A model generated the notes under the pieces. The model was not told the DNA's origin. It ran no database searches and saw only the letters and a list, made by a program, of their open reading frames with translations. A DNA stretch of 64,000 bases. It comes from Deltaproteobacteria bacterium PRO3. GTDB lineage: Bacteria > UBA10199 > DSSB01. The first letter of the stretch is position 1; every line of letters begins with the position of its first letter. The position numbers were made by a program, and so were the translations under genes. The stretch is taken from NCBI GenBank assembly GCA_030263375.1, contig SZOV01000001.1, forward strand, positions 1 through 64,000. The letters run 5' to 3'. Below are positions 1 through 64,000 of this stretch, in pieces.

Positions 1-129
1 AGCTGGTTCGCACGAAAATTTAGGGTCTTCCTTCGTCAGCCCCTAAATTTTGTGCTCTCTCAGCTTTTTTTCCGCTCCTACGCCCTCCCTCCTGCCTGAC
101 GGTCTGGGAGAGGGTATCGCCTCACGGCC
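1..129 (-). ncRNA. Structured RNA element, copy M (3' part outside the window)
   Basis: Read on the minus strand, this repeats the plan of the element at 437-625. In 5' to 3' order it has a 29-nt outer arm (129 to 101), an unpaired G-rich block (100 to 76), a middle-stem arm (75 to 61), AGAGA (60 to 56), GCAC pairing with GTGC (13 to 10), and an 11-bp apical helix (51 to 41 with 25 to 15). The 15-nt apical loop GCTGACGAAGGAAGA and the GAAC strand follow. All unpaired blocks match the other copy exactly, while the apical helix and visible middle helix differ by paired changes. The sequence stops inside the middle stem at base 1, so the outer 3' arm is not seen. I know no family with this plan. 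Confidence 0.6.
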
Positions 130-436
130 TCCGATATAGTTTTAAAGAAGAAACCCAATCGAGTTCCTCAGTAAAACACTACCGCCCCCCAATCTGCGGA
201 GGGGTGAGAATCTTCAACCCTCACAGACTTGGCAAAATCGACCGGCCTTTTCATATTTAGGTCGGCATAAAATGAATTGAATTTCAGTCGATATCCGTGG
301 GCCAGCGTCCAAAAATCGAACACTATTCAAATTCTAAAGATCCATTTCGTCCCATATTGTTGTCCTCTTCCGTTTTTTTTCGGGCTGAAATCCGATTTTG
401 TGGGCTTAGAAAACTAATCCTCGATTTCGACTCCTA
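130..436. other. Spacer between the two divergent RNA elements, no gene seen
   Basis: About 300 bases, more AT-rich than the neighbouring genes, separate the 5' ends of the two structured elements. I see no convincing reading frame. The geometry makes it the natural place for divergent promoters reading into each element. On the minus strand the stretch near 135-155 holds TTGGGT and TATATC, but at a spacing shorter than usual, so no promoter is claimed. Confidence 0.4.
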
Positions 437-625
437 GGCCGGGAGGGGATGTGGTTCTTCAGACCGTCAGGCAGGAGGGAGGGCGTAGGAGCGCTAAAAA
501 GGCCTAGAGAGCACTCCAGTTAGAGGCTGACGAAGGAAGACTCTAACTGGATGTGCGAACAGGCCTTTTTAGTGCGAGTAGCCCGACCGGGCCGTAGGTC
601 TGAAGAACCACATCCCCTCCCGGCC
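437..625 (+). ncRNA. Structured RNA element, copy P (complete, about 189 nt)
   Basis: A perfect 29-bp outer helix (437-465 with 597-625) closes a large asymmetric internal loop. Its 5' side (466-490) is G-rich and identical to the other copy. Its 3' side (576-596) can form a small GCCC-GACC-GGGC hairpin at 581-592. A 15-bp middle helix follows (491-505 with 561-575, one G-U pair), then an internal loop AGAGA/GAAC (506-510, 557-560) and a GCAC/GTGC helix (511-514, 553-556). The tip is an 11-bp helix (515-525 with 541-551) with the 15-nt loop GCTGACGAAGGAAGA. Compared with copy M, loops are invariant and helices covary. It ends 58 bases before yifB, so it could be an independent RNA or a leader. 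Topology loosely recalls 6S RNA, but I see no 6S sequence signature. A DNA-level mobile repeat is the main alternative. Confidence 0.7.
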
Positions 626-683
626 GGTGGGTGGCGACGAGCACAGATCAACGGAGCACGGATTTTGCAGACCAGAGCCTTGC

Positions 684-2213
684 ATGCCCATCGCCACCCT
701 ACTCTCCGCCGGCCTCCAAGGCATCGACGCCACCCCGATCCACGTCGAGGTCGATATCACCCGCGGCCTGCCCGGCTGGTCGACGGTCGGCCTGGCGGAG
801 AGCGCGGTCCGCGAGTCGAAGGACCGGGTCATTTCGTCGATTCATAACTGCGGCTATCAATTTCCCTTCCGGCGCATCACCCTCAACCTGGCCCCCGCCG
901 ACGTCAAGAAGAGCGGCACGGCCTTCGACCTGCCGATCGCGATCGGCCTCTTGGCCGCGGCCGAATTGCTTCCGGTCGAGTCGCTCCAAGGCTACGGCTT
1001 CCTGGGCGAGCTCTCGCTGGACGGGGGCCTCCGGCCGATCCGCGGCGCCCTCTCCGCCGCAGCCTTGGCCAAAGAAAAGGGCTGGCGCGGCCTGATCCTG
1101 CCCCTCGAGAATCTCCACGAGGCCGGCCTCATCCCGGAGGTCACGGCCTTGGGCGCCCGCAGCCTGCCCGAGGTCGTGGAGTTCCTGAAGGGCCGCGGTC
1201 CCCTTCCCCTGGCGACGGAGCTCCCACCGCCCCGCCCTCCCAAAGCGCCCCACCTGCCGGACCTCGCCGAAGTCCAAGGCCAGGGCCACGCCAAGCGCGC
1301 CCTCGAGGTCGCCGCCGCCGGCTTCCACAACCTGATGATGGTGGGCCCGCCCGGCACCGGCAAGACGCTCCTGGCCAGCTGCCTCCCCTCGATCCTGCCG
1401 CCGATGAGTCGCGAGGAGAGCCTGACCACGACGAAAATCTACAGCTTGGTCGGCAGGCTCCCGCCCGAGACGGGCCTGCTCACCGAGCGGCCCTTTCGCG
1501 CCCCGCACCATACGATCTCGGAAGCCGGCCTGATCGGGGGCGGCGGCGTCCCGAGGCCCGGCGAGGCGAGCCTCGCCCATAACGGGGTCCTGTTTCTGGA
1601 CGAGATCGGCGAATTCAAGCGCCACGTCCTAGAGGCCCTGCGCCAGCCCTTGGAGAGCCACGGGGTGACCATCGCCCGGGCCCGGCACAGCCTGAGCTAT
1701 CCGGCGCGCTTCCTGCTGGCCGCCGCAATGAACCCCTGCCCCTGCGGCCATCTCGGCAACGCCCGCGTCCCCTGCGTCTGCCCGCCGGCCTCGGTGCAGC
1801 GCTACCAAAGCAAGGTCAGCGGCCCGCTGCTGGACCGTTTCGACCTGCGCCTGACCGTCCCCGCCCTCGATTTTGCGGCCTTGAAGGCGAACGCGCGGGG
1901 CGAAAGCAGCCGCGAGGTCCGCGAGCGCGTCGCCCGGGCCCAGGAACGGCAAAGCCGCCGCCTGTCGGGAGAGGGCCTGTCCTTCAACTCGCAGATGGGA
2001 CCGGCGGAGCTGCGGAGGCATGGACGCCTGGACGCGGCCTCGGAGGAATTGTTGAAAACGGCGGTGGAAAAATGGGGTTGGTCGGCGCGGGCCTATCATC
2101 GGGTCTTGAAGGTGGCGAGGACGATCGCGGATCTGGCGGGAGCGGAACGGATCGCGGCCGAGCATCTGAGCGAGGCGATGGCCTATCGCTCGGAGGAGGC
2201 GCAGCCAGTTTAA
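684..2213 (+). CDS. yifB: YifB/ComM-type Mg-chelatase-family AAA+ ATPase
   Basis: The 509-residue product begins MPIATLLSAGLQGIDA and runs into the family's N-terminal S5-fold ChlI-like domain (EVDITRGLPGW, TVGLAESAVRESKDR). The Mg-chelatase AAA+ core has Walker A GPPGTGKT near residues 222-229 and Walker B VLFLDEIGEF near 300. A cysteine cluster NPCPCGHLG and a C-terminal helical Mg_chelatase_C region (ARAYHRVLKVARTIADL) follow. Homologues such as ComM act as branch-migration helicases on recombination intermediates during natural transformation. I chose the ATG at 684 because family homology starts there; an upstream GTG at 627 would add 19 residues with no family match. No clear Shine-Dalgarno sequence precedes it. 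Its end overlaps the stop of the convergent small gene by 4 bases. Confidence 0.93.
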   Translation: MPIATLLSAGLQGIDATPIHVEVDITRGLPGWSTVGLAESAVRESKDRVISSIHNCGYQFPFRRITLNLAPADVKKSGTAFDLPIAIGLLAAAELLPVESLQGYGFLGELSLDGGLRPIRGALSAAALAKEKGWRGLILPLENLHEAGLIPEVTALGARSLPEVVEFLKGRGPLPLATELPPPRPPKAPHLPDLAEVQGQGHAKRALEVAAAGFHNLMMVGPPGTGKTLLASCLPSILPPMSREESLTTTKIYSLVGRLPPETGLLTERPFRAPHHTISEAGLIGGGGVPRPGEASLAHNGVLFLDEIGEFKRHVLEALRQPLESHGVTIARARHSLSYPARFLLAAAMNPCPCGHLGNARVPCVCPPASVQRYQSKVSGPLLDRFDLRLTVPALDFAALKANARGESSREVRERVARAQERQSRRLSGEGLSFNSQMGPAELRRHGRLDAASEELLKTAVEKWGWSARAYHRVLKVARTIADLAGAERIAAEHLSEAMAYRSEEAQPV

Positions 2214-2503
2214 ATGCCCAAAAGCCTCGCGCGCTGCGAGTCTTCGTTCACCACCTCGGCGAGGTAGTCGGTGAGTCCGTCGATCAAGGCGGGCACCTTG
2301 AAGACTTCGGTCAGGCTGGCCTCGACCTTTTTGCGGAGCTTCAGCTTGGCCTTGGCGGTGTTCAATTTGAGGGGACCGATCCCCCGCACTTGGGCGGCGA
2401 AAAAGGCCGACTCTTGGAGCGCGGACTCGGGCTTGGGAAAATCTCCTTGCGGAGCTTCCTCGGGTGCGAAAACGGGGCGAGTGCTCACTTTGCTGACTTT
2501 CAT
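2210..2503 (-). CDS. Hypothetical 97-residue protein
   Basis: I do not recognise this protein. It is basic in its middle (a KAKLKLRKK-type stretch), predicted mostly helical after residue 25, and has no signal peptide or membrane segment. The first 25 residues are Pro-rich and probably disordered. The frame is open over its whole length with GC-rich third positions like the host genes, and it converges tail to tail with yifB with a 4-base overlap. The ATG at 2503 lacks a strong ribosome binding site. It may be a spurious open frame, but length and codon use favour a real small gene. Confidence 0.5.
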   Translation of the reverse strand: MKVSKVSTRPVFAPEEAPQGDFPKPESALQESAFFAAQVRGIGPLKLNTAKAKLKLRKKVEASLTEVFKVPALIDGLTDYLAEVVNEDSQRARLLGI

Positions 2504-2743
2504 AGAATAAGTATTTCGGGAACGAGAGTGTGTCGGTGCCGCCGCGCATTTGTTGCTAAGAATTTTCTAATAATTCCGCAATTTTATGCCATTGATTCTG
2601 TACGAAATAACGCCTTCAAAAATCTCGAAACAATCCCTCGGTTTTTCCCCGGCCGGCCCGAAAATCGGCGTTTACAAGGCCGGAATCGCAATGCTATAGG
2701 CGCACCTCCAGTCACATTCCAGCTTTCAACGAGAAAGGTATAT
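2504..2743. other. Divergent intergenic region upstream of inositol-phosphate synthase
   Basis: These 240 bases separate the leftward small gene from the rightward inositol-phosphate synthase gene and must carry both start regions. The stretch is locally AT-rich (around 2555-2640), as expected of a promoter. GAGAAAGG at 2731-2738 is the ribosome binding site for the ATG at 2744. No promoter matched well enough to name, and no terminator or RNA gene was seen. Confidence 0.4.
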
Positions 2744-4057
2744 ATGATCGAAAAGGGAACTCCCATTGAAGCCGCACAGGGAAAATTGGGCATCTTGCTC
2801 GTCGGCCTGGGCGCCGTCAGCACCACCTTTGTCGCCGGCGTCGAGCTGATCAAGCGCGGCCTCGCCAAACCCATCGGTTCCCTCACCCAGCTGGGCCACA
2901 TCCGTCTCGGAAAACGTACAGACAAAAAGAATCCCCTCGTCAAAGACTTCGTCCCCATCACCAAGCTCGAGGACCTGGTCTTCGGGGCCTGGGACATCTT
3001 CCCCGACAACGCCTACGAGGCGGCGACCAAGGCCGGCGTCCTCAAGCAGAGCGACCTCGACGCCGTCAAAGAACCCCTGCAACAGCTGAAACCCTTCGCC
3101 GGGGCCTTCGACCAAAATTTCGTGAAGAAGCTGGAAGGCAAGCACGTCAAGAAGGGCACCCGCCGCGAGCTGGCCGACCAAGTCATCCAGGACATCGAAA
3201 ACTTCAAGAAGCAGAGCGGCGCCAAGCGCGTCGTAGTGATCTGGTGCGGCTCCACCGAGGTCTTCATCCAGCCCGGCCCCGCGCACGCCAGCCTGAAGGC
3301 CTTCGAGGCCGCCCTCGACAAGGACGACAAGACGATCTCCCCCAGCATGATCTACGCCTACGCGGCCCTTAAGCTGGGCATCCCCTTCGCCAACGGCGCG
3401 CCCAACCTGACGACCGACACCCCGGCCCTGCTCGAGCTGGCGCAGGAGACCAAGGCGCCGGTCTCCGGCAAGGACTTCAAGACGGGCCAGACCCTCATGA
3501 AGACCATCCTCGCCCCCGGCCTCAAGGCCCGCTACCTGGGCCTCTCCGGCTGGTTCTCCAGCAACATCCTCGGCAACCGCGACGGCGAGGTCTTGGACGA
3601 TCCCGATTCCTTCAAGACGAAGGAAGAGAGCAAGCTGGGCGTCCTCGACACCATCCTGCAACCCGAGCTCTACCCGGACCTCTACGGCAACTTCTACCAC
3701 AAGGTCCGCATCCACTATTACCCGCCCCGCGGCGACAACAAAGAGGGCTGGGACAACATCGACCTGGTCGGCTGGTGCGGCTACGACATGCAGCTGAAGA
3801 TCGATTTTCTCTGCCGTGACAGCATCCTGGCCGCCCCGCTGGTGCTCGACCTCGTCCTCTTCATGGACCTGGCCAAGCGCGCCGGCATGAAGGGCATCCA
3901 GGAGTGGCTCTCCTTCTACTACAAGTCGCCGATGACCGCGCCGGGGCTCTATCCCGAGCACAACCTCTTCATCCAAGAGATGAAGCTGAAGAACACCCTG
4001 CGCTACCTGATGGGCGAAGAGCAGATCACGCACCTGGGTCTGGATTATTACGAATAA
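2744..4057 (+). CDS. ino1: myo-inositol-1-phosphate synthase
   Basis: This enzyme converts glucose 6-phosphate to 1D-myo-inositol 3-phosphate using NAD internally, the first step toward inositol lipids and soluble inositol compounds. The 437-residue protein opens with a Rossmann signature (GILLVGLGAVSTT near residues 14-26). Family blocks include VVIWCGSTE, GIPFANGAPNLT, SGKDFKTGQT, the ILGNRDGEVL region and KIDFLCRDSILAAPLVLDL. The length suits the long bacterial form, between the short actinobacterial/archaeal enzymes and the eukaryotic Ino1. The ATG at 2744 follows GAGAAAGG with good spacing; the frame is open further upstream but without family homology. The secreted glycosidase gene starts 15 bases after its stop, so the two are probably co-transcribed. 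Confidence 0.93.
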   Translation: MIEKGTPIEAAQGKLGILLVGLGAVSTTFVAGVELIKRGLAKPIGSLTQLGHIRLGKRTDKKNPLVKDFVPITKLEDLVFGAWDIFPDNAYEAATKAGVLKQSDLDAVKEPLQQLKPFAGAFDQNFVKKLEGKHVKKGTRRELADQVIQDIENFKKQSGAKRVVVIWCGSTEVFIQPGPAHASLKAFEAALDKDDKTISPSMIYAYAALKLGIPFANGAPNLTTDTPALLELAQETKAPVSGKDFKTGQTLMKTILAPGLKARYLGLSGWFSSNILGNRDGEVLDDPDSFKTKEESKLGVLDTILQPELYPDLYGNFYHKVRIHYYPPRGDNKEGWDNIDLVGWCGYDMQLKIDFLCRDSILAAPLVLDLVLFMDLAKRAGMKGIQEWLSFYYKSPMTAPGLYPEHNLFIQEMKLKNTLRYLMGEEQITHLGLDYYE

Positions 4058-4072
4058 ATCCCGCGGTGGCTT

Positions 4073-5365
4073 ATGCGAGGCCTTGGTGTCTTTGCCGAGA
4101 TTGTAGGGGTCGTTCGCGAACGGCCCTTACGTTTCCTCGCCACGGCCTTGCTTTCTTTAGTGGCCCTGCTGGCCTCCGCCTCCGCCCAGGCCCGCGCCCC
4201 GCACCCCAGCATCCCTCCTCCCGTCGTCCCCGAGGGTTTCGGAGTCAACATCCACTTCACCGATCCCCAACCCGGCGAGATGAAGAAGATCGCCGAGTCC
4301 GGCGCGCGCTGGGTGCGGATGGACTTGCATTGGGACACCACGGAGAGAGAAAAAGGCGTCTACGACTTCAGCGCTTACGACCGCCTGGTTCAAGCCTTGG
4401 ACGAGCACGGGCTGAAGGCCCTGTTCATCCTCGACTACGGCCACCCGCTCTACGACGGCGGCCTGGCCCCGCGCGACGAGGCGACGCGCCAGGCCTTCGC
4501 CCGCTGGGCCACCGAGGCCGCGCGCCGCTATGCGAAGAAGGGTTACCTCTGGGAGGTCTGGAACGAGCCCAACCAGAAGATGTTTTGGCGCCCCAAGCCT
4601 AACGCGAAGGACTACGCCGCGCTCGCCCTGGCGGTGGCGCGGGCCTTCCGCGAGGCGGGCTTGGACGAGGCCTTGATCGGGCCGGCCACCTCGCGCATCG
4701 ACTTGGGCTTCCTCAAGACCTGCTTCAAGGCGGGATTGCTGGAGCACTGGGCGGCGATCTCGGTCCATCCCTACCGCATGTGGCTCCCGCCGGAGACGGC
4801 GGGCGTCTCCTACGACCGGCTCCGGGCCTTGCTGCGCCGCCAAGGCGCGGATGGCGATTTTCCCATTCTCTCCAGCGAATGGGGTTACTCCTCGGTGCAG
4901 TTCGGCCTCGACGCGGAGCTGCAGGGGAAATTCCTCGCCCGCATGTGGCTCTTCAACCTCGCCTCCGGCGTCCCGCTGTCGATCTGGTACGATTGGAAAA
5001 ACGACGGCAGCGATCCCAAGAACAACGAGCACAACTTCGGGATCGTGGGGACCGACCTGAATCCCAAACCTGCCTTCCACGCGGCCAAGACCCTGACGGA
5101 GGCCTTGGCCGGCCATCGTTTCGAGCGGCGCCTGCGCGTCGGCGACGCCAAGAATTACGTGCTGGAATTTTCGCGGGAGGGAAAGCCCCGCTGGGCGGCC
5201 TGGCGCAGTTCACCGAAGCCGGCGACGGTGATCTTGCCGGGCCTGACGGGGCGCTTCCATTCGGTGAGCCATGACGGGAAGGTCGTCAAGCTACTCACGG
5301 CGGGCCCCAAGGGGCTGCAACTGCGCCTGGGCGATGCCCCGCAATACCTGCAGGCCCTTCCCTAA
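4073..5365 (+). CDS. Secreted glycoside hydrolase, GH39/GH5-like (clan GH-A fold)
   Basis: A 430-residue protein with a short cytoplasmic start, a hydrophobic segment at about 20-40 ending ASAQA (signal peptide or anchor), then a TIM-barrel glycosidase domain. The acid/base glutamate is seen in WEVWNEPN (E165) and the probable nucleophile in ILSSEWGYSS (E269), the two-glutamate pattern of clan GH-A retaining enzymes. The N-terminal GVNIHFTD and WVRMDLHWDTTE blocks resemble GH39 and related families. The substrate cannot be read from sequence; an exported polysaccharide or envelope glycan is plausible. It lies 15 bases after the inositol-phosphate synthase gene and ends 9 bases before the convergent Wzi-family gene. 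Confidence 0.8.
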   Translation: MRGLGVFAEIVGVVRERPLRFLATALLSLVALLASASAQARAPHPSIPPPVVPEGFGVNIHFTDPQPGEMKKIAESGARWVRMDLHWDTTEREKGVYDFSAYDRLVQALDEHGLKALFILDYGHPLYDGGLAPRDEATRQAFARWATEAARRYAKKGYLWEVWNEPNQKMFWRPKPNAKDYAALALAVARAFREAGLDEALIGPATSRIDLGFLKTCFKAGLLEHWAAISVHPYRMWLPPETAGVSYDRLRALLRRQGADGDFPILSSEWGYSSVQFGLDAELQGKFLARMWLFNLASGVPLSIWYDWKNDGSDPKNNEHNFGIVGTDLNPKPAFHAAKTLTEALAGHRFERRLRVGDAKNYVLEFSREGKPRWAAWRSSPKPATVILPGLTGRFHSVSHDGKVVKLLTAGPKGLQLRLGDAPQYLQALP

Positions 5366-5373
5366 AAAGAAAG

Positions 5374-7107
5374 CTATCGCGGAAACCGCGTCCACCGGTC
5401 GAACTCGAAGCGCAGCCCGACCTCGCCCAGGAAATTATTGCGGTCGTTGCCGGCGACGAAGTTGAAGTTCTGCGCCCGCTCGTAGGCCAGTTGCGCCCGG
5501 ACCTGGAGGGGAAAACCCTGGACACGGTGCAGCCACTCCACCCGGCCGCGCAGCCGCCGCTCCTCGGGGCCGTCCGCCACCTTGGTGAAGATGAACTCCC
5601 CGGCGGGATCGACGACGGTCCAGAGATCGCTGCTGCGCGACTCAAAGGCCCCGTGGAAGCTCAAGAGGTTGCTTGGATCGACGTCCCAATTCACCGTGCC
5701 ATAGAGCCCCCAGGCGTTCGGCCCCAGGTTGTCGCCCATCAGGAATTGATTGAGCGTCCAACCGGAGACGAATTGGGCGTGCTCGTAGAAGCGCAGGCCG
5801 GTGCGGCGGTATTCCATCCGCAGGTCGATCGCGCCCGCTTCGTCGACGCGCGGCAGGTAGAAACCCGCCACGTAGGCGGCGTCGTCGACGAAGGCCTTCT
5901 TGGGCTTGCTGAAAGGATTATGGTTGTCGTCGAAGTTGGCCTCGACATAGAGCTCGAGCCCGCGCGCCGGGGGGATTCGGAAGCGGAAGTCCACCCCGCC
6001 GATATGGTTACCGATCTCGACCTGATTGACCCCGCCCGCTTGGTCGACCGGAAAGACGTCCCGCACCCGGTCGAAGAAAGAGGCCGGCGGCGAGCCGTCG
6101 CCGCCCGATTGGGTCAACAACGCGGCGCCGATCTCGAAAAAATTCAAGGGCTGTAGGCTCCACTTGTAACCGACCAGATAGGCGTTCGGAAAGTTCTGCT
6201 CGGGGCCGAGGTCCGCGTAGAAAAAGCTGATCTTGTTCGCCCCGAGGTATTTGAAGACCCAAGGCAGAAAGAAGGGCGAATCGTTGCTGATCTTCGCCAT
6301 ATCCAACCCGCGCGGGTTGGTCGAGAGCAGCTGGCCGGCCTCAATACCCTGTCCCCACATCAGGTTGTCGCGACCAATTTGGATCTCGAGGTTTTTCACC
6401 CAAAATTTCCCGTAGAGATTGAGGACGTCGGCGCGGTTTTGGTCGGGCGTGGCATTGCGGCCGAGGCCCAACTGAAAGCGGGGCCTCACCAGCATGGCGA
6501 AGTAATCCGAGGCCCTCAGCCAGGTCGTCGTCTCGAGGCCCAGGTTGGCGCCGTCGACGAGGTGCCGGCCCTGGCGGTAGTCGAGCAAGGGATTGATGAC
6601 GGCGTCGATCGAGCCGAGGCCGTTGCTCACCGGCAGGGGCTCGGCGGGGCTGGAGGCAACGCCGAGGTCGGCCTCGACCTTCTCGAGCAGGTGCACGGAA
6701 TACCACTTGGTCTCGCCCTCGAGGGCGCCGTTCTGCACCAGTTCTTCGTGGTAATCACGCTTCAGGCGCTCGAAGATCGGCTTGAGGTAGTCGAGACGCG
6801 CACGCAGCTTCTCCTTGCGCGATTCGGGGACCTGCGGGTCCTCGAGGGGGCCTTGCAGGCGCGGCAGGTGGACCATCGCCTCCTTCACGATACGAGCGAT
6901 CTCGCGCCGCGAGAAGGGACGCTGGCCCATGATGATCTTGTCGACCAGGCCGTGCGCGACCAATTTGTCGATGTCGCGGTAGACGGGATCGGTGACCGGC
7001 ACGTTGACCGAGGCCTGGCCGAAAACCGGCGCCGGCGGAAAGCTCGATGCGGCGCCCAACACGAAGAAAAACACGAGGAAATACCGGCGAATTCGCGAAA
7101 AACGCAT
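5374..7107 (-). CDS. Capsule-assembly Wzi-family outer-membrane beta-barrel (copy 1)
   Basis: The 577-residue protein has a signal peptide (RRYFLVFFFVLGAASSF, ending near VFGQA). A family-typical N-terminal helical bundle starts NVPVTDPVYRDIDKLVAHGLV. A long series of alternating beta strands rich in aromatic residues then ends in the outer-membrane pattern FEFDRWTRF. Wzi proteins sit in the outer membrane and help attach exported capsule to the cell surface. The family block GRDNLMWGQG is present. A clear paralogue lies at 14551-16203 with the same opening (VPIEDPVYRKLDKLAAHGLI). The MMPL gene ends 33 bases upstream on the same strand, so it may be the last gene of a leftward operon. Confidence 0.82.
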   Translation of the reverse strand: MRFSRIRRYFLVFFFVLGAASSFPPAPVFGQASVNVPVTDPVYRDIDKLVAHGLVDKIIMGQRPFSRREIARIVKEAMVHLPRLQGPLEDPQVPESRKEKLRARLDYLKPIFERLKRDYHEELVQNGALEGETKWYSVHLLEKVEADLGVASSPAEPLPVSNGLGSIDAVINPLLDYRQGRHLVDGANLGLETTTWLRASDYFAMLVRPRFQLGLGRNATPDQNRADVLNLYGKFWVKNLEIQIGRDNLMWGQGIEAGQLLSTNPRGLDMAKISNDSPFFLPWVFKYLGANKISFFYADLGPEQNFPNAYLVGYKWSLQPLNFFEIGAALLTQSGGDGSPPASFFDRVRDVFPVDQAGGVNQVEIGNHIGGVDFRFRIPPARGLELYVEANFDDNHNPFSKPKKAFVDDAAYVAGFYLPRVDEAGAIDLRMEYRRTGLRFYEHAQFVSGWTLNQFLMGDNLGPNAWGLYGTVNWDVDPSNLLSFHGAFESRSSDLWTVVDPAGEFIFTKVADGPEERRLRGRVEWLHRVQGFPLQVRAQLAYERAQNFNFVAGNDRNNFLGEVGLRFEFDRWTRFPR

Positions 7108-7140
7108 AGGGACTGGGACTAGCCGGGGCCTAAGGAGGCG

Positions 7141-9621
7141 TCAATCAAATACTTGGGCGGAGAGGGCCCCGCCCTTCACCGAATCGGGCTCGGTCCCCGG
7201 GGCTCCTTCGAGAAGGAGGAGGCGCGGGAACACCCACACGCAGACGAGGGCCACGATGCTCAGGCCCAGGATCGAGATCCAACCGATCGAACGCAGTCCC
7301 GCGCTGGAAGACAAGGCCAGGCCGCCGAAGCCGATCAGGCTGGTCAGGCTGGAGACGAAGATCGCCGGCACGTCGCGGCGGACGATCTCGGAGAGGTCGC
7401 GCTCCTCGTCGAAGCGGTGGCTGTAGTGGATGAAGCAGTCGATGCCGGTGCCGAGCACGATCGGGATGATGGCGATGTTCATCACGTTGAGCCGGACGTC
7501 GCAGAGCCACATCGCCCCGGAAAGCAGGACCAGGCTGCCGAGTAAATTCAAAAAAACGGTCAGGGCCCGCTTGGCGGGCTTGAGCGTCACGAAGAGAAAG
7601 CCGGCGAAGAAGAGCAGGATCAGCCCCATGCCGCGGGGCGCCTCGCGCTCGATCAGCTTGATCAAGTCCCATTGGACGAAGACGGCGTCGACCGGCTCGA
7701 AGGCGATGCCGCTCTCGCGACGGGCCTGATCGATGCCTTCGAAGTAGCGCCCGATGTTCTGCGAGGAAGTCCGGGGCAGGGATTGGTAGACCAAGACCGT
7801 CTGCACCGCCGCGCCGTCCTGGGCGCGGAAGGCGCGCCGCACCTCTTCGGGCAGCTCGTCCCGCGTGATGGGCGGGACGGCCAGGCTGTCGGAGAGGCTC
7901 TCCAGGGTCTGGGCCTTCTTGTCCTTGTTCACCAGCTTCGCCAGCGCCAGCTTGTCGCGAATCCGCGCCAGCCGCTCGCGCTTGCCCTCCTGGTCGGAGG
8001 GGACAAAGCTCGCGAGGCCCAGGGCCTTATGGTAGACCAATTCCTCCGGGGGGCGGCCGTCGATCTTCGCGTTCAGGTATTCCAACAGTTTTTCTTCTTC
8101 GGCCTCGGAGGCCACCATCAGGACGCCGGGCTTCAAGGTGCCGTAGCTCGCCTGGCTGACGCGCTGGTTGAGCTGGTTGGCGGGCAGCTCCTGGACGTCC
8201 ATCTGACCGTCCTCATAATAGATGCGACTTTGGACCGGCAGCGTCAGGGCGGAGAGCGCGACCAGCACCGCGGCCACGCCCGTGCCTAGCCAGGCCCGGC
8301 GCGGCGTAAACCAGCGCACCCAGGCCCCGCCACGGCCGAAGGGGTTGAAATTGGGCAGGCGGTCGAGGCCGTGGAACCACTGGAACCAGCGATGGCCCTG
8401 CCAGTCATGCGCCAACTTCAGCAGGCTGGGGACGATGAGCATCATCGCGACATAATTCATCACCAGTCCCACGGCGCCCAGGATGCCCAGCTCGACGAAG
8501 ACCTGGAAGTTGGAAAAGAGCAGCGCGGCGAAGGCGGCCACGGTCGTCACCATCGATCCGAAGGTCGCGCGGCCCGTGTTGCCGAAGGCCAGGCGGCAGG
8601 ATTCGGAAAAGTCCCGCTCCGCGGCCCGCTCTTGGTAGTAGCGCGTCAGCAGAAAGATGCCGTAGTCGCTGCCGAGGCCCGTGAGGATCGCGGCGCCGAA
8701 GCCCGTCATCATGTTGAGGTGGCCGAGCGAGAAATACAGGATGGCCATCGTCCACAGGACGCTGAGCAGCAGCGGAAACCCGATCAGCAGCGCGGCGCTA
8801 AGCCTGCGGAAGTACAACACGACGACTAAGAGCAGGAGGAAGGTCACCAGGGCGGAAATCCAGGAGATCTCGCCCTTCGCGTGGTCGACCTGCTCGATGC
8901 TGTTTTTATATTCCCCCGTATAACCGACCGTGACCGAGGCCAGGCCCGTCTCGCGCTTCAGGTTGTCGACGAGGCCGCGGATGTCGGCGATCAACCGGCG
9001 GTTGTAGTCGAGGTCGCTGGAGGGCCGCTTGGGCTTGACCCAGACGATTTGAAAGGGATCCTCGATGGAGCCGGAGCTGAACTTCTGCACCTCGCCGTCC
9101 AGCTTGTCCTCGTATTTCTTCCGGATGTCGGTGAAGGTGAGGTCGGGGCGGTTTTCCTCGTCGGCGAAGTCCATCAGGTCGTTGAAAACCGGGCTGACGC
9201 CCTTCTCCTGCAGCGCGAGCGAGCGCTCGATGCGGCGCTCGATCTCGGTTAAGTCTTTCGTCTCGAGGTAATACCAGAGGCGCTTCTTGAAGAACTCCAC
9301 CGGCTGCTTGTAGTCGACGTATTTCACCTCGGGAAGCCGGGGCAGGGCCTCGGCCAGGCGGTCCGCGAAGACCTCGGCCGCTTCCGGGTCCTTGGACTCG
9401 ACGGTCAAGACGACGTAGCCGACGTTGCCGAAATGCCGCTCGAACTTGCGCAGGTTGCGGACGCTCTCGGTCTCTTGTGGCAGCAGCGAGGCGAAGTCGC
9501 TGTTGAAGGCGAGCTTTTGGACGAAATAAAGCGAGAGCGCGGAGAGCAGCGCCGCGACCAGCAGCACCGTTTTGGGATAGGCTAAGCCCAGTTGGTAGAG
9601 TTTGGGGAAAGCGCGCTTCAT
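7141..9621 (-). CDS. MMPL/RND-superfamily lipid exporter
   Basis: An 826-residue inner-membrane protein with the duplicated RND plan. TM1 lies near residues 17-32, then a large periplasmic domain, and a TM bundle around 240-400 containing GLGSDYGIFLLTRYYQER and TFGSMVTTVAAFAALLFS. A second TM follows near 445, then a second periplasmic domain and a final bundle (LGTGIDCFIHYSHRF, SSLTSLIGFGGLALS). Proton-relay acidic residues in GSDYG and GTGIDC match the MMPL/HpnN group, which moves lipids or hopanoids across the envelope. Substrate is unknown. It sits between a GT4 gene upstream and a Wzi gene downstream on the same strand, suggesting a surface glycolipid route. The ATG at 9621 has only a weak ribosome binding site. 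Confidence 0.85.
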   Translation of the reverse strand: MKRAFPKLYQLGLAYPKTVLLVAALLSALSLYFVQKLAFNSDFASLLPQETESVRNLRKFERHFGNVGYVVLTVESKDPEAAEVFADRLAEALPRLPEVKYVDYKQPVEFFKKRLWYYLETKDLTEIERRIERSLALQEKGVSPVFNDLMDFADEENRPDLTFTDIRKKYEDKLDGEVQKFSSGSIEDPFQIVWVKPKRPSSDLDYNRRLIADIRGLVDNLKRETGLASVTVGYTGEYKNSIEQVDHAKGEISWISALVTFLLLLVVVLYFRRLSAALLIGFPLLLSVLWTMAILYFSLGHLNMMTGFGAAILTGLGSDYGIFLLTRYYQERAAERDFSESCRLAFGNTGRATFGSMVTTVAAFAALLFSNFQVFVELGILGAVGLVMNYVAMMLIVPSLLKLAHDWQGHRWFQWFHGLDRLPNFNPFGRGGAWVRWFTPRRAWLGTGVAAVLVALSALTLPVQSRIYYEDGQMDVQELPANQLNQRVSQASYGTLKPGVLMVASEAEEEKLLEYLNAKIDGRPPEELVYHKALGLASFVPSDQEGKRERLARIRDKLALAKLVNKDKKAQTLESLSDSLAVPPITRDELPEEVRRAFRAQDGAAVQTVLVYQSLPRTSSQNIGRYFEGIDQARRESGIAFEPVDAVFVQWDLIKLIEREAPRGMGLILLFFAGFLFVTLKPAKRALTVFLNLLGSLVLLSGAMWLCDVRLNVMNIAIIPIVLGTGIDCFIHYSHRFDEERDLSEIVRRDVPAIFVSSLTSLIGFGGLALSSSAGLRSIGWISILGLSIVALVCVWVFPRLLLLEGAPGTEPDSVKGGALSAQVFD

Positions 9622-9692
9622 GAAGGTCTAGGGGTAGCATGGGCCAGAGCCGCCCTTCAAGGCAAAGCTCCGGATTTTCATGATATTTCTCG

Positions 9693-10841
9693 TTATTTCC
9701 AGGCTATGCCCCGCTCGCGGCGATAGACCTGGTCGTAAAAATCCAAGATCCGGTCCGTGACCCGCGACCAGGAAATCCCCTGCACCCATTCCTGCCCGTT
9801 CTTGGCGATCCGGGCGGCGCCCTCGCGGTCTTCCAATAATTGAAGCAAGGCCTTGGCCAATTGTCCGCTGTCTTCGGGGGGGACCAGCAGGCCGTTCTTG
9901 CCATTTTCGATCGCCTGCCGGAAGCCCAGGTTGTCGGTGCCCACCACCGGCTTGCCCGCGGCCATCGCCTCGAGCAGGGTCACGCTGAAGGCGGCGATCT
10001 TGGCGGGGTAACAGAAGACGTCGCAGGAGGCGAAGTACTCGGGCCGGTTGCCGTTGATCTGGCCCTCGAAGAAGACGTTACGGCCGTTCAGGGCGCCGGC
10101 CTTCTCTTGGTAGAGCGGCAGCATCGGGCCGTCGCCGACGACGATCAGCTTGGCTGCGGGTAGGCGCTCGACCACCGCGGGAAAGGCGTCGAGCAGCGAC
10201 TCGAGCCCATTGCGCGGGTCCATGCGGCCGAGAAACATTACCTTCGGCGTCTCGTCGTCGAACTTCTCGATCTTGCCCTTCGGGTTGGCGAACCACTCGG
10301 TGTCGACGCCGTTGGGGATGTAGGCGAAATCGCCCTTCAGATAGGGCTCCAGGGCCTTTTTGCAGGCCTCGGAGACAGCGATCACCCCGTCCATCTTGTC
10401 GAAGAATCGCTGGATGAACTTCTGGAAGGCGCGGAAAAAAAAGCGCGGCCCGACGGAGTCGAAATAGGTATGCAGCGTTCCAACCGTCACCGTGTCGGAA
10501 TACTTCAAGAACAAAAGCGGGAGCGTCATGAAGAGCGGCGAGTGGATGTGCAAGAGGTCGAACTTCTCTTCCTCAAGCACCCGGCGGACCTTCTTCCCGA
10601 GGTTCCAGCCTAGAGTCACCTTCGCGAAGGAGTTGTTCATGTAGAAAGGCACGCTCTTGCCCAGGCGGACGATGCGCAGGCCCTCGGGAATAGGCACATC
10701 GGTCGTCTCGCCCTCGTAGCCGGTGAGCAGGACGACCTCGTAGCCGCGCTTCACCAATTCCTTGGAGTAAAAGTAGACGTGCTCGGTGATCCCGCCCAGG
10801 TGGGGGTAGAAATACTCGCTGACGATGCCGATCTTCTTCAT
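9693..10841 (-). CDS. GT4 glycosyltransferase, PimA-like
   Basis: A 382-residue cytoplasmic GT-B enzyme. The N-terminal domain opens KKIGIVSEYFYPHLGGITEH, with the glycine-rich GGITEH acceptor loop typical of GT4 lipid mannosyltransferases. The C-terminal domain has VMFLGRMDPRNGLESLL, LIVVGDGPML and the donor-binding motif KIAAFSVTLLEAMAAGKPVVG containing the E-x7-E pattern. It resembles phosphatidyl-inositol mannosyltransferases and diacylglycerol glycosyltransferases; the exact acceptor is not provable. Its ATG lies inside the stop region of a 37-residue membrane-protein gene (ATGA-type overlap), implying translational coupling. GGAAGGTG precedes the start. Confidence 0.85.
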   Translation of the reverse strand: MKKIGIVSEYFYPHLGGITEHVYFYSKELVKRGYEVVLLTGYEGETTDVPIPEGLRIVRLGKSVPFYMNNSFAKVTLGWNLGKKVRRVLEEEKFDLLHIHSPLFMTLPLLFLKYSDTVTVGTLHTYFDSVGPRFFFRAFQKFIQRFFDKMDGVIAVSEACKKALEPYLKGDFAYIPNGVDTEWFANPKGKIEKFDDETPKVMFLGRMDPRNGLESLLDAFPAVVERLPAAKLIVVGDGPMLPLYQEKAGALNGRNVFFEGQINGNRPEYFASCDVFCYPAKIAAFSVTLLEAMAAGKPVVGTDNLGFRQAIENGKNGLLVPPEDSGQLAKALLQLLEDREGAARIAKNGQEWVQGISWSRVTDRILDFYDQVYRRERGIAWK

Positions 10842-10951
10842 TTCACCTTCCAGAGGCGGTTTTGGATGCCGATGGCGCAGAGGGCCGAGAGGACGAGGGC
10901 GAAGAGAAAGCCCTGTTTAATTTGGTACAGAAATTTTCCGATGCCGTTCAT
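10838..10951 (-). CDS. 37-residue single-span membrane protein, coupled to GT4
   Basis: Not previously obvious because it is so short. From the ATG at 10951 the frame encodes 37 residues. A polar start (MNGIGKFLYQIKQ) leads into a hydrophobic stretch, about residues 14-29, and then a basic tail (NRLWKVK), which is the layout of a small inner-membrane protein. A purine-rich AGGAG lies 12 bases upstream. The TGA stop overlaps the ATG of the GT4 gene, giving strict coupling. I do not recognise a family. It could anchor or regulate the peripheral glycosyltransferase. The tight overlap, hydrophobic profile and ribosome binding site are the evidence that it is real. Confidence 0.6.
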   Translation of the reverse strand: MNGIGKFLYQIKQGFLFALVLSALCAIGIQNRLWKVK

Positions 10952-11100
10952 AAGGTTGGCCGTCTCCTAGTCGATTCCCCGCGAATAAACAAGCGGGCTT
11001 GACCTGGGTATAAGGGTGGGCGACAAAGCCCTGGGCATGGCTCTCTAACGGGGCCCAAGGCCGTTGGGTTTCACAACTTATTGTATCTATTTAATTTTTA

Positions 11101-12078
11101 ATGAAATCCCTTCGACAGCTTCCCTGGTTACGCATCTCCGGCCTCCTGCTCTCCGGCCTCTTCCTCTATTATTGCTTCCACGCCCTCTCCTGGGCGGAGC
11201 TGCGCAGCGCCTTTGCCATCCCCCAGCCTTGGCTGCTGGTCGTCGCCGCCCTGGGCAATCTGGCGGTCCTGGGTTTCAAGACCTGGGTCTGGCAGATCCT
11301 GCTTAGGCCCACCGCCCGCATCCCCTTCGCCTTTCTCTTCGAGGCCCAGCACGTCGGCTGCATGGCCAACGTCCTCCTGCCGCTGAAGGCCGGGGAATTC
11401 CTCAAGGCGGGCGTGGTCAAGAAGCGCTACGCCGTGCCCTACACCCAGGCGCTCACCTCGATCGGATTGGAGCGTTACCTCGCGGGCTTCAGCCTGGTGC
11501 TGCTGGCCCTCGGCCTGGCGCTGGTCTTTCCCCTCCCCGCCTGGATCAAGACCGGGGCCCTCGTCATGACCCTCGTCTTGGTCGCGGTGCAGGCCGGGCT
11601 CTTCCTGCTCTGGCAGCGCCATCCCGACCTCGAAAAGTGGCGGACCCGGCATCCCTGGCTCTACCGGATCTTCCAGGCCCTCGCCCACATCGGCGAGGGC
11701 TCGCAGGCGCTGAGATCCTGGCGGACTTTCTTGTGGCTGGTCCTGTTGTCGATGCTGGTCTGGATCTCGGAGATCGCGATGCTGAAGGTTTTGGAGCTGG
11801 CCTACGGATTGGAGCTGAGCTGGGCGGCCCCCGTGCTGGTGCTGGTCGCGATCAACCTCGCCATCGCCCTGCCCAGCGCCCCCGGCAACCTCGGGGCCTT
11901 CGAGATCGCCACGGTCCTGGCCTACACCGGACTCGGCCTCGACAAGGCCACCGCCTTGGGCATCGCCGTGTATTTTCATGTTCTGCAGATCCTGCCGGTG
12001 ACCGCGCTGGGGCTCTTCTTCTATTTTCGCTGGGGGCTCCGCGCGAAGGATTGGCAAGGGGTCCCGGAGGCGGCTTAA
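11101..12078 (+). CDS. UPF0104 (LPG_synthase_TM) family membrane protein, copy 1
   Basis: A 325-residue polytopic inner-membrane protein with about eight hydrophobic spans. Family landmarks are ANVLLPLKAGEF near residue 90, SIGLERYLAGF near 120, and INLAIALPSAPGNLGAFE near 255 followed by a final helix. Relatives flip or synthesise aminoacyl and glycosyl lipids. Most bacterial members without the C-terminal catalytic domain, as here, are thought to be lipid or polyprenyl-glycan flippases. A paralogue at 16285-17277 shares these blocks almost word for word. It lies divergent from the GT4 and small membrane-protein genes. Confidence 0.8.
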   Translation: MKSLRQLPWLRISGLLLSGLFLYYCFHALSWAELRSAFAIPQPWLLVVAALGNLAVLGFKTWVWQILLRPTARIPFAFLFEAQHVGCMANVLLPLKAGEFLKAGVVKKRYAVPYTQALTSIGLERYLAGFSLVLLALGLALVFPLPAWIKTGALVMTLVLVAVQAGLFLLWQRHPDLEKWRTRHPWLYRIFQALAHIGEGSQALRSWRTFLWLVLLSMLVWISEIAMLKVLELAYGLELSWAAPVLVLVAINLAIALPSAPGNLGAFEIATVLAYTGLGLDKATALGIAVYFHVLQILPVTALGLFFYFRWGLRAKDWQGVPEAA

Positions 12079-12079
12079 G

Positions 12080-12142
12080 GGCCGGACGCCGATACTCGAG
12101 CGCTTCGCTCACCGGCCTTGGGCGCACCGGCGCGTTTTTTTT
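12080..12142. terminator. Convergent-gene terminator region
   Basis: Between the rightward UPF0104 gene and the leftward ChaN-like gene, GGCCGG (12080-12085) can pair with CCGGCC (12112-12117), enclosing an inner hairpin GAGCG-CTT-CGCTC (12098-12110). A second small GCGC stem follows directly, then a run of eight T on the plus strand (12135-12142). The T-run makes it a plausible intrinsic terminator for the rightward gene. Confidence 0.5.
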
Positions 12143-12149
12143 AGAGGTT

Positions 12150-13766
12150 TTAAATGCGTTGTGGCAAGGGCACCTTGCCGAATTTCTTGAGCAGCTTGGC
12201 GTAGGTTTTGTAAGGCGCCCCCTCCTCGCGGAAGGGGTCGCGGAACAGCTTGCCGATCTCGCGCTTGCTGAATTTTCCCTGCAGCATCGCGTGGTAGAGG
12301 ATCTCCCCCATCATGTAGCCCAAGGCGTGGGTCACGCCGAAGAAGAGCTCGTGCCGGCGGTAGATCGAGCCGGCGTTGGCGACGGGCAGGCCGCGCTTCT
12401 CGTGCTTTTTCACCTCGATGACCATGTGGGCCACCTCCAGCTCGAAGCCGCGGTCGCGCGGCACGCGATTCTTCTTGAAATACTCGATCAAGCTCTGGAA
12501 ATCCTCGACGCGCATGCACTTCCGCTTCTGGTTGATGATCTTGGAGCCGAAGAAGCCGATCGCCTCGTGCAGGACGTTGGCGTAGAAGGCGTCCTCGTGG
12601 CTGCGCGGAAATTCGTCGCCCGCGACCAGGTGCCGGATGAAGTGCGTCGCCTCCTCCGCCGCGTGGTTGAGCGAGACGTTGGCCAGGTAGACCCACTTGT
12701 GCTTCGGGATGTAATAGCTCTCGGAGAGCTCGACCTGCTTTTGGATCATACGGCGCTCGCGCGCGCTGAAGTCGGGGTCTTCGTCGAGGCGCTCGAGGAA
12801 GCTCAAATCCCCGCAGGTGAAGACCTCGACCTCGTCCTTGCTCTTGGGCAGGCGGATGCCGAGGAACCTTGCGATGCGCTCGGCCAGGTCGAGGAAGCTG
12901 TGCTTCGGGTCTTGGTAGTCGATCTCGCCCTCTTCGTTCTCCAGCCAATTGAGGTAGGACTGCTGCCAGACGATGGGCGGGGTGTTGATCAGGCAAAAGC
13001 TCTTGTCGTCGAGGCGGACGACCTCGACCTTGTCCTCCAGCTGGGCCTCGGCCAGCCGCCAGTAGATCTTCTCGGAGTTTTGGTAGAGGAAGAGCTCGCG
13101 GCCGGGATCGTAGCCGTCGGCGATCGCCTTGGCCACCTGCTTGGGCAGGTTGTCGGGCGCGATGTGCAGGTCGCCCACGAAGACGATCTTCTTGTAGTCG
13201 GGCCTAAGGGCGTGGATCTCGGCCAGGGTCTTGGCCATCGCCTCGTCGCGTTTTTTCAGCCCCGCGCCGAAGGGCGCGGACTCGATGCCGTAGACGTCGA
13301 GCTGGTAGTATTTGGCAAAGTCGAAGATCGGCTCGAAGTTCTCCCAGAGGTCGAAGTAGAAATGCTTGCGTAGGTTGATGCGCTTGAGAAAGGTCGTCAC
13401 CGACATCTTGCCCTGGAGGAAGCGGTCGGCATGGGGCTGGTGGCGCTTCTGCAGAAATTCGAGGCAGATGACGAAGCGGTCGGTCTGCCCGATCATCATC
13501 TTGAGCAGGCGCAGCAGGGCGCGCTGGGACTGGCGGTTGGTGTGGTAGTCGCCCAGGTAGATCCAGTCGGCGCGGGCCAGGGACTTTTTTAGCTCCTCGG
13601 CGTCGGCGACCGAGCGGAAGGTCTGGACCCGCTTCAGGTAGTTCTGCTCGTACTTGGCGAAGCCCTGCTCGCTGACCAGGATCGATTCCTCGATGATCTT
13701 CTGGTTTTTGCGAAAAATCTGCTTTTGGATCTTGATCAATTCTTCGCGTGGGGACAAACTCGCCAT
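12150..13766 (-). CDS. ChaN-like haem-binding-uptake family protein with long C-terminal extension
   Basis: A 538-residue protein whose first ~300 residues match the ChaN/Tiki-like fold. It has WIYLGDYHTNRQSQ near residue 90, FVICLEFLQ near 135, the ESAPFGAG region, and KIVFVGDLHIAPDNLP near 195, carrying the histidines and acidic residues of the family. ChaN proteins are usually about 280-residue lipoproteins that bind haem. This one has no signal peptide or lipobox and carries about 240 extra C-terminal residues that I do not recognise, rich in charged helices and containing two His-rich turns. It therefore appears cytoplasmic and may not bind haem. It is divergent from the polyprenol-phosphate sugar transferase gene (51-base gap). 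Confidence 0.65.
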   Translation of the reverse strand: MASLSPREELIKIQKQIFRKNQKIIEESILVSEQGFAKYEQNYLKRVQTFRSVADAEELKKSLARADWIYLGDYHTNRQSQRALLRLLKMMIGQTDRFVICLEFLQKRHQPHADRFLQGKMSVTTFLKRINLRKHFYFDLWENFEPIFDFAKYYQLDVYGIESAPFGAGLKKRDEAMAKTLAEIHALRPDYKKIVFVGDLHIAPDNLPKQVAKAIADGYDPGRELFLYQNSEKIYWRLAEAQLEDKVEVVRLDDKSFCLINTPPIVWQQSYLNWLENEEGEIDYQDPKHSFLDLAERIARFLGIRLPKSKDEVEVFTCGDLSFLERLDEDPDFSARERRMIQKQVELSESYYIPKHKWVYLANVSLNHAAEEATHFIRHLVAGDEFPRSHEDAFYANVLHEAIGFFGSKIINQKRKCMRVEDFQSLIEYFKKNRVPRDRGFELEVAHMVIEVKKHEKRGLPVANAGSIYRRHELFFGVTHALGYMMGEILYHAMLQGKFSKREIGKLFRDPFREEGAPYKTYAKLLKKFGKVPLPQRI

Positions 13767-13817
13767 GGCCCGGTCAGGTTAAAGGCCGAGGCCGAAAAAG
13801 TAAAGAAAGACCGAGAC

Positions 13818-14597
13818 ATGGCCTTCCGACACCCCCTGGTCCTCCTGCCCACCTACAACGAGGCCGAGAACCTGCGCCCCCTGGCCGAGGAGATACTGGG
13901 GCTTCAGCCCGCCTTTCGCCTTTTGATCGTGGACGACGCCTCGCCGGACGGCACCGGCGCCATCGCGGAGACCTTGGCCGCGGCGCATCCGGGCCGCGTC
14001 GAGGCGCTGCACCGTCCCGCGAAGGAGGGCCTGGGCAGGGCCTATCTCGCCGCCTTCGCCCGGGCCCTGCAGGGCCCCGCCGACGCCGTCCTGCAGATGG
14101 ACGCGGACTTTTCGCATCCCCCCGCCCTGCTGCCCAAGCTGCTCGGCGCCTTGGAGGGCTTCGATCTCGCGCTCGGCTCGCGCTACGTCCCCGAAGGGGG
14201 CATCCGCGACTGGGGCTGGTTTCGTCGCGGCCTGAGCCGCGGCGCCAACGCCTATGCCCGCCGGGCGCTGCGATTGCCGGTGCGCGACCTCACCAGCGGC
14301 CTCAAGGCCTTTCGTCGCGAGGTTTTGGAATTTCTGCTCGCGGCGCCGGTCGATTCCCTGGGCTATTGCTTTCAGATCGAGTGCACCGCGCGGGCCTTGG
14401 CCGCGGGCTTCTCCTGCGCGGAGGTTCCGTTCACCTTCACCGAACGCCGGAGGGGGGTCTCGAAGATGTCGGGGAATTTGATCTGGGAGGCCTTTTGGAA
14501 GACTTGGAGGCTGGGCCGGACCTTGCGCCGAGGCGAAGCGCCCGAGGCGGTCAAGGGCTGCGCCCGACTTCCAGCGACGGCCAAAAATAATAGGTGA
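13818..14597 (+). CDS. Polyprenol-phosphate sugar transferase (DPM1-like GT2)
   Basis: A 259-residue GT-A enzyme that probably moves mannose or glucose from a nucleotide sugar to a polyprenol phosphate. Motifs in order are LLPTYNEAENLRP, LLIVDDASPDGTG, HRPAKEGLGRAY, and VLQMDADFSHPP with the DxD-like metal site. GSRYVPEGGIRDWG, LTSGLKAFRR and the C-terminal TFTERRRGVSKMS follow. This is the short soluble DPM1 type without membrane helices. I chose the ATG at 13818 because homology starts at MAFRHPLVLLPTYN; the frame is open upstream to 13725 without family sequence. Its 3' end overlaps the convergent Wzi-like gene by 47 bases, which is unusual. Confidence 0.88.
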   Translation: MAFRHPLVLLPTYNEAENLRPLAEEILGLQPAFRLLIVDDASPDGTGAIAETLAAAHPGRVEALHRPAKEGLGRAYLAAFARALQGPADAVLQMDADFSHPPALLPKLLGALEGFDLALGSRYVPEGGIRDWGWFRRGLSRGANAYARRALRLPVRDLTSGLKAFRREVLEFLLAAPVDSLGYCFQIECTARALAAGFSCAEVPFTFTERRRGVSKMSGNLIWEAFWKTWRLGRTLRRGEAPEAVKGCARLPATAKNNR

Positions 14598-16203
14598 GTC
14601 CCGCCTCGCCCAGCCATTCGGTCCGCCCGTTTCCGGGAATGAAGTTGGCATTTTGCACGCGCTCGACGCCCAGCCCCAAGCGGGCCGTGAGGCGGTCGTT
14701 GAAGCGGTGCCGCACCCCCGCCGTGGTGCGAAACCGCGTCTCCTCGGCGCGGTCGAAGGATGCGGCCGAGTCGGTCACGCCGTCGCCGTCTCGGGTCACG
14801 GTGTAGATGTCGCCGTTGCGCCGGGCGAAACGAAACCCTCCGCTGAGCAGGGTGTCCTCGCTCAGATCGTAATTCACCTCGGCGGAGATCGCGTAGGCAT
14901 CCGGCCCCAGGGGATCTCCGATCAAGAAGCGGTTTTCGCTGACGCCGTCGCTGAAGGTCTCGTGGCGAGCGTAACGGGGGGAGAGCCGCGCGTACTCCAA
15001 CCTCAGATCGAGGGTGCCGCTGTCGTTGAGGCGCGGCAGATAAACGCCGCCCAAAAAGGACAAGTCCTCGTCGAACAATACCGAGAGGTTGCTGTCGAAG
15101 TCTTCAAAGTGCAGCTCGGCGTAGATATTCATCCCGCGCGCCTGCGGGATGGTCCCGATCAGCTCGAAATCGAAATTGCGGTTGGTGGCCCGCTTGCCGT
15201 CGTCGACCCCGGCGCCGAAGAATTCCGCGACGCTGTCGCCGAAGCTTAAATGCGGCGCCCCATCCCCGCCCAGGATCAAGGTCTGGCTGAAACCGAGCTC
15301 GAAATAACGACTGCCCCGGTTGGAATTTTTATAGGAAACCATCCAGGAATCGGGAAAACGCTGCTCGGGCCCCAGATTGGCAACGACCAGGCTCCATTGG
15401 TTGATGCCAAATTTCTTGAACAGGAAGGGATAGCGGAAGGGCATCACGGAGGAGAGCTTGATGAAGTCGAGGGGCCTGGCGTTGTTGGAAAAGACCAGGC
15501 CACCCAGCGCGGAGGGGCCCCAATTGAGGGAATCGCGGCCGATCTGGACGTCGAGCTTGTTCCAGGTGAAGCGGCCGTTGAGGCGCTGCGCGAAGACCTT
15601 GGTCTCGGCGTCGGCATTGCCCTTTACCCCTTGGATCTGGAAGCGCGGCTCGGCCTGCGCCGAGAAATACTTGCCGAGGCGCATCCAATGGCTGGTCTCG
15701 AAGGCGAGGTTGATCCCGCTTTGGTAGTGACGGCCGGCCCGCTTCTCGACGAGGGGGCGGCTGACGGCGCGGACGCCGCCGAAGCCGTTGTCGGGGACGT
15801 AGAACTGCGGAGCTTGGTCGAGGTAGAGGAAGTCCATGCGCCCTTCCTCGAGCGGCCGGCCTTGGATTGCCGGGACGCGGCCCTCGAAGGCGCCGTTTTG
15901 GACGAGCTCTTCGCGGTAGTCCCGCTTTAGGTCTTTCAAGAGGCGGTCGACGTAGTCCCGGGCACCTTCGCTTTTGACCGACTCGACGTTCTGCAGGGCC
16001 TCGGCGACTTGCCGGGCGATCTCGGCGCGCACGTAAGGACGCTGTCCGAGGAGGCGATCCGGGATCAGCCCATGGGCCGCCAGCTTGTCGAGCTTGCGGT
16101 AGACGGGGTCTTCGATAGGAACCGTGACGGAGGAATACCCCTGCGCCAGGGCGGGCGCCAGAAAGAGGAGCCAGAGTAAGATGAGGGATCTGCGGAGGAG
16201 CAA
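14551..16203 (-). CDS. Capsule-assembly Wzi-family outer-membrane beta-barrel (copy 2)
   Basis: About 550 residues. From a probable TTG start at 16203 (preceded by AGGGG) there is a signal peptide (LLRRSLILLWLLFLAPALAQG), then the Wzi N-terminal block VTVPIEDPVYRKLDKLAAHG. GRDSLNWGPSALGG and a beta-barrel with strand-turn repeats follow to the C-terminal aromatic strand (AGLTYYFWPSLEV). The open frame extends far upstream to 16872 only because it lies opposite another gene; that part is not credible protein. The start remains uncertain. It is a paralogue of the 5374-7107 gene and is divergent from the second UPF0104 gene, as if an envelope module had been duplicated. Confidence 0.78.
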   Translation of the reverse strand: MLLRRSLILLWLLFLAPALAQGYSSVTVPIEDPVYRKLDKLAAHGLIPDRLLGQRPYVRAEIARQVAEALQNVESVKSEGARDYVDRLLKDLKRDYREELVQNGAFEGRVPAIQGRPLEEGRMDFLYLDQAPQFYVPDNGFGGVRAVSRPLVEKRAGRHYQSGINLAFETSHWMRLGKYFSAQAEPRFQIQGVKGNADAETKVFAQRLNGRFTWNKLDVQIGRDSLNWGPSALGGLVFSNNARPLDFIKLSSVMPFRYPFLFKKFGINQWSLVVANLGPEQRFPDSWMVSYKNSNRGSRYFELGFSQTLILGGDGAPHLSFGDSVAEFFGAGVDDGKRATNRNFDFELIGTIPQARGMNIYAELHFEDFDSNLSVLFDEDLSFLGGVYLPRLNDSGTLDLRLEYARLSPRYARHETFSDGVSENRFLIGDPLGPDAYAISAEVNYDLSEDTLLSGGFRFARRNGDIYTVTRDGDGVTDSAASFDRAEETRFRTTAGVRHRFNDRLTARLGLGVERVQNANFIPGNGRTEWLGEAGLTYYFWPSLEVGRSP

Positions 16204-16284
16204 GGCCCCTAAACTAAGGGCTGGGGCCAAGAAGATCAATAAAATCTTGCCAAGAATTCGAAGATCCTCCAGAAAAAGACCTTC

Positions 16285-17277
16285 ATGTCCCCGCGTCGCA
16301 AAAGGCAGCTCTTCAACGTCTTGGGCATCGCCCTCTCCGGCATCTTCATCTACTTTTGCTTCCATTCCCTCGACGGCCAGGACCTGCGCAAGGCCTTCCT
16401 GCTCCCGAAGCCCTGGTGGCTGCTCGGCGTGGTCCTGCTGAATTTCCTCTTGATGGCCCTGCGCGCCCTGCTGTGGTCGGGACTGCTGCGCCCCTTGGCC
16501 GCCCTGCCCTTCTGGACGCTCTTCGACGTGCTCCACATCGGCTACATGGCGAATAACCTCCTGCCGCTGAAGGCCGGCGAATTCTTCCGCGCCTCCTTCG
16601 TCGCCAAGAAGTGGAATCTGCGCTACACCCAGGTGCTGACGACGGTCGGATTGGAACGCTTCTTTCCCGGCTTCTCCATGATTCTGCTCTCCTTCCTCGT
16701 CGCGAGCTTTTTGCAAGTGCCGATCTGGATCAAGACCGGCGCCTACACCCTGGGCGCGATCCTGGTGGGCGTGCAGGTGATGCTGATCCTGCTCTGGAAG
16801 CGGAAGCCGGACCTGGTGAAGTGGGAGAAACGGCACCCGGCGATCTACCGGGTCATCGAGTTTTTCTATCACATCGGCGAGGCCTCGCAGCCGCTGCGTT
16901 CTTTCTCTTCCTTCGCCTGGCTCTTGGGGCTGGCCTTTCTTAGTTGGGCACTACAAGTTGCGATGCTCATGTGCGTCGAGGCGGCCTTCGGGATTCATGT
17001 GGGGGTATTGCAGACCACCTTCGTGCTCATCGCCATCAACTTCGCCATCGCCCTGCCCAGCGCGCCCTCGAGCATCGGTACCTTCGAGTTTGCCGCGGTC
17101 CTGGCCTACACCTGGCTGGGCCTGGACAAGGCGACGGCCTTGGGGATCGGCTTCTACTTTCACTTCCTCCAGGTGATCCCGGTCACGTTGGTGGGTTTGT
17201 TCTATTATTTTCGTTGGGGGATAAGGTTGAAGGACTTGGAAGAGGCGGAGATGAAGAAGGCGGAGGCGATGCCTTAG
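16285..17277 (+). CDS. UPF0104 (LPG_synthase_TM) family membrane protein, copy 2
   Basis: A 330-residue polytopic membrane protein, paralogous to the 11101-12078 product. Shared blocks include LSGIFIYFCFHSL, ANNLLPLKAGEFFRASF, TVGLERFFPGF, INFAIALPSAPSSIGTFEF and GLDKATALGIGFYFHFLQ. It lacks the catalytic C-terminal domain of lysyl-phosphatidylglycerol synthases, so a lipid or glycolipid flippase role is more likely. It is divergent from the second Wzi-family gene with about 80 bases between starts. The C-terminal tail is charged and cytoplasmic (LEEAEMKKAEAMP). Confidence 0.8.
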   Translation: MSPRRKRQLFNVLGIALSGIFIYFCFHSLDGQDLRKAFLLPKPWWLLGVVLLNFLLMALRALLWSGLLRPLAALPFWTLFDVLHIGYMANNLLPLKAGEFFRASFVAKKWNLRYTQVLTTVGLERFFPGFSMILLSFLVASFLQVPIWIKTGAYTLGAILVGVQVMLILLWKRKPDLVKWEKRHPAIYRVIEFFYHIGEASQPLRSFSSFAWLLGLAFLSWALQVAMLMCVEAAFGIHVGVLQTTFVLIAINFAIALPSAPSSIGTFEFAAVLAYTWLGLDKATALGIGFYFHFLQVIPVTLVGLFYYFRWGIRLKDLEEAEMKKAEAMP

Positions 17278-17290
17278 TCCGCAATAGAGT

Positions 17291-17316
17291 GGCAATGATA
17301 TTGCATATTAATTGCC
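17291..17316. promoter_or_regulatory. Nested palindromes before the coiled-coil gene
   Basis: GCAAT-GAT-ATTGC at 17292-17304 is a perfect 5-3-5 palindrome. A wider repeat pairs GGCAAT (17291-17296) with ATTGCC (17311-17316). The cluster lies about 40 bases before the start of the coiled-coil gene, the position of an operator. No matching regulator is identified, and chance is possible in this AT-rich gap. Confidence 0.3.
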
Positions 17317-17355
17317 CTATTGAAATCGCAACCGCCATCCGCTAAGGAGTTCAAA

Positions 17356-17781
17356 ATGGAAAAGGCCGACATAAAACCCCTCGAGAAGCAGATTGCCAAT
17401 CTTACTATGCTCTTTGAAAAGAGCCAAAAGGTCGTTTTAAAAGGGTTTAAAGATATCAACAGACGTTTTGAGCAAATAGACCGACGCTTTGACCGGCTGG
17501 AATATCGTTTTAATAAACTGGAAAAACGCTTCGACAAATTGGAATTACGCATAGACCGACTGGAACTGCGCATTGACGACCTGGAACAACGGTTCGAAAA
17601 TCGAATGAAGGCCTGGGAGCTACGGTTCGAAAAACATACTCAACTGACCGAAGACCGGTTCACCAACCTCTTAAACATTTGTACTGCCCTCAGGGTGGAC
17701 ATGAACGCCCTGCGCCAGGAGTGGGCTAGATTCTTGAAAAAACAAGAGGAAAGCGACCTCGAAGCCCCGCTGAGTCACTAG
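17356..17781 (+). CDS. Heptad-repeat coiled-coil protein, unknown function
   Basis: A 141-residue, highly charged protein. Residues about 30-85 consist of near-exact seven-residue repeats of the form RF/I-x-x-L-E-x (RRFEQIDRRFDRLEYRFNKLEKRFDKLELRIDRLE is broken here only by conservative changes). This gives a continuous parallel coiled coil. At DNA level the same stretch is a degenerate 21-base tandem repeat. No signal peptide or membrane span is seen. The ATG at 17356 is chosen because TAAGGAG lies at ideal spacing, whereas a TTG at 17320 has no ribosome binding site. Similar proteins are annotated only as hypothetical or DUF1640-like; oligomeric scaffold is the safest statement. Codon use is more AT-rich than in its neighbours. 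Confidence 0.7.
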   Translation: MEKADIKPLEKQIANLTMLFEKSQKVVLKGFKDINRRFEQIDRRFDRLEYRFNKLEKRFDKLELRIDRLELRIDDLEQRFENRMKAWELRFEKHTQLTEDRFTNLLNICTALRVDMNALRQEWARFLKKQEESDLEAPLSH

Positions 17782-17814
17782 CCTTCCGGATTACCCCTAA
17801 AAAGGTCCTTGGAT

Positions 17815-20703
17815 TTAAGAAAACAAGTACTCCAAGTCCTCGATCTTGAGTTTTTTACCCAAGGCCGAATCCGCGCCCAGCAGGCCCTTGGCCAGCGAGC
17901 GCTTCCGCTCTTGCAGCATCAGGATTTTCTCTTCCACGCTGTCCTTGGTGATTAATTTATAAGAAAAGACGTGCTTGGTCTGGCCCAGGCGGTGGACCCG
18001 GTCGGTGGCCTGGTCTTGGACGGCGGGATTCCACCAGGGATCGTAGTGAATGACATAGTCGGCGCCGGTGAGGTTGAGCCCCGTGCCGCCGGCGCGGAGG
18101 CTGACCAGAAAGACCGGGATCGAGGCGTCGCCGTTGAAGCGCTTGATCTTTTCCTCGCGCCGCCGCGTGCGGCCGTCGAGGTATTCGTACGCGACCTTCT
18201 CCTCTTCCAACCAAATCCGCAGCAGCGACAGCATCTCGACGAATTGGCTGAAGACCAGGATGCGGTGCCCCTCGCTGAGCACCTCGGTGACCAGGTCTTG
18301 GAAGGCTTCCATCTTGCCGGAGACGATCTCACGCTTCTTGAAGCTGGGGCCCAGCAGCTCGGGGTGGCAGCAGACCTGGCGCAGTCGCAGCAAGGCGGTG
18401 AGGATGGACACGTGGCTGCGCTCGATGCCCTTCTGCTCGATCTCGGAAAAGACCTGGCGCCGGCAGGAGGCGAGCATCTCGTGATAGAGGCGCTGCTGGT
18501 CGCCGGTCATCTCGCAGTACTGCACGACCTCGGTCTTGGGCGGCAGCTCCTTGGCGACCTCGTCCTTCAGGCGGCGCAGGATGAAGGGAAAGATGCGGCG
18601 GCGCAGGCGGTCGAGCTGCTCGGCGCTTTGCTCGTTTTCGACGGGCTGCTGGTACTTACGCTTGAAGTGCGGGTAGCTGCCTAAAAATCCCGGCATGAGG
18701 AAGTCGAAGATGGACCAAAGCTCGGAGAGGTGGTTCTCGAGCGGCGTGCCGCTTAAGGCCCAGCGCTGCTCGGACTGCAGCTCCTTGACCAGGAGCGCGG
18801 TCTTGCTGCGGAAGTTTTTGATGTTCTGCGCCTCGTCGAGGACGACCGTGCGCCAACGCTGCTTGGCCAGCACCTCGACATCGCGGCGGAACAGCGCGTA
18901 GCTGGTCAGCACCAAGTCGGCCGAGGGGATTTCCTCGTAGAGCTTCTTGCGCTCCGGCCCCGTCAAGATCAGCACCTTGAGTTCGGGCGTGAACTTCTGC
19001 GCCTCGTTGGCCCAGTTGAACACGACGGAGGTCGGCGCCAAGACCAGGTTGGGCATAGGACCGTGCCGATCTCGACGGTCTTGCAAATACGCCAAGGCCT
19101 GCAGGGTCTTGCCCAACCCCATGTCGTCGGCCAAGATGCCGTGGAAACGGTGGTCGTGAAGGAAATGCAGCCAGTCGTAGCCGTGGTGCTGGTAATCGCG
19201 CAGCACGGCGGAGAGTCGCGGCGGCAGCTGGCGTTTGGGAATTTCTTGGGAGTGCCGCAGCGAGCGGATCATCGCACCGAAGTCCTGGTGCCGGCTCCAA
19301 TCGACGCGCAGCATCTCGTCTAAATAGGCGGCGTGGTATCCCGAGAGCCGCAATCGCCCGGTCGCGTCGATCTCGCCCTCCAACTCGGCCAGCTTCTCCT
19401 CGAGCTTCTGCAGGTCTTCCTTCTGGATGCGCGCGAAGCCCTTCCCAGGGAGATGAAGGTAACGCTTGCCCTGCGCGATCAGGGTCTGAACGACCTCATA
19501 GGGAACCTCGATGCCGTCGATCTCGAAGCCCACGTCCATCTCCAGCCAATCGATGCCGCCCGGCGCGGCCTTGGCCTTGAGCTGCAGGGTGCCGAGGTCG
19601 CCGAAGAGCTTGAAGTGTTGGAGGCCCTCTTCGCCTTCGATGGCGGCCTCTTGTTTCAGCTTGGGCAGGGTCTCGGAGACGAAATCGAGGGCCTTGTCCT
19701 CGCCCGTCTCGAAGCGCGTGGGGCCGACGCGGTGGAAGCCCTGCTCGAGGAAGGGCGCAAGGGTCTCGCGCTCGTAGGCGAGATTGCGGCGCACGAGGAG
19801 CTTTTTCCCGTCTTTTGTCGCCTCGACCAGGACCTCGCTTTCCTGCTCATGGGGCGGGACGCGGTGCTCGCCGTAGGCGAAGAGGATCTCGAGGATCAGC
19901 TTGTCGCGGATGGTGTCTTCGCGGATCGAGTAGACGGCCTCGGCCTGGGTCTCGAGGATCTCGGGGAGGTGGAAACCCTCGGGCAAGATCATCTGCGGCT
20001 TACGGGCCAGTTGCGGGAGGTAGTCTTGGATGAAGTCGGCGGCCTCGTCGCCCGTCAGCACCAACTGCCCGTCGGCGTTGAAGTCGCTGAGCATGGGGCT
20101 GAGCACGGTGCTCTTGATCGGATAAAAGGCGTCTCCCACCCAGGCCCAGACGCGCGGACCCAGGAAGACCGTCGCCCCGGAGAAGGGAAATTCCTTCAAG
20201 GTCTCGCTGTCTTGGAAGCTGGCCGCCAGCTTGACGTGCGACTTGGTCTGTTCCAGCAACTCCACGAGCGGAACCAGCGGCTGCTCGGAGAATTTCGCCG
20301 GAGCTCCGTCGCCCAGCGATTCGACGCGCGGGAATTTTGCGAGCTTCGAGAGAAAAAAGGCGATGTGCTTCCGCGGGACGACGTAAAAACCCTCGCTGGC
20401 GTTGAGGTTGGCGAAGCGCAGCAGGTGCTGGGCGAAGCGGCGATGCTCGGGATCGAGCTCGCTTTGGGGGGTGCCGTGCCGATGCAGGCCCAGCGCGTGA
20501 ATGCCGAAGCGCTCGAAGCGGGTGACGGCTTCGTCGCCCAGCACCACCTTGATCGCCAGGCAGTTTTGCCGGGGCAAAAACTCGATCTGATAGCCGAATT
20601 GAAGAAAACCTTCGTCGCCCTCCTCTTCCCGGATTGCCTTGGAAAGTTTTTCAAACATACGCGGATGTTGCGGTGGATCGCGGTCTTGCATCGGACCGCA
20701 CAT
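17815..20703 (-). CDS. SNF2-family DNA-dependent ATPase/helicase-like protein
   Basis: A 962-residue cytoplasmic motor. About 480 N-terminal residues form an accessory region typical of bacterial SNF2 proteins. The SNF2 ATPase domain has DDMGLGKTLQALAYL (motif I), LVLAPTSVVFNWANE (Ia), VVLDEAQNIKN (II) and WALSGTPLENHLSELWSIF (III). The C-terminal lobe has ILVFSQFVEML, SLRAGGTGLNLTGADYVIHYDPWWNPA and QATDRVHRLGQ (V and VI). I see no SWIM zinc-finger cysteines. Bacterial members such as HepA/RapA-type or SWIM-SNF2 proteins remodel nucleoprotein or RNA polymerase; the exact target is unknown. Start is uncertain: ATGs at 20703, 20691 and 20658 are in frame and none has a strong ribosome binding site. 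Confidence 0.9.
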   Translation of the reverse strand: MCGPMQDRDPPQHPRMFEKLSKAIREEEGDEGFLQFGYQIEFLPRQNCLAIKVVLGDEAVTRFERFGIHALGLHRHGTPQSELDPEHRRFAQHLLRFANLNASEGFYVVPRKHIAFFLSKLAKFPRVESLGDGAPAKFSEQPLVPLVELLEQTKSHVKLAASFQDSETLKEFPFSGATVFLGPRVWAWVGDAFYPIKSTVLSPMLSDFNADGQLVLTGDEAADFIQDYLPQLARKPQMILPEGFHLPEILETQAEAVYSIREDTIRDKLILEILFAYGEHRVPPHEQESEVLVEATKDGKKLLVRRNLAYERETLAPFLEQGFHRVGPTRFETGEDKALDFVSETLPKLKQEAAIEGEEGLQHFKLFGDLGTLQLKAKAAPGGIDWLEMDVGFEIDGIEVPYEVVQTLIAQGKRYLHLPGKGFARIQKEDLQKLEEKLAELEGEIDATGRLRLSGYHAAYLDEMLRVDWSRHQDFGAMIRSLRHSQEIPKRQLPPRLSAVLRDYQHHGYDWLHFLHDHRFHGILADDMGLGKTLQALAYLQDRRDRHGPMPNLVLAPTSVVFNWANEAQKFTPELKVLILTGPERKKLYEEIPSADLVLTSYALFRRDVEVLAKQRWRTVVLDEAQNIKNFRSKTALLVKELQSEQRWALSGTPLENHLSELWSIFDFLMPGFLGSYPHFKRKYQQPVENEQSAEQLDRLRRRIFPFILRRLKDEVAKELPPKTEVVQYCEMTGDQQRLYHEMLASCRRQVFSEIEQKGIERSHVSILTALLRLRQVCCHPELLGPSFKKREIVSGKMEAFQDLVTEVLSEGHRILVFSQFVEMLSLLRIWLEEEKVAYEYLDGRTRRREEKIKRFNGDASIPVFLVSLRAGGTGLNLTGADYVIHYDPWWNPAVQDQATDRVHRLGQTKHVFSYKLITKDSVEEKILMLQERKRSLAKGLLGADSALGKKLKIEDLEYLFS

Positions 20704-20922
20704 ACTAATGGAACTCTTGGGAAATTGCCAGAGATGGATCGTAGGAAAATCGGACGGTGCGCGCAGGGATTTGGATTGTCTTTTCGTCGGGACCTAACCG
20801 CTCAGCGTCGCAACATTTCAGGCTATAAAAACTAAGTATATGTTTTTATTTGTCTTTTTGCAAGGCGCTTTGAAGGAAGACCATTTAATGCTCCTTGGAT
20901 TTCCAAAGAGACCCCCTTCCCG

Positions 20923-20944
20923 AATCGGCTCCCGCCGATTTTTT
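20923..20944 (+). terminator. Intrinsic terminator before the MBL-fold lipoprotein gene
   Basis: AATCGGC (20923-20929) pairs perfectly with GCCGATT (20934-20940) around a TCCC loop, and the helix runs into TTTTTT (20939-20944). That is a strong rightward intrinsic terminator. No protein gene ends just upstream on this strand, so it may end a short untranslated transcript starting around 20820-20850 or protect the downstream gene from read-through. Confidence 0.6.
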
Positions 20945-20947
20945 AGC

Positions 20948-20963
20948 TGGCATGCGCTCTGCA
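20948..20963 (+). promoter_or_regulatory. Candidate sigma-54 promoter
   Basis: TGGCATG ... CTGCA places GG (20949-20950) and GC (20961-20962) exactly ten bases apart, the invariant spacing of sigma-54 -24/-12 elements. The match is TGGCAtG with cTGCA rather than TTGCA, so it is decent but not perfect. It lies directly after a terminator and 26 bases before an ATG, a short leader. No activator binding site was recognised. Confidence 0.3.
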
Positions 20964-20988
20964 TAATTTTCCCGCGAAAGGAAAACTT

Positions 20989-21990
20989 ATGCGAATCCTC
21001 CCAATCCTGGTCCTATTTTGTAGTTTGCCCGCTTGCATGCCACTGCCCGCCCTCCCCCAACGCGGGGATTCCGGAGTCGGCGTTCCAGACGCAAACGCGG
21101 TGGAAGGTGGATCGAAGCTGGAAATTTACCTGCCGGATGTCGGCCAAGGAGACGCGACGCTCTTGCGAAGTCCGGGCGGGAAGACCTTGCTGATCGACGC
21201 GGGGCCGCCGAGCGCCGGCCGGGAGCGTTTGCTGCCTCTTTTGAGAGAACTGAAGGTCGCCAAGCTGGATGCGCTGCTCGTCACGCACTACGATTTGGAT
21301 CATCTGGGCGGGGTGCCGTCGCTGTTGGCCGGCGAGGACGGAAAAATCGGCACTCCAGATGACATCGCCGTGGGCGTCGCCTATGACCGCGGCGGGGTTC
21401 CCTGGGACAACAGTCCAGGCTATGGCGGTTATTTATCGGCCCTTGCCAAGGCTGGGGCACAGCGCCGGACCTTGGAGGCGGGACAAGGGTTGGCGCTGGA
21501 CGACGCCTTGAAAATCCGATGCTTGGCGGCCAACGGCGCCGTGGCGAATTTTGGGGGATCTGCCGCAACGGTGGATCTGACGCCGGCGACCTATTCCGGA
21601 AAGGAGAACGCGGCCTCGATTGCCCTGTTGGTCGAGTACGGCAATTTTCGTTATCTCACCGCGGGAGACCTGACCGGGGGCGGCTCGCTGGACGGATTTC
21701 TGACGCCGGATGTCGAGTCGCTGCTGGCGGAATCGATGGGCAGAGTCGACGTGGTGCATGCGAACCATCACGGCAGCCTGAGCAGCTCGAACGCGTCGTT
21801 CGTGGAGGCCACGGCGCCCAGCGCGATCTTCATTCAGGCCGAGAAAGACAATGCCTACGGGCACCCCCATCCGGAGGTGCTTGCCCGGTGGCGGGCCATC
21901 GGCGCGGAAATATACTCGACGGCGGAGGGAACGGGGTTCAGGTTGGAGACCTTGGGGGACGGGTTTGAAATTCTTCCCATCGCTCCTTGA
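20989..21990 (+). CDS. MBL-fold (ComEC/Rec2 C-terminal-like) lipoprotein
   Basis: A 333-residue lipoprotein precursor. The signal peptide ends in the lipobox LPAC (Cys16), so the mature protein should be lipid-anchored at the envelope. The metallo-beta-lactamase domain starts LEIYLPDVGQGDATLL, contains the metal motif VTHYDLDHLGG (HxxxDH) and the later NHHGS histidine. It ends with a VQAEKDN-like segment (here IQAEKDNAYGHPHPEVL) typical of the ComEC competence-domain relatives. Such domains act on nucleic acids or phosphodiesters; substrate is unknown. AAAGGA at 20978-20982 is the ribosome binding site. The 3' end overlaps the convergent GT4 gene by 53 bases. Confidence 0.85.
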   Translation: MRILPILVLFCSLPACMPLPALPQRGDSGVGVPDANAVEGGSKLEIYLPDVGQGDATLLRSPGGKTLLIDAGPPSAGRERLLPLLRELKVAKLDALLVTHYDLDHLGGVPSLLAGEDGKIGTPDDIAVGVAYDRGGVPWDNSPGYGGYLSALAKAGAQRRTLEAGQGLALDDALKIRCLAANGAVANFGGSAATVDLTPATYSGKENAASIALLVEYGNFRYLTAGDLTGGGSLDGFLTPDVESLLAESMGRVDVVHANHHGSLSSSNASFVEATAPSAIFIQAEKDNAYGHPHPEVLARWRAIGAEIYSTAEGTGFRLETLGDGFEILPIAP

Positions 21991-23083
21991 CGAAACTCGA
22001 ATACGCTGAGCGAAACCGCGAAACGTCAAAATTGCGCGCATTGCTCCGGCAATGCTCCGGAGAGAACATCTCTCGCCGTTCCTCGAAGGCACGCACGGCG
22101 GCCTGCAGGGCGGAAATGCTTTGTTCCTGGAAAAATATTCCGGTGGGATACGGAGCTTCGGGTCCGCGCACGGTTTCCAGCGCCCCGCCCCGTCCAAAGG
22201 CTATGACCGGGGTTCCGGCGGCTTGGGCTTCGACGACGGAGATGCCGAAGTCTTCCTCGGCCGCGAAGACGAAGGCGCATGCCTTTTGCAGAAGCCGTTT
22301 CATCTCTTGGAACGGAAGTGCACCGAGCATACGCACGTTGGGGCCGGCGGAGCGCCTGACCTTTTCATAGTCTGGGCCATCACCGATGATCAGTAGCTCT
22401 TTTTCCGGCATACCCCGAAACGCCGCGGCGATGAGATCGACCTTTTTGTAGGGAACCAGGCGTGAGACGGTGAGATAGAATCCTTCGCGCGCCTCTTCTC
22501 CAGAGAAATCATCTACCGATACCGGCGGATAGATCACGGTGGATTCGCGTCCGTAGCAGTTATTGATGCGACGCGAGATATAGCCTGAATTGGCGATGAG
22601 CTGTTGAATTCTCCGGTTATTGCGAAGATCCCAAGCGCGAAGCCGCTTCAATAGCCATCGGACTACTGCGCCCTTGAGACCCGAATCCAATCCGGTCTCC
22701 CGCAGATATTGTTCTTGAAGTTCCCAGGCGTAACGCATCGGCGAATGGATATACGAGATATGCAGCTGTTCCGGTCGAGTCTTAACCCCCTTGGCGACGG
22801 CATGGGAGCTGCTGAGGACCAGGTCATAGTCGCGAAGGTCCAATCGCTCGATCGCGAAAGGCATGATCGGCAGGTAAGAGCGGTATTTCTTGGGAGCAAG
22901 GGGAAGCCTTTGGATAAAGGTCGGATGGGGGTTTTTCCCCTTCAAAAAACCGCGCTGGTTAGGAGAAAGAAAATCAACGACGCAAAATAGATCTGCATCG
23001 GGAAAACAATAAAGGATTTGCTCGAGAACCCGCTCGGCCCCCGCGTAGGTAACCAGCCAGTCGTGGATGACGGCGATTTTCAC
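21938..23083 (-). CDS. GT4 glycosyltransferase (WbaZ/mannosyltransferase-like)
   Basis: A 381-residue GT-B glycosyltransferase. N-terminal signature is KIAVIHDWLVTYAGAERVLEQI, with the AGAERV acceptor loop seen in O-antigen mannosyltransferases such as WbaZ. HISYIHSPMRYAWELQ is typical of that group. The C-terminal donor domain shows YLTVSRLVPYKKVDLI, LLIIGDGPDYEKV and EEDFGISVVEAQAAGTPVIAFGRGGALETV. It is the third gene of a leftward operon: export protein, chain-length protein, then this gene, overlapping the chain-length gene by 4 bases. It probably adds a sugar to the exported polysaccharide repeat. Confidence 0.85.
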   Translation of the reverse strand: MKIAVIHDWLVTYAGAERVLEQILYCFPDADLFCVVDFLSPNQRGFLKGKNPHPTFIQRLPLAPKKYRSYLPIMPFAIERLDLRDYDLVLSSSHAVAKGVKTRPEQLHISYIHSPMRYAWELQEQYLRETGLDSGLKGAVVRWLLKRLRAWDLRNNRRIQQLIANSGYISRRINNCYGRESTVIYPPVSVDDFSGEEAREGFYLTVSRLVPYKKVDLIAAAFRGMPEKELLIIGDGPDYEKVRRSAGPNVRMLGALPFQEMKRLLQKACAFVFAAEEDFGISVVEAQAAGTPVIAFGRGGALETVRGPEAPYPTGIFFQEQSISALQAAVRAFEERREMFSPEHCRSNARNFDVSRFRSAYSSFVKERWEEFQTRPPRSPT

Positions 23084-24294
23084 CTGGGGGATTCTTTGGC
23101 CTTAATTTGACGGATATATTCGGAAAAGAAAGCAATAAACACGGCGACGAAAAATCCTCCAAAGATCCCTATAGCGACGTTTAGGATCAACTTTGGAGAT
23201 GAGGGCCTAACCTTAACGTCAGCTTTGTCTATTACCTGAAAGGCGAGATCTTCTTTGGATTCTTCGATCTTCGCCAACTCATATTGTTGTGTCAACAAGG
23301 CATGGGATCTGGCAATCAATTCTCGCTTTAAGGTAAGGAATTGGAGAACAATCTGTCCTGGTACCTGCTTTACCCGTGTGTCAGCCAATTGCTTATTGAC
23401 ATTCTCTTCTCGTCTCTGATTCTCCAACAATTCAGCATTGAAGTCTTCGAACGGCTTGGGCAATGATTCGAAGCTTCCAACATTGACGTCTAATTGGGGA
23501 ATAATACTAGAGATACGGTTGTTACCATAAAAATTGTTAAGCTCTTTTCCAGCCTCAAGCAACTTGGCGCCGTTTTTGACTAATTGCTGCTCGATGAAAA
23601 TCCTATTCCTTTTAGAAAGCGTGAGGGAATTATTTTCAATAAAGGCCTGCAATTGAATCACCATTTCATTGGCTATTTTAGCGGCCAACGCAGGATCCCC
23701 AAGCTTGACCTGAACCTTGATCAAGCCCGTCTTTTTATCTTCTTCAACATCAGAAATTTTTTTTTGAAAAACATTAATGGCATCTTCTTTGACAGGAATC
23801 ACTCCCATCCAGTTCGGACGATATGTGTCTGAGGCCGGATCATATTGCCTGGCAAAAATCACCTTCATCAAACCCAACTTATCGATGACCTTCTCGCTCA
23901 AAGTTCGGCTTTTGAGAATATTAACCAACTCTTTGCTCTTGCCACCCCCCAAGGCGCCTAAACCTCCCGGCTGAGAACCCACCAAAGGGATTGAAGATAC
24001 TTGGCTGGCCAGATTGGACAGTCCACTGCTGCCGCTGGAGGTAAGTGGCATAATAGATGCCTGAGTTTTATATTTTTTACTCATTATCAAGGATACGCCA
24101 ACCGCCAACGCACCGCACAGCAAGGTAATGATCATAATGAGCCATTTTCGTGCCCAAAAAACACGCCAGTAATCCAGAATCGTCACCTCAGGCTCAACGT
24201 AATAGCCCATCATGGGCATCCCTGGATAATTTGCCGCGTAATGGGAGAATTCCGGCGGAACCGGCACATCCTTATGAAGATTATTAGGTTCCAT
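23080..24294 (-). CDS. wzz: Wzz/GumC-type polysaccharide co-polymerase (no kinase domain)
   Basis: A 404-residue inner-membrane protein. The N-terminal Wzz domain begins EVTILDYWRVFWARKWLIMIITLLCGALAVG, with TM1 at about 50-70. A long periplasmic coiled-coil region (LVKNGAKLLEAGKELNNFY, LLENQRREENVNKQL) follows. The C-terminal part has the proline-rich motif before TM2 (KADVKVRPSSPKLILNVAIGIFGGFFVAVF) and a short cytoplasmic tail. No Walker kinase domain follows, so it is a chain-length determinant rather than a full Wzc. It starts 2 bases after the stop of the export gene and overlaps the GT4 gene by 4 bases. Confidence 0.85.
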   Translation of the reverse strand: MEPNNLHKDVPVPPEFSHYAANYPGMPMMGYYVEPEVTILDYWRVFWARKWLIMIITLLCGALAVGVSLIMSKKYKTQASIMPLTSSGSSGLSNLASQVSSIPLVGSQPGGLGALGGGKSKELVNILKSRTLSEKVIDKLGLMKVIFARQYDPASDTYRPNWMGVIPVKEDAINVFQKKISDVEEDKKTGLIKVQVKLGDPALAAKIANEMVIQLQAFIENNSLTLSKRNRIFIEQQLVKNGAKLLEAGKELNNFYGNNRISSIIPQLDVNVGSFESLPKPFEDFNAELLENQRREENVNKQLADTRVKQVPGQIVLQFLTLKRELIARSHALLTQQYELAKIEESKEDLAFQVIDKADVKVRPSSPKLILNVAIGIFGGFFVAVFIAFFSEYIRQIKAKESPR

Positions 24295-24296
24295 AA

Positions 24297-25481
24297 TTAT
24301 TTAAACAATGCAGTGGCACTTAAACCTAAAGAAGCTATTGTCGGAAGCAAACCAATGTAAAATGACGTTGGAATGGATTTTTCGGGGACAACAATGGTGT
24401 CTCCGGGATTGATTAGGCGGTCGTAATTGCCATCTTTGGCTTTATAGGTTTGCCCATCGACTGTGACGACTTTAATCTGCTTATTTTTTGCCATAGTGGT
24501 GGTGCCACCGGCCAGTGTTAGATATTGACGCAAGGAATAATACTGATTGAAATCGAAAGCGCCTGGGCCACGAACAGCCCCGATAACAAACACTCGATCC
24601 TCTTGAGATGGGTAAAAAATATTGTCGTTGGGTAATTGTTTCAAATTGTAGTCAAACTGATGGTTCGCCAAGAATTTATGCGGAACAACAATAACATCAC
24701 CATCCTTGACTTCGAAGGCGCCCATATTTGGAGAGTCTGAGTAAATTTCCAATATCTCTTTATCGGTATGACCACCGTATCGGATCACCTTCAAAGGTTG
24801 CTTTGGGTCGACTCCGACGGTGAAACCACCAGCTAAGTCAATAACCTGTTGGAGAAAGCGTTCGGATTTCAATTCAAATATTCCGGGTCTTCTTACCGGT
24901 CCTTCGATTTGAATCGCTCGCTTTTTTAGAGGGATGAAAATTGTTTCATTGTCTTCAAGATATGGATTTTGCGACAATTGCCCGAGGGTCTTATAGGCGA
25001 ACAGGTCTAAAACTTGCCCACGACCTTGCCCTGCTTTTCTAACTTCCACAAAGCGTTCGGTTCCGCTTGTTTTGACATTTCCCGCTAGTTGAAGAGCATC
25101 TGTGACACGCATAGAAGGACTTACGCGATAAGTCCCAGGCTTCTTCACTTCTCCCAGAACGTGCACCTGATAAATAAGTCCGCGATCCATCAAGGAATCC
25201 TGGGACCCGCGCCCACGGTATCTGGAACTGCCTCCAAGGGTGGAATAATCATCGCCTTCAGCGCCTAGGTCATCAGGTTCATCCCCAAAACCTCGAAAGC
25301 CAGTTGGGTCTTTCTGTCCGCTAGGTGGGTCTTGCAAAAATACCCCACGTCGTTGTTGCGAAAAAGCGACGGGCGCAAGAAGGAAGGTACATAAGTAAAT
25401 TGCTAAAATCTGAAGAAAAACTGATTTAAAAAAAATAACTAACTTTCTGTACATATTTAACGTCCGAGGATTGTCACCCAC
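24297..25481 (-). CDS. SLBB-domain polysaccharide export protein (Wza-like, atypical)
   Basis: A 394-residue exported protein. It has a hydrophobic signal sequence (about 17-40, ending PVAFSQQ), an Arg/Gly/Asp-rich linker and then three SLBB-type domains. These begin YQVHVLGEVKKPGTYRV, AIQIEGPVRRPGIFEL and VFVIGAVRGPGAFDF, and the protein ends in a hydrophobic C-terminal stretch. Wza-like proteins form the outer-membrane exit channel. Oddly I find neither the usual N-terminal Poly_export domain (the YxIGPGDVL block) nor a lipobox cysteine. A GTG at 25481 and an ATG at 25454 are both possible starts; neither has a strong ribosome binding site. First gene of the leftward operon. Confidence 0.75.
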   Translation of the reverse strand: MGDNPRTLNMYRKLVIFFKSVFLQILAIYLCTFLLAPVAFSQQRRGVFLQDPPSGQKDPTGFRGFGDEPDDLGAEGDDYSTLGGSSRYRGRGSQDSLMDRGLIYQVHVLGEVKKPGTYRVSPSMRVTDALQLAGNVKTSGTERFVEVRKAGQGRGQVLDLFAYKTLGQLSQNPYLEDNETIFIPLKKRAIQIEGPVRRPGIFELKSERFLQQVIDLAGGFTVGVDPKQPLKVIRYGGHTDKEILEIYSDSPNMGAFEVKDGDVIVVPHKFLANHQFDYNLKQLPNDNIFYPSQEDRVFVIGAVRGPGAFDFNQYYSLRQYLTLAGGTTTMAKNKQIKVVTVDGQTYKAKDGNYDRLINPGDTIVVPEKSIPTSFYIGLLPTIASLGLSATALFK

Positions 25482-25638
25482 CTAACCTAAGCATTAATGG
25501 AGTAGCAATGCTTTTTTCCCGCAATTTAAAATATCTGCTTGAAAATAATAGGATTCTGACCTAAAGGCAGGGATCTAAGGTGCACTCCAACTAATATATC
25601 CTTACAAAATACGAATAACCTCGTCCGGGTTAATTTTT
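25482..25638. promoter_or_regulatory. Divergent promoter region of the polysaccharide locus
   Basis: The 157-base gap separates the leftward export operon from the rightward transferase operon, so both promoters should lie here. On the plus strand TTGAAA with a 17-base spacer to TAAAGG (about 25540-25568) is a weak sigma-70-like candidate. AGCATT and AATGCT (around 25489-25511) form a small inverted repeat followed by T6. No JUMPStart-like sequence was seen. Confidence 0.35.
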
Positions 25639-26328
25639 ATGGAGTCTACAGAAAAAGCTCACCCCATATCTCTACTAGGCACTAGAAGTGAAGGGACCTT
25701 CTGGCGAAAGGAGCTATACCCAAATTATCTTAAGCGATTTTTTGATCTATTACTCAGCGTGCTACTGCTACCCTTAGCCATACCTATCCTCGCTGTCATG
25801 TATTTCATGATAAAATTAGATAGTAAAGGTCCTGTGTTATATAAAAGTGAGCGAATGGGAAAAGATGGTAAAAAATTCTATATTTATAAATTTAGGACGA
25901 TGGTTCTTGATGCGGAAGCAAAACTTACTGAGCTTTTAGAGAAAAATCCCGAATTGAAACGAGAATGGGAAATTGATCATAAGTTGCGTAAAGACCCTCG
26001 CGTAACACGAGTTGGGAAAATCATACGGGCACTGAGTTTAGATGAACTACCCCAGCTGTGGAACGTCGCTAAAGGTGAAATGAGTTTCGTTGGACCCAGA
26101 CCTATCGTTGAGGCTGAGGTACAAAAGTATGGGAAATATTTTAGAATATATAAATCGGTGAAACCTGGAATAACTGGCTTATGGCAGGTTAACGGGCGAA
26201 ACGATATTTCTTACGAAGCTAGAATAAATTTTGATAAGCATTATGTAGAAAAAATGAGTTTCCCTTTGGATCTATTGATCATGGGTAAGACCATCCCAGT
26301 GGCTCTATCTAAAAAAGGGGCTTATTAA
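25639..26328 (+). CDS. Initiating sugar-1-phosphate transferase (PglC/WbaP-type)
   Basis: A 229-residue bacterial sugar transferase that starts repeat-unit synthesis by moving a hexose-1-phosphate onto undecaprenyl phosphate. It has a membrane re-entrant helix ([26 protein letters not shown]), the [20 protein letters not shown] block and [26 protein letters not shown] with the catalytic DE pair. [13 protein letters not shown] and [17 protein letters not shown] follow. It lacks the four N-terminal helices of long WbaP forms. It opens the rightward AT-rich operon and wzx starts 8 bases after its stop. The first 25 residues resemble the upstream tail of WcaJ-like proteins. Confidence 0.9.
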
Positions 26329-26336
26329 GTGATATA

Positions 26337-27611
26337 ATGCCCCGCCCTGTTTTAAAATCCACATTAATAAAAAATATTTTTTCTCTAACCTTTCTCCAGG
26401 CAGCAAACTACATTCTGCCCCTGATCACCGTCCCATATCTGGTCCGCGTTCTTGGACCTGACGGATTCGGCATCATCGGCTTTGCTTTTGCATTAATACA
26501 ATATTTTATTTTACTGACCGATTATGGCTTTAACCTATCGGCTACACGTATGATTGCATTGAGAGAGAACGATCCGAAAAACCTCTCAACTACATTTTCA
26601 TCAATTTACACAATTAAGCTAGCCTTCATTATATTGAGCTTACTTTTACTCGTATTAATTACTCACTTTATACCTCAAATTCGTCTTCACGCAAAAATCT
26701 TCTATCTTACATTTTTAATTGTTGTCGGGAACGCCCTCTTCCCAATTTGGTTATTTCAGGGATTACAGGAAATGGGGCATATCGTCTGGTTAAATCTATT
26801 CAGCAAAGCATTGTGCACCGGAGCGATTTTCCTTTTTGTAAAATCTCCACAATCCATCAATCTCGCAGTCGGACTTCAATCCTCTGGTTATATTTTATCA
26901 GGGGTCCTAGGGTTTTGCATGGCCGTGTATAAATATAAGATAAAATTAGTAAATCCAGGGAAAGAGACTATTAAACACCAGCTACGTGAGGGATGGCCAA
27001 TTTTCATCTCAACAGCCTCGATAAGTCTATATACAAACACAAATATTGTTTTACTTGGACTACTAACAAATGAAACGCAGGTGGGATATTATTCCGCAGC
27101 AGACAAGGTTATTAAAGCAGTACAGGGGCTCACAACTCCTGTTACGCAAGCCATCTACCCTTATATAAATCGATTAATATCGCAGTCAAAAGAGAGCGCA
27201 ATTCTATTTATTAAAAAAAGCCTAACAGCATTTGGATTTGCATCCATATTAATGTCCATCTGCCTGCTTTTATTTGCAGAACCCATTGTTAATTTGATTC
27301 TAGGCGCAGGATTTGAGCAATCGATAATCTTAATAAAGATAATGTCACCTCTTCCGCTAATTATCACAATTAGCAATATCTTAGGCATTCAAACAATGCT
27401 CCCCTTTGGATTAAATAAGGAATTCAGCAGGTCGATTATAATTTCATCCATAATCAATATTGCATTAATAATTCCATTTACATCCTGGCTCTTAGCAAAA
27501 GGCACAGCCGCCTCGTTGGTCATCACAGAATTAACAGTCACGGCATTAATGTGGGGTTACCTAAGAAAAAATAAAATTATTTTATTAGGAGCAACACGAA
27601 ATGCTATTTGA
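26337..27611 (+). CDS. wzx: O-antigen/polysaccharide flippase Wzx
   Basis: A 424-residue integral membrane protein of the MOP/PST superfamily with about twelve hydrophobic spans. The N-terminus FSLTFLQAANYILPLITVPYLVRVLGPDGFGIIGFA is a strong family signature; the middle has YYSAADKVIKAVQGLTTPVTQAIYPYINRL and the end LLAKGTAASLVITELTV. It should flip the lipid-linked repeat unit across the inner membrane. It follows the initiating transferase closely and overlaps glf by 11 bases, indicating one transcript. Base composition is strongly AT-rich, as throughout this segment. Confidence 0.9.
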   Translation: MPRPVLKSTLIKNIFSLTFLQAANYILPLITVPYLVRVLGPDGFGIIGFAFALIQYFILLTDYGFNLSATRMIALRENDPKNLSTTFSSIYTIKLAFIILSLLLLVLITHFIPQIRLHAKIFYLTFLIVVGNALFPIWLFQGLQEMGHIVWLNLFSKALCTGAIFLFVKSPQSINLAVGLQSSGYILSGVLGFCMAVYKYKIKLVNPGKETIKHQLREGWPIFISTASISLYTNTNIVLLGLLTNETQVGYYSAADKVIKAVQGLTTPVTQAIYPYINRLISQSKESAILFIKKSLTAFGFASILMSICLLLFAEPIVNLILGAGFEQSIILIKIMSPLPLIITISNILGIQTMLPFGLNKEFSRSIIISSIINIALIIPFTSWLLAKGTAASLVITELTVTALMWGYLRKNKIILLGATRNAI

Positions 27612-28698
27612 TTTTTTAATTGTCGGAGCAGGATTCTCGGGAAGTGTTGCAGCCGAACGATTGGCATCGCGGGGAAATAAAATCCTATTAATCGATAAGC
27701 GTGAGCATATTGGCGGTAATGCTTTTGACGAATATGATTCTAACGGAATATTAATCCATAAATATGGCCCTCATATCTTTCATACTAATTCCAGGCGAAT
27801 TTTTGAATATTTATCAACCTTCACCACTTGGAGGAATTACGAACATCGAGTCTTGGCGCATGTAGATGGAAGGCTTTTCCCTATCCCTATCAACCTTGAT
27901 ACGATAAATGGTCTATACAATCTTGATCTCGATGAGAAAGCCCTGAAAGAGTTCTTTGAGAAAGTGCGAATTCCTCGCTCTCCAATCAATACAAGCGAGG
28001 ATGTGGTTTTAAACACAGTAGGCATGGACCTTTACGAAAAATTTTTTAAAGGATACACGCGTAAACAATGGGGATTAGATCCATCTGAACTGAGCGCAAG
28101 TGTTACTGCAAGGATTCCAGTACGAACTAATCGAGATGATAGATATTTTACTGATAGCTACCAGGCCATGCCAAAAGATGGGTACACTAAATTATTTTCA
28201 AATATATTGGATCATCCAAACATCCAAATTGAGCTGAATGTAGATTTTTTTAAAAAAAGAAACTCTTATAAATATAAACATTTAATCTATACTGGCCCGA
28301 TAGACGCATATTATGACTTTAAATTCGGCCCTCTCCCATACAGATCGCTCATCTTCGAACATACACATATACCCAATATTGAATATTTTCAGAAAGTTGG
28401 CACAATAAATTATCCCAATGATTATAGCTTTACTCGCATTACTGAATTCAAACACTTAACAGGCCAAAAATTTAATGGCACATCTATAGTAAAAGAGTAC
28501 CCAACAGCAGAAGGCGACCCGTATTATCCAATCCCAAACTCTAGCAATGATATTTTATTTAAAAAATATTATTCAATAAGTACCTCCGAGAGAAACGTAA
28601 CCTTTATTGGAAGATTGGCACAGTATAAGTATTTCAATATGGACCAATGCGTTGGAGCATCTCTCAAAGCTATTCAGGACATTTTTAATGAACCCTAA
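27601..28698 (+). CDS. glf: UDP-galactopyranose mutase
   Basis: A 365-residue FAD enzyme that interconverts UDP-galactopyranose and UDP-galactofuranose, supplying Galf to the polysaccharide. The N-terminal dinucleotide site reads FLIVGAGFSGSVAAERLA and is followed by DKREHIGGNAFD and HKYGPHIFHTNSRRIFEYL. Later family blocks are YTRKQWGLDPSELSASV, RIPVRTNRDDRYFTDSYQAMP, YTGPIDAYYDF and the C-terminal FIGRLAQYKYFNMDQCVGASL. The length is normal. A galactofuranosyltransferase-like GT2 lies downstream, so Galf is probably a component of the glycan. Its stop overlaps the start of a truncated glycosyltransferase. Confidence 0.95.
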   Translation: MLFDFLIVGAGFSGSVAAERLASRGNKILLIDKREHIGGNAFDEYDSNGILIHKYGPHIFHTNSRRIFEYLSTFTTWRNYEHRVLAHVDGRLFPIPINLDTINGLYNLDLDEKALKEFFEKVRIPRSPINTSEDVVLNTVGMDLYEKFFKGYTRKQWGLDPSELSASVTARIPVRTNRDDRYFTDSYQAMPKDGYTKLFSNILDHPNIQIELNVDFFKKRNSYKYKHLIYTGPIDAYYDFKFGPLPYRSLIFEHTHIPNIEYFQKVGTINYPNDYSFTRITEFKHLTGQKFNGTSIVKEYPTAEGDPYYPIPNSSNDILFKKYYSISTSERNVTFIGRLAQYKYFNMDQCVGASLKAIQDIFNEP

Positions 28699-28763
28699 GG
28701 TTTTATGCATCATCACCACCTACAACAGAATCGAATACCTTCAGCAATGTATGGATCAAGTGG
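28688..28763 (+). pseudogene. GT2 glycosyltransferase, 5' stub cut off by insertion debris
   Basis: The ATG at 28688 overlaps the glf stop and starts a typical GT2 opening, KVLCIITTYNRIEYLQQC. Family resemblance ends at about base 28763, where the frame enters unrelated sequence (VVGAALSAVQKL) and stops at 28813. The rest of the gene is missing. The following DNA holds an IS5-type transposase fragment and an IS3-family element, so insertion and deletion probably removed it. The surviving enzyme set may therefore build a shorter repeat unit than the ancestral locus. Confidence 0.7.
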
Positions 28764-28949
28764 TCGGAGCAGCGTTGTCAGCAGTCCAAAAGTTAATAAA
28801 CCGTAGCCTCTGACAAAAACGAACTTTGAAGAGTGTTTTTAATTTTTTCCAAAAATGGGCTTTTTAGCTTTCTTGGTTGTTAATTATCAGGGGCAAATCC
28901 CTTAATTTTTGGTCTTTGACAATCCTCAGACACATTTCTTTCTTCCATC
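28764..28949. other. Non-coding stretch at the end of the IS5-type remnant
   Basis: No gene is seen between the glycosyltransferase break and the transposase stop. Given the reversed orientation of the neighbouring transposase fragment, it should hold its downstream flank and perhaps a degraded terminal repeat, but I could not identify one. Confidence 0.3.
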
Positions 28950-29179
28950 TCATGGTGCGAGGACAAGCAGGGACCGCATCCGGAGCAGATTCATCGCTGT
29001 AGGCAACAGGAAACCCTTGCTTCGGTTTCTTGCCAAGGTTCGATATCGGCTTCTACTAAATCCGAAAATATTCTTGGCGCGGGCAAAGACCCTTTCGACT
29101 CCGGCTCTGACCTTAGCAATTCTTCGATTCCGCTCCGTTTGCTTTCGAGTCTAAGGGCGGTTTCGATACGCTGACGTCC
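28950..29179 (-). pseudogene. IS5-family transposase, C-terminal fragment
   Basis: Reading leftward from 29179 the frame gives SAYRNRP, a stop codon (29151-29153), then TRKQTERNRRIAKV, RAGVERVFARAKNIFGF and RYRTLARNRSKGFLLPTAMN up to a stop at 28950. This is the characteristic C-terminus of IS5-group DDE transposases (the GVERVF glutamate region). About 75 codons remain, with an internal nonsense codon. The upstream part is missing because the IS3-family element begins immediately to the right. It is a dead remnant. Confidence 0.65.
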
Positions 29180-29218
29180 TCCCTAAAAACTAGACCGAAA
29201 ATAAGATTAAAAATAAGG
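29180..29218 (+). repeat. Left inverted repeat of the IS3-family element
   Basis: Opens TCCCTAAAAACTAGACC and continues to TAAGATTAAAAATAAGG; pairs imperfectly with 30351-30389. The shared core is ACTAGACC plus a TAxGATTAAAAAT block. Confidence 0.65.
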
Positions 29219-29251
29219 TCATCATGGCGGACTTGAAGAAGGAGACCCGAC

Positions 29252-29518
29252 ATGAAGAAATCTCGATTTTCGGAGGAGCAGATCACTTACGCTATAAAAC
29301 AAGCGGAGGGAGGGGAACCAGTAGCGGACATATGCCGGAAGCTGGGAGTAAGCCAGAACTCCTTTTACCAATGGCGGCGGAAATATCAGGGGATGGGAGT
29401 TCCTGAATTACGCAAAATGCGTCAGCTTGAGGAAGAGAATCGAAAATTGAAGCGACTAGTAGCCGATTTATGTTTGGATCGGCATATTTTACAGGAGGTG
29501 ATTGCAAAAAAGCTTTAA
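29252..29518 (+). CDS. IS3-family transposase OrfA
   Basis: An 88-residue helix-turn-helix protein: KKSRFSEEQITYAIKQAEGG, VADICRKLGVSQNSFYQWRR, then a leucine-rich LEEENRKLKRLVADLCLDR zipper used for OrfA/OrfAB assembly. This is the classic IS407/IS2-type first orf. The final codons pass through AAAAAAG (about 29505-29513), where a -1 slip would fuse it to OrfB. GAAGGAG-like bases precede the ATG. It looks intact. Confidence 0.9.
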   Translation: MKKSRFSEEQITYAIKQAEGGEPVADICRKLGVSQNSFYQWRRKYQGMGVPELRKMRQLEEENRKLKRLVADLCLDRHILQEVIAKKL

Positions 29519-29523
29519 AGCCC

Positions 29524-30362
29524 ATGGCAAAGCGTGAGCTGCTGGCTTGGTTAATCGATCGATTCAAGGTCAGTATCCGACGCAGCTGTCTGCTAATCCA
29601 GTTCAATAAATCAACTCATTATTATCGGCATCGGAAAGATCTCCAAGTGGCCCTCCGGATGCGTTTACGAGAGCTGGCGGAGACGAGACGGAGATTCGGC
29701 TGCAAGCGACTTCATGTGCTGTTGCGTAGGGAGGGATGGAAAGTGAATCACAAGCGAGTAGAGCGCATATATCAAGAAGAAGGCCTGAAATTGCGGTTAA
29801 AGGGGACAAGGAGAAAGCGAGCCGCTTATGTTCGGGTTCCGTTGGCGATACCGAATCGGTCTAACGAGCAATGGACGATGGATTTTGTGGCTGATCAACT
29901 GGCCGATGGAAGGCGAATTCGGATACTAACGGTGTTAGATAAGTTTACACGTGAATGTGTGTTAATGGAGGCTGATTTTTCACTGACAGGCAGGAAGGTT
30001 GCCAGGGCCTTAGAAAAGGTTGGTCAAGAGCGGCCCTTGCCCGAGGTGATTACGGTAGACAATGGGTCTGAGTTTGCTGGCAAAGACCTGGATAATGGGT
30101 GTACTGGAAGCGCATAAAGCTAGACTTCATTCGACCAGGAAAGCCCGTTGAAAACGCATACATCGAATCTTTTAATGGACGCCTGCGAGATGAGTTTTTA
30201 AACGACCAGCTTTTTATTTCTCTTGAGGATGCGAAACGAAAACTGGAAGATTGGAGGGTGGACTACAACCAATGCCGCCCTCATGGCTCACTGGGAAATC
30301 TGACCCCTATTGAGTTCATCAAAACCTGGTCAGAAAAACATTCCGCCGAAGGCCATTTTTAA
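29524..30362 (+). pseudogene. IS3-family transposase OrfB (frame broken)
   Basis: The integrase-type DDE transposase. The first part runs KRELLAWLIDRFKVSIRRSC, FGCKRLHVLLRREGW, WTMDFVADQL (first D), ITVDNGSEFAGKDLD (second D). At about 30092 one base is missing: the frame should read LD[16 protein letters not shown] but shifts out after GATAA. The remainder, [33 protein letters not shown] (catalytic E) and [14 protein letters not shown], lies in the next frame to 30362. The catalytic triad is thus split and the element cannot move by itself. Confidence 0.85.
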
Positions 30363-30389
30363 TCCTAAGATTGGTCTAGTAAACGGGGA
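30351..30389 (+). repeat. Right inverted repeat of the IS3-family element
   Basis: Ends GGTCTAGTAAACGGGGA and includes ATTTTTAATCCTAAG; the reverse complement matches the left repeat imperfectly. It overlaps the last codons of the orfB remnant. Confidence 0.65.
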
Positions 30390-30549
30390 GCCCTCACTAC
30401 CGATTCTCAGTGCTTTCAAGTGGCGTAATTAAAGGGGGATGGTCAGTCAAACTATGTCTGAGGTTAGACTAACATTTTCCCTCCTTGTCTGGGGGGGCTT
30501 GCTTATATCATAAGACCCTACAAACTTCGGAGTTTTTCAAAGGATTCAA
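30390..30549. other. Non-coding gap after the IS3 element
   Basis: About 160 bases with no recognisable gene. It ends with AAAGGA (30538-30543), the ribosome binding site of the next glycosyltransferase. It may hold DNA that originally followed the truncated glycosyltransferase. Confidence 0.3.
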
Positions 30550-31491
30550 GTGAATAACATGACGAATATTATTGCTGTTGTTGTCACCTATAATAGGAAG
30601 GAACTTTTAAAAAATTGTCTGCAGAAAATCTTTTTTCAAAATGTTCCACTCCAAAAGGTAATTGTAATCGATAATGCTTCTACAGACGGAACAGAAACCC
30701 AAGTCAAGGATTCCGATTTTTTTAAATCGGGGCGGATATTATATTTCAAATTACCATCCAACTTTGGAGGTGCGGGGGGATTTCATGAAGGCATCAAAAT
30801 AGCTTCAACGCTTAAACCTGACTGGATTTGGTTGATGGATGATGATGGAGAGCCTCGACCTGACACATTAAGCAATTTACTTAATATGCCGGAAAGATTT
30901 CTATTCCGAGGACCGTTAATTATTGATATCTTGGATAATCAACACAATCGATTATCTTTTCCCATCCCAATAATTCAAAAGAATAAAAAAAGAGATTTAC
31001 TTACAATAATCGACGCGAAAGATAACTCTCCTTTTGGCTACATAGAAGGTTATTTAAATCCATTTAATGGGGTACTATTAAATAGAAAGGTAATTGACTT
31101 GGTAGGATTGCCATGTCCAGACTTTTTCCTTTGGGGAGACGAAACTGAATACTTTTTGAGAATCAAAAAAAAAGGAATACCTATCGCGACTTCCACATCG
31201 GCATTGTTTTTCCATCCATCAGACAAGATGAATAAAAGGAAGTTCAGTGTTCTTAAAAAGAATATTATTGTCAATTTTTCTAATGATAATTTTAGATCGT
31301 ATTTATTAATAAGGAATTCGACCTTTATAAGCAAAAAATATTTTGGTATTAAAGGATTATTCAACCAAACAATTAAAAGTTTGTTTTTTTATAAAATAGC
31401 ATCTCCTCAAACTCCAACAAGCATTATTTTCAAAGCGTATTTCCATGGTCTTACCGGGAATTTAAGAAAACATTTAAATTATAAAACATAA
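30550..31491 (+). CDS. GT2 glycosyltransferase, galactofuranosyl/rhamnosyltransferase-like
   Basis: A 313-residue GT-A enzyme. It opens IIAVVVTYNRKELLKNCL and has VIVIDNASTDGTE and KLPSNFGGAGGFHEG. DWIWLMDDDGEPRPD supplies the DDD metal site, and PDFFLWGDETEYFLRI supplies the catalytic-base region (W-x-D-E). The GGAGGF plus WLMDDDGxP combination is typical of the GlfT1/WbbL branch, which uses UDP-galactofuranose or dTDP-rhamnose. Since glf is in the same operon, Galf transfer is a reasonable guess. A GTG start at 30550 is preferred because AGGA sits 6 bases upstream; an ATG at 30559 is possible. Confidence 0.83.
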   Translation: MNNMTNIIAVVVTYNRKELLKNCLQKIFFQNVPLQKVIVIDNASTDGTETQVKDSDFFKSGRILYFKLPSNFGGAGGFHEGIKIASTLKPDWIWLMDDDGEPRPDTLSNLLNMPERFLFRGPLIIDILDNQHNRLSFPIPIIQKNKKRDLLTIIDAKDNSPFGYIEGYLNPFNGVLLNRKVIDLVGLPCPDFFLWGDETEYFLRIKKKGIPIATSTSALFFHPSDKMNKRKFSVLKKNIIVNFSNDNFRSYLLIRNSTFISKKYFGIKGLFNQTIKSLFFYKIASPQTPTSIIFKAYFHGLTGNLRKHLNYKT

Positions 31492-31713
31492 TTAGTAGTA
31501 TCCCAATGTTGACTTTTAGGTTAACGCCAAAATCTGATTTTTAGTTTATGTAACCGATCGTCTGTAAATTTGGAGAGGCCTTGAATTCTGGACAGATAAA
31601 AAGTGGCATCCTATTTGGAGTGCGGTCATAAAACTGGAATCTAAGAGACAAGATAAAGTGGGATTGGCAGCTGACTTCAAATGCCCGATAAGAGGGCGGA
31701 AGGAGTCAGTACC
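31492..31713. other. AT-rich gap with probable left end of an IS3 remnant
   Basis: No protein gene is seen. From about 31580 the GC content rises and the sequence leads into an IS3-type orfA, so this part should contain the left terminal repeat of that element (perhaps starting near TGAATTCTGGACAG), but the partner end is lost. GGAAGGAG before 31714 is the orfA ribosome binding site. Confidence 0.35.
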
Positions 31714-32231
31714 ATGTCCAGAGATAAGCGTCATTATTCGGAAGAGATCAAGCGACGAGTCGTCGATGATTATGTAGCCGCTCGGAAAACCGCGCAGGAA
31801 CTCGCCGCAGAACTTGGCGTAGCCCAGGGTCTCATTTACAAATCGAAGGTTCGTTTTGATGAGAGTGCCAAGGGGCAACGAATCGAAGAGATGCAGGCTC
31901 AAGGTATGGATACTGAGAGCGCGCGGCGCATCCTGGAATTGGAAGTCGAGCTGGCCGAATTTAAGAAGAAAGTTGGCGAGCAGGCGGTGATCATCGATAT
32001 TTTAAAAAAACTCCAGCCTCCGAACTCACCGCTCGCGAAAGGATCGAATGGGTTGAGCGACATCATGAAGCATGTGGGTCGATCAAAAAGGCCTGTGAAG
32101 TGATGGAGATCGCGATGTCGACCTATTATTACGACCCCAAGATTTCCCGGGCTGAGCGCGAGGAGGCGGAGACCGACCTCCGCGATTATATTGAACAGAT
32201 TCGGGTGGAATTTCCCCGGACCGGTTATCGG
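31714..32231 (+). mobile_element. Truncated second IS3-family element (orfA plus 5' part of orfB)
   Basis: orfA from 31714 encodes SRDKRHYSEEIKRRVVDDY, TAQELAAELGVAQGLIYK and a leucine-rich LELEVELAEFKKKVGEQA zipper. At TTTAAAAAAAC (32001-32011) a -1 slip would enter orfB: ASELTARERIEWVERHHEAC, GSIKKACEVMEIAMSTYYYD. This ends at FPRTGYR near 32231, where homology stops abruptly. The unshifted frame stops at 32103. No DDE domain is left. It is a different IS3 subgroup from the element at 29180-30389 and is GC-richer than the surrounding glycan genes. Confidence 0.75.
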
Positions 32232-32253
32232 ATGTTCACTACTGAAACATAAT

Positions 32254-33081
32254 ATGAAATTTTCATTAATATTGGCCACTATCAACAGAACAACAGAACT
32301 TGAAATTTTTCTTAAATCACTCCTATCGCAAAACCCACAATCATTCGAATTGATCATCGTAGACCAAAACAACGATAATAGGCTTCAGACAATAATCGAG
32401 AACTTCCAGGACATTTTTAAAATCATCCATATTAAATCCCCTCCAGGGCTTTCCAGAGCAAGAAATGCCGGTTTAAATGCTTCAACCGGAGACCTCATTG
32501 CTTTTCCTGATGACGATTGTCAATATCCTCCAGGGCTATTGGATAATATATTTGAATTATTTTTAAATAATAATTGTGACGGTATCTCTGGGAGATGTGT
32601 AGACGAATACGAAAGAGATAGCGCGGGAGTTTTTCTAACCAAAAGAAGCTTAATTAATAAATTTAATGTTTGGTCTTCAGCTATATCAGTTTCGTTGTTT
32701 ATAAAAAGAAGTGCAATTCAAAACCTCTTTTTTGATGAAAATTTAGGTCTAGGAAGCAATACGCCCTATCAATCAGGTGAAGAGACAGATTTTGTTCTAT
32801 CTTTACTCAATAATAGAAGACAAATAATATATTTCCCCAACATATTTGTCATTCATCCTTCTCCCACTACAACATTTACTGAACACGCAATTCAGAGAGC
32901 ATTTAAGTATGGAATGGGTTGCGGGAAGGTGCTTAAAAAACACAACTACCCTGTTTGGTATAAAGTATATTTATTATTCAGACCATTAGGCGGGGCATTA
33001 TTAAGCCTCGGATGCTTTAAAATCTCAAAAGCCAAATACCACTTTAATATATTTAAGGGACGTCTACTTGGAATGAAATGA
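32254..33081 (+). CDS. GT2 glycosyltransferase
   Basis: A 275-residue GT-A glycosyltransferase: KFSLILATINRTTELEIFL, FELIIVDQNNDNR, GLSRARNAGLNASTGDLIAFPDDDCQYPPG (DDD metal site), and the acceptor-side block YQSGEETDFVLSLL. The frame extends upstream into the IS remnant, but the family start is the ATG at 32254, only about 20 bases from the IS break. Its original upstream region was probably replaced by the insertion. It overlaps wzy by ATGA (33078-33081), so the two are translationally coupled. Sugar specificity is unknown. Confidence 0.83.
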   Translation: MKFSLILATINRTTELEIFLKSLLSQNPQSFELIIVDQNNDNRLQTIIENFQDIFKIIHIKSPPGLSRARNAGLNASTGDLIAFPDDDCQYPPGLLDNIFELFLNNNCDGISGRCVDEYERDSAGVFLTKRSLINKFNVWSSAISVSLFIKRSAIQNLFFDENLGLGSNTPYQSGEETDFVLSLLNNRRQIIYFPNIFVIHPSPTTTFTEHAIQRAFKYGMGCGKVLKKHNYPVWYKVYLLFRPLGGALLSLGCFKISKAKYHFNIFKGRLLGMK

Positions 33082-34391
33082 TAATGGAATCAACTCTAAA
33101 TAGAAAAACTTATCATGCCATCTTTTGCTTTTACCAAATTTCCCTTGTCTTTCTACCGCTTTCGTTCGCCACAAAATTAATTTTGGGAATACCGTCAATT
33201 ACGTGGATCGAACCTACATTGATAATCAATTTCCTAATTTTTCCATTCCAAATTCCTACATTAAAATTTTCCGATGCCCTTGCATTGATATGTGCAACTT
33301 TGCTGTTCCCAACTATTGTTATAGTCTTTTCATTAATATCTCTAATATCTTTAGACCCAGCTCCATTTTCAAAAACCTTAGTAGAAATAGCTAGGCTTAG
33401 CCTTTGCTCAATCTTTGCATTTAATTCCTACAATTTTCTCTCGCAAACTAATTTTCGTAAAAGAGCTTATTTCACAATTGGCGTTTCCGGAACCTTACAA
33501 CTGCTTTTCGCAATATATATTATTTCAACTCCGTTTTTGCCCGTTCCTACGCTGTCTTCATTAAAGGAATATGCAATTGAATATCTTTATCGGCAATCAG
33601 TATTTGGTTTTGGAATTCCAATTCCCCGACTCGGAGGGACATTTATTGAGAGCCCTCCATTTGGTCTTTTCATGTTATGCGTTCTAATGGTTTCTATTTT
33701 TAACTTTAGGGAATTTAAAACAAAATCTTCAGTATTTTTTATTTTGGCATCATCCTTCGGAACACTAGCATCTTTATCTTCCCAAGTATTGCTTTCCGCC
33801 ATCCTGATTGGAGGCATTTTCTATTTTCGATCAAGATTTGCAAAAAAAAATATCTTATTTTTTAATATTACTTTTTTGATAGCAGTGGTCTTTTTAGTCA
33901 CCTGCTATTTGGCGTTACCCTATTTTTCACAAAAATATACTGAATTTATTACCGGCCAGTTTTCAGGAACTTCATTTGGTGAGAGGTACTTTCACCTTGA
34001 AAAATCATTAGATTTACTCTCTCAAAATATTAGGATTCTTATTATTGGAATTGGGGCTGGAAACTTTGGTTTTTATTCAGCTAAGGACGGTATTTTCCCA
34101 GATACAGTAACACCACAATTTATTGTTTCTGAAATATTGGTAGAAAATGGCATTTTGGGGCTTACTATATTTTTATTCACAATCCTTTTTATTATTAAAA
34201 AAATTAATAAAGGAATGGGATACTATGGAGTATTGTTATTCCTTGCATTATTTTTCGCCAACTCATTTCAGTCTAACTGGAAACAACCAAGTTTCTTTTT
34301 GCTTTTATCGCTATTATTAGCCATTGCTTCAAAAGAAAGAGTATACAATTTACCATCCAACGCGGAGATGATCACAATCAAGACCCATTAA
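33078..34391 (+). CDS. wzy: O-antigen polymerase Wzy-like membrane protein
   Basis: A 437-residue protein with about eleven hydrophobic spans and a periplasmic loop around residues 280-340 (TEFITGQFSGTSFGERYFHLEKSLDLL, followed by IGIGAGNFGFYS and SEILVENGILGL). Arrangement, loop and the GxG...E.G pattern fit Wzy/WaaL-type polymerases and ligases. Such sequences diverge strongly, so identity rests on topology, the loop motif and its place in a Wzx-containing operon. The start at 33078 overlaps the upstream GT2 stop. Its end overlaps the convergent GT4 by 14 bases. Confidence 0.8.
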   Translation: MIMESTLNRKTYHAIFCFYQISLVFLPLSFATKLILGIPSITWIEPTLIINFLIFPFQIPTLKFSDALALICATLLFPTIVIVFSLISLISLDPAPFSKTLVEIARLSLCSIFAFNSYNFLSQTNFRKRAYFTIGVSGTLQLLFAIYIISTPFLPVPTLSSLKEYAIEYLYRQSVFGFGIPIPRLGGTFIESPPFGLFMLCVLMVSIFNFREFKTKSSVFFILASSFGTLASLSSQVLLSAILIGGIFYFRSRFAKKNILFFNITFLIAVVFLVTCYLALPYFSQKYTEFITGQFSGTSFGERYFHLEKSLDLLSQNIRILIIGIGAGNFGFYSAKDGIFPDTVTPQFIVSEILVENGILGLTIFLFTILFIIKKINKGMGYYGVLLFLALFFANSFQSNWKQPSFFLLLSLLLAIASKERVYNLPSNAEMITIKTH

Positions 34392-35460
34392 TGACCTGCA
34401 AATATTGAGATGCAGCCTTTTCCCATGAAAAGGCGTTTCTTATTTGGAGTGCCCTTTTGGCTTTCCCTGCCTGATCTATAGAAGTTTCTGCAGATATGCG
34501 TATGGCATTAATTAGCGAAGTCAAATTATTTGGATTGAAATAAGAAGCCCTATCCCCACAAATTTCCCGATGAATGCTTATATCGGATATTAACACATCA
34601 CATCCCAACGCGATCGCTTCCACAGGTGGAAGACCAAAACCCTCATATAATGAAGGAAAAATTAACGATTTTGCGTTAATGTAAAGTGCCTTTAGTTGTG
34701 AATCGTTTATATCTGATACCCATTTAATATTATCTCTTTCGGTGATTTCATTATTCCCCTGAAATACAGAATAGTTACTTTTACACACAATCAAAAGATC
34801 AAAATCTTTTATTTTTTCTTGCAAAAATGCTTTAATCGCAAAATCAATATTTTTATTTTTAGAAAAACTACCAACCAAAAGAAAATATTTTCCGCTCTTA
34901 ACATTAGCTTTTTCAATAATTGAATTATCAGCCGAGACTCTATCCAAGTGATCCGAACCAAGATAGATTACTTTTGGCTCGTGTTTTGGCGATAATATTT
35001 TTTTTATTTCCTCTCGTGAAAACTCTGAAATTGTTATTAGTTTTACTTCTTTAAACTTTAGAAGCCGAAAGAAAATTTTATAAAACATTCGAAAACTTAA
35101 AGAAAAGTTTTCCGGAGTTCTAAACACAGTCATATCATGAATTGTGAGAAATTGATTTCTCTTTAGAAGCGGACAAATATTTCCAAAATTAACTAGTGGC
35201 GAACCCGCCGAGAATATTGGCAACTCAAACTGTTCCCAAAAGTAGCCGCCTAACCACCCCACTTGCTTCAATCTTATTTTTTTTAATTTTAGATCTGTTA
35301 AATTGGCACGTGGAGCAAGGATTGTAAACTTAACTTTAAACTCTTCCTCACTTCTTTCAGCAAGCAATTGATCTAATTCCCGCACCATTTCAAATGCATA
35401 TCTTTGAACACCGGTAAGACTTTGTGTTAAAAACCTCCCGTTTATAAAATATTCGACCAT
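34378..35460 (-). CDS. GT4 glycosyltransferase
   Basis: A 360-residue GT-B glycosyltransferase of the mannosyltransferase type: YFINGRFLTQSLTGVQRYAFEMV (GVQRYA acceptor loop). FLTIHDMTVFRTPENFS, TISEFSREEIKKIL and YFLLVGSFSKNKNIDFAI follow, then SLIFPSLYEGFGLPPVEAIALGCDVLISDI with the E-x7-E donor motif. It faces the wzy operon and is AT-rich like it. It lies on its own leftward transcript, with a start region shared with the FkbM methyltransferase gene. Confidence 0.87.
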   Translation of the reverse strand: MVEYFINGRFLTQSLTGVQRYAFEMVRELDQLLAERSEEEFKVKFTILAPRANLTDLKLKKIRLKQVGWLGGYFWEQFELPIFSAGSPLVNFGNICPLLKRNQFLTIHDMTVFRTPENFSLSFRMFYKIFFRLLKFKEVKLITISEFSREEIKKILSPKHEPKVIYLGSDHLDRVSADNSIIEKANVKSGKYFLLVGSFSKNKNIDFAIKAFLQEKIKDFDLLIVCKSNYSVFQGNNEITERDNIKWVSDINDSQLKALYINAKSLIFPSLYEGFGLPPVEAIALGCDVLISDISIHREICGDRASYFNPNNLTSLINAIRISAETSIDQAGKAKRALQIRNAFSWEKAASQYLQVINGS

Positions 35461-35721
35461 CTCGTGATTTTTAGAGCCTAAACGCGATATAAAATAACGA
35501 AGGATTTGATTTGAAGAAGTTGAAAGCAGCGTCCTTTAAACCAATTGTAATGGGTGCTCCGAAGATGCAATGGTGCTTTATGAGTTTTCTAATCACCACC
35601 CAGCCCAGCTCTGTTGAAGTCGAGTACCTTTCACAATTTGCCCTCGAAGCGTCATCGGAATGACCTACATTTTATACTGTTGTCAAAATTATTTTAATGA
35701 TTATATAATTAAAATTTATCT
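35461..35721. other. Divergent gap between GT4 and FkbM genes
   Basis: About 260 bases. The central part is less AT-rich than its flanks and is open for roughly 50 codons on the plus strand (about 35500-35660), but I recognise no family and it lacks a convincing start. It could be a decayed gene fragment. AT-rich stretches at both ends suit divergent promoters. Confidence 0.3.
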
Positions 35722-36465
35722 ATGGACTTACTATCAAGAATTAAAAATAAAATTAAGAATAATATTTCCCGCAAACAAGAACCTACCTCAATTTCACTCA
35801 AAGATGCAAAAATCTGGTTTGAAAATAGGCGACATAGTTATGATTATATTGTTGAGAAGGTGTACAGATATGTAAACCCTAATGGAGTGTATTTTGATAT
35901 TGGGGCCAATATCGGTTTTTTTTCCAAAATTTTGTTGGAAAAAATTTCTTTCACTGGCACTGCTCACCTTTTTGAACCAATTCCTCATCTTGCAAATTTG
36001 TGCGAACAGTTATTTTTTAATTCCACCTTAAACATCAATATCCACGCATTTGGACTTGGATCATCAAATACCCAATGCACAATTTTTACTGCAAGTGACG
36101 GAAATATCGGATGGAACACAATTGTTGAAGAAAAAACTTCCTCAAATATGAAATCAATCACAATTGACATCAAAACAATTGACTCTTTAAACTTGCCTAG
36201 TCCTCAGTTTATAAAAATTGATGTGGAGGGTTCTGAATACCAAGTACTGGCTGGAATGATAAAGAGTTTGAAACATGCACGCCATTTACCAATCATACTT
36301 TGCGAGATTGGATGGGGTGCAAAAGATCATCCTCATTGGGACATGGAGGTTTCGATATTCAATGAGTTGTTCAACCTGGGCTACAAACTACAAAGTTTAG
36401 AGGGTAAAAACCTTAATCTCAATTCTATAATAAAAACCACAGATACGCTCTTAATACCTGGTTAG
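35722..36465 (+). CDS. FkbM-family methyltransferase
   Basis: A 247-residue SAM-dependent O-methyltransferase, probably acting on a sugar of the surface glycan. The SAM-binding motif is GVYFDIGANIGFFS near residue 53, followed by HLFEPIPHL and a downstream FIKIDVEGSEYQVLAGM block, the FkbM hallmark. The catalytic C-terminal part has PIILCEIGWG. The start ATG at 35722 lacks an obvious ribosome binding site. Codon use is AT-rich like the O-antigen genes. Its last codon overlaps the stop of the convergent LamG-domain gene by 4 bases, marking the right edge of the glycan segment. Confidence 0.88.
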   Translation: MDLLSRIKNKIKNNISRKQEPTSISLKDAKIWFENRRHSYDYIVEKVYRYVNPNGVYFDIGANIGFFSKILLEKISFTGTAHLFEPIPHLANLCEQLFFNSTLNINIHAFGLGSSNTQCTIFTASDGNIGWNTIVEEKTSSNMKSITIDIKTIDSLNLPSPQFIKIDVEGSEYQVLAGMIKSLKHARHLPIILCEIGWGAKDHPHWDMEVSIFNELFNLGYKLQSLEGKNLNLNSIIKTTDTLLIPG

Positions 36466-38891
36466 TTGTCCGAATTTACCAGATTTAGGATTTCGCTTGA
36501 AACAAGGCTTTTATTAAAAATTATACATTCATCAACTATTGATGTTAAAAATCCATTCCAGAACGGATCAAATCCAATCTTTAGATTATTTGTGTTATTT
36601 AATACTGTTCCTGTTCCCGAAACAGTATTCTGCACATTTTCATTAAAGTATATATTTATGTTTATTCCATTATAGGTTCCAGTAGCTCTTAAATTTGATC
36701 CCAAAAATGGGGTTGCATCCGCTAAGGCTTCCTTCCAAGTAGTTGTTGTTCTGACCGCTATTCCTATGTTGTTTGCAGTTGTTTGTCGAAATGCATAAGG
36801 ACCGTCAGAAGGATTATCTTTGGTTAAAAAAGCGGTATTTGAGGAAGCAGACGCAAAAGTTATCTTACAAGAAATACTCATTTCAGTACCTATATCTAAT
36901 GATAAGTCATGCAAAACATCAATTTTATCATTAATACCGTCAAAATCTATTGCGCCGCCTAGCACACCTATACTAGGCGGCGGTAGCCACGTGGGTCCTC
37001 CACTCGGCACTCCATGGTTGTTATTTCCCGACGAATCGCAAACCGACTCCCCAACCCCACCACCAGCGCATACCGGACCAGTCGGATCTTCATCAAACCT
37101 CCACCAACCAACAACACTGCTATCAGTGATAAGCGTCCTAGTCGGGCTACTGGTAACACCCCCTTGTCCATCATCGGCCTCAATCTTCCACCGATAAGTC
37201 CTTCCTGGAAGTAATGTAATTCCAGTCATTACTTGTGTTTCCGGTCCGATAACGAATTGGGTTTGGGTTAAACCAGTAACTTGAGGGGTTGCTGGAACAA
37301 CAGTTTCTCCAAAATAAAGGCGATAGGTGATCGTACCCCCATCCGTATCAGTGGAAGCATTCCAACTCAAATAAGCTCTAATTGGAGCGAAAGTAACTCC
37401 ATTAATTGGCGTTAATAGTACCGGAGCCGTTGGTGGCACATTTGTAGTCCCACCATCCTCCGAAGACACAAATTCCACAAAAACCTGCTCCTCTCCTCCT
37501 GCCAGGCCATCCCAGCTAGCTATAAAATTGCGTTCATCACTGCTCACCTCAACGGCGCGATTGGAGACACTCATGCCAGCCGAAATGTTTTCTGGTCCAT
37601 GAGCCACGCTCAAATCCTCACGCAAGGTAGCGACGAAAATATTTCCACCATTTTGGTAAGCGATTAATATTCTTTCCGGGGAAGAGTTCGGCGCCGGTCG
37701 TACACCACCGATGCCTAAATTGCTTGCCGCTCGAACATTAATCTTCGATCCACCGCTCAAATCGATCACGGATGGTGCCGAAGAGGAAATGGAGGAACTG
37801 CTAAAAGCCTTTCCTCGGATATTCGATCCGTCACTGGCGAAAACAACGTATTGATTTCCATAACTAACAACTTCGGGGTTATTTAGGCTGGAGCCACTGA
37901 CTGAAGCCACCAGGTCCGGCATGATATTACCGTTAACCTGTCCGACATTGGAACCATCCAAAGTCACTCGTTTGGCGCCGATACTGGCATTTCCACCACT
38001 AGCTCGCGCCACCTCATAGGCAATGACAAAATCATTGGAGGTCTGATTTACGGCAATACGAGGATTGCTACCGTTGTCCACATTGGAGGTCGGCTCGCAA
38101 CTATCTGCCATAGTGGAGTCATCTTTGAAGACCGCAAAAGCCGGAGGATTGGTCGTGGAAGTGGCCGAAAAATTCTGATCGATGTAGCGCCCGTAAACAG
38201 CCCATCCTCTACGCCGGTCGGCGTCCGCACAACCGATAAAATCCTTATTGGTCTGCCAAGTGACGACAAAACCCTGCCCTCCCACACGCGGCGCCACGTC
38301 AGGATTAATGGACTTGCTCCAAGCCTGAATCTGGCTGTCGTTACAGGCGTGGCGATCCCCGCACCTCGACTCCGCGTTGTTGGCCGCGATAAACACCTTG
38401 CTGATCAAAATCCCCTCTTCCCAGCCGGATAGCGGGTTTAAGGTATTTGCATCAATGACTTTCGCAAAAAGGTTGATGAATTGGTTGTCAGGAGCTGAAG
38501 AAGGGGCGCCGGCAGTGCCGTGGACTTCCCAAACGACGATATACTGCCCGTTGTTGAAGGCAACCGACGGGTTTTTATTCCCAGGGCAATCAGTCGGCGT
38601 CGTAATGTCCCCATTGTGGGAATCAAATTGACCGTAGAAACATCCCTGAGTCGGCCTCGGCACCGAAATCAAAGTCGGAGCACCGGCCCCAACCGAACCG
38701 TCCGGATTTCTAAATTGAGCTAGGATATTGGTATTTGCGCCATCCGACTCTTCCCAAACCATTAAATACCGGTTGTTGACCGGATCGTAAGCGGCATCCG
38801 GATCCCTTTTGCCCTGAGCAAGGGCCGCACCCATCGGAAGAATGGCCGAGAAAACGATAAAAGCGAAAAGGACCTTAAAGAGACCTTTCAT
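36462..38891 (-). CDS. Secreted protein with Fn3-like and C-terminal LamG-like domains
   Basis: An 809-residue exported protein. A signal peptide (MKGLFKVLFAFIVFSAILPMG) ends ALAQG. Residues about 25-480 carry repeated segments of the type YDPVNNRYLMVWEE and VAFNNGQYIVVWE, resembling a beta-propeller. An Fn3-like domain follows (about 495-600: PTAPVLLTPINGVTF, YRWKIEADDGQGG). A LamG/concanavalin-like domain ends it (about 605-805: VVGWWRFDEDPTG, GAIDFDGINDKIDV). Carbohydrate or surface binding is likely. AGGAG precedes the ATG. The LamG domain resembles that of the next upstream gene (39054-41732). Confidence 0.78.
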   Translation of the reverse strand: MKGLFKVLFAFIVFSAILPMGAALAQGKRDPDAAYDPVNNRYLMVWEESDGANTNILAQFRNPDGSVGAGAPTLISVPRPTQGCFYGQFDSHNGDITTPTDCPGNKNPSVAFNNGQYIVVWEVHGTAGAPSSAPDNQFINLFAKVIDANTLNPLSGWEEGILISKVFIAANNAESRCGDRHACNDSQIQAWSKSINPDVAPRVGGQGFVVTWQTNKDFIGCADADRRRGWAVYGRYIDQNFSATSTTNPPAFAVFKDDSTMADSCEPTSNVDNGSNPRIAVNQTSNDFVIAYEVARASGGNASIGAKRVTLDGSNVGQVNGNIMPDLVASVSGSSLNNPEVVSYGNQYVVFASDGSNIRGKAFSSSSISSSAPSVIDLSGGSKINVRAASNLGIGGVRPAPNSSPERILIAYQNGGNIFVATLREDLSVAHGPENISAGMSVSNRAVEVSSDERNFIASWDGLAGGEEQVFVEFVSSEDGGTTNVPPTAPVLLTPINGVTFAPIRAYLSWNASTDTDGGTITYRLYFGETVVPATPQVTGLTQTQFVIGPETQVMTGITLLPGRTYRWKIEADDGQGGVTSSPTRTLITDSSVVGWWRFDEDPTGPVCAGGGVGESVCDSSGNNNHGVPSGGPTWLPPPSIGVLGGAIDFDGINDKIDVLHDLSLDIGTEMSISCKITFASASSNTAFLTKDNPSDGPYAFRQTTANNIGIAVRTTTTWKEALADATPFLGSNLRATGTYNGININIYFNENVQNTVSGTGTVLNNTNNLKIGFDPFWNGFLTSIVDECIIFNKSLVSSEILNLVNSDN

Positions 38892-39053
38892 TTCAAACTC
38901 CTAGATAGCCTGTATATTTACCCCAGGTATGTACAGGCCTCATGCGGGAAGGTTTGGTTTTGCGCTTTAATATCGTCTAATAACGAATAAAGTTGCTTCA
39001 ATTTTTATTTGAAATTACGAAAGGTTAGCTCTTAGTAGCATATGTCGACATGG
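38892..39053. other. Short gap between two LamG-domain genes
   Basis: An AT-rich gap of 162 bases holding the start region of the 36462-38891 gene. GGAGTTTGAA lies just upstream of that ATG. No terminator is evident for the upstream gene. Confidence 0.3.
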
Positions 39054-41732
39054 TTATAATGAGCCTACCTCACCTAATGAAAGGGACCTACCAAACATCA
39101 TACAATCGTATAATTTTCCAGAAAAATAGTTATCATGGTATGGGCTGTAACCCAAATTAATCGATTGAGGATAATTCACAATATTTCCCGAAATCGATCT
39201 TGAATCAATTAATTGATTGTCAATGTAAAGGTAAAAAAAGCTCCCATCATAAACACCTGAAGCTCTGAAAGAAGAACCAATTAAACCTAAAATATTTGCC
39301 CTTAAACCCTTCCATGAACCTATGGTTCCTTCGAAAGTATATAAACCAATATCAAGATTATTTGATCCAACTTGTTCCATAAAAAAAGGTCCAGGCTGTG
39401 GTGAATCTTTTACTATAATACCAGTTGTCACAGAATTTGCCCTTGCCTCTAACCTACAAGAAAAAGTCGCCCCGTCAAAAATCTCCAGGGAAATACTATG
39501 AGGTATTACGATTTTGCTATTGCTTGAAAAATCAATCGCATCATCCAAAACAGATAAATTTTCGTTAATCCAAATTAAAGTCTGATTTGGATCCCCATGA
39601 TTCCCCTTCCCCGAATAATCACACACCGTTCTACTTGACGTTTCCCCAGGGCAATCCAATTTATTAGGATCATCCTTAAACCTCCACCACCCCACCAACC
39701 CCAAATCCCCCGTCGTAAACTCCCTAAACATTTCCGCCAAAACATTCCCTCCAGGGCCATTCAAAACCTGCAAGGTCGCTATGTAATCACGGCGTGCCTC
39801 CAGCGCATTCAAGATCGCAGTTTCATCGCTTTGCAGTTCGTCGGCGAAAATCTCGGTGCCCTCCCGCAGGTCCTTAACCGTCAGCCGATAGTGTTGTGTG
39901 GGACTTTCCACCGGAAATTTAACCCTCGCCGGCGCCTCCGGCTCGTCATCGCCCACAATCGCCGCGTTGATCTCCGGAATGTCTTTAGGCAAAGTCACCC
40001 CGGCATTGACGGTCCCCGAGCTCGCCTCCGCACCGCAATTGACGCAAGACTCCCCGGAAGTCGCCAAGCGCGCCGCCGAAATCTCAAAAGACTCCGAGCT
40101 CGTCACCTTCACCGGATACTTTCCGGTGCAAACCGTAATCCCCTTCGCGACGGCATCCTCCTCGCAAATACGGCTGCCCTTGCCGTCCGTCGGTTCGCCC
40201 TCGATAAATAACTGCTGGGGATCGACATTGACGACCTTATAAAAGAGATTCGTGCTCCAGTTGCGAAAGACCTTCGTCGCCTCCGGCACAAATTGAATCT
40301 GGGGTCGATTTCGAACCGTAAACTCCACCTTACGCACCACCTCGCTGCCGTCGGAACGCACCGCCTTGAAGGTTAACGGCAGGACGGCTCCCTCGGCGAG
40401 ATTGCCCACGGCAAGCTTCCCGACGGCTCCTCCCGCCGTGCTGGAAGTCAGGCTGAAATTGGGATTTCCCTCGATGACCACCAGATTGCTGTCCGGCAAA
40501 TTTTTCACAATCACCGCGATTTGCTCGTTGCCGAACACCCATCTTCGGCCGACCGGCGACACCAGCTTGATCTGATTATCGTTGACCACGCTGAACACGC
40601 GGCTCCCCTGCCCCGTCTTGCCGTTGGAGTCCTGCACTTCCACCCGAAGGGTGACCAGGCCGTCCGGAAGCACGGTGGTGTTGACAGCCTCGCTCGTCAT
40701 CTCGAAATCGCCCGACGGCGTCCGCTGTCCGGTCCATGCAACCGACGAAATCTCTTGGTTGGCGAACCTCACCGACCCGACATCGATCTCCGCCCGACTG
40801 CAGGCGATGCCCCGAAACACCGCATCCCCCTCGACTTCCCCCTTCTCTTCCGGCTCGGTAAAAACAAAATACGGCTGCGAGGCACTGCCCACCACCGTGA
40901 AGTTAAGCGTATGGTTGGCATTCTGCGCCGGCGTCACGCCGTCATCGGCCAGCCCCTGAAGCGTCCGCGGATTCTTGCTCACGCTCAGCAAATCGAGCCG
41001 AAGCGTCAGGGTGCGCGTCACCGAGCCGTCCACGTTGTTCACCAAGGTGTCGCTGATCACCGTCACCCCGCAAAGCGGGTCGACCAAGCGCAAATCCTCG
41101 ACGTGCGCGTTGTCCCGCGCCGTCACGACGACCGTCGCGGTCGTCGCCGCGCCGTCCTGCTGACCCCGCACCTCGACGGTGGGCACAATCGGCACGCTGG
41201 TCGGGCTTTTCGGGTTCACCTTGTCGCGAAGCTCTTCCCAGTTGGTCCAGCCGTCGCCGTCCAGATCGAGATTGGGGATCTTCCCCTCCGACAGCGAAGC
41301 GGAAACCAGGGGATCCTGCGCGTCATAACCGTAGCGGATGTCGTTTTCGGAAAAAGTCACCTCTTCGCTGAACTCATCCACCAGCCAAGTAAAGTCCGCA
41401 TAGGCGTAGGGAATGGCCTCGCTGGCGCTGAGGGCGTAGTTGAAAATAATAATGAAGCGGTAGGTATCTCCGATGGGAATTTTGAACTGCGGTGCGCTCA
41501 CCGTCCCCTGCTCCATGTCGACGATCAAATCGACATGCGTCGCCAGCGCGCCGTCGCCGCCGTAAACATCCAGGGTCGCGGTGATACCGCCGGGAGTGAG
41601 GTATTTTCCCCAAGAACCGGGAACCGAGCCCAAGGTCGAATTTTCCAGGGAGCTACCCCCGCCGCAACGCACCAAGGCAAGACACAAAAAGAGAGGGACG
41701 ATCGCTGAAAAGAAATGACGGGACCGGGACAC
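39054..41732 (-). CDS. Large lipoprotein with Ca-binding repeat and C-terminal LamG-like domain
   Basis: An 892-residue surface protein. A hydrophobic signal ends ALVRCGGGSS, an acceptable lipobox with Cys23, so it is probably lipid-anchored. A LDLDGDGWTNWEELRDKVNP segment near residue 155 is a thrombospondin-3/EF-hand-type calcium loop. Several Ig/cadherin-like beta domains follow (TVEVRGQQDGAATTATVVV, RVEVQDSNGKTG, LRDKV). The C-terminal ~230 residues form a LamG-like domain (LVGWWRFKDDPNKL, DDAIDFSSNSKIVI) related to that of the 809-residue protein. The N-terminal three quarters are GC-rich while the LamG part is AT-rich, suggesting domain exchange. Confidence 0.75.
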   Translation of the reverse strand: MSRSRHFFSAIVPLFLCLALVRCGGGSSLENSTLGSVPGSWGKYLTPGGITATLDVYGGDGALATHVDLIVDMEQGTVSAPQFKIPIGDTYRFIIIFNYALSASEAIPYAYADFTWLVDEFSEEVTFSENDIRYGYDAQDPLVSASLSEGKIPNLDLDGDGWTNWEELRDKVNPKSPTSVPIVPTVEVRGQQDGAATTATVVVTARDNAHVEDLRLVDPLCGVTVISDTLVNNVDGSVTRTLTLRLDLLSVSKNPRTLQGLADDGVTPAQNANHTLNFTVVGSASQPYFVFTEPEEKGEVEGDAVFRGIACSRAEIDVGSVRFANQEISSVAWTGQRTPSGDFEMTSEAVNTTVLPDGLVTLRVEVQDSNGKTGQGSRVFSVVNDNQIKLVSPVGRRWVFGNEQIAVIVKNLPDSNLVVIEGNPNFSLTSSTAGGAVGKLAVGNLAEGAVLPLTFKAVRSDGSEVVRKVEFTVRNRPQIQFVPEATKVFRNWSTNLFYKVVNVDPQQLFIEGEPTDGKGSRICEEDAVAKGITVCTGKYPVKVTSSESFEISAARLATSGESCVNCGAEASSGTVNAGVTLPKDIPEINAAIVGDDEPEAPARVKFPVESPTQHYRLTVKDLREGTEIFADELQSDETAILNALEARRDYIATLQVLNGPGGNVLAEMFREFTTGDLGLVGWWRFKDDPNKLDCPGETSSRTVCDYSGKGNHGDPNQTLIWINENLSVLDDAIDFSSNSKIVIPHSISLEIFDGATFSCRLEARANSVTTGIIVKDSPQPGPFFMEQVGSNNLDIGLYTFEGTIGSWKGLRANILGLIGSSFRASGVYDGSFFYLYIDNQLIDSRSISGNIVNYPQSINLGYSPYHDNYFSGKLYDCMMFGRSLSLGEVGSL

Positions 41733-41871
41733 GAAGACCTCCTGGATGTCGGAATCCCCTCACCCGGCGTGGCGGAAAAACGGCTCTCCTGGCCTAAATA
41801 ATTCCCAGGCTCCGGTCAACAGGAATGTATGGACGCAAAGAGTTCAGTGAAAATTGTACCGATTTTGCCCC

Positions 41872-43347
41872 CTAGGACTGGACGTTGAATTCGGACGCCA
41901 TCTCGTAGCGGTGTCTCCTCTTCCCCGCCCCCTGCCCATAGTAGCACCACTGCGGAAAATTGAAGTCCGAGGCGATCGCGTCCGGCAGCAGCAAGGTCGC
42001 CTGCAGGAAGGCCTCGAGATCCGGCACCTCCTCCACCGCCACTCGATACCCCCAGTCCCGAATCCGCTCCAGCAGGCCGCGCTGCCGGGCGAAAGGCCAG
42101 CCGACGCCGAATCGGTTGACTCCCCAACCGCTCAACCTGCGCAGGAATTTCTCCGCCTGCTCCGGCGAGGCCTGAAACATCGGCACGAGGAAGTCGACCG
42201 AGCACTGCAAGCCGGCCCGCGGAAAGGCCGCGGCCAACAAGCGAATCCCCCGCTCCTCCAGCCGGGGCGGCTCGGCCTTGAAGCAAAGGCGGTCCTCCGG
42301 GATTCCGGCGCGCTCCAGGGCGTCGATCACACTGTCGAGACATGCCGGATCATGCAAGTCAACCAGCAAGGACTTGCCCTGCCGATGAAAGGCGGAGAGA
42401 TACTCCTCAAAACGCCCCGCGTCTTCTCCCCCTAGACCCGAGGATTCCGAAAAACCCTCGCAGCCCAAGACCAAACCCTGCGCAGAAGGGCCCCGCCGCA
42501 CGTCCATCTCTCCCCAAGTGACGTTCGAGGCCAGAAACTGCCGCAGGTTGGCCCCGTCGTTCACGCCCTGCCAAATAAATTGCACGTGTCGGGGCAGCTG
42601 GCGCTCGGTGACCAGCGAGCTGAGCGCGTATTCCTTCCCGCTCACCGAACGCTCCGGAATGAACCGGGGATGCGATTCGAAGAGCGTGTCGGCGTGCAAC
42701 AGCAAGATCTTGTGCTCGGGATCGGCCTCGGCCACCGCCTTCAAATTGGCCGGCTCGTTGTCGATGAAGGCCACCACGCGGAACCCTTCCGCCTCGAAAC
42801 GACGCATGCCGGCGACCTTGGCCTGCACGATGTCGTGGTCCCAGCTCGAGGGGTTCATGAACAGCAGCTCGCTGGTAAATTCCACTCGATATTCTTCCGC
42901 GAGCGCATTGAGCGAGCGCAGCGTGTCCGTTCGCAAAAACTCCGGGCGGCCGGTGTTGAGGCCGACGTAAGTCTGCGGCTGGATTTGGAACCACCGAATA
43001 ACCTCCAAGACCCCTTGGAAGGGCCGGTGCGACTCCATCACCGCGCTGGGGGCCCAGCGGTTCTTCTCGTACCAGGCCGCCAGGCGCTCGCGCTCCGCCG
43101 CGGGCAGGCCGCGGCGCTCCAAAAATTCTGCCAGCTGGTTCTCGTGGATGCTCAACTCCTCCACGTCGAGCTCCGCGAAGTGGGCCGTGGCGTGCTCCCG
43201 GTCGAAGGCCCGCAGCACGTAGAGCATCATGTAGCGCATGTCGAGGATCGTCCCGTCGATATCGAACAGGATCATCAGCTTGTCGTTGGGGTATAGCCGG
43301 CGCGCCTCTTCGTAGCGCCGGGCCAGGATGGTCATCCAGTTTTTCAT
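41872..43347 (-). CDS. HAD-superfamily hydrolase fused to a GDPD/FAM151-like barrel
   Basis: A 491-residue cytoplasmic protein in two parts. Residues 1-240 are a HAD-type phosphatase: ILFDIDGTILDMRY (nucleophile D29, D31), VGLNTGRPEF for motif II, and VAFIDNEPANLKAV for the motif IV acidic pair. Residues about 255-470 (HVQFIWQGVNDGANLRQFLA, WGEMDVRRG, KSLLVDLHDPACLDSVIDAL) resemble the GDPD-like TIM barrel of eukaryotic FAM151/menorin. The WGEMDVRRG block takes the place of the usual E-x-D metal site. I know no named enzyme with this fusion. It could dephosphorylate and then cleave a phosphodiester. It sits between the LamG genes and the KimA-like gene, all leftward. Confidence 0.6.
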   Translation of the reverse strand: MKNWMTILARRYEEARRLYPNDKLMILFDIDGTILDMRYMMLYVLRAFDREHATAHFAELDVEELSIHENQLAEFLERRGLPAAERERLAAWYEKNRWAPSAVMESHRPFQGVLEVIRWFQIQPQTYVGLNTGRPEFLRTDTLRSLNALAEEYRVEFTSELLFMNPSSWDHDIVQAKVAGMRRFEAEGFRVVAFIDNEPANLKAVAEADPEHKILLLHADTLFESHPRFIPERSVSGKEYALSSLVTERQLPRHVQFIWQGVNDGANLRQFLASNVTWGEMDVRRGPSAQGLVLGCEGFSESSGLGGEDAGRFEEYLSAFHRQGKSLLVDLHDPACLDSVIDALERAGIPEDRLCFKAEPPRLEERGIRLLAAAFPRAGLQCSVDFLVPMFQASPEQAEKFLRRLSGWGVNRFGVGWPFARQRGLLERIRDWGYRVAVEEVPDLEAFLQATLLLPDAIASDFNFPQWCYYGQGAGKRRHRYEMASEFNVQS

Positions 43348-43433
43348 GTTCTCTCCTTTTGGTTCGGAGAGATTCTCGGGAGCCGAGGAAAAGCGGGGAT
43401 CTCTATCCTGTGAATTTTAGGTGAATTTAGCCG

Positions 43434-45254
43434 CTAATAATCGAGGAAATGCCGCACCGAAGTGACCGTCACGCCCTTCTTGAACATCAAGATCCCGCGG
43501 ATCAGCAGCGCCGTCTGGTTGTGCAGGATCTGCTGCCACCACTTGGCGGCGACGAATTCGGGCAGGATGACCGTGATCAGCTGGTCCTTTTCCTCCTTCT
43601 GCAGTTCGTCGATATAGTCGAGCAGGGGCCGGATAATCGAACGGTAGGGCGACTGCAGGATGACCAGCGGGATGTCGATGCACCAGTTCTTCCAGATGTC
43701 TTTGATCTTCTCGGAGCGCTCCGGATCGAGGGCGATGTAGACCGCCCGCACGTCGTTGGAGATGGACAGCGCGTAGCTGATCGCCTTCGCCGTCCCCTTG
43801 TGAAAGGTCGAAATCGGGATCAGCACCCGGTGCAGCTTGGGCGGCAGTAGGTCTCCCAGATTGGGGTGCAGCTGGTCCACGATGTCCCGGTAGTGGTTGT
43901 GCACCGAGAGAAACCACAGGATGATCGCGGGCACGAAGATGATGACCATCCAGGCGCCGTGGGTGAACTTGGTCGAGGCGATCACCAAGAGCGTCACGAA
44001 GGTCGCGGTCGCCCCGATGCCGTTGATGATTACCTTGCGGAACCATCCCTTGCCCTTCAGCTTGATCCAAAGGCGCACCATCCCGGATTGAGAAAGCGTG
44101 AAGGAAGTGAAGACGCCGACCGCGTAAAGCGGGATCAAGCTGTGGACGTTGGCGTTGAACAAAACGATCAACAGCACCGAAGCCACGCCCAGCAGGATGA
44201 TTCCGTTGGAGAAGGCCAGGCGGTCGCCCAGCGAGGAGAGCTGCCGAGGCATGTAGCCGTCCCGCGCCAGCAGCGAGGCCAGCCGCGGAAAATCCGCGAA
44301 GGCGGTGTTGGCGGCCAAGACCAAGATCATCGCGGTCGCACCCTGGATCACGTAGTAAAAGAATCCCTGGCCAAAGACCGCCCGCGCGATCTGGCTGACC
44401 ACCGTCTCCTCGTGCTTCGGCAAAACATGATAAAAACGCGCCAACTCGGTGACGCCCAAGAACAGGGCAAGCAAGATGACGGCCATCCACACGAGGGTGG
44501 TATTGGCGTTGCGCGACTCCGGGGACTTGAAGGCCGGAACCCCGTTGGAGATCGCCTCGACACCGGTCAAGGCCGCGCAACCCGAAGAGAAGGCCCTCAG
44601 GATCAGAAAATAGGTCAACGCATGGCTCACCGGCGGATAATGGCTGGGCTCGTGCACCTCGATCGGCGCCCCCAGAAAATACCGGTACAAGCCGACCACG
44701 ATCAGCGTGAGGAAGCTGAAGACGAAGAGATAGGTCGGGATCGAAAAGATAAAGCCCGACTCCTTGATCCCGCGAAGATTGGCCACCGTGATCAAAAAGA
44801 CAAAAAAGATGCAGATTGGGATTTTGTAGGGCAAGAGGGAGGGAAAGGCCGAGGTGATGGCCGCCGTCCCGGAGGCGATGCTGACCGAGACCGTCAAGAT
44901 GTAGTCGGTCAAGAGCGAGGCCCCGGCGATCAGGCCGGGATAGGTCCCCAGGTTTTCCTTGGCGACGATATAGGCCCCGCCCCCCGAGGGGTAGGCCTGG
45001 ATGGTTTCCCGGTAGGAACTGACTAAGATTATCAGTAAGATGCCGATGGCGATGGCGATAGGCAGCGACAGCTGGACTGCGACCATCCCGGCGGTGACCA
45101 GGACAAGCAGGATTTCTTCGGTGGCGTAGGCCACGGAGGACAGGGCGTCGGAGGAGAACACCGCCAAGGCGACTTTTTTGCTGAGCTTTTGCTCGTGGAT
45201 CTCGGCGCTGCGCAAGGGCGGCCCAAGGACGAACTTCTTGAAGGTTTTAAACAT
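43434..45254 (-). CDS. kimA: KimA-like APC-superfamily permease (probable K+ importer)
   Basis: A 606-residue inner-membrane transporter, matching the length of Bacillus KimA. It starts FKTFKKFVLGPPLRSAEIHEQKLSKKVALAVFSSDALSSVAYATEEIL, split here by the characteristic SSDALSSVAY TM1 motif. About twelve spans follow, including YPSGGGAYIVAKENLG and SSGCAALTGVEAISNGVPAF. A cytoplasmic C-terminal USP-like domain (HRVLIPISTFHKGTAKAI, VTVILPEFVAAKWW) completes it. KimA is a high-affinity K+/H+ symporter inhibited by c-di-AMP. The longer open frame to 45536 lies opposite another gene and is rejected; the ATG at 45254 matches family starts. Other APC substrates are possible. Confidence 0.82.
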   Translation of the reverse strand: MFKTFKKFVLGPPLRSAEIHEQKLSKKVALAVFSSDALSSVAYATEEILLVLVTAGMVAVQLSLPIAIAIGILLIILVSSYRETIQAYPSGGGAYIVAKENLGTYPGLIAGASLLTDYILTVSVSIASGTAAITSAFPSLLPYKIPICIFFVFLITVANLRGIKESGFIFSIPTYLFVFSFLTLIVVGLYRYFLGAPIEVHEPSHYPPVSHALTYFLILRAFSSGCAALTGVEAISNGVPAFKSPESRNANTTLVWMAVILLALFLGVTELARFYHVLPKHEETVVSQIARAVFGQGFFYYVIQGATAMILVLAANTAFADFPRLASLLARDGYMPRQLSSLGDRLAFSNGIILLGVASVLLIVLFNANVHSLIPLYAVGVFTSFTLSQSGMVRLWIKLKGKGWFRKVIINGIGATATFVTLLVIASTKFTHGAWMVIIFVPAIILWFLSVHNHYRDIVDQLHPNLGDLLPPKLHRVLIPISTFHKGTAKAISYALSISNDVRAVYIALDPERSEKIKDIWKNWCIDIPLVILQSPYRSIIRPLLDYIDELQKEEKDQLITVILPEFVAAKWWQQILHNQTALLIRGILMFKKGVTVTSVRHFLDY

Positions 45255-45315
45255 AAGCGCGTGACGGGACTCCCGTAAGGGTGCTTCTTTCTTAGCAAAT
45301 TTCGAAAAAAAGGCT

Positions 45316-45699
45316 ATGGAAACTTTTTCGATCCTGGGCCGGGGGATTCGCGGCCGTTGCCCCCAGTGCGGGGAAGGCAGGCTCTTCGAGGGTTGGGTGA
45401 CCCTCCTCCCCCAATGCCGGGTCTGCGGCCTCAAGCTGGCCTCGCGCGAGGGGGATACCTGGGCCTTTATGTACATCAGCACCGCCTTCATCACGGGCCT
45501 CTTCGTCCTGGCGATGCTCTGGGTCTTGCCGGACAATTTGGCGGCAGGCCGCCTGCTGGTGGCCTTGGCCGCCTTGGTTTTTTTCTTGCTAAGTTGGCCG
45601 CCTCGAAAGGGCTTCGCGGTGGCCTTCGATTACTGGGTGGAATGGAGATGGAACAACGACGGGAGCCTGCAATTCCGAAAAAAAAGGGGCCGCTGTTAA
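45316..45699 (+). CDS. DUF983-family small membrane protein
   Basis: A 127-residue protein. A cytoplasmic zinc-ribbon-like N-terminus (GRCPQCGEGRLFEG, PQCRVCGLKL; four cysteines) precedes two membrane spans (about 53-73 FITGLFVLAMLWVL and 80-98 LLVALAALVFFLLSW). A charged C-terminus ends it. This is the DUF983 arrangement of unknown function, often near respiratory or membrane-lipid genes. It is divergent from the KimA-like gene. Its last codons lie within the terminator hairpin for the opposite strand. Confidence 0.85.
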   Translation: METFSILGRGIRGRCPQCGEGRLFEGWVTLLPQCRVCGLKLASREGDTWAFMYISTAFITGLFVLAMLWVLPDNLAAGRLLVALAALVFFLLSWPPRKGFAVAFDYWVEWRWNNDGSLQFRKKRGRC

Positions 45700-45705
45700 C
45701 GGCCC
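45677..45705 (-). terminator. Intrinsic terminator of the tRNA-Gly locus
   Basis: On the minus strand, a perfect 7-bp GC helix (45685-45691 with 45699-45705) and a 7-nt loop are followed by seven T. It starts 3 bases after the tRNA CCA, so it would end the leftward tRNA transcript. The hairpin overlaps the last codons of the rightward DUF983 gene. Confidence 0.75.
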
Positions 45706-45707
45706 CC

Positions 45708-45757
45708 TTGGAGCGGGAAACGGGGTTCGAACCCGCGACCCTCAGCTTGGGAAGGTG
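45708..45757 (-). tRNA. tRNA-Gly(CCC) 3'-half remnant, probable prophage attachment core
   Basis: Read leftward, bases 45752-45746 form the anticodon loop TTCCCAA (anticodon CCC). The 3' anticodon strand GCTGA, T arm GCGGG-TTCGAAC-CCCGT (45735-45719), acceptor strand TTCCCGC, discriminator T and CCA (45710-45708) follow. The 5' side of the anticodon stem is nearly kept (TCACC for TCAGC, one mismatch). Further upstream there is no D arm or 5' acceptor strand, so it cannot make a tRNA. This is the classic product of phage integration at a tRNA 3' end: the truncated copy marks one junction and the intact gene is expected at the other. Confidence 0.75.
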
Positions 45758-45948
45758 ATCCGGACCTTCTCAGCAAAACCCAATGAATCCGAAATCTTGC
45801 GGTTATGATATTGAAATATAAGGTGTTTTTCGCTTTTTTACATGGCGGCTTAAACCATGTTATGCCGCCTTAAGCAAGGAAAAAACAGATAGTGCGGTTG
45901 CAGCAGGGTTGCAGAAAATGAATAGCAATTCAACGGGAGCCGTGGCAT
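45758..45948. other. Phage end region between attachment core and terminator
   Basis: About 190 bases, AT-rich at 45790-45850, with no credible gene. It lies inside the prophage next to the attachment core and may contain arm-type integrase sites, but I could not identify repeats that prove it. Confidence 0.3.
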
Positions 45949-45974
45949 AAAAAAGCCCCGCCTTTCGGCGGGGC
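45949..45974 (-). terminator. Terminator of the phage late operon
   Basis: An 8-bp helix of G and C (45955-45962 with 45967-45974) closed by a GAAA tetraloop on the minus strand and followed by TTTTTT (45954 to 45949). It is placed just after the last lysis gene reading leftward. Confidence 0.85.
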
Positions 45975-46012
45975 CCTTCTTCCAGGTCCATCCGGCCTCC
46001 TTTGCCGGAAAC

Positions 46013-46231
46013 TCAATAGGCGGCCTCATGCAGGCGAACACATTCCGCCAGCGCCAGCACCTCGTGGGGGCTCGGCGGCGCAAACATCAGCCCCGCCTCG
46101 ATCTTCTGCAGCAAGGCCTCAACCTTGGGGGCGCAGAGCGGCTTGACTCTCGCCATCGGGCGGCAGTTGATTTTCGCCGCGCAAGCGCAGAGTGTCCCAA
46201 TCATCAGGAGTATCAGCACGCAGTTTTTCAT
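46013..46231 (-). CDS. Probable o-spanin (Rz1-like lipoprotein)
   Basis: A 72-residue protein with a lipoprotein-type signal (KNCVLILLMIGTLCACAAK, acylation at Cys17 most likely) and a short mature part ending VLALAECVRLHEAAY. It starts inside the i-spanin gene in another reading frame and extends past its end, the Rz/Rz1 arrangement. Outer-membrane spanin subunits join inner-membrane ones to fuse the membranes at lysis. A second, less likely reading is an unrelated small lipoprotein. It is the last gene before the late terminator. Confidence 0.6.
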   Translation of the reverse strand: MKNCVLILLMIGTLCACAAKINCRPMARVKPLCAPKVEALLQKIEAGLMFAPPSPHEVLALAECVRLHEAAY

Positions 46232-46415
46232 ACTTCTCCCTGACCTTCCGCTGGGCGTCCATGGTCTTCTGCACGTCCTCCAGGGCCTGCTGGGAGGCCT
46301 CAGCCTCGATCTCCTTGATCGTCTTCTGTCGGAGGTCGCGCCGGCCGAGGAAGAGCAGGATCCCCACCACGGCGAGGAAGGCCGTCGCCAGGATTGCGCC
46401 GAGCTCGAGGGTCAT
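46119..46415 (-). CDS. Probable i-spanin (Rz-like)
   Basis: A 98-residue protein with an N-terminal membrane span (GAILATAFLAVVGILLFLG, about 6-24) and a charged, helical periplasmic part (KTIKEIEAEASQQALEDVQKTMDAQ) likely to coil. It has no signal cleavage site. The last 113 bases of the gene overlap the lipoprotein gene in another frame, which is the clue for a Rz/Rz1 pair. Its ATG overlaps the stop of the holin-like gene by 4 bases. Confidence 0.6.
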   Translation of the reverse strand: MTLELGAILATAFLAVVGILLFLGRRDLRQKTIKEIEAEASQQALEDVQKTMDAQRKVREKYEKLRADTPDDWDTLRLRGENQLPPDGESQAALRPQG

Positions 46416-46606
46416 TTCGTTCCCGCAGACTTGGCGGCGACGATGGCCTTATCGATCCCGCTGCGGACGAAGATCAAACCAAGGCCAGCGGATACCCCTT
46501 CGAGCACCGCACGGAAATCAACGGCCTTGCCCTGCAAATATTGGATCCCAGCACCGATCAGCGCACCGACGATGATGAGAATTCCGAGGATATTGGTTTT
46601 GGACAT
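46412..46606 (-). CDS. Small holin-like membrane protein
   Basis: A 64-residue protein with two hydrophobic segments (about 4-22 NILGILIIVGALIGAGIQYL and 36-46 VSAGLGLIFV) separated by a short charged loop, and a basic C-terminus (AKSAGTK). Size, topology and lysis-cassette position suggest a class II holin, though similar small proteins with unknown roles are common. AGGAGG (46611-46616 on the minus strand) lies 4 bases before the ATG at 46606, which decides the start against a longer frame to 46642. Confidence 0.55.
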   Translation of the reverse strand: MSKTNILGILIIVGALIGAGIQYLQGKAVDFRAVLEGVSAGLGLIFVRSGIDKAIVAAKSAGTK

Positions 46607-46614
46607 ATTACCTC

Positions 46615-47013
46615 CTAGTTTTTCTTGCGGCCACCGGTCCAAAAGGCCCGGTAACCGCGGGTGTCATAATGCACGAAAGTTGGGTAGACACCGATCCCGC
46701 CTGGCGTGATCTTACCCTTGCCCATTAGGTCGCGGACGATGGCTGCGATCGTTGCTGGCCGCTTCCCCCGGCACTTGAAGTCCGCAGCCCGGCCCTCGAG
46801 GTGCTGGGAGTGCCTGGCGCCACCGATCTTGCGGTTGTAGGCGGGCGTCCGGTAACCCGAGGTCACGATCATCGGCTCGCCCAAGGCCTCACGGATGATC
46901 TCTAGGTTTTCGCAGAGCAACTCCAGGCGCGGCTTGATCCATTTCTCGGGGTATGGCGTGCCGTCCGAGCAGTCGAACTCGTGAAGGGAAAAATGATCGG
47001 TAATTTTTGGCAT
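46615..47013 (-). CDS. Peptidase M15-family endolysin
   Basis: A 132-residue zinc peptidase that cuts peptidoglycan cross-links at lysis. It starts ITDHFSLHEFDCSDG, has IVTSGYRTPAYNRKIGGA, the zinc motif RHSQHLEGRAADF (SxHxxGxAxD) and the last ligand in FVHYDTRGYRAFW. I chose the ATG at 47013 because AGGGG lies 6 bases upstream; an ATG at 47070 has none. No signal peptide, so release needs the holin. It lies directly upstream of the holin-like gene. Confidence 0.88.
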   Translation of the reverse strand: MPKITDHFSLHEFDCSDGTPYPEKWIKPRLELLCENLEIIREALGEPMIVTSGYRTPAYNRKIGGARHSQHLEGRAADFKCRGKRPATIAAIVRDLMGKGKITPGGIGVYPTFVHYDTRGYRAFWTGGRKKN

Positions 47014-47070
47014 AGCGTACCCCTGCACTGTGCGAAAAATAAATTGTCCCAGCCAGTTGAGCGGGCCCAT

Positions 47071-47262
47071 TTATTTTGCGGCGGTGCGCCCCTCCTTCTC
47101 GAAGACGTAGTTGTATAGCGCGTCCACTCTCGTCTCGATCTTGGTGGTCACGCCGAATAGATGCTCTACCTTCTGGTACATGACGCCGAATGAGATCGCG
47201 GCGCCGATCAGCGTAATGACGAGACCAAGGGAGAGCCTCGTTTGATGGTCTAGTTGCTTCAT
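47071..47262 (-). CDS. Small single-span phage membrane protein
   Basis: A 63-residue protein: polar start (KQLDHQTRLSLG), one hydrophobic span (LVITLIGAAISFGVMYQ), then a helical tail (KIETRVDALYNYVFEK). The layout suits a signal-anchor lysis protein or antiholin, close to the lysis genes, but family is unknown. AGGAGGT lies 5 bases before the ATG, an excellent ribosome binding site. A longer frame to 47760 is only the shadow of the next gene. Confidence 0.6.
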   Translation of the reverse strand: MKQLDHQTRLSLGLVITLIGAAISFGVMYQKVEHLFGVTTKIETRVDALYNYVFEKEGRTAAK

Positions 47263-47270
47263 GGCACCTC

Positions 47271-47912
47271 CTAATAAGCCGGCACCTCGGCCCACCGAAC
47301 ACCGATGGCGATTTCCCATGTCCCCGTCGCTGGCACCGTGCCGCGGACGACGAAGCCTTCGTTCGCGGCGAGGATAAGGGGATGCTCTCCCGACCCGACA
47401 TCGGGGGCCCATAACCGGACTGGACCCGTTGTGCCGCCGAGGAAGACGGTGTTGGTCGCGGCCGAGATCGTGGCCTTGGTGTAGGCCAGGCTGTTGCCGT
47501 CTAAGGTCTTCGTTCCGGCGCCCAAGGCGGCGGTGGTGGCAACCCGAATCTCGCCGACCGCCGTGGCGGCCATCGCTGTCCTGAGCTTGTTGGTGTTCCC
47601 GGTCAGGGTCATCGCGCCACCGCCGGTCCCGGCCGCACTCCAGCCGCGGGCCGCGGTGAGGTGGAAGGTCCCGACGCCGGCCGTGAAGCCCGTGCCCAAG
47701 GAGTTCATGGCGTCGATCCGTACCTCCTGGATCAGCGCTAGAAGCGTGGTGGAGGTCCATCGGAACTGGAATATTTCGCTGTTGCCCGCCATGCCGGCCG
47801 CCATTGTCCCGGTCACAGCGGCCACTGAGAAGTGTCCGGCGTCCGCGTAGTCCGCGGGCTTGGGCGTAAATTTCAGGGCCTGAAATCTCGGCCCGTCAAA
47901 TGGTAAATTCAT
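47271..47912 (-). CDS. Phage structural protein, Ala/Gly/Thr-rich, unknown
   Basis: A 213-residue protein, low in charge and rich in Ala, Gly and Thr, with repeated beta-strand segments (GNSEIFQFRWTS, GTKTLDGNSLAYT, GTVPATGTWEIAIGVRW). It looks like a virion decoration or fibre-tip protein. It overlaps the transglycosylase gene by 4 bases. I do not recognise a named family. Confidence 0.6.
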   Translation of the reverse strand: MNLPFDGPRFQALKFTPKPADYADAGHFSVAAVTGTMAAGMAGNSEIFQFRWTSTTLLALIQEVRIDAMNSLGTGFTAGVGTFHLTAARGWSAAGTGGGAMTLTGNTNKLRTAMAATAVGEIRVATTAALGAGTKTLDGNSLAYTKATISAATNTVFLGGTTGPVRLWAPDVGSGEHPLILAANEGFVVRGTVPATGTWEIAIGVRWAEVPAY

Positions 47913-50900
47913 TGTGTTCCTCCTTGGTTGAAGACTTGGAATAAGGCCATGTCCCGAAAGACCCCTTTGACCTGGTCGGGGGAGAGTTTGTTTTTGCGGA
48001 AGGTCTCGGCCATGAAGGCGGGCCGTTGCACCAGTGGGTGCTGGTTGACCTCGTAGAGAAAGATCGAGGCGCGCGCCGCGCCGCGGAGCTTCGTTAGGTA
48101 CTCGGTCAAGAGCTTCACCTTGCCTTCATCCGGCATCTGCTGGAAGCCAGGTGAGGCCGCGAGCGCCGCGAAGGTCTTCTGGGTGCGCTCCCCGAGCCAC
48201 TTCTGCATGACGTTGCGCTGCTTGGCGTTCATCTCGTAGGGGATTCCGTTCCACTTAAACTTGGTCTCAACAACGATAGGAACAACCCGGGCGTCGCTCG
48301 TGCTCCGGTAGAGATCCACAACCATCTTGCTCTCTGGCGTGGGCCGGTACTTCGCCATGAAGGCCGGATTCAGCATGACGTTTAATAGGCTGTTCGTCCC
48401 CCCCTGGTAGTTCTCCATCGGGCGCCCGAAGGGGTCCATCCGTGCCGGGAGTTGGTCGGCGAAGGGGGTCTTACCCTGCGCCATATTGAGGGCCTGCAAG
48501 ACCGGGTTGGGGTCGAAGGTGTCGCGTCGCGTGTTGTCGGTGAGTTGCTCCACCTGCTTGAGCATCGTCGGCGTAAAGCTGGCCGGGATCCCCTTGGCGA
48601 TGTTCATCAGCGACTTCGCCATCCCCTGCCCGCGGGCCAGGCTGGTCAAGGTCTTAATCATGGGCTGCTCGCCAAGGGTGTCGAGGGCCCCCTCGAAGCC
48701 GGCGGCCGCCAAGGCCAGGTTGTCGAGCTGGGTGCCGAGTTTCAGCTCGTCCTCGACGCCCTTCTCCTGGGCCCGGGCCCCGAGCGAGAGGGAGGTCGAG
48801 AGCGGGACGGCCCAGTCGTAGGTGACGAGGGTGTCTTCGGGCTTCCACTCCGCGGCCTTCGGGTCGAAGCCGCTCATGATGTACCGGCGCAGGGCCGAGA
48901 CATTCATCTGCGATTGGGTGCGGCCCTCGGTGGCCTCGACGGCCCGGAGGTCGGGGTCCCGCGGCGCGGTGTTGCGCAGCACGCCGATATTGGAGAGCCC
49001 ATAGCCCAAGGCGGTCAGCCCGCCGGAGCCGATCAGGGCGCGCGCCGTGGAGTCGACGAAGGCCCTCTGGTCGAAGCCGTGACCCATCGCTGCGCGGCCG
49101 ACCTCCATCAGGCTCTTCACGAAGCCCGCCGGCGAATACTCCAGCGAGCGCGAGAGAATGTTGCCGGGGGTCTTCGGGTATTTCAGCAACACGTCGCCGG
49201 CGCCGAACTCCTTGCCGAGGTTCATCGCCCGTTTCAGGCCGACAAAAACCCGCGCCGCCGCAGACTCGTCTTGGAAAGTCTTGTACAGACCCTCGAAGTG
49301 CGCCTGGGCGATCATCTCGTCGGTGGGGTTCGCGACCTTCGCCAGGGCCATCTGCTCGGCCAGGGACTTGTTGACGGCCGCCTTATAAAAGGCGCGATCA
49401 GGGGCGCGCAGCGCGACGCCGAGCGTGCGCTCGATGGTCCCCATGATCTTCCCGCGGAAGGTTTGCCCCTGGAGAAAGCCCCGCTTCAAATCGTTCATCT
49501 CAAATTTGTCGGCGATCCTCGTGGTGTCGATGCCGTGCCAGGCCTCGCGGGCCCCCTCGTAGAGACCCTGCATGAAGCCCTTGAACTGCTCCTTGTACTG
49601 ATTGCCGCCGGCCAAAGACTTCGTCCGCTGCCCGGTGATGAGGCCAACGCCGCGATCGAGCCCAGCAGCGACCACGTCCTTGACGTTTTCCCCGGCGGTG
49701 AAGGCCGCGTTGCCGACCAAGTTGCGGGTCCAGGTCTTGGGGTTGAAGAGCTGGGCTATGGTCTGAAAGGTCGAGATTTTGCGGAGCTTCGAGGCCGGCA
49801 CCAGCTCGCCGATGTCGCGGAGCATCTGGGCCGTGGCGAAGGACTTCTCGTAGCCGTCCGCCATCTGCTCGATCTGGGCGGCGCGCTGGGTGATGCGCTG
49901 CGCGAATTCTGGGGTAACGGAGGGTAGCTTGAGCTTGCGGGCAATCATCTCGCGGATCGCCTCCACGTCGGGCGCCTGCCCGGAGGCCTCGGCCTGCTTC
50001 ACCGCTTCCTTCACCTGCCGCTCGAACTGGAAGACCTTCGCCTTCGGCATCTCCTCCCTGGCCTGCCGGACGGTCTTCTGCGCCAGGCGCAGGATCCCCT
50101 CGGGCCCCAGGCGGGCATAGTCGGCGTAGGCCTGGATCGTCTGCCCCTGCTTCGTCCCCATCTCCGCCATTTTGTCGGCGATGCGGATCGACATGTCGAA
50201 GTCGCCCTGGGCGTTGTGGACCCGCATCAGCTCATGGCCCATGCGGACGATCTCGGGGGTGTACTCCCTGGCGTTGAGGACGATCTCCCGTGCCTTGACA
50301 GGGTCGATCTCGACGGCTTTCTGGGCGACCGCCATCGAGCGCTGGCTGCTCAGGCGCTCATATTCCCCGGAGACGCCGGCGGCGACCTCGGCGGGGGTGT
50401 TGGGGGCCTCGCGGACGGTCCGCGTAAAGCCGCGTTCCAACTTGGCGGGCCCCGAGGGCGGGGGTTGGGTCGGGGGGGATCCACCGGCCCCGGCTGGCGG
50501 CGGGAACTGGAGAACATCGGCGCCGCCGGAGGCGCGGCCCGCTTCGGCCTGGTCCATGATGTAGGCATAGGGGCTGCCCTTGACGTTCCGCTGCGCGCGC
50601 ACATAGGCGCGCATTTCGTCCAGAGTTGCCCTTTGGTTGGCGGTGAGTTTCTGCCCCTTGAGAAACTTATTCAGGACCACGAGTTGATCCTTCTTTTTCC
50701 CGAGGTTTGGGATCGGGAAGGTCGATGCTTGAGCCGACACCTGGAGATCGCCGCCCATGCCAGGAAAACCCTCTTGAAAGATTCGCTTCCCGGGTTCGGC
50801 CTGCTCGATTTCGAAGCGGAGTTGCTGGAAAAGCTGCCGCTCGGCGTTGGAGAGGTTGCGGGCCCGAAGGACCTTCCCCGCGGCGAGGGGACCCTCTACC

Positions 50901-52612
50901 GAGACCTGTGCGGCCGGGAACTGCCGCTGGAGCGCCGCGGCCTGGGCCTGGGCTCCCTGTGGAGACGCCAGCGAGGTCTTGGCCTCGACCCCCCCCTGGG
51001 TCGCGGTGACGACCTGGCTGGTCTGCGGCCCCTTGGGCTCGAGGTGTCCGAGGTGCTTTCCGTACTCGCCGCGGAGCACGTCCCGCTTGATCTCAAAGGT
51101 CTTGAGCTTGGCTGGGTCATGGATCCAGGTCCCGACCTCGGTCTTGGTCGTCAGGTACCCCTTCGGGACCTCCGGCATCTGGGATCCTGGGGTGACGAGG
51201 ACCGCCTTGGCGCGACCGGATCGCAAGGCCTCCATCTGGAGGGCGATGGTCTCCGGGGCTTCCGGGGTCGGGATGGGCTGCTTGGCGAAGGGCCGGACGG
51301 CGCCAGTCTGGTCCTTCAAGACCTCTTTGATAGCGGGCAGCTCGCGGCGCGCGGCCGCGGCGCCCTCGCGCCCGTAATACCCGAGCCCCGCCCCGGCCAG
51401 GGTCATCGCTGGGAAAAGAGCGGTGTTGAGGGCCGCCTCCCCAGGTTCGCCCTTGGCCGTGGCGCCGGTGAGCCCGCCGAAGCTCTGCTGGGCCGCCATC
51501 TGAAGGTTGCGGGCCACCGCCGGGGCCTGGACGTTGAAACGTTGGGTCACGGCCTGTCCGAAGCCCTGCGCTGGCATGGAGCCAGCCATAAGCAGCTCGG
51601 GCGCGTAGGCCCCCATCGAGCGCGCCAGCTCGCCCGCCGAGGGGATGATGGTGGTCCCGCCCTGGGTCTGCCATATCGGCTTATCGAAGCGCTGCTCGAA
51701 GGCCGTGGGCGGCTCGGCCTGGGCCTGCTGGGCCAGCCGTCCGGTGAGGTCGGTGAGCGCGTTGAAGGGGTTCAGGCGCCGGGTCAGCTCCGCGAGCTTC
51801 GCCTCCACCGAGTCCTCCTTGACGGGGACCCCCACCGTCTTCGCGAGGTCCCGCATGGTGTTGGGGAGGCCGAAGGGGGTCAGGTCCCGGAGGGCCCGGG
51901 CCCCGGTGTCGAGGATCTTCGCCGCGGCCTGGTTGGCGCCCTTGAAGGCCGTGCGCGCCGCGCCGTAGGTGTTCTCCGCCAGCGGCTGCTTGGCGACGCT
52001 GCGCGCGGCCTCGAGGGGCTGCAGATACCAAGGGGTCTTGGGATCGACGGGGCTCCCGAGGGGGTCGAACTTCACGGCCGGCTCCCGCCGCTGGGGCCTC
52101 GAGAGGTCGACGGGCTCCATGCCCAGCGACCGGCGCAGGTTGTTGAAGGGCTCCATCATCTGATCGAAGGGGCCCCACAGGGAAGGCTGCGGCGCCTGCA
52201 TCCCGCCGGTCATCGAATCCCAGGCCCCGAGGCGCCCGAGCACGTCCTTGACGTAGCCCTGGGTCTCCTTGAAGGGCGGGACGCCTTTATGCTTCTGCAC
52301 GTTCCCTGGCCCGGCGTTGTAGGCCGCCACGCCTCCCACCAGGCCGAACTTGGAGATCTGCTGCTTGAGGTAGCGCACCCCGCCGTCGATGTTCTGTTCG
52401 GGGTCAAAGGGATCCTTTACGCCCAGCTCCTTCGCGGTGCCCGGCATGAGCTGCATGAGCCCCGCCGCGCCGACCGGACTCACGGCCTTGGGGTTCCCCC
52501 TCGACTCCTGGTAGATCACCGAGCGGACGAGCGAGGCCGGGACGCCGTACTGTCTGGCCTTCGCCTCGATCAGCGACTCCCAAGGGGAAAGTTTTTCGTA
52601 GAGCGTCGCCAT
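47909..52612 (-). CDS. Giant internal virion protein with N-terminal lytic transglycosylase
   Basis: A 1567-residue protein. Residues 15-135 are a soluble lytic transglycosylase domain: LVRSVIYQESRGNP with catalytic E36, GAAGLMQLMPGTAKELG, VAAYNAGPGNVQKH and ETQGYVKDV. The remainder is long, Pro/Gln/Ala-rich, with helical stretches and several hydrophobic segments, typical of ejected proteins such as T7 gp16. It should be injected with the DNA and open the peptidoglycan during entry. Its start is 1 base after the stop of the small Gln-rich protein gene. Large open frames on the opposite strand across this gene are shadows. Confidence 0.85.
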   Translation of the reverse strand: MATLYEKLSPWESLIEAKARQYGVPASLVRSVIYQESRGNPKAVSPVGAAGLMQLMPGTAKELGVKDPFDPEQNIDGGVRYLKQQISKFGLVGGVAAYNAGPGNVQKHKGVPPFKETQGYVKDVLGRLGAWDSMTGGMQAPQPSLWGPFDQMMEPFNNLRRSLGMEPVDLSRPQRREPAVKFDPLGSPVDPKTPWYLQPLEAARSVAKQPLAENTYGAARTAFKGANQAAAKILDTGARALRDLTPFGLPNTMRDLAKTVGVPVKEDSVEAKLAELTRRLNPFNALTDLTGRLAQQAQAEPPTAFEQRFDKPIWQTQGGTTIIPSAGELARSMGAYAPELLMAGSMPAQGFGQAVTQRFNVQAPAVARNLQMAAQQSFGGLTGATAKGEPGEAALNTALFPAMTLAGAGLGYYGREGAAAARRELPAIKEVLKDQTGAVRPFAKQPIPTPEAPETIALQMEALRSGRAKAVLVTPGSQMPEVPKGYLTTKTEVGTWIHDPAKLKTFEIKRDVLRGEYGKHLGHLEPKGPQTSQVVTATQGGVEAKTSLASPQGAQAQAAALQRQFPAAQVSVEGPLAAGKVLRARNLSNAERQLFQQLRFEIEQAEPGKRIFQEGFPGMGGDLQVSAQASTFPIPNLGKKKDQLVVLNKFLKGQKLTANQRATLDEMRAYVRAQRNVKGSPYAYIMDQAEAGRASGGADVLQFPPPAGAGGSPPTQPPPSGPAKLERGFTRTVREAPNTPAEVAAGVSGEYERLSSQRSMAVAQKAVEIDPVKAREIVLNAREYTPEIVRMGHELMRVHNAQGDFDMSIRIADKMAEMGTKQGQTIQAYADYARLGPEGILRLAQKTVRQAREEMPKAKVFQFERQVKEAVKQAEASGQAPDVEAIREMIARKLKLPSVTPEFAQRITQRAAQIEQMADGYEKSFATAQMLRDIGELVPASKLRKISTFQTIAQLFNPKTWTRNLVGNAAFTAGENVKDVVAAGLDRGVGLITGQRTKSLAGGNQYKEQFKGFMQGLYEGAREAWHGIDTTRIADKFEMNDLKRGFLQGQTFRGKIMGTIERTLGVALRAPDRAFYKAAVNKSLAEQMALAKVANPTDEMIAQAHFEGLYKTFQDESAAARVFVGLKRAMNLGKEFGAGDVLLKYPKTPGNILSRSLEYSPAGFVKSLMEVGRAAMGHGFDQRAFVDSTARALIGSGGLTALGYGLSNIGVLRNTAPRDPDLRAVEATEGRTQSQMNVSALRRYIMSGFDPKAAEWKPEDTLVTYDWAVPLSTSLSLGARAQEKGVEDELKLGTQLDNLALAAAGFEGALDTLGEQPMIKTLTSLARGQGMAKSLMNIAKGIPASFTPTMLKQVEQLTDNTRRDTFDPNPVLQALNMAQGKTPFADQLPARMDPFGRPMENYQGGTNSLLNVMLNPAFMAKYRPTPESKMVVDLYRSTSDARVVPIVVETKFKWNGIPYEMNAKQRNVMQKWLGERTQKTFAALAASPGFQQMPDEGKVKLLTEYLTKLRGAARASIFLYEVNQHPLVQRPAFMAETFRKNKLSPDQVKGVFRDMALFQVFNQGGTQ

Positions 52613-53170
52613 TTACTGCCCGTAGTTGAGACCTCCGCCGCCCGGGAGCCCTCCGCCGATGCCGCCCATTCCGCCCATCATCATCATTTGGGTCATCAGG
52701 TCTGGACGGTAGAGGTACTGGAGGGCTTTTTCCTGGGTCATGCCAGGCATCTGCATGAGGAACTGAAAGTCGCGCTGCCGGTTGGTGGGAGATCCGGTGC
52801 CGTACTGGTCCTGCCAGTTTTGGCGCTGGGCCTTCCAGTAGTCCATTTGGTTGCCGTAATTTTGATTTTGCGCCTGCTGCTGGAATTGTTGCTGCTGGAG
52901 TCCGAGTTGCCCTTGCCTGAGTGCCAATTCCTGCGGCCCTAGCGGGTCCATCGCCTGACGGAATTGCTGGAATTGCTGCGGGTCCTGCTGGTACATCCGC
53001 ATCAGCTTCATCTCGGCGGTGGGCGCTTCGGCCTCGAGGCGCTGCTGCTCCTGCAAGAGCTTCAAGCGCTGGGCGTACTCGTCCTCCATCTGTTTTTTTC
53101 GGTCGCGCCGCTCCTGGCCTCGGTAAAAGCCCTCGGCGATTGCCTGTCCTGTGAAAGCCCATGGATCCAT
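52613..53170 (-). CDS. Gln-rich small internal virion protein, probable
   Basis: A 185-residue hydrophilic protein, Gln/Met-rich (LGLQQQQFQQQAQNQNYG), helical at the N-terminus (ERRDRKKQMEDEYAQRLKLL) and ending in Gly/Met repeats (MMMMGGMGGIGGGLPGGGG). It lies between another Gln-rich protein gene and the transglycosylase gene and is probably a co-ejected protein. Family unknown. Confidence 0.6.
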   Translation of the reverse strand: MDPWAFTGQAIAEGFYRGQERRDRKKQMEDEYAQRLKLLQEQQRLEAEAPTAEMKLMRMYQQDPQQFQQFRQAMDPLGPQELALRQGQLGLQQQQFQQQAQNQNYGNQMDYWKAQRQNWQDQYGTGSPTNRQRDFQFLMQMPGMTQEKALQYLYRPDLMTQMMMMGGMGGIGGGLPGGGGLNYGQ

Positions 53171-53179
53171 AGTCGCTCC

Positions 53180-54400
53180 TTAAATAAAGCTGAGTCCCAT
53201 CCCGATCAGCGGGCCGAGGACACCCATGGCCCCGGCGCTGCCTTCGGTCGCTCCGATCTGCCCGCTCTGCTGCTGCCACATCTTCATGAGGTCCTCGAGG
53301 GGCTGCCGGCGGAAGAGGTTCGCGAGCTGCTCCTCGGCGGTCGCCTGCTGCCGACCCTGCAAGGCCTGCTGGAACTGCTGCCCCTGCTGGCCCATGAGGA
53401 GTTGGGCATTGCTCAAGCCCTGGCCGTATTGCTGCTGCTGGGCCCCGAGGTTGGCCTGGAAGCCCGCGAGGTTCTGCCCGGCCTGCTGGCCCTGGAGGTT
53501 GACGTTCTGCGAGGCCAGGAACTTCGCCTGCTCGTCGGTGGCCCCCATCTGCCGGAACAATTCCTCGGCCTGGGAAAGCTGGCGCTGCGCCTCCATCTGG
53601 CGGCGCATCTGGTCTTCCTGCAGTTGCATCCGGCCATGCTCGATAGAGTATTGGCTGGAGAGATCCGCCAGGCGCCGGTCGCGCTCCTGGAGGTTCAGCA
53701 TCACGGCCCGGTTAGCGGCTCCAGAGGTCAGCATCCCTCGGCGGTTCATATCCGCCAGGATCTGCTCCTCGGACTTCTGCGCCTGGTCGGTGAGGTCCCG
53801 CCGCGCGATGTCCATCTGCGGCGCGTAGATGTCCTGGACGTTGACCCGCGGCGTCTCGGTGAACTGAAACGGCGTGCGCTCGGTGAAATTCGCGCCCGGG
53901 TCCCAAAACTGGAAGGGCCGGTAGCGCATCCCACTCCCGGTCGTCGTGGCCGGCAATCGCCCAACGGTGGTGTTCGATCCCATCTGCCCGGCGATGGGAG
54001 CCCCGGCGTACTGGAAGCCTTGCGGCGCGTTCGGCTGGATCTGCCCGAGCTGGGCGTAGTTGAGGGCGCGGTATTGGTTGATCTTGTCGAGGTCCTTGTT
54101 GCCGGATCCAAAGCCACCGCCGCCACCCTGGAGCATATAACCCTGGTTCAATCCGGTTCCGCCGGTGCCGAGGGTCTTCATGATGGGGTTGTAGTTGGTG
54201 CCGCCGGGATAGTAGGAGCCGCCGCTCTGCCCGCTCGCGTAGGAAGTGCCGACGTTCCAGACCGGCCCCGACGCGCCCGAGCGATTGTAGGCGTTCTGCC
54301 CGAGCATGTTGCCAAGGACGGTGTCGCTAAGAAGCTGCTGCTGCGCTCCGAACTGCGGCCCTTGGTATGGTTGGGATGGCTTCGGTTTCGACTTGCCCAT
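53180..54400 (-). CDS. Gln/Gly-rich internal virion protein, probable
   Basis: A 406-residue protein. The first half is Gly/Asn/Tyr-rich (TSYASGQSGGSYYPGGTNYN) and the second a long Gln-rich helix (ANLGAQQQQYGQGLSNAQLL), ending in a hydrophobic segment GVLGPLIGMGLSFI. The mix fits a disordered, ejectable core protein. Its start lies inside the acetyltransferase gene with a 74-base overlap, unusually long for this operon. Confidence 0.62.
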   Translation of the reverse strand: MGKSKPKPSQPYQGPQFGAQQQLLSDTVLGNMLGQNAYNRSGASGPVWNVGTSYASGQSGGSYYPGGTNYNPIMKTLGTGGTGLNQGYMLQGGGGGFGSGNKDLDKINQYRALNYAQLGQIQPNAPQGFQYAGAPIAGQMGSNTTVGRLPATTTGSGMRYRPFQFWDPGANFTERTPFQFTETPRVNVQDIYAPQMDIARRDLTDQAQKSEEQILADMNRRGMLTSGAANRAVMLNLQERDRRLADLSSQYSIEHGRMQLQEDQMRRQMEAQRQLSQAEELFRQMGATDEQAKFLASQNVNLQGQQAGQNLAGFQANLGAQQQQYGQGLSNAQLLMGQQGQQFQQALQGRQQATAEEQLANLFRRQPLEDLMKMWQQQSGQIGATEGSAGAMGVLGPLIGMGLSFI

Positions 54401-54971
54401 GTCCGTGATCTTTCACGATGGGGGTCTCTAACCGAGGCCCGATAGATTTAAATTCGTGTTGGTACTTCTTGTTAAAGTCGGTCTTGAACATCGCGTAAGC
54501 CGCGATGTCGTGGAACTCTCCGTCGAAAAAGGACTCCTTGCGAAGGAGCCCCTCTTGCGTGGCGCCGAAGGTCTCAAGGGCGTTGCAAAGCCGCCGATTC
54601 CTCGCCACCACGTTGATCTTCACCTTGTAGAGGTTGCAGAAATTAAACTTCCAGTTGAGAAAGATTTTGAGCGCTGCAAAGCCGACGCCCTGGCGCTCAA
54701 CCTGCTTGTCGACGAGCATCGCGACTTCGAAGCGTCGGCTGTACTCGTCCTCTTGGAAGTGCATGAGGCAGCCCAAGGGTTGATTCTCTGGTCCGACGAT
54801 CATAAAGGCCTTCCCCACCGCGGCGCTCGCGATCTCCTCCGAGTTTGGGCAGCTCGGGAACTCGCGGTAGAACTCCGGGTAAAGATCCGAGTAGTACCAG
54901 GAATAGAGCTGCGCCGCGTGGTATTGGGGCTCGTAGCGCACTAACCGCACGCCGTTGATTGTCTTAAGCAT
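54327..54971 (-). CDS. Phage-encoded GNAT-family acetyltransferase
   Basis: A 214-residue N-acetyltransferase-like protein. The acetyl-CoA-binding loop reads VERQGVGFAALKIFL (Q/R-x-x-G-x-G/A type), with FMIVGPENQPLGCLMHF before it and INVVARNRRLCNALETFGATQEGLLRKE after, close to the RimJ/RimL branch. Such genes are unusual among virion genes; the target may be a host or phage protein. The final 25 residues share DNA with the next gene. Confidence 0.75.
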   Translation of the reverse strand: MLKTINGVRLVRYEPQYHAAQLYSWYYSDLYPEFYREFPSCPNSEEIASAAVGKAFMIVGPENQPLGCLMHFQEDEYSRRFEVAMLVDKQVERQGVGFAALKIFLNWKFNFCNLYKVKINVVARNRRLCNALETFGATQEGLLRKESFFDGEFHDIAAYAMFKTDFNKKYQHEFKSIGPRLETPIVKDHGHGQVETEAIPTIPRAAVRSAAAAS

Positions 54972-54979
54972 GGCTCACC

Positions 54980-55669
54980 TCAAAAGGTCGCCCCCAGGTC
55001 TCCGGGGAGGTCGTAATAAACCGTAATACTGTGGTGGTCGCAGCTGAACGTCACCAACGACGCGCCACCACCGCTCACCGCGACATGGTGGAACATGCCG
55101 AAGGAGCTGGAATTGATCTCGGCCGGGGTCCAGGTCGTCGACCATAGATGCGCGGTGTCGCTGATCGGCGCAGAATAAACCGCATCCGAAGTCGTAATAT
55201 CCTGGATCTGATCGGGGTCTGAGCCAGGCCCGCCCTCGGCGCCGGTGGTGTCGGCGACCTTCGACGGCTTGATGCTCCTGACAAAAGGATTATGGGTGCC
55301 ATTGTCCAGGTCCGCTTTGATCTCGGTCGAGACGACGATGCCACGAATGATCGCTGTCGGCGGAATACTGAAGCCGTAATCCCAAGAGCGGATGCTCTGG
55401 GTTGGAACGCCGTTCGCGGCGCGCTGCGCGGTCGCATAGGAGTTATTGCTCGAAACAACGTTTGACTCGTTGCTCCAGTCACCGCCGGATCCACCTTCGC
55501 CTGCCTGGGCTGGGCTTCGGGTTTGACTCAGCATCGCGCACCCCTCATCGACGCAAACATCCGGCGCCGGGCTCTCGCTCGGCACGGGAGACTCGGAGGG
55601 ATTTGGGAAATCCTCCGCGCCGCCACAGCCAGAAAAAGCCAGGAAAAGTATAATAAGAATTGCTCGCAT
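54980..55669 (-). CDS. Phage-encoded lipoprotein
   Basis: A 229-residue protein with a signal peptide RAILIILFLAFSGCGG whose lipobox is FSGC (Cys15), then a Ser/Pro-rich linker (NPSESPVPSESPAP) and a beta-rich domain (GFSIPPTAIIRGIVVSTEI). A lipoprotein among tail genes is unexpected and could be a surface-exclusion or host-modifying moron; alternatively the hydrophobic start is only a virion feature. It lies 10 bases after the preceding gene. Confidence 0.65.
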   Translation of the reverse strand: MRAILIILFLAFSGCGGAEDFPNPSESPVPSESPAPDVCVDEGCAMLSQTRSPAQAGEGGSGGDWSNESNVVSSNNSYATAQRAANGVPTQSIRSWDYGFSIPPTAIIRGIVVSTEIKADLDNGTHNPFVRSIKPSKVADTTGAEGGPGSDPDQIQDITTSDAVYSAPISDTAHLWSTTWTPAEINSSSFGMFHHVAVSGGGASLVTFSCDHHSITVYYDLPGDLGATF

Positions 55670-55679
55670 AAAACCTCCC

Positions 55680-56669
55680 TCACGTGATCGCTCCTTTGAA
55701 TCCTACCACGCTCATCCACCACAGACCAAGAGTCGCGTCGTAGATTCCGCTGATGATGTCGACTTTGTTCGCCGTCGTCGTGAGAGTCGGCTTGTCGGTC
55801 GTCGAGTCCGTCGCGCCGGTCCCGTTGAGCCAGCGGAAGCTGGTAGGCCAGGTGCAGGTATGCCCGCCGGTGCTCTGTCGGACGATGAATGTCGCCCGTT
55901 GTCCGTCCTTCATGTTGGAGACCGCGAGGGTGAAATTGCCCGTGGCCCGCATCCGAAAGGTGTTGCCGGTCGAGAGATCCGCAGGCACCGTCCCGGTGCC
56001 GGTGTCGCCCAGGTCGACGTAGCCAGTCTTGGCGGCCTTAAGCTCCAGGATCCCGGTCCCTTTGGCCTGGAGGGTCGCGCCGATGTTGGCGTCGTCCCCG
56101 GTCACCTCGAGGACCGGCTTGTTCCCGGTCGCCGCGTTGGTAAGTTTCCAGTGGTTGACAGCGCTGGCGACGCTCCCGGACTCCAGGACCTCGTTGCCGT
56201 TCGCATCGGCAAGGGTCTTGCTGCGCAGCGTCTCCACTCCCGCAAGGGTCGCCAGGGTCCCGGTCGTGGGGAGGGTGACGCCGGTCGCCCCGGTCAGCGT
56301 GAGGGTCGCCGCAAAGGCCCCAGCGAAGGTCACGGCCCCGGCGGTGGCAAGGTTCCCGCCCAACGTCACCGAGCGGTCAGCGTCCCCGATGTCCAAGGTC
56401 AGGGTGTGGTCCGCCGTGAACACGGTCGGCACCGCGAAGATCAGACTGAACGCCGCTCCGCTGGAGAGGATCTTGAGCTTTGCTGAATCAAAGCGGTGGA
56501 TTCCGCCCCAGTTGAAGGCCGAGGCCATCGACATATTGTCGGAGGTCAGCCCGCCATTGAGGATCGAGTAGAGCGGTGAAAACCTCGCATGCAGTCCGGT
56601 TGCTCCGGCTAGAAGCACGTAGTCTACGTCGTCTTGAAGGCTTGTTCCTGGGTCGACGGGGACGGTCAT
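55680..56669 (-). CDS. Phage tail-fibre-like protein (beta-repeat)
   Basis: A 329-residue protein with repeated beta motifs (TLTLDIGDADRSVTLGGNLA, GAVTFAGAFAATLTLTGATG, VTLPTTGTLATL), the typical trimeric-fibre pattern of tail fibres. It ends with a compact domain (QRATFIVRQSTGGHTCTW, FRWLNGTGATDSTTDKPTLT). It overlaps the upstream fibre gene by 4 bases. Receptor unknown. Confidence 0.7.
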   Translation of the reverse strand: MTVPVDPGTSLQDDVDYVLLAGATGLHARFSPLYSILNGGLTSDNMSMASAFNWGGIHRFDSAKLKILSSGAAFSLIFAVPTVFTADHTLTLDIGDADRSVTLGGNLATAGAVTFAGAFAATLTLTGATGVTLPTTGTLATLAGVETLRSKTLADANGNEVLESGSVASAVNHWKLTNAATGNKPVLEVTGDDANIGATLQAKGTGILELKAAKTGYVDLGDTGTGTVPADLSTGNTFRMRATGNFTLAVSNMKDGQRATFIVRQSTGGHTCTWPTSFRWLNGTGATDSTTDKPTLTTTANKVDIISGIYDATLGLWWMSVVGFKGAIT

Positions 56670-57868
56670 AGAATCTCCAATATCCCTCCGTCTCGGCAGA
56701 TCTCCTGGTTGGCGCTGGAAGCCGAGTGGGTGATGGTCACAGCCAACGTCAGGGCGTTCGCGGAATTCTCGGCCGCTGTCCCACGAATCGGAGTACTGAA
56801 TCCCGTGGCGGCGGCAATCACGGCGGCAAGGTCGCCAAGGCCGGTCGTGGCGGCACCAGCCACGCCCATCGAAAGGGTCCCGCCAAGTCGCTGAACGCTG
56901 GCAGAGTTTTGATTTTTTAGGATGATCTCGAAGTCGAAAGGATGCCGCGAGGCGCTGGCCGTGATGACGGCGGTGGTGTCGTCGTAAAGCGTGGTCGCGC
57001 CGAGCTTGATCTTGACATTCAGGGTGCGGGCAGCTCCGTTATTTTGCAGGTAGTTACCCCAGAGGCGAAGGCGCAGCGTTTTATTGGTGCCAAGAATTCC
57101 GGCCGGGACGGAGAAGGAATAGAGGCTCGTCTCCGCTGCCGTCGTGTTGATAACAAGCTCATTGACGCTATCGAGCAGCCCGACGCGGCTCACCCAGGCG
57201 GCGTGATCGTATCCTTCGAATCTTTTCTGGTCGGTGTTGTATCTCTCAAGCCCGGAGGTGGTCGCTGGGCGCTGGGCATCGGTGCCTTTCGGTAGCGCTA
57301 TGGCGTCGGTCTTGTCCGATACGTCAATTGAGTAAGCTGGGGTGAACGGTGATCCGAACTTCGAGTTGTAGACGTAGAAAGGCGCCGCTCCTCCATTGGT
57401 CGGCGCGTTCAGGACTAAAATTCCGCCCTCGCACTCGAGGCTGAAATTTCCGGAGCTAAGGATAAAGGTATTTCCGGCCGCGGATAAAATTCTTAGGTCG
57501 TAGTCCGACGATGCCGTAGAGTGTAGGTCAATATAGGTGTTTGCGTTGCCGGTGATGGCGGCGCCGATCTCTATCGCGGTAGTATTGGTTCCCGTCGCAC
57601 TAATAAAAGCCGTGGCATCGTTGGCGCCGAGAACGTGCAGGGTATAAGTCGGGGAATTCGTCCCGATGCCTAGGCGATTATTCGCATCGTCCCAGAATAT
57701 CTGCGCGGCGTCCTGCGTGAGAAAACCGTTTACGTCACCGAACACCAGGCCGCCGGCGGCAAAGTCCGACGTGGGCCCCGTGAGCGGCCCGAGCTTGCGC
57801 CATACCCAGGTCAAGAACTCGTCCAGCCTTTTATTCGCGGTCTCCGGCGGAGTGGGCATCTTAGGCAA
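56666..57868 (-). CDS. Phage tail-fibre/baseplate-attached protein
   Basis: A 400-residue protein. The N-terminal 40 residues form an attachment helix (ANKRLDEFLTWVWRKLGPL), followed by the fibre motif RLGIGTNSPTYTLHVLGAND. Further beta repeats follow, then a C-terminal jelly-roll-like part (TLRLRLWGNYLQNNGAA, RTLNVKIKLGATTLYDD). The NRLGIGTNSPTYTLHV phrase is very common in phage and adhesin fibres. It overlaps its upstream neighbour by 8 bases. Confidence 0.72.
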   Translation of the reverse strand: MPKMPTPPETANKRLDEFLTWVWRKLGPLTGPTSDFAAGGLVFGDVNGFLTQDAAQIFWDDANNRLGIGTNSPTYTLHVLGANDATAFISATGTNTTAIEIGAAITGNANTYIDLHSTASSDYDLRILSAAGNTFILSSGNFSLECEGGILVLNAPTNGGAAPFYVYNSKFGSPFTPAYSIDVSDKTDAIALPKGTDAQRPATTSGLERYNTDQKRFEGYDHAAWVSRVGLLDSVNELVINTTAAETSLYSFSVPAGILGTNKTLRLRLWGNYLQNNGAARTLNVKIKLGATTLYDDTTAVITASASRHPFDFEIILKNQNSASVQRLGGTLSMGVAGAATTGLGDLAAVIAAATGFSTPIRGTAAENSANALTLAVTITHSASSANQEICRDGGILEIL

Positions 57869-59669
57869 CTCGCACCTCCGGCTGATAGCCCAGGCCGGTT
57901 ATGCCTGGGATATACTCTTCGATGCTCATCAGGTAGCCGTTGATGTTCTGGAATTTGAACTGGAAGTACCGTCCGGTCAGGCACTCGACGCCGCTTTGCG
58001 TGGCGAGTTCAACCTGCGTGAAAGACGTTCCACCGCCACCATATTTTACCTGGCCGTAAATTGAGCCAGTGCCGTAGAGCGTGCCGGAAGAATTTATCTG
58101 CTGGTCTTTTTGTCCGGTGTTTTTGTCCGTGGTGACGGTGACCCGGATCTGCCCGGCGCTCCCGGCCGTGGTAATGTGGAGGTCGTTCAACTGCTTCTGC
58201 AGGACCGCATTGCCGAAGGCTTCCTTCTTGGACTCCCAATAGGCGTCGATCTTCGCTTCTTTGCGGGCGATGCCGTTTCCGGAGCTGGCGTTGCTCGCGG
58301 TCTGGGCGTAAGTGAAGGTCGTCGAGGTCGGCGCCGTCGCCACGGTGAAGGTGCCGTTAAAGCTCGAATCGGTCACGCCGGAGACAATTACCTCATCGCC
58401 GACCGCGAAGCCGTGGGGGGCCGATGTCGTGATCGTCACAACGTTCGAGGTCCGCGATGCGCCGGAGCCCGTGATCTGCGAGGCCTTCACCACGTCCCGG
58501 TTTCCGGTATCGAGGCGCACCACCCAGCCATCGACCGTCCCTCCGAAGGGCTCTTCTTTGTTCGAGTGGTCCATGATCGCCATGCAATTCAACGCCTGGC
58601 CCTTGTGGAGGAGCATGGTCGACTCGAACTTTCCGTCGGGAGCGGGGTCCACGCCATCCAGGAAGTAGTCGTAGGCGATCAGCCGATCGTGCGCCGACCC
58701 GGATCCCGAGGTATGCGTCACCATGTAATGGTTGTAGTTTTTCAGCACGACGCCCGAGGTATAGGGAGCACGGGCCGAGTTGTAGGTCTCGAGCAGGTTG
58801 TCGATGGGGTCTGAGATCCGGATCAGGTCCTTGGTGCCGTTGAATCCGATCAGCTCGCCGCGGCGGTTCATACCGATCAAGATATTTCCGTAGCGCCTCG
58901 AGATAACCTCGCGCACCGAATATCCCGAAGCGAATCCCTCGCCAGTGGCGATGCTCTGGACATACCCATCCAGGGCCGACTCGCCGCTAAACAAGAAGAA
59001 CATATCCTCTTTGCTGATAACGAGAGTATCCCCGAGGGTGCCAAGGAAAGTGATGTCGTTGGTCGAAATCCCACGAGACTTGAACTTTAGGACCCAATTC
59101 AGGGAGTCCCAGCTCTCGCCGTTCAGCAATCCGGAATGGTAAACGAACTCGCCTACGCTGCCCCATAACCTGTTTTTATGGAGTAGGAGGTATTTGAAAT
59201 TGCCTGGAGGTGTCCCTCCCAGCGCAGCGATGTTGCCTGTGCCGGTCCACTTCCAATTTCCGTTGACGCCATTCCCTCCGACCAGAATGTCGTTGTTGCT
59301 GCCATCTTTGATCGTGGCGAAGCTGTAGAGATTGTTCGCGCTGTCGGTGACCGTGAAGGCTCCTGTGATGTCGGAAAGGACCCCGCCGGCGGTCATGGAA
59401 TAGACCTTCGTCCCGCCGGTGACGACCCGGACCACCGTGGTCCCCAGGACGGCCTGGATGATGCCGGTCACAGCCTTGGCGGCCCCTCCTTCAATGAGTT
59501 GCGTCGTGGAGTGCAGCACGTCCCCGAGCCGGCAGTCGATGCGCTCCTGGGTGAGGATGACGTTTTGGAGGTCGGCGGCCTCACGCTGAGCGAGCGAGAT
59601 CTTGCTGAGCTTCGTATTGAGCCCGCGAAACGAGGAGAAGCTGATCGGATTGATGAACTGTTCCTGCAT
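57861..59669 (-). CDS. Phage tail protein (tail-tubular-B or stabilisation-like)
   Basis: A 602-residue protein. It begins QEQFINPISFSSFRGLNTKL with NVILTQERIDCRLGDV, a typical opening of podovirus tail nozzle/stabilisation proteins. It has a beta-propeller-like middle (LVISKEDMFFLFSGESALDG, GRRYGNILIGMNRRGEL would be inexact here) and a Big-like insert HGFAVGDEVIVSGVTDSSFN. I chose the ATG at 59669, which overlaps the stop of the connector gene by one base (TGATG); the frame upstream to 59855 is a shadow of that gene. Confidence 0.68.
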   Translation of the reverse strand: MQEQFINPISFSSFRGLNTKLSKISLAQREAADLQNVILTQERIDCRLGDVLHSTTQLIEGGAAKAVTGIIQAVLGTTVVRVVTGGTKVYSMTAGGVLSDITGAFTVTDSANNLYSFATIKDGSNNDILVGGNGVNGNWKWTGTGNIAALGGTPPGNFKYLLLHKNRLWGSVGEFVYHSGLLNGESWDSLNWVLKFKSRGISTNDITFLGTLGDTLVISKEDMFFLFSGESALDGYVQSIATGEGFASGYSVREVISRRYGNILIGMNRRGELIGFNGTKDLIRISDPIDNLLETYNSARAPYTSGVVLKNYNHYMVTHTSGSGSAHDRLIAYDYFLDGVDPAPDGKFESTMLLHKGQALNCMAIMDHSNKEEPFGGTVDGWVVRLDTGNRDVVKASQITGSGASRTSNVVTITTSAPHGFAVGDEVIVSGVTDSSFNGTFTVATAPTSTTFTYAQTASNASSGNGIARKEAKIDAYWESKKEAFGNAVLQKQLNDLHITTAGSAGQIRVTVTTDKNTGQKDQQINSSGTLYGTGSIYGQVKYGGGGTSFTQVELATQSGVECLTGRYFQFKFQNINGYLMSIEEYIPGITGLGYQPEVRVA

Positions 59670-60631
59670 CACTCCCTCGGGTAGTTGCCCGGTAAATCGT
59701 CGTCGTCCAAAAGGCCGCTCGGGTGGTAGTCCCGCATCACGGTTTGCATCTCGGGCCCGGCGTCGTCCTCGACGGCCTGGGCTACGACCTCGTAAAACTC
59801 CGCCTTGGCCGATGCCGCGCTCTGATAGTCCTTCTTGAGCCTGAAGCCCCGCCACTCACAAAAAAGCTCGATGGCCTCGTGGTAGGCCTCGGGCATCAAA
59901 GAAAAATCGTTATCTGCCACGAGCGGCGGCAGAGCCATATAGCCGTCGTAGTAGATCGTCTCGACCCCGCTCGGCGTCGGGTAGAAGGTGAAGACCGGGA
60001 ACATGCCCTGGCGGTTCCTTGGGCTGTAGACCGCGTTGGTCACTGCCCCGCCGTTGGAGGTCATGGTGATCGTGCCGGCCGTGAAGCCGCTGAATCCCAC
60101 CCCCAGGATCTTCGAGTAGGTGAGCGAGGTCGCGACGACGTTCGTCCCGTTGAGCGCCTTCTCCTCGCTCTGCAAGACGCCCGAGGCGCTCAAGCCCTCG
60201 ATCTTGACGGTCGCTGTATCGCCAGCGCTGGTGGAGACGAGGGATAGGAGGCTCGCCGAGGTCGGCTGGTACTGCACCGGCCAGAAGCCCATCAGGCAGG
60301 CAATGGTCGGGAGCCCTGTGCTCAAGGTTGGGTCCTGGATGCGCTCCAGAAATTCCTGGCGCGGCAAAACCCGGATGACCCGGACGTTGCCCCCGCGGAC
60401 CGTGAACTTGATCGTCTTGGCCAGGTCCAGGAGCGGAGACATGGCGTATTCGCCGGCGTTGGCGGCGGTCGCAAAGGTCAGGTTGCTCAGGCGCAGCCAA
60501 GAGAACCTATGATCCGCGGCGCGGATAAAGGTCTTCTGCGCCCGGTTCGCCCAGCGCTTAAACAGGGTGTCGATGTTGGTGGCTGGGTTGACCGTCGCTT
60601 TGACGTTAGCCACGATCTCCGACAGGTTCAT
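59669..60631 (-). CDS. Phage head-tail connector/tail-tubular-A-like protein
   Basis: A 320-residue protein. The N-terminal helices (NLSEIVANVKATVNPATNI, TLFKRWANRAQKTFIRAADHR) and the C-terminal helices (LMPEAYHEAIELFCEWRGFR) sandwich a beta-rich domain with an Ig-like insertion (TSAGDTATVKIEGLSASG). This fits gatekeeper or tail-tubular-A proteins, and its place between capsid and nozzle genes agrees. The start overlaps the 86-residue gene by 26 bases. Confidence 0.65.
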   Translation of the reverse strand: MNLSEIVANVKATVNPATNIDTLFKRWANRAQKTFIRAADHRFSWLRLSNLTFATAANAGEYAMSPLLDLAKTIKFTVRGGNVRVIRVLPRQEFLERIQDPTLSTGLPTIACLMGFWPVQYQPTSASLLSLVSTSAGDTATVKIEGLSASGVLQSEEKALNGTNVVATSLTYSKILGVGFSGFTAGTITMTSNGGAVTNAVYSPRNRQGMFPVFTFYPTPSGVETIYYDGYMALPPLVADNDFSLMPEAYHEAIELFCEWRGFRLKKDYQSAASAKAEFYEVVAQAVEDDAGPEMQTVMRDYHPSGLLDDDDLPGNYPRE

Positions 60632-60866
60632 CTAAGCCCCTCTTTTTGCCCTTCTTGGGCTCCTCGGGTTTCGGTTGAGAGGCGGCCTCCAGCTGGGCCT
60701 TGGTCGCCTCGAAATCGGCCTTATCCTGGGCGAGCTTGGCGCGGTCGGCCTCGAGCTTTTCCAGGGTGTCTTCCTCCTTGGCCTCGACGGGCGGCTTCCA
60801 GAAATCGCACCTAGGCGGCATCGAAGCTATATCGGGCGGAGGGTCTTTCATGAAGTCGATGGGCAT
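60606..60866 (-). CDS. Small coiled-coil phage protein, unknown
   Basis: An 86-residue protein with a Pro-rich start (DPPPDIASMPPRCDFW), a charged helix of about 35 residues (EEDTLEKLEADRAKLAQDKA) and a Lys/Pro-rich tail. No family known. It overlaps the connector gene by 26 bases. It may be a small head protein. Confidence 0.55.
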   Translation of the reverse strand: MPIDFMKDPPPDIASMPPRCDFWKPPVEAKEEDTLEKLEADRAKLAQDKADFEATKAQLEAASQPKPEEPKKGKKRGLDEPVGDRG

Positions 60867-60931
60867 TTTGTACCTCTGGTTTAGGAATGGGGGCCCGAAG
60901 GCCCCCTTCCCGGTTCACGATTGGGGGAGAA

Positions 60932-61726
60932 TTACGCCGAAGCCCCGAGCTGGAACGCCATGCCGCAGAAGAGCTTCATGGGCACCTTTCTGCGCACGGT
61001 GTCGGAGGTCACGCCGTGGACGGCATACCCGAGCCGCAGCTCGGCCGCCGAGGTCGAGCCGTCGGTGACGAGGTTCGTCCCGGCGATGAGCGACTTGCCG
61101 GCCGTGATAGCGGTACCGGCGGCGACGCAGGTCACGCCGGGATGGTAGCCCGCGAACTGGACCCAACCGTAGTAGTACTGCGGTTGAGCCACAATCGAGA
61201 CGCCAGCCACCAAGGCCGCCGTGTTGCCCGCCGCGGTATCGACCACCGACCAAGGCAGTTCTACCCGGAAGGTATCGCTGGAAGCGGTCGCCACACTGAA
61301 CGGCGAAGCCGGATCCAAGGTGATGACCGTGGCCGAGTTCTTGGCGATCAGACCGACCTCGCCCTCGGGAGCCGCACCGGCGGCGCCGGCGTCGTCCAAG
61401 CAGCGGATGATCCCGCCGGCGAGGACGCCGTTCCCGGTGTATTCGCCGGTGGCGAAGCCTGAGCCGTTGACGGTGTTGACCGTCCCGTTGCTCGTGGCCG
61501 AGACCGAGACGAGCCCGCGGAACGCCACGGGGTTATCCGCACCCGCTCCGCCGGACTGGTCGAAGCGGCAGTACATGAACCACCGAGGCCCGAGCACTTC
61601 GTCGTGGGTGACCCGGATCGCCCCTTTCTTCTCTTTTGGAGTAGCATCGGAGGCGTCCAGGGTGGTGTTCCAGTTTTGCATCCCGACGTTGGGAGGGCTG
61701 TAAAGGATGATGTTTGCGAGACTCAT
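60932..61726 (-). CDS. Phage capsid-associated protein, unknown
   Basis: A 264-residue protein rich in beta strands (WFMYCRFDQSGGAGADNP, YYGWVQFAGYHPGVTCVA) that opens SLANIILYSPPNVGMQNWN. It follows the capsid gene by 42 bases and could be a head decoration or minor capsid protein. I recognise no family with confidence. Confidence 0.6.
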   Translation of the reverse strand: MSLANIILYSPPNVGMQNWNTTLDASDATPKEKKGAIRVTHDEVLGPRWFMYCRFDQSGGAGADNPVAFRGLVSVSATSNGTVNTVNGSGFATGEYTGNGVLAGGIIRCLDDAGAAGAAPEGEVGLIAKNSATVITLDPASPFSVATASSDTFRVELPWSVVDTAAGNTAALVAGVSIVAQPQYYYGWVQFAGYHPGVTCVAAGTAITAGKSLIAGTNLVTDGSTSAAELRLGYAVHGVTSDTVRRKVPMKLFCGMAFQLGASA

Positions 61727-61768
61727 ATTTTTTCCTTTCCTTGAGATTCTTGGCTTTCGGTTGCCCGA

Positions 61769-62722
61769 TTAGGCCGAGAAACCTCCCAACACGCCCTGCA
61801 AGGCGCAGTTGCTGACGGTGAGCTGCATCGCGGTCCGGATCTTCGCGACGATCTTGTCCTCGTCGGCCGGCTCGATGAATTTCCCCGTCACGAAGTTGCG
61901 GTCCTTGTGGATGCGGATTTTCAGGTAGTTGTGGTTGAGCACGTACTTGCGATCGTCGGGACACTGCGAATCGAAGATGTAGTCGATACCGTCGATTTTC
62001 AGAGCCTTGAAGCCGAGGCCGGCCAGCTCCGGGTTGTTGAACTGAGCCCGGCCGTTGGCGCGGCTCAGCGCATACCCGAAGATGGTGGATCCCGAGACGA
62101 TCAGGGTCGGCATGTCCGTGCCGCGGGTGCAGTTGCGGATCATGGTCTCGACCGCCTCGAGGCCGCCCGTGGCGTAGGACCCGACGGAGGCATTGACCTT
62201 GTTTCTCCAGAAGGAGAAATTTGCCCGGTTGATGCCGCCGAGGATGCCCGTGGTGGGCGCGATGTCGACGATGGCCTGCAAGCCGAGGATCGCCTTGCCG
62301 CCCGAGCCGGTGCCGTCTCCGAAGATCGCGGCGCCCGCCTTGTTCTGCATGGTGATCTCGGCCTGTTTGGTCCGAGCCTCGAGGATCGACTGCTGCTTCT
62401 CCGGTCCCGAGTTGCGCACCTCTTCGGCGCCATCGATGACGACGGTCGAGTAGAGGTACTTCCAGTTGAACTCGGCGGCCGAAAGTCCTTCCGGCTTGGC
62501 CGTGTTCATCTTGTCGGTCGCGGGGTCGTAGAAGTCGCCGTTCCCTTCGGCGTACATCAGCTCTTCGAGGATCGTGTCCCCGCCGCTGATTTTTTCCATC
62601 CCCTTCAGCTTCATGAATTTCCAGAAGGGAATGTGGGTACTGACGTTGTCCGCGAACTTGCCGCGGTAGTTTTTGAGCGTGGTCGATGCCACCGCATCAA
62701 AACTGGAATTTGCTGAGGCCAT
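61769..62722 (-). CDS. Phage major capsid protein (HK97-like fold)
   Basis: A 317-residue protein with the pattern of a widespread phage capsid family: STTLKNYRGKFADNVSTHIP, GGDTILEELMYAEGNGDF, FNWKYLYSTVVIDGAEEVRN, AAIFGDGTGSGGKAILGLQ, GGINRANFSFWRNKV. The last two blocks are strong signatures. Shell formation is its role. It lies 28 bases downstream of the scaffold gene, and no protease is seen nearby. Confidence 0.88.
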   Translation of the reverse strand: MASANSSFDAVASTTLKNYRGKFADNVSTHIPFWKFMKLKGMEKISGGDTILEELMYAEGNGDFYDPATDKMNTAKPEGLSAAEFNWKYLYSTVVIDGAEEVRNSGPEKQQSILEARTKQAEITMQNKAGAAIFGDGTGSGGKAILGLQAIVDIAPTTGILGGINRANFSFWRNKVNASVGSYATGGLEAVETMIRNCTRGTDMPTLIVSGSTIFGYALSRANGRAQFNNPELAGLGFKALKIDGIDYIFDSQCPDDRKYVLNHNYLKIRIHKDRNFVTGKFIEPADEDKIVAKIRTAMQLTVSNCALQGVLGGFSA

Positions 62723-62750
62723 TTTTAAGCTCCTTCAGGAGCCGGACCCG

Positions 62751-63539
62751 TTAAGCAGTGTGTTCCTGGAGCGCGGCGTTGTAGGCGTCCGAGAAGGATT
62801 TGATGGGGGTTTGGCCTTGCTGCGGGGCGGGACCGCCAGGTTGGGCGACCTGAGCCGCCTCCTTGGTCTGCTGGGCCTGGTAGGCCGCGTCCTTGCCTCG
62901 CTGGAAGGCTTTTTCCCCCGTCACCGCGTACCAGGCCTTTTCGAGAGGCATCCCGTACTTGGTGACGAGCTCCATCGTCTCCTTGCCGTGGTCCTTCCAT
63001 TCGTCGCCGAAAGTCTCCTTCCCCTTGGCAGCCAGGTGGTTGAACAACGTCATGGCTTGCGTCTGGTTCAGGAGGGCTTGCGCTTGTTGGAATTCCTGCT
63101 GGACAGGTCCGGCTAGTGCGTTGAAGGCGGCCATGATTTCGTTCGCACCCTCTTGGCCGAATTGCTCAACGAGCTTTCCGTAGTTGGGCGGGGGCATGAA
63201 GCCTTGGGCCGGCTGCATCCCAGGGACTTGGGGACCTCCTACAAAACCCCCTGGGGCCTGCCCGGGGACAAACCCCTGCGGCGGTCCGTATTGGTTTTGC
63301 GGTGTGGAATTCTGCCCGTATCTCTGGGGGTAGGCTTGGCGTTCGGCTTCAAAGGCCCTTCGCTCTTCCTCGAGGGCGCGGCGTTCTGCCGCCAGTTGCT
63401 GGGTTTTGTTGTAGTAGTCGGACTGCTGACTAGGCGTCATGCCGCCCGGGCTACTGGCCTCAGCTGGCTTCCCCGACCCGTTAGGTCCCGCAGCACTAGC
63501 GGGCTGACTACTGGCGGTCGGATTAAGTTCGTCGGCCAT
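62751..63539 (-). CDS. Phage scaffold-like protein
   Basis: A 262-residue, low-complexity, charged and Gln/Pro-rich protein. It has a Ser/Pro-rich start and an Arg/Glu helix (ALEEERRAFEAERQAY). A Gly/Pro/Gln linker (GPPQGFVPGQAPGGF) is followed by a helical C-terminal third (KDHGKETMELVTKYGMPLEKA). Placement between portal and capsid genes and the composition indicate a scaffolding protein. It is expected in immature heads only. Confidence 0.72.
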   Translation of the reverse strand: MADELNPTASSQPASAAGPNGSGKPAEASSPGGMTPSQQSDYYNKTQQLAAERRALEEERRAFEAERQAYPQRYGQNSTPQNQYGPPQGFVPGQAPGGFVGGPQVPGMQPAQGFMPPPNYGKLVEQFGQEGANEIMAAFNALAGPVQQEFQQAQALLNQTQAMTLFNHLAAKGKETFGDEWKDHGKETMELVTKYGMPLEKAWYAVTGEKAFQRGKDAAYQAQQTKEAAQVAQPGGPAPQQGQTPIKSFSDAYNAALQEHTA

Positions 63540-63550
63540 TGGTTCGCTCC

Positions 63551-64000
63551 TTAATTAGGCAAAGCCCCTTCCGGGGCGGGTGAAGGTACCGGCGGGGGCG
63601 AAACGGCCCGACCGGGTTGCGGACCTCCAGGGAGAGGCGCATTGCTCCCCTGGGGAAGTCCGCTGACTGCTTGACCAAGAATCCCGGACGGTCCCTGGGC
63701 GCCTGAATTGGGCGCGGCGCCGACCATCGAGGACTTTTGGATGAAACTTTCGAGAAGCTTGTGCGCCATGAGGTGCGCGAGGAAGGCCGGAGTGTTGTTG
63801 TTCTCCAGCTGGTGCGCGGCGATATGCGAGGCGTGGTCCTCGCCAAGCATCGGCATGACGGGGATCCCGCGCTTAAGGAGCGCGTTCTCCTGCTCGGGGC
63901 TCTTTGGGTCGATGATGATCCGCTTGTTGTCCAAGTGGAGGAGCTTGGCGAACTCCTTGAGGGCCTCTTTGGGGTCGAGGGCTGCGGCAATGGTCTGGTT
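63551..64000 (-). CDS. Phage portal protein, C-terminal part (cut by window edge)
   Basis: The frame is open from base 64000 to its stop at 63551, giving the last 149 residues. A helical tract (TIAAALDPKEALKEFAKLLH) leads into HLDNKRIIIDPKSPEQENAL and DHASHIAAHQLENNNTPAFL. The last 45 residues are Pro/Gly-rich. The IAAH-L-FL pattern and the place directly upstream of scaffold and capsid genes suggest the portal C-terminus. A separate start at the TTG at 63934 is unlikely because the frame is unbroken upstream. Confidence 0.6.
   Translation of the reverse strand, partial: NQTIAAALDPKEALKEFAKLLHLDNKRIIIDPKSPEQENALLKRGIPVMPMLGEDHASHIAAHQLENNNTPAFLAHLMAHKLLESFIQKSSMVGAAPNSGAQGPSGILGQAVSGLPQGSNAPLPGGPQPGRAVSPPPVPSPAPEGALPN

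Follow-up and report, generated by a model that had tools for sequence, protein, structure and literature searches.

Integron attC sites are folded single-stranded DNA with a variable stem and conserved extrahelical bases. REPINs, among the closest described systems to the element reported here, occur as inverted doublets in 93% of 430 cases (PMC3116915). The TnpA(REP) and IS200 enzymes bind folded single-stranded DNA in a strand-specific manner, by way of its loops, bulges and mismatches (PMC8266576).

The element described here, E1, is a real and previously undescribed lineage-wide family of folded intergenic hairpins of about 200 bases. Two of its copies, M and P, stand at the beginning of the window (the whole 64-kb stretch of DNA that was analysed, from genome G000). 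The best reading, on balance, is that M and P form a single non-autonomous mobile doublet, REPIN-like and recognised as a folded single strand, of which each is one arm. Pairs of E1 hairpins are likely to be small mobile DNA elements, not a single non-coding RNA gene of the ordinary kind.

Two copies of one element

P lies on the plus strand (437–625) and M on the minus strand (1–129). Between the two the loops are invariant and the helices compensated. Their parts are listed below, where A1 is a sequence-based alignment of E1 within the order, A5 the alignment across the phylum, and R1 a covariance model built from 23 E1 copies.

437–625 (+): copy P of E1, a complete hairpin with perfect 29-bp outer arms, a fold z of −14 and a core match at 466–596
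437–465 (+): 5' arm of the P outer stem, 100% complementary to 597–625; the copies differ here in sequence, with pairing maintained
466–490 (+): conserved G-rich internal-loop strand GTCAGGCAGGAGGGAGGGCGTAGGA (A1, A5), with CGTA(T)GAG as its best-conserved portion
491–505 (+): 5' strand of the middle helix, partner of 561–575, with double changes in 10 of 15 pairs (A1)
506–510 (+): second internal loop, AGAGA, which faces GAAC at 557–560
515–525 (+): 5' strand of the apical helix, partner of 541–551
526–540 (+): apical loop GCTGACGAAGGAAGA, of which TGAC..GAGG is kept phylum-wide
541–551 (+): 3' strand of the apical helix, partner of 515–525, with covariation in A1
561–575 (+): 3' strand of the middle helix, partner of 491–505
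576–596 (+): 3' internal-loop strand GAGTAGCCCGACCGGGCCGTA, with GA.TAG conserved
597–625 (+): 3' arm of the P outer stem, partner of 437–465
1–129 (−): copy M of E1, its 3' part absent; R1 match at 1–100 (−) with 88 bits, cut at the 3' end
26–40 (−): apical loop of M, with the same letters as in P
101–129 (−): 5' outer arm of M, assigned from sequence; in the G002 orthologue it pairs with its own 3' arm
130–436 (no strand): spacer that separates M from P at their 5' ends, the inside of a 5'-to-5' doublet that is one of 18 divergent neighbour pairs out of 18

M is incomplete because contig C1 of G000 starts at window position 1. In the sister species G002 (JADYZQ010000052.1, a MAG named 'Deltaproteobacteria bacterium') both copies are found at the same place and M is complete.

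The outer arms of P (437–465 and 597–625) are complementary at 29 of 29 positions. Its predicted fold has an energy of −137.9 kcal/mol (z = −14 against dinucleotide shuffles), and its core at 466–596 scores 141.5 bits with R1. M is an inverted copy, 84% complementary to P over 101 nt. In the whole 64 kb the apical loop GCTGACGAAGGAAGA has two exact matches only, at 26–40 (−) and 526–540 (+); the chance expectation at up to two mismatches is 0.13. Directly downstream of P lies comM (window 684–2213, +).

The initial annotation had described M and P as two copies with invariant loops and compensated helices, and direct comparison of their letters bears this out. Its counts of 10 differences among the 29 positions of the outer arm and of five double changes in the 11-bp apical helix are both reproduced.

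Distribution and copy number

To speak of two copies understates the case, as E1 is a dispersed family, one of several hairpin cores that occur in many copies. BLAST finds at least seven copies in G000 itself, on contigs C1 (two), C93, C80, C49, C40 and C32, together with a fragment on C15. About 17 copies occur in G004, from the same taxonomic family, and about 55 distinct copies in G007, from the same order. Assemblies break at copies of E1 and of a second repeat family, E2, as at the contig ends of C1, C32, C93 and C40 of G000 and in many contigs of G004. Copy numbers are therefore lower bounds.

Of the 46 genomes of the phylum, 14 have E1 according to the covariance model R1; with stricter filters, the model detects it in none of 339 genomes from outside the phylum. 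Some genomes hold dozens of copies and close relatives hold none. Plasmids and IMG/VR, searched by exact pattern or blastn only, gave no match. Two contig pattern matches (L031 and L032) score 13 bits or less and were rejected as E1. Rfam 15 contains no match to E1 at the gathering threshold and no credible match at permissive thresholds, in keeping with the earlier remark that no known family has this layout.

Covariation and the strand that probably folds

Within the order, double changes occur in 28 of 41 pairs and 98% of cells are paired (A1). Sliding by one to three columns leaves 31–54% paired, and none of 500 shuffles reached the observed values. Across the phylum, double changes are found in 31 of 33 pairs (A5). 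The bases conserved at this distance are CGTA(T)GAG on the 5' internal-loop strand, TGAC..GAGG in the apical loop and GA.TAG on the 3' strand. The outer arms are the most variable region of E1, yet they remain paired.

Selection on a folded single strand, as the initial annotation had proposed, is supported by loops that are conserved in the 14 genomes of the phylum and helices that change. Nothing that the initial annotation had named as contrary evidence was found.

Isolated mismatches in the outer stem, counted as distinct events, are G.T or T.G in 19 cases and A.C or C.A in 3 (p = 0.0009). In the core the corresponding counts are 6 and 1, and the raw totals are 45 and 9. By strand symmetry the two kinds should be equally frequent unless one strand folds or mutates differently, and the plus strand of E1 is therefore most likely the strand that folds. 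G.T (G-U) pairs make up just 0.7–0.9% of the stem pairs of E1, a share that is low for RNA families. Mismatch asymmetry and the low G.T share together leave RNA and single-stranded DNA unseparated.

Several of these features would suit a transcribed structured non-coding RNA, or more than one, with a fold selected as RNA and with copies made by duplication or by carriage on mobile DNA. The invariant loops are purine-rich, their bases are conserved through the phylum, and G.U exceeds A.C on the plus strand. Against such an RNA stand the share of G-U pairs, well below that generally known from RNA families, and the contrast between genomes with dozens of copies and close relatives that lack E1.

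Doublets and genomic placement

Copies of E1 or E2 no more than 450 bp apart form 18 pairs (in G000, G002, G004, G007, G016 and G020), and all 18 are arranged 5' end to 5' end. Seventeen of these pairs are independent, because M/P of G000 and M/P of G002 represent the same site. Of 55 E1 copies, 24 have a further long hairpin, of any family, no more than 250 bp away on their 5' side, and none has one on its 3' side. The gap between the stems of a G007 doublet is about 25 bp, which leaves little room for two divergent promoters.

E1 is intergenic and has no sense bias to the flanking genes (22 copies antisense, 15 sense, 11 convergent and 6 divergent). A cis-regulatory UTR element was rejected, since E1 has no orientation to genes. 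The strict 5'-to-5' doublets, with spacers as short as about 25 bp, and the lack of sense bias both count against the RNA explanation.

Broken copies and possible compensation by mutation

Not all copies are intact. In G002 the middle helix of P is interrupted by an insert. On contig C38 of G004, an element with a 325-aa transposase (L165, about 1080–2140) interrupts an E1 copy at its apical helix; from the translation, we take this element to be of the IS30 type. L165 was rejected as an autonomous E1, as the sole ORF-bearing copy seen is this IS30-type transposase inserted into E1, and no autonomous E1 copy was found. Both broken copies speak against a selected RNA.

The outer stem of P differs between G000 and G002 at one place, where T455-A607 is replaced by C-G. 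This compensated change could represent one template switch, or selection before the insertion. Template switching has been reported as a source of compensated changes in RNA hairpins (PMC8794818). Part of the compensation in E1 may likewise be mutational, an alternative absent from the initial annotation.

In its strong form, this alternative makes compensation mainly mutational: template switching between the arms keeps long palindromes perfect, and the fold is little selected. It agrees with the compensated outer-stem change in P, the middle helix of which is interrupted in G002, with perfect stems of 29–45 bp that have few G-U pairs, and with the precedent in RNA hairpins. The strong form is nonetheless improbable, for it leaves the invariant loops and internal-loop strands, the one-strand mismatch asymmetry and the 5'-to-5' doublets unexplained. 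Template switching can be a contributing process at most.

Probable exchange of cores and further hairpin families

A census of long hairpins reveals several core types. E2 is a second undescribed structured repeat family, with a three-way junction, the loops CACCTTRARGC and CGGCYTGAGG, and no Rfam match. Its copies are as follows.

L105, 2261–2421 (+): E2 copy
L166, L167, L168, L169, L173: E2 copies in G002
L146, L171: E2 copies in G001
L100, L104: E2 copies in G004

Double changes occur in 29 of 35 pairs of the E2 alignment A4, which is 92% paired. A loop-loop contact co-varies perfectly: at one pair, 7 of the 14 copies have A-U and the other 7 have G-C. This is a further point in favour of RNA.

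E1 and E2 have common ends within a genome; in G004 these are GGTCGGGG, with GTAG just before. At the L105 site G000 carries E1 and E2; in G001 the position of E1, between the same flanks, is occupied by a single E2-type hairpin whose outer stem is related. The position that M takes between trxB and comM in G000 and G002 is filled in G001 by E2, in the same orientation as M. In three species, hairpin elements have landed repeatedly in this trxB–comM intergenic region.

G007 contains more multicopy long-hairpin families with other cores (L180–L199), some of which have the outermost stem of E1, GTCTTTTCGAGG. In some outer stems of E1 or related hairpins in this genome, the apical or inner part is swapped for an unrelated palindromic repeat, TGTCATTGCGAG. 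These replacements suggest that hairpins insert into hairpins.

L180, 973–1158: example of a further G007 hairpin family
L181, 16623–16802: example of a further G007 hairpin family
L183, 9703–9851: example of a further G007 hairpin family
L182, 3257–3474: G007 hairpin with TGTCATTGCGAG replacement
L188, 12555–12727: G007 hairpin with TGTCATTGCGAG replacement
L189, 6140–6360: G007 hairpin with TGTCATTGCGAG replacement
L196, 7955–8188: G007 hairpin with TGTCATTGCGAG replacement

Different cores with common ends within a genome would also be found if the E1 doublets were conventional MITEs, bounded by the terminal inverted repeats of a DDE transposon and structured only incidentally. Their size, intergenic placement and long stem-loops match those of bacterial MITEs (PMC2229807). 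Terminal repeats read by a DDE transposase, however, should vary least of all, and in G000 no part varies more than the terminal arms. The aligned flanks, where junctions are not base-precise, gave no recognisable target duplication, and the lone ORF-bearing copy is the IS30-type insertion rather than an autonomous element. Conventional MITEs are a very improbable explanation.

A probable mobile doublet

Reading M and P as the arms of one mobile doublet is supported by multicopy dispersal, patchy and lineage-restricted presence, the doublets, the strand asymmetry and same-site exchange. Of the initial proposal, folded RNA or folded single-stranded DNA, the folded strand stands. Its wording 'structured RNA' is not supported: the multicopy hairpin cores, the strict 5'-to-5' doublets, the lack of gene orientation, the broken sites and the scarcity of G-U pairs fit mobile DNA folded as a single strand, the second option of the initial annotation, at least as well as a transcribed RNA.

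On the other side, the compared loci revealed no instance of transposition, no exact empty site and no target duplication, and the internal-loop architecture of E1 is so elaborate as to be more typical of RNA. The three genomes with the most copies (G004, G007 and G016, 98–99% complete) have no RVT_1 match to a reverse transcriptase, which argues against an RNA-copied element such as a retron or an intron-like element. Judged from sequence, a transcribed RNA is a plausible but rather unlikely explanation.

Each arm of the proposed doublet is one large imperfect hairpin (E1), and the arms point outward with their 5' ends towards each other. The plus strand would fold when single-stranded, most simply on the lagging-strand template. 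An enzyme that reads the unpaired bases of the folded strand could then bind and move the doublet, by analogy with TnpA(IS200/IS605) and TnpA(REP), the hairpins of which are far smaller than E1. E1 doublets would in this way transpose. Selection for folding may account for part of the near-perfect pairing of the outer stems, and correction by template switching in the course of replication for another part. The structured core within the stem would be exchangeable, giving E1, E2 and others with common ends.

More tentatively, these hairpins may represent a new class of mobile DNA: large folded strands arranged head to head, with a common outer stem, exchangeable tertiary-structured cores and a putative enzyme that reads folds of about 200 nt. 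Should the reading as a mobile doublet be correct, selection would act on folded single-stranded DNA of RNA-like complexity, and covariation, commonly taken to prove a functional RNA, would in this case largely be a sign of mobile DNA. The reading would also point to a strand-specific enzyme yet to be found in an uncultured phylum. Orthologous and paralogous E1 copies would then form natural series for a direct test of the long-standing question whether compensatory changes originate from selection or from template switching.

Comparison with known systems

Structured multicopy bacterial non-coding RNAs. E1 has covariation and conserved loops, like the families of this kind in Rfam. It differs from them in the absent Rfam 15 match, the near-absence of G-U pairs and the doublets.

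MITEs. Correia/NEMIS, ERIC, RUP and CIR are intergenic repeats of 100–200 bp that form long stem-loops, as E1 does. E1 differs in its systematic double changes in stems, its invariant loops and variable terminal arms, and its occurrence as 5'-to-5' doublets of different cores.

Integron attC sites. E1 also combines a variable stem with conserved unpaired bases, but it is found outside cassette arrays, is larger and is paired 5' to 5'.

IS200/IS605 subterminal hairpins. Recognition of a folded single strand through its unpaired bases would, by analogy, explain the conserved loops and strand asymmetry of E1. Unlike IS200/IS605, E1 consists of two large outward hairpins on opposite strands with no ORF between them, and is far larger.

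REPINs and BIMEs. Like these RAYT-associated REP doublets, E1 is intergenic, occurs in many copies as inverted doublets with short spacers, is strand-specific and has unpaired bases that matter. Its arms measure about 190–240 bp, compared with 20–40 bp, and no RAYT is linked to it; it also has three conserved internal or apical loops, freely changing stems and exchangeable cores. To our knowledge, E1 has five to ten times the length of any known REP. The hairpins of REPs and REPINs carry GTAG (or CGTC) at their foot. In G004, the only genome consistent in this respect, GTAG lies directly 5' of the outer stem in most copies of E1 and in the E2 copies; it is absent in G000, G007 and G016.

RAYT (Y1_Tnp) genes are present in 38 of 46 genomes, many of them without E1, and their presence is uncorrelated with that of E1. 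In 20 RAYT neighbourhoods inspected from 9 genomes, E1 is never adjacent to the RAYT gene and is missing altogether from 19; one RAYT of G016 lies about 2 kb from an E1. RAYT linkage of E1 was rejected on these neighbourhoods. Several of those inspected carry short REPs of their own. On contig C5 of G000 (L259, 3806–3903), a short REP of their own, GACGGAGGTTTGA, flanks RAYT genes, and that genome thus has a REPtron distinct from E1. In size and in its lack of linkage E1 departs from the REP/RAYT system, and it is therefore described as working like a REPIN rather than called one.
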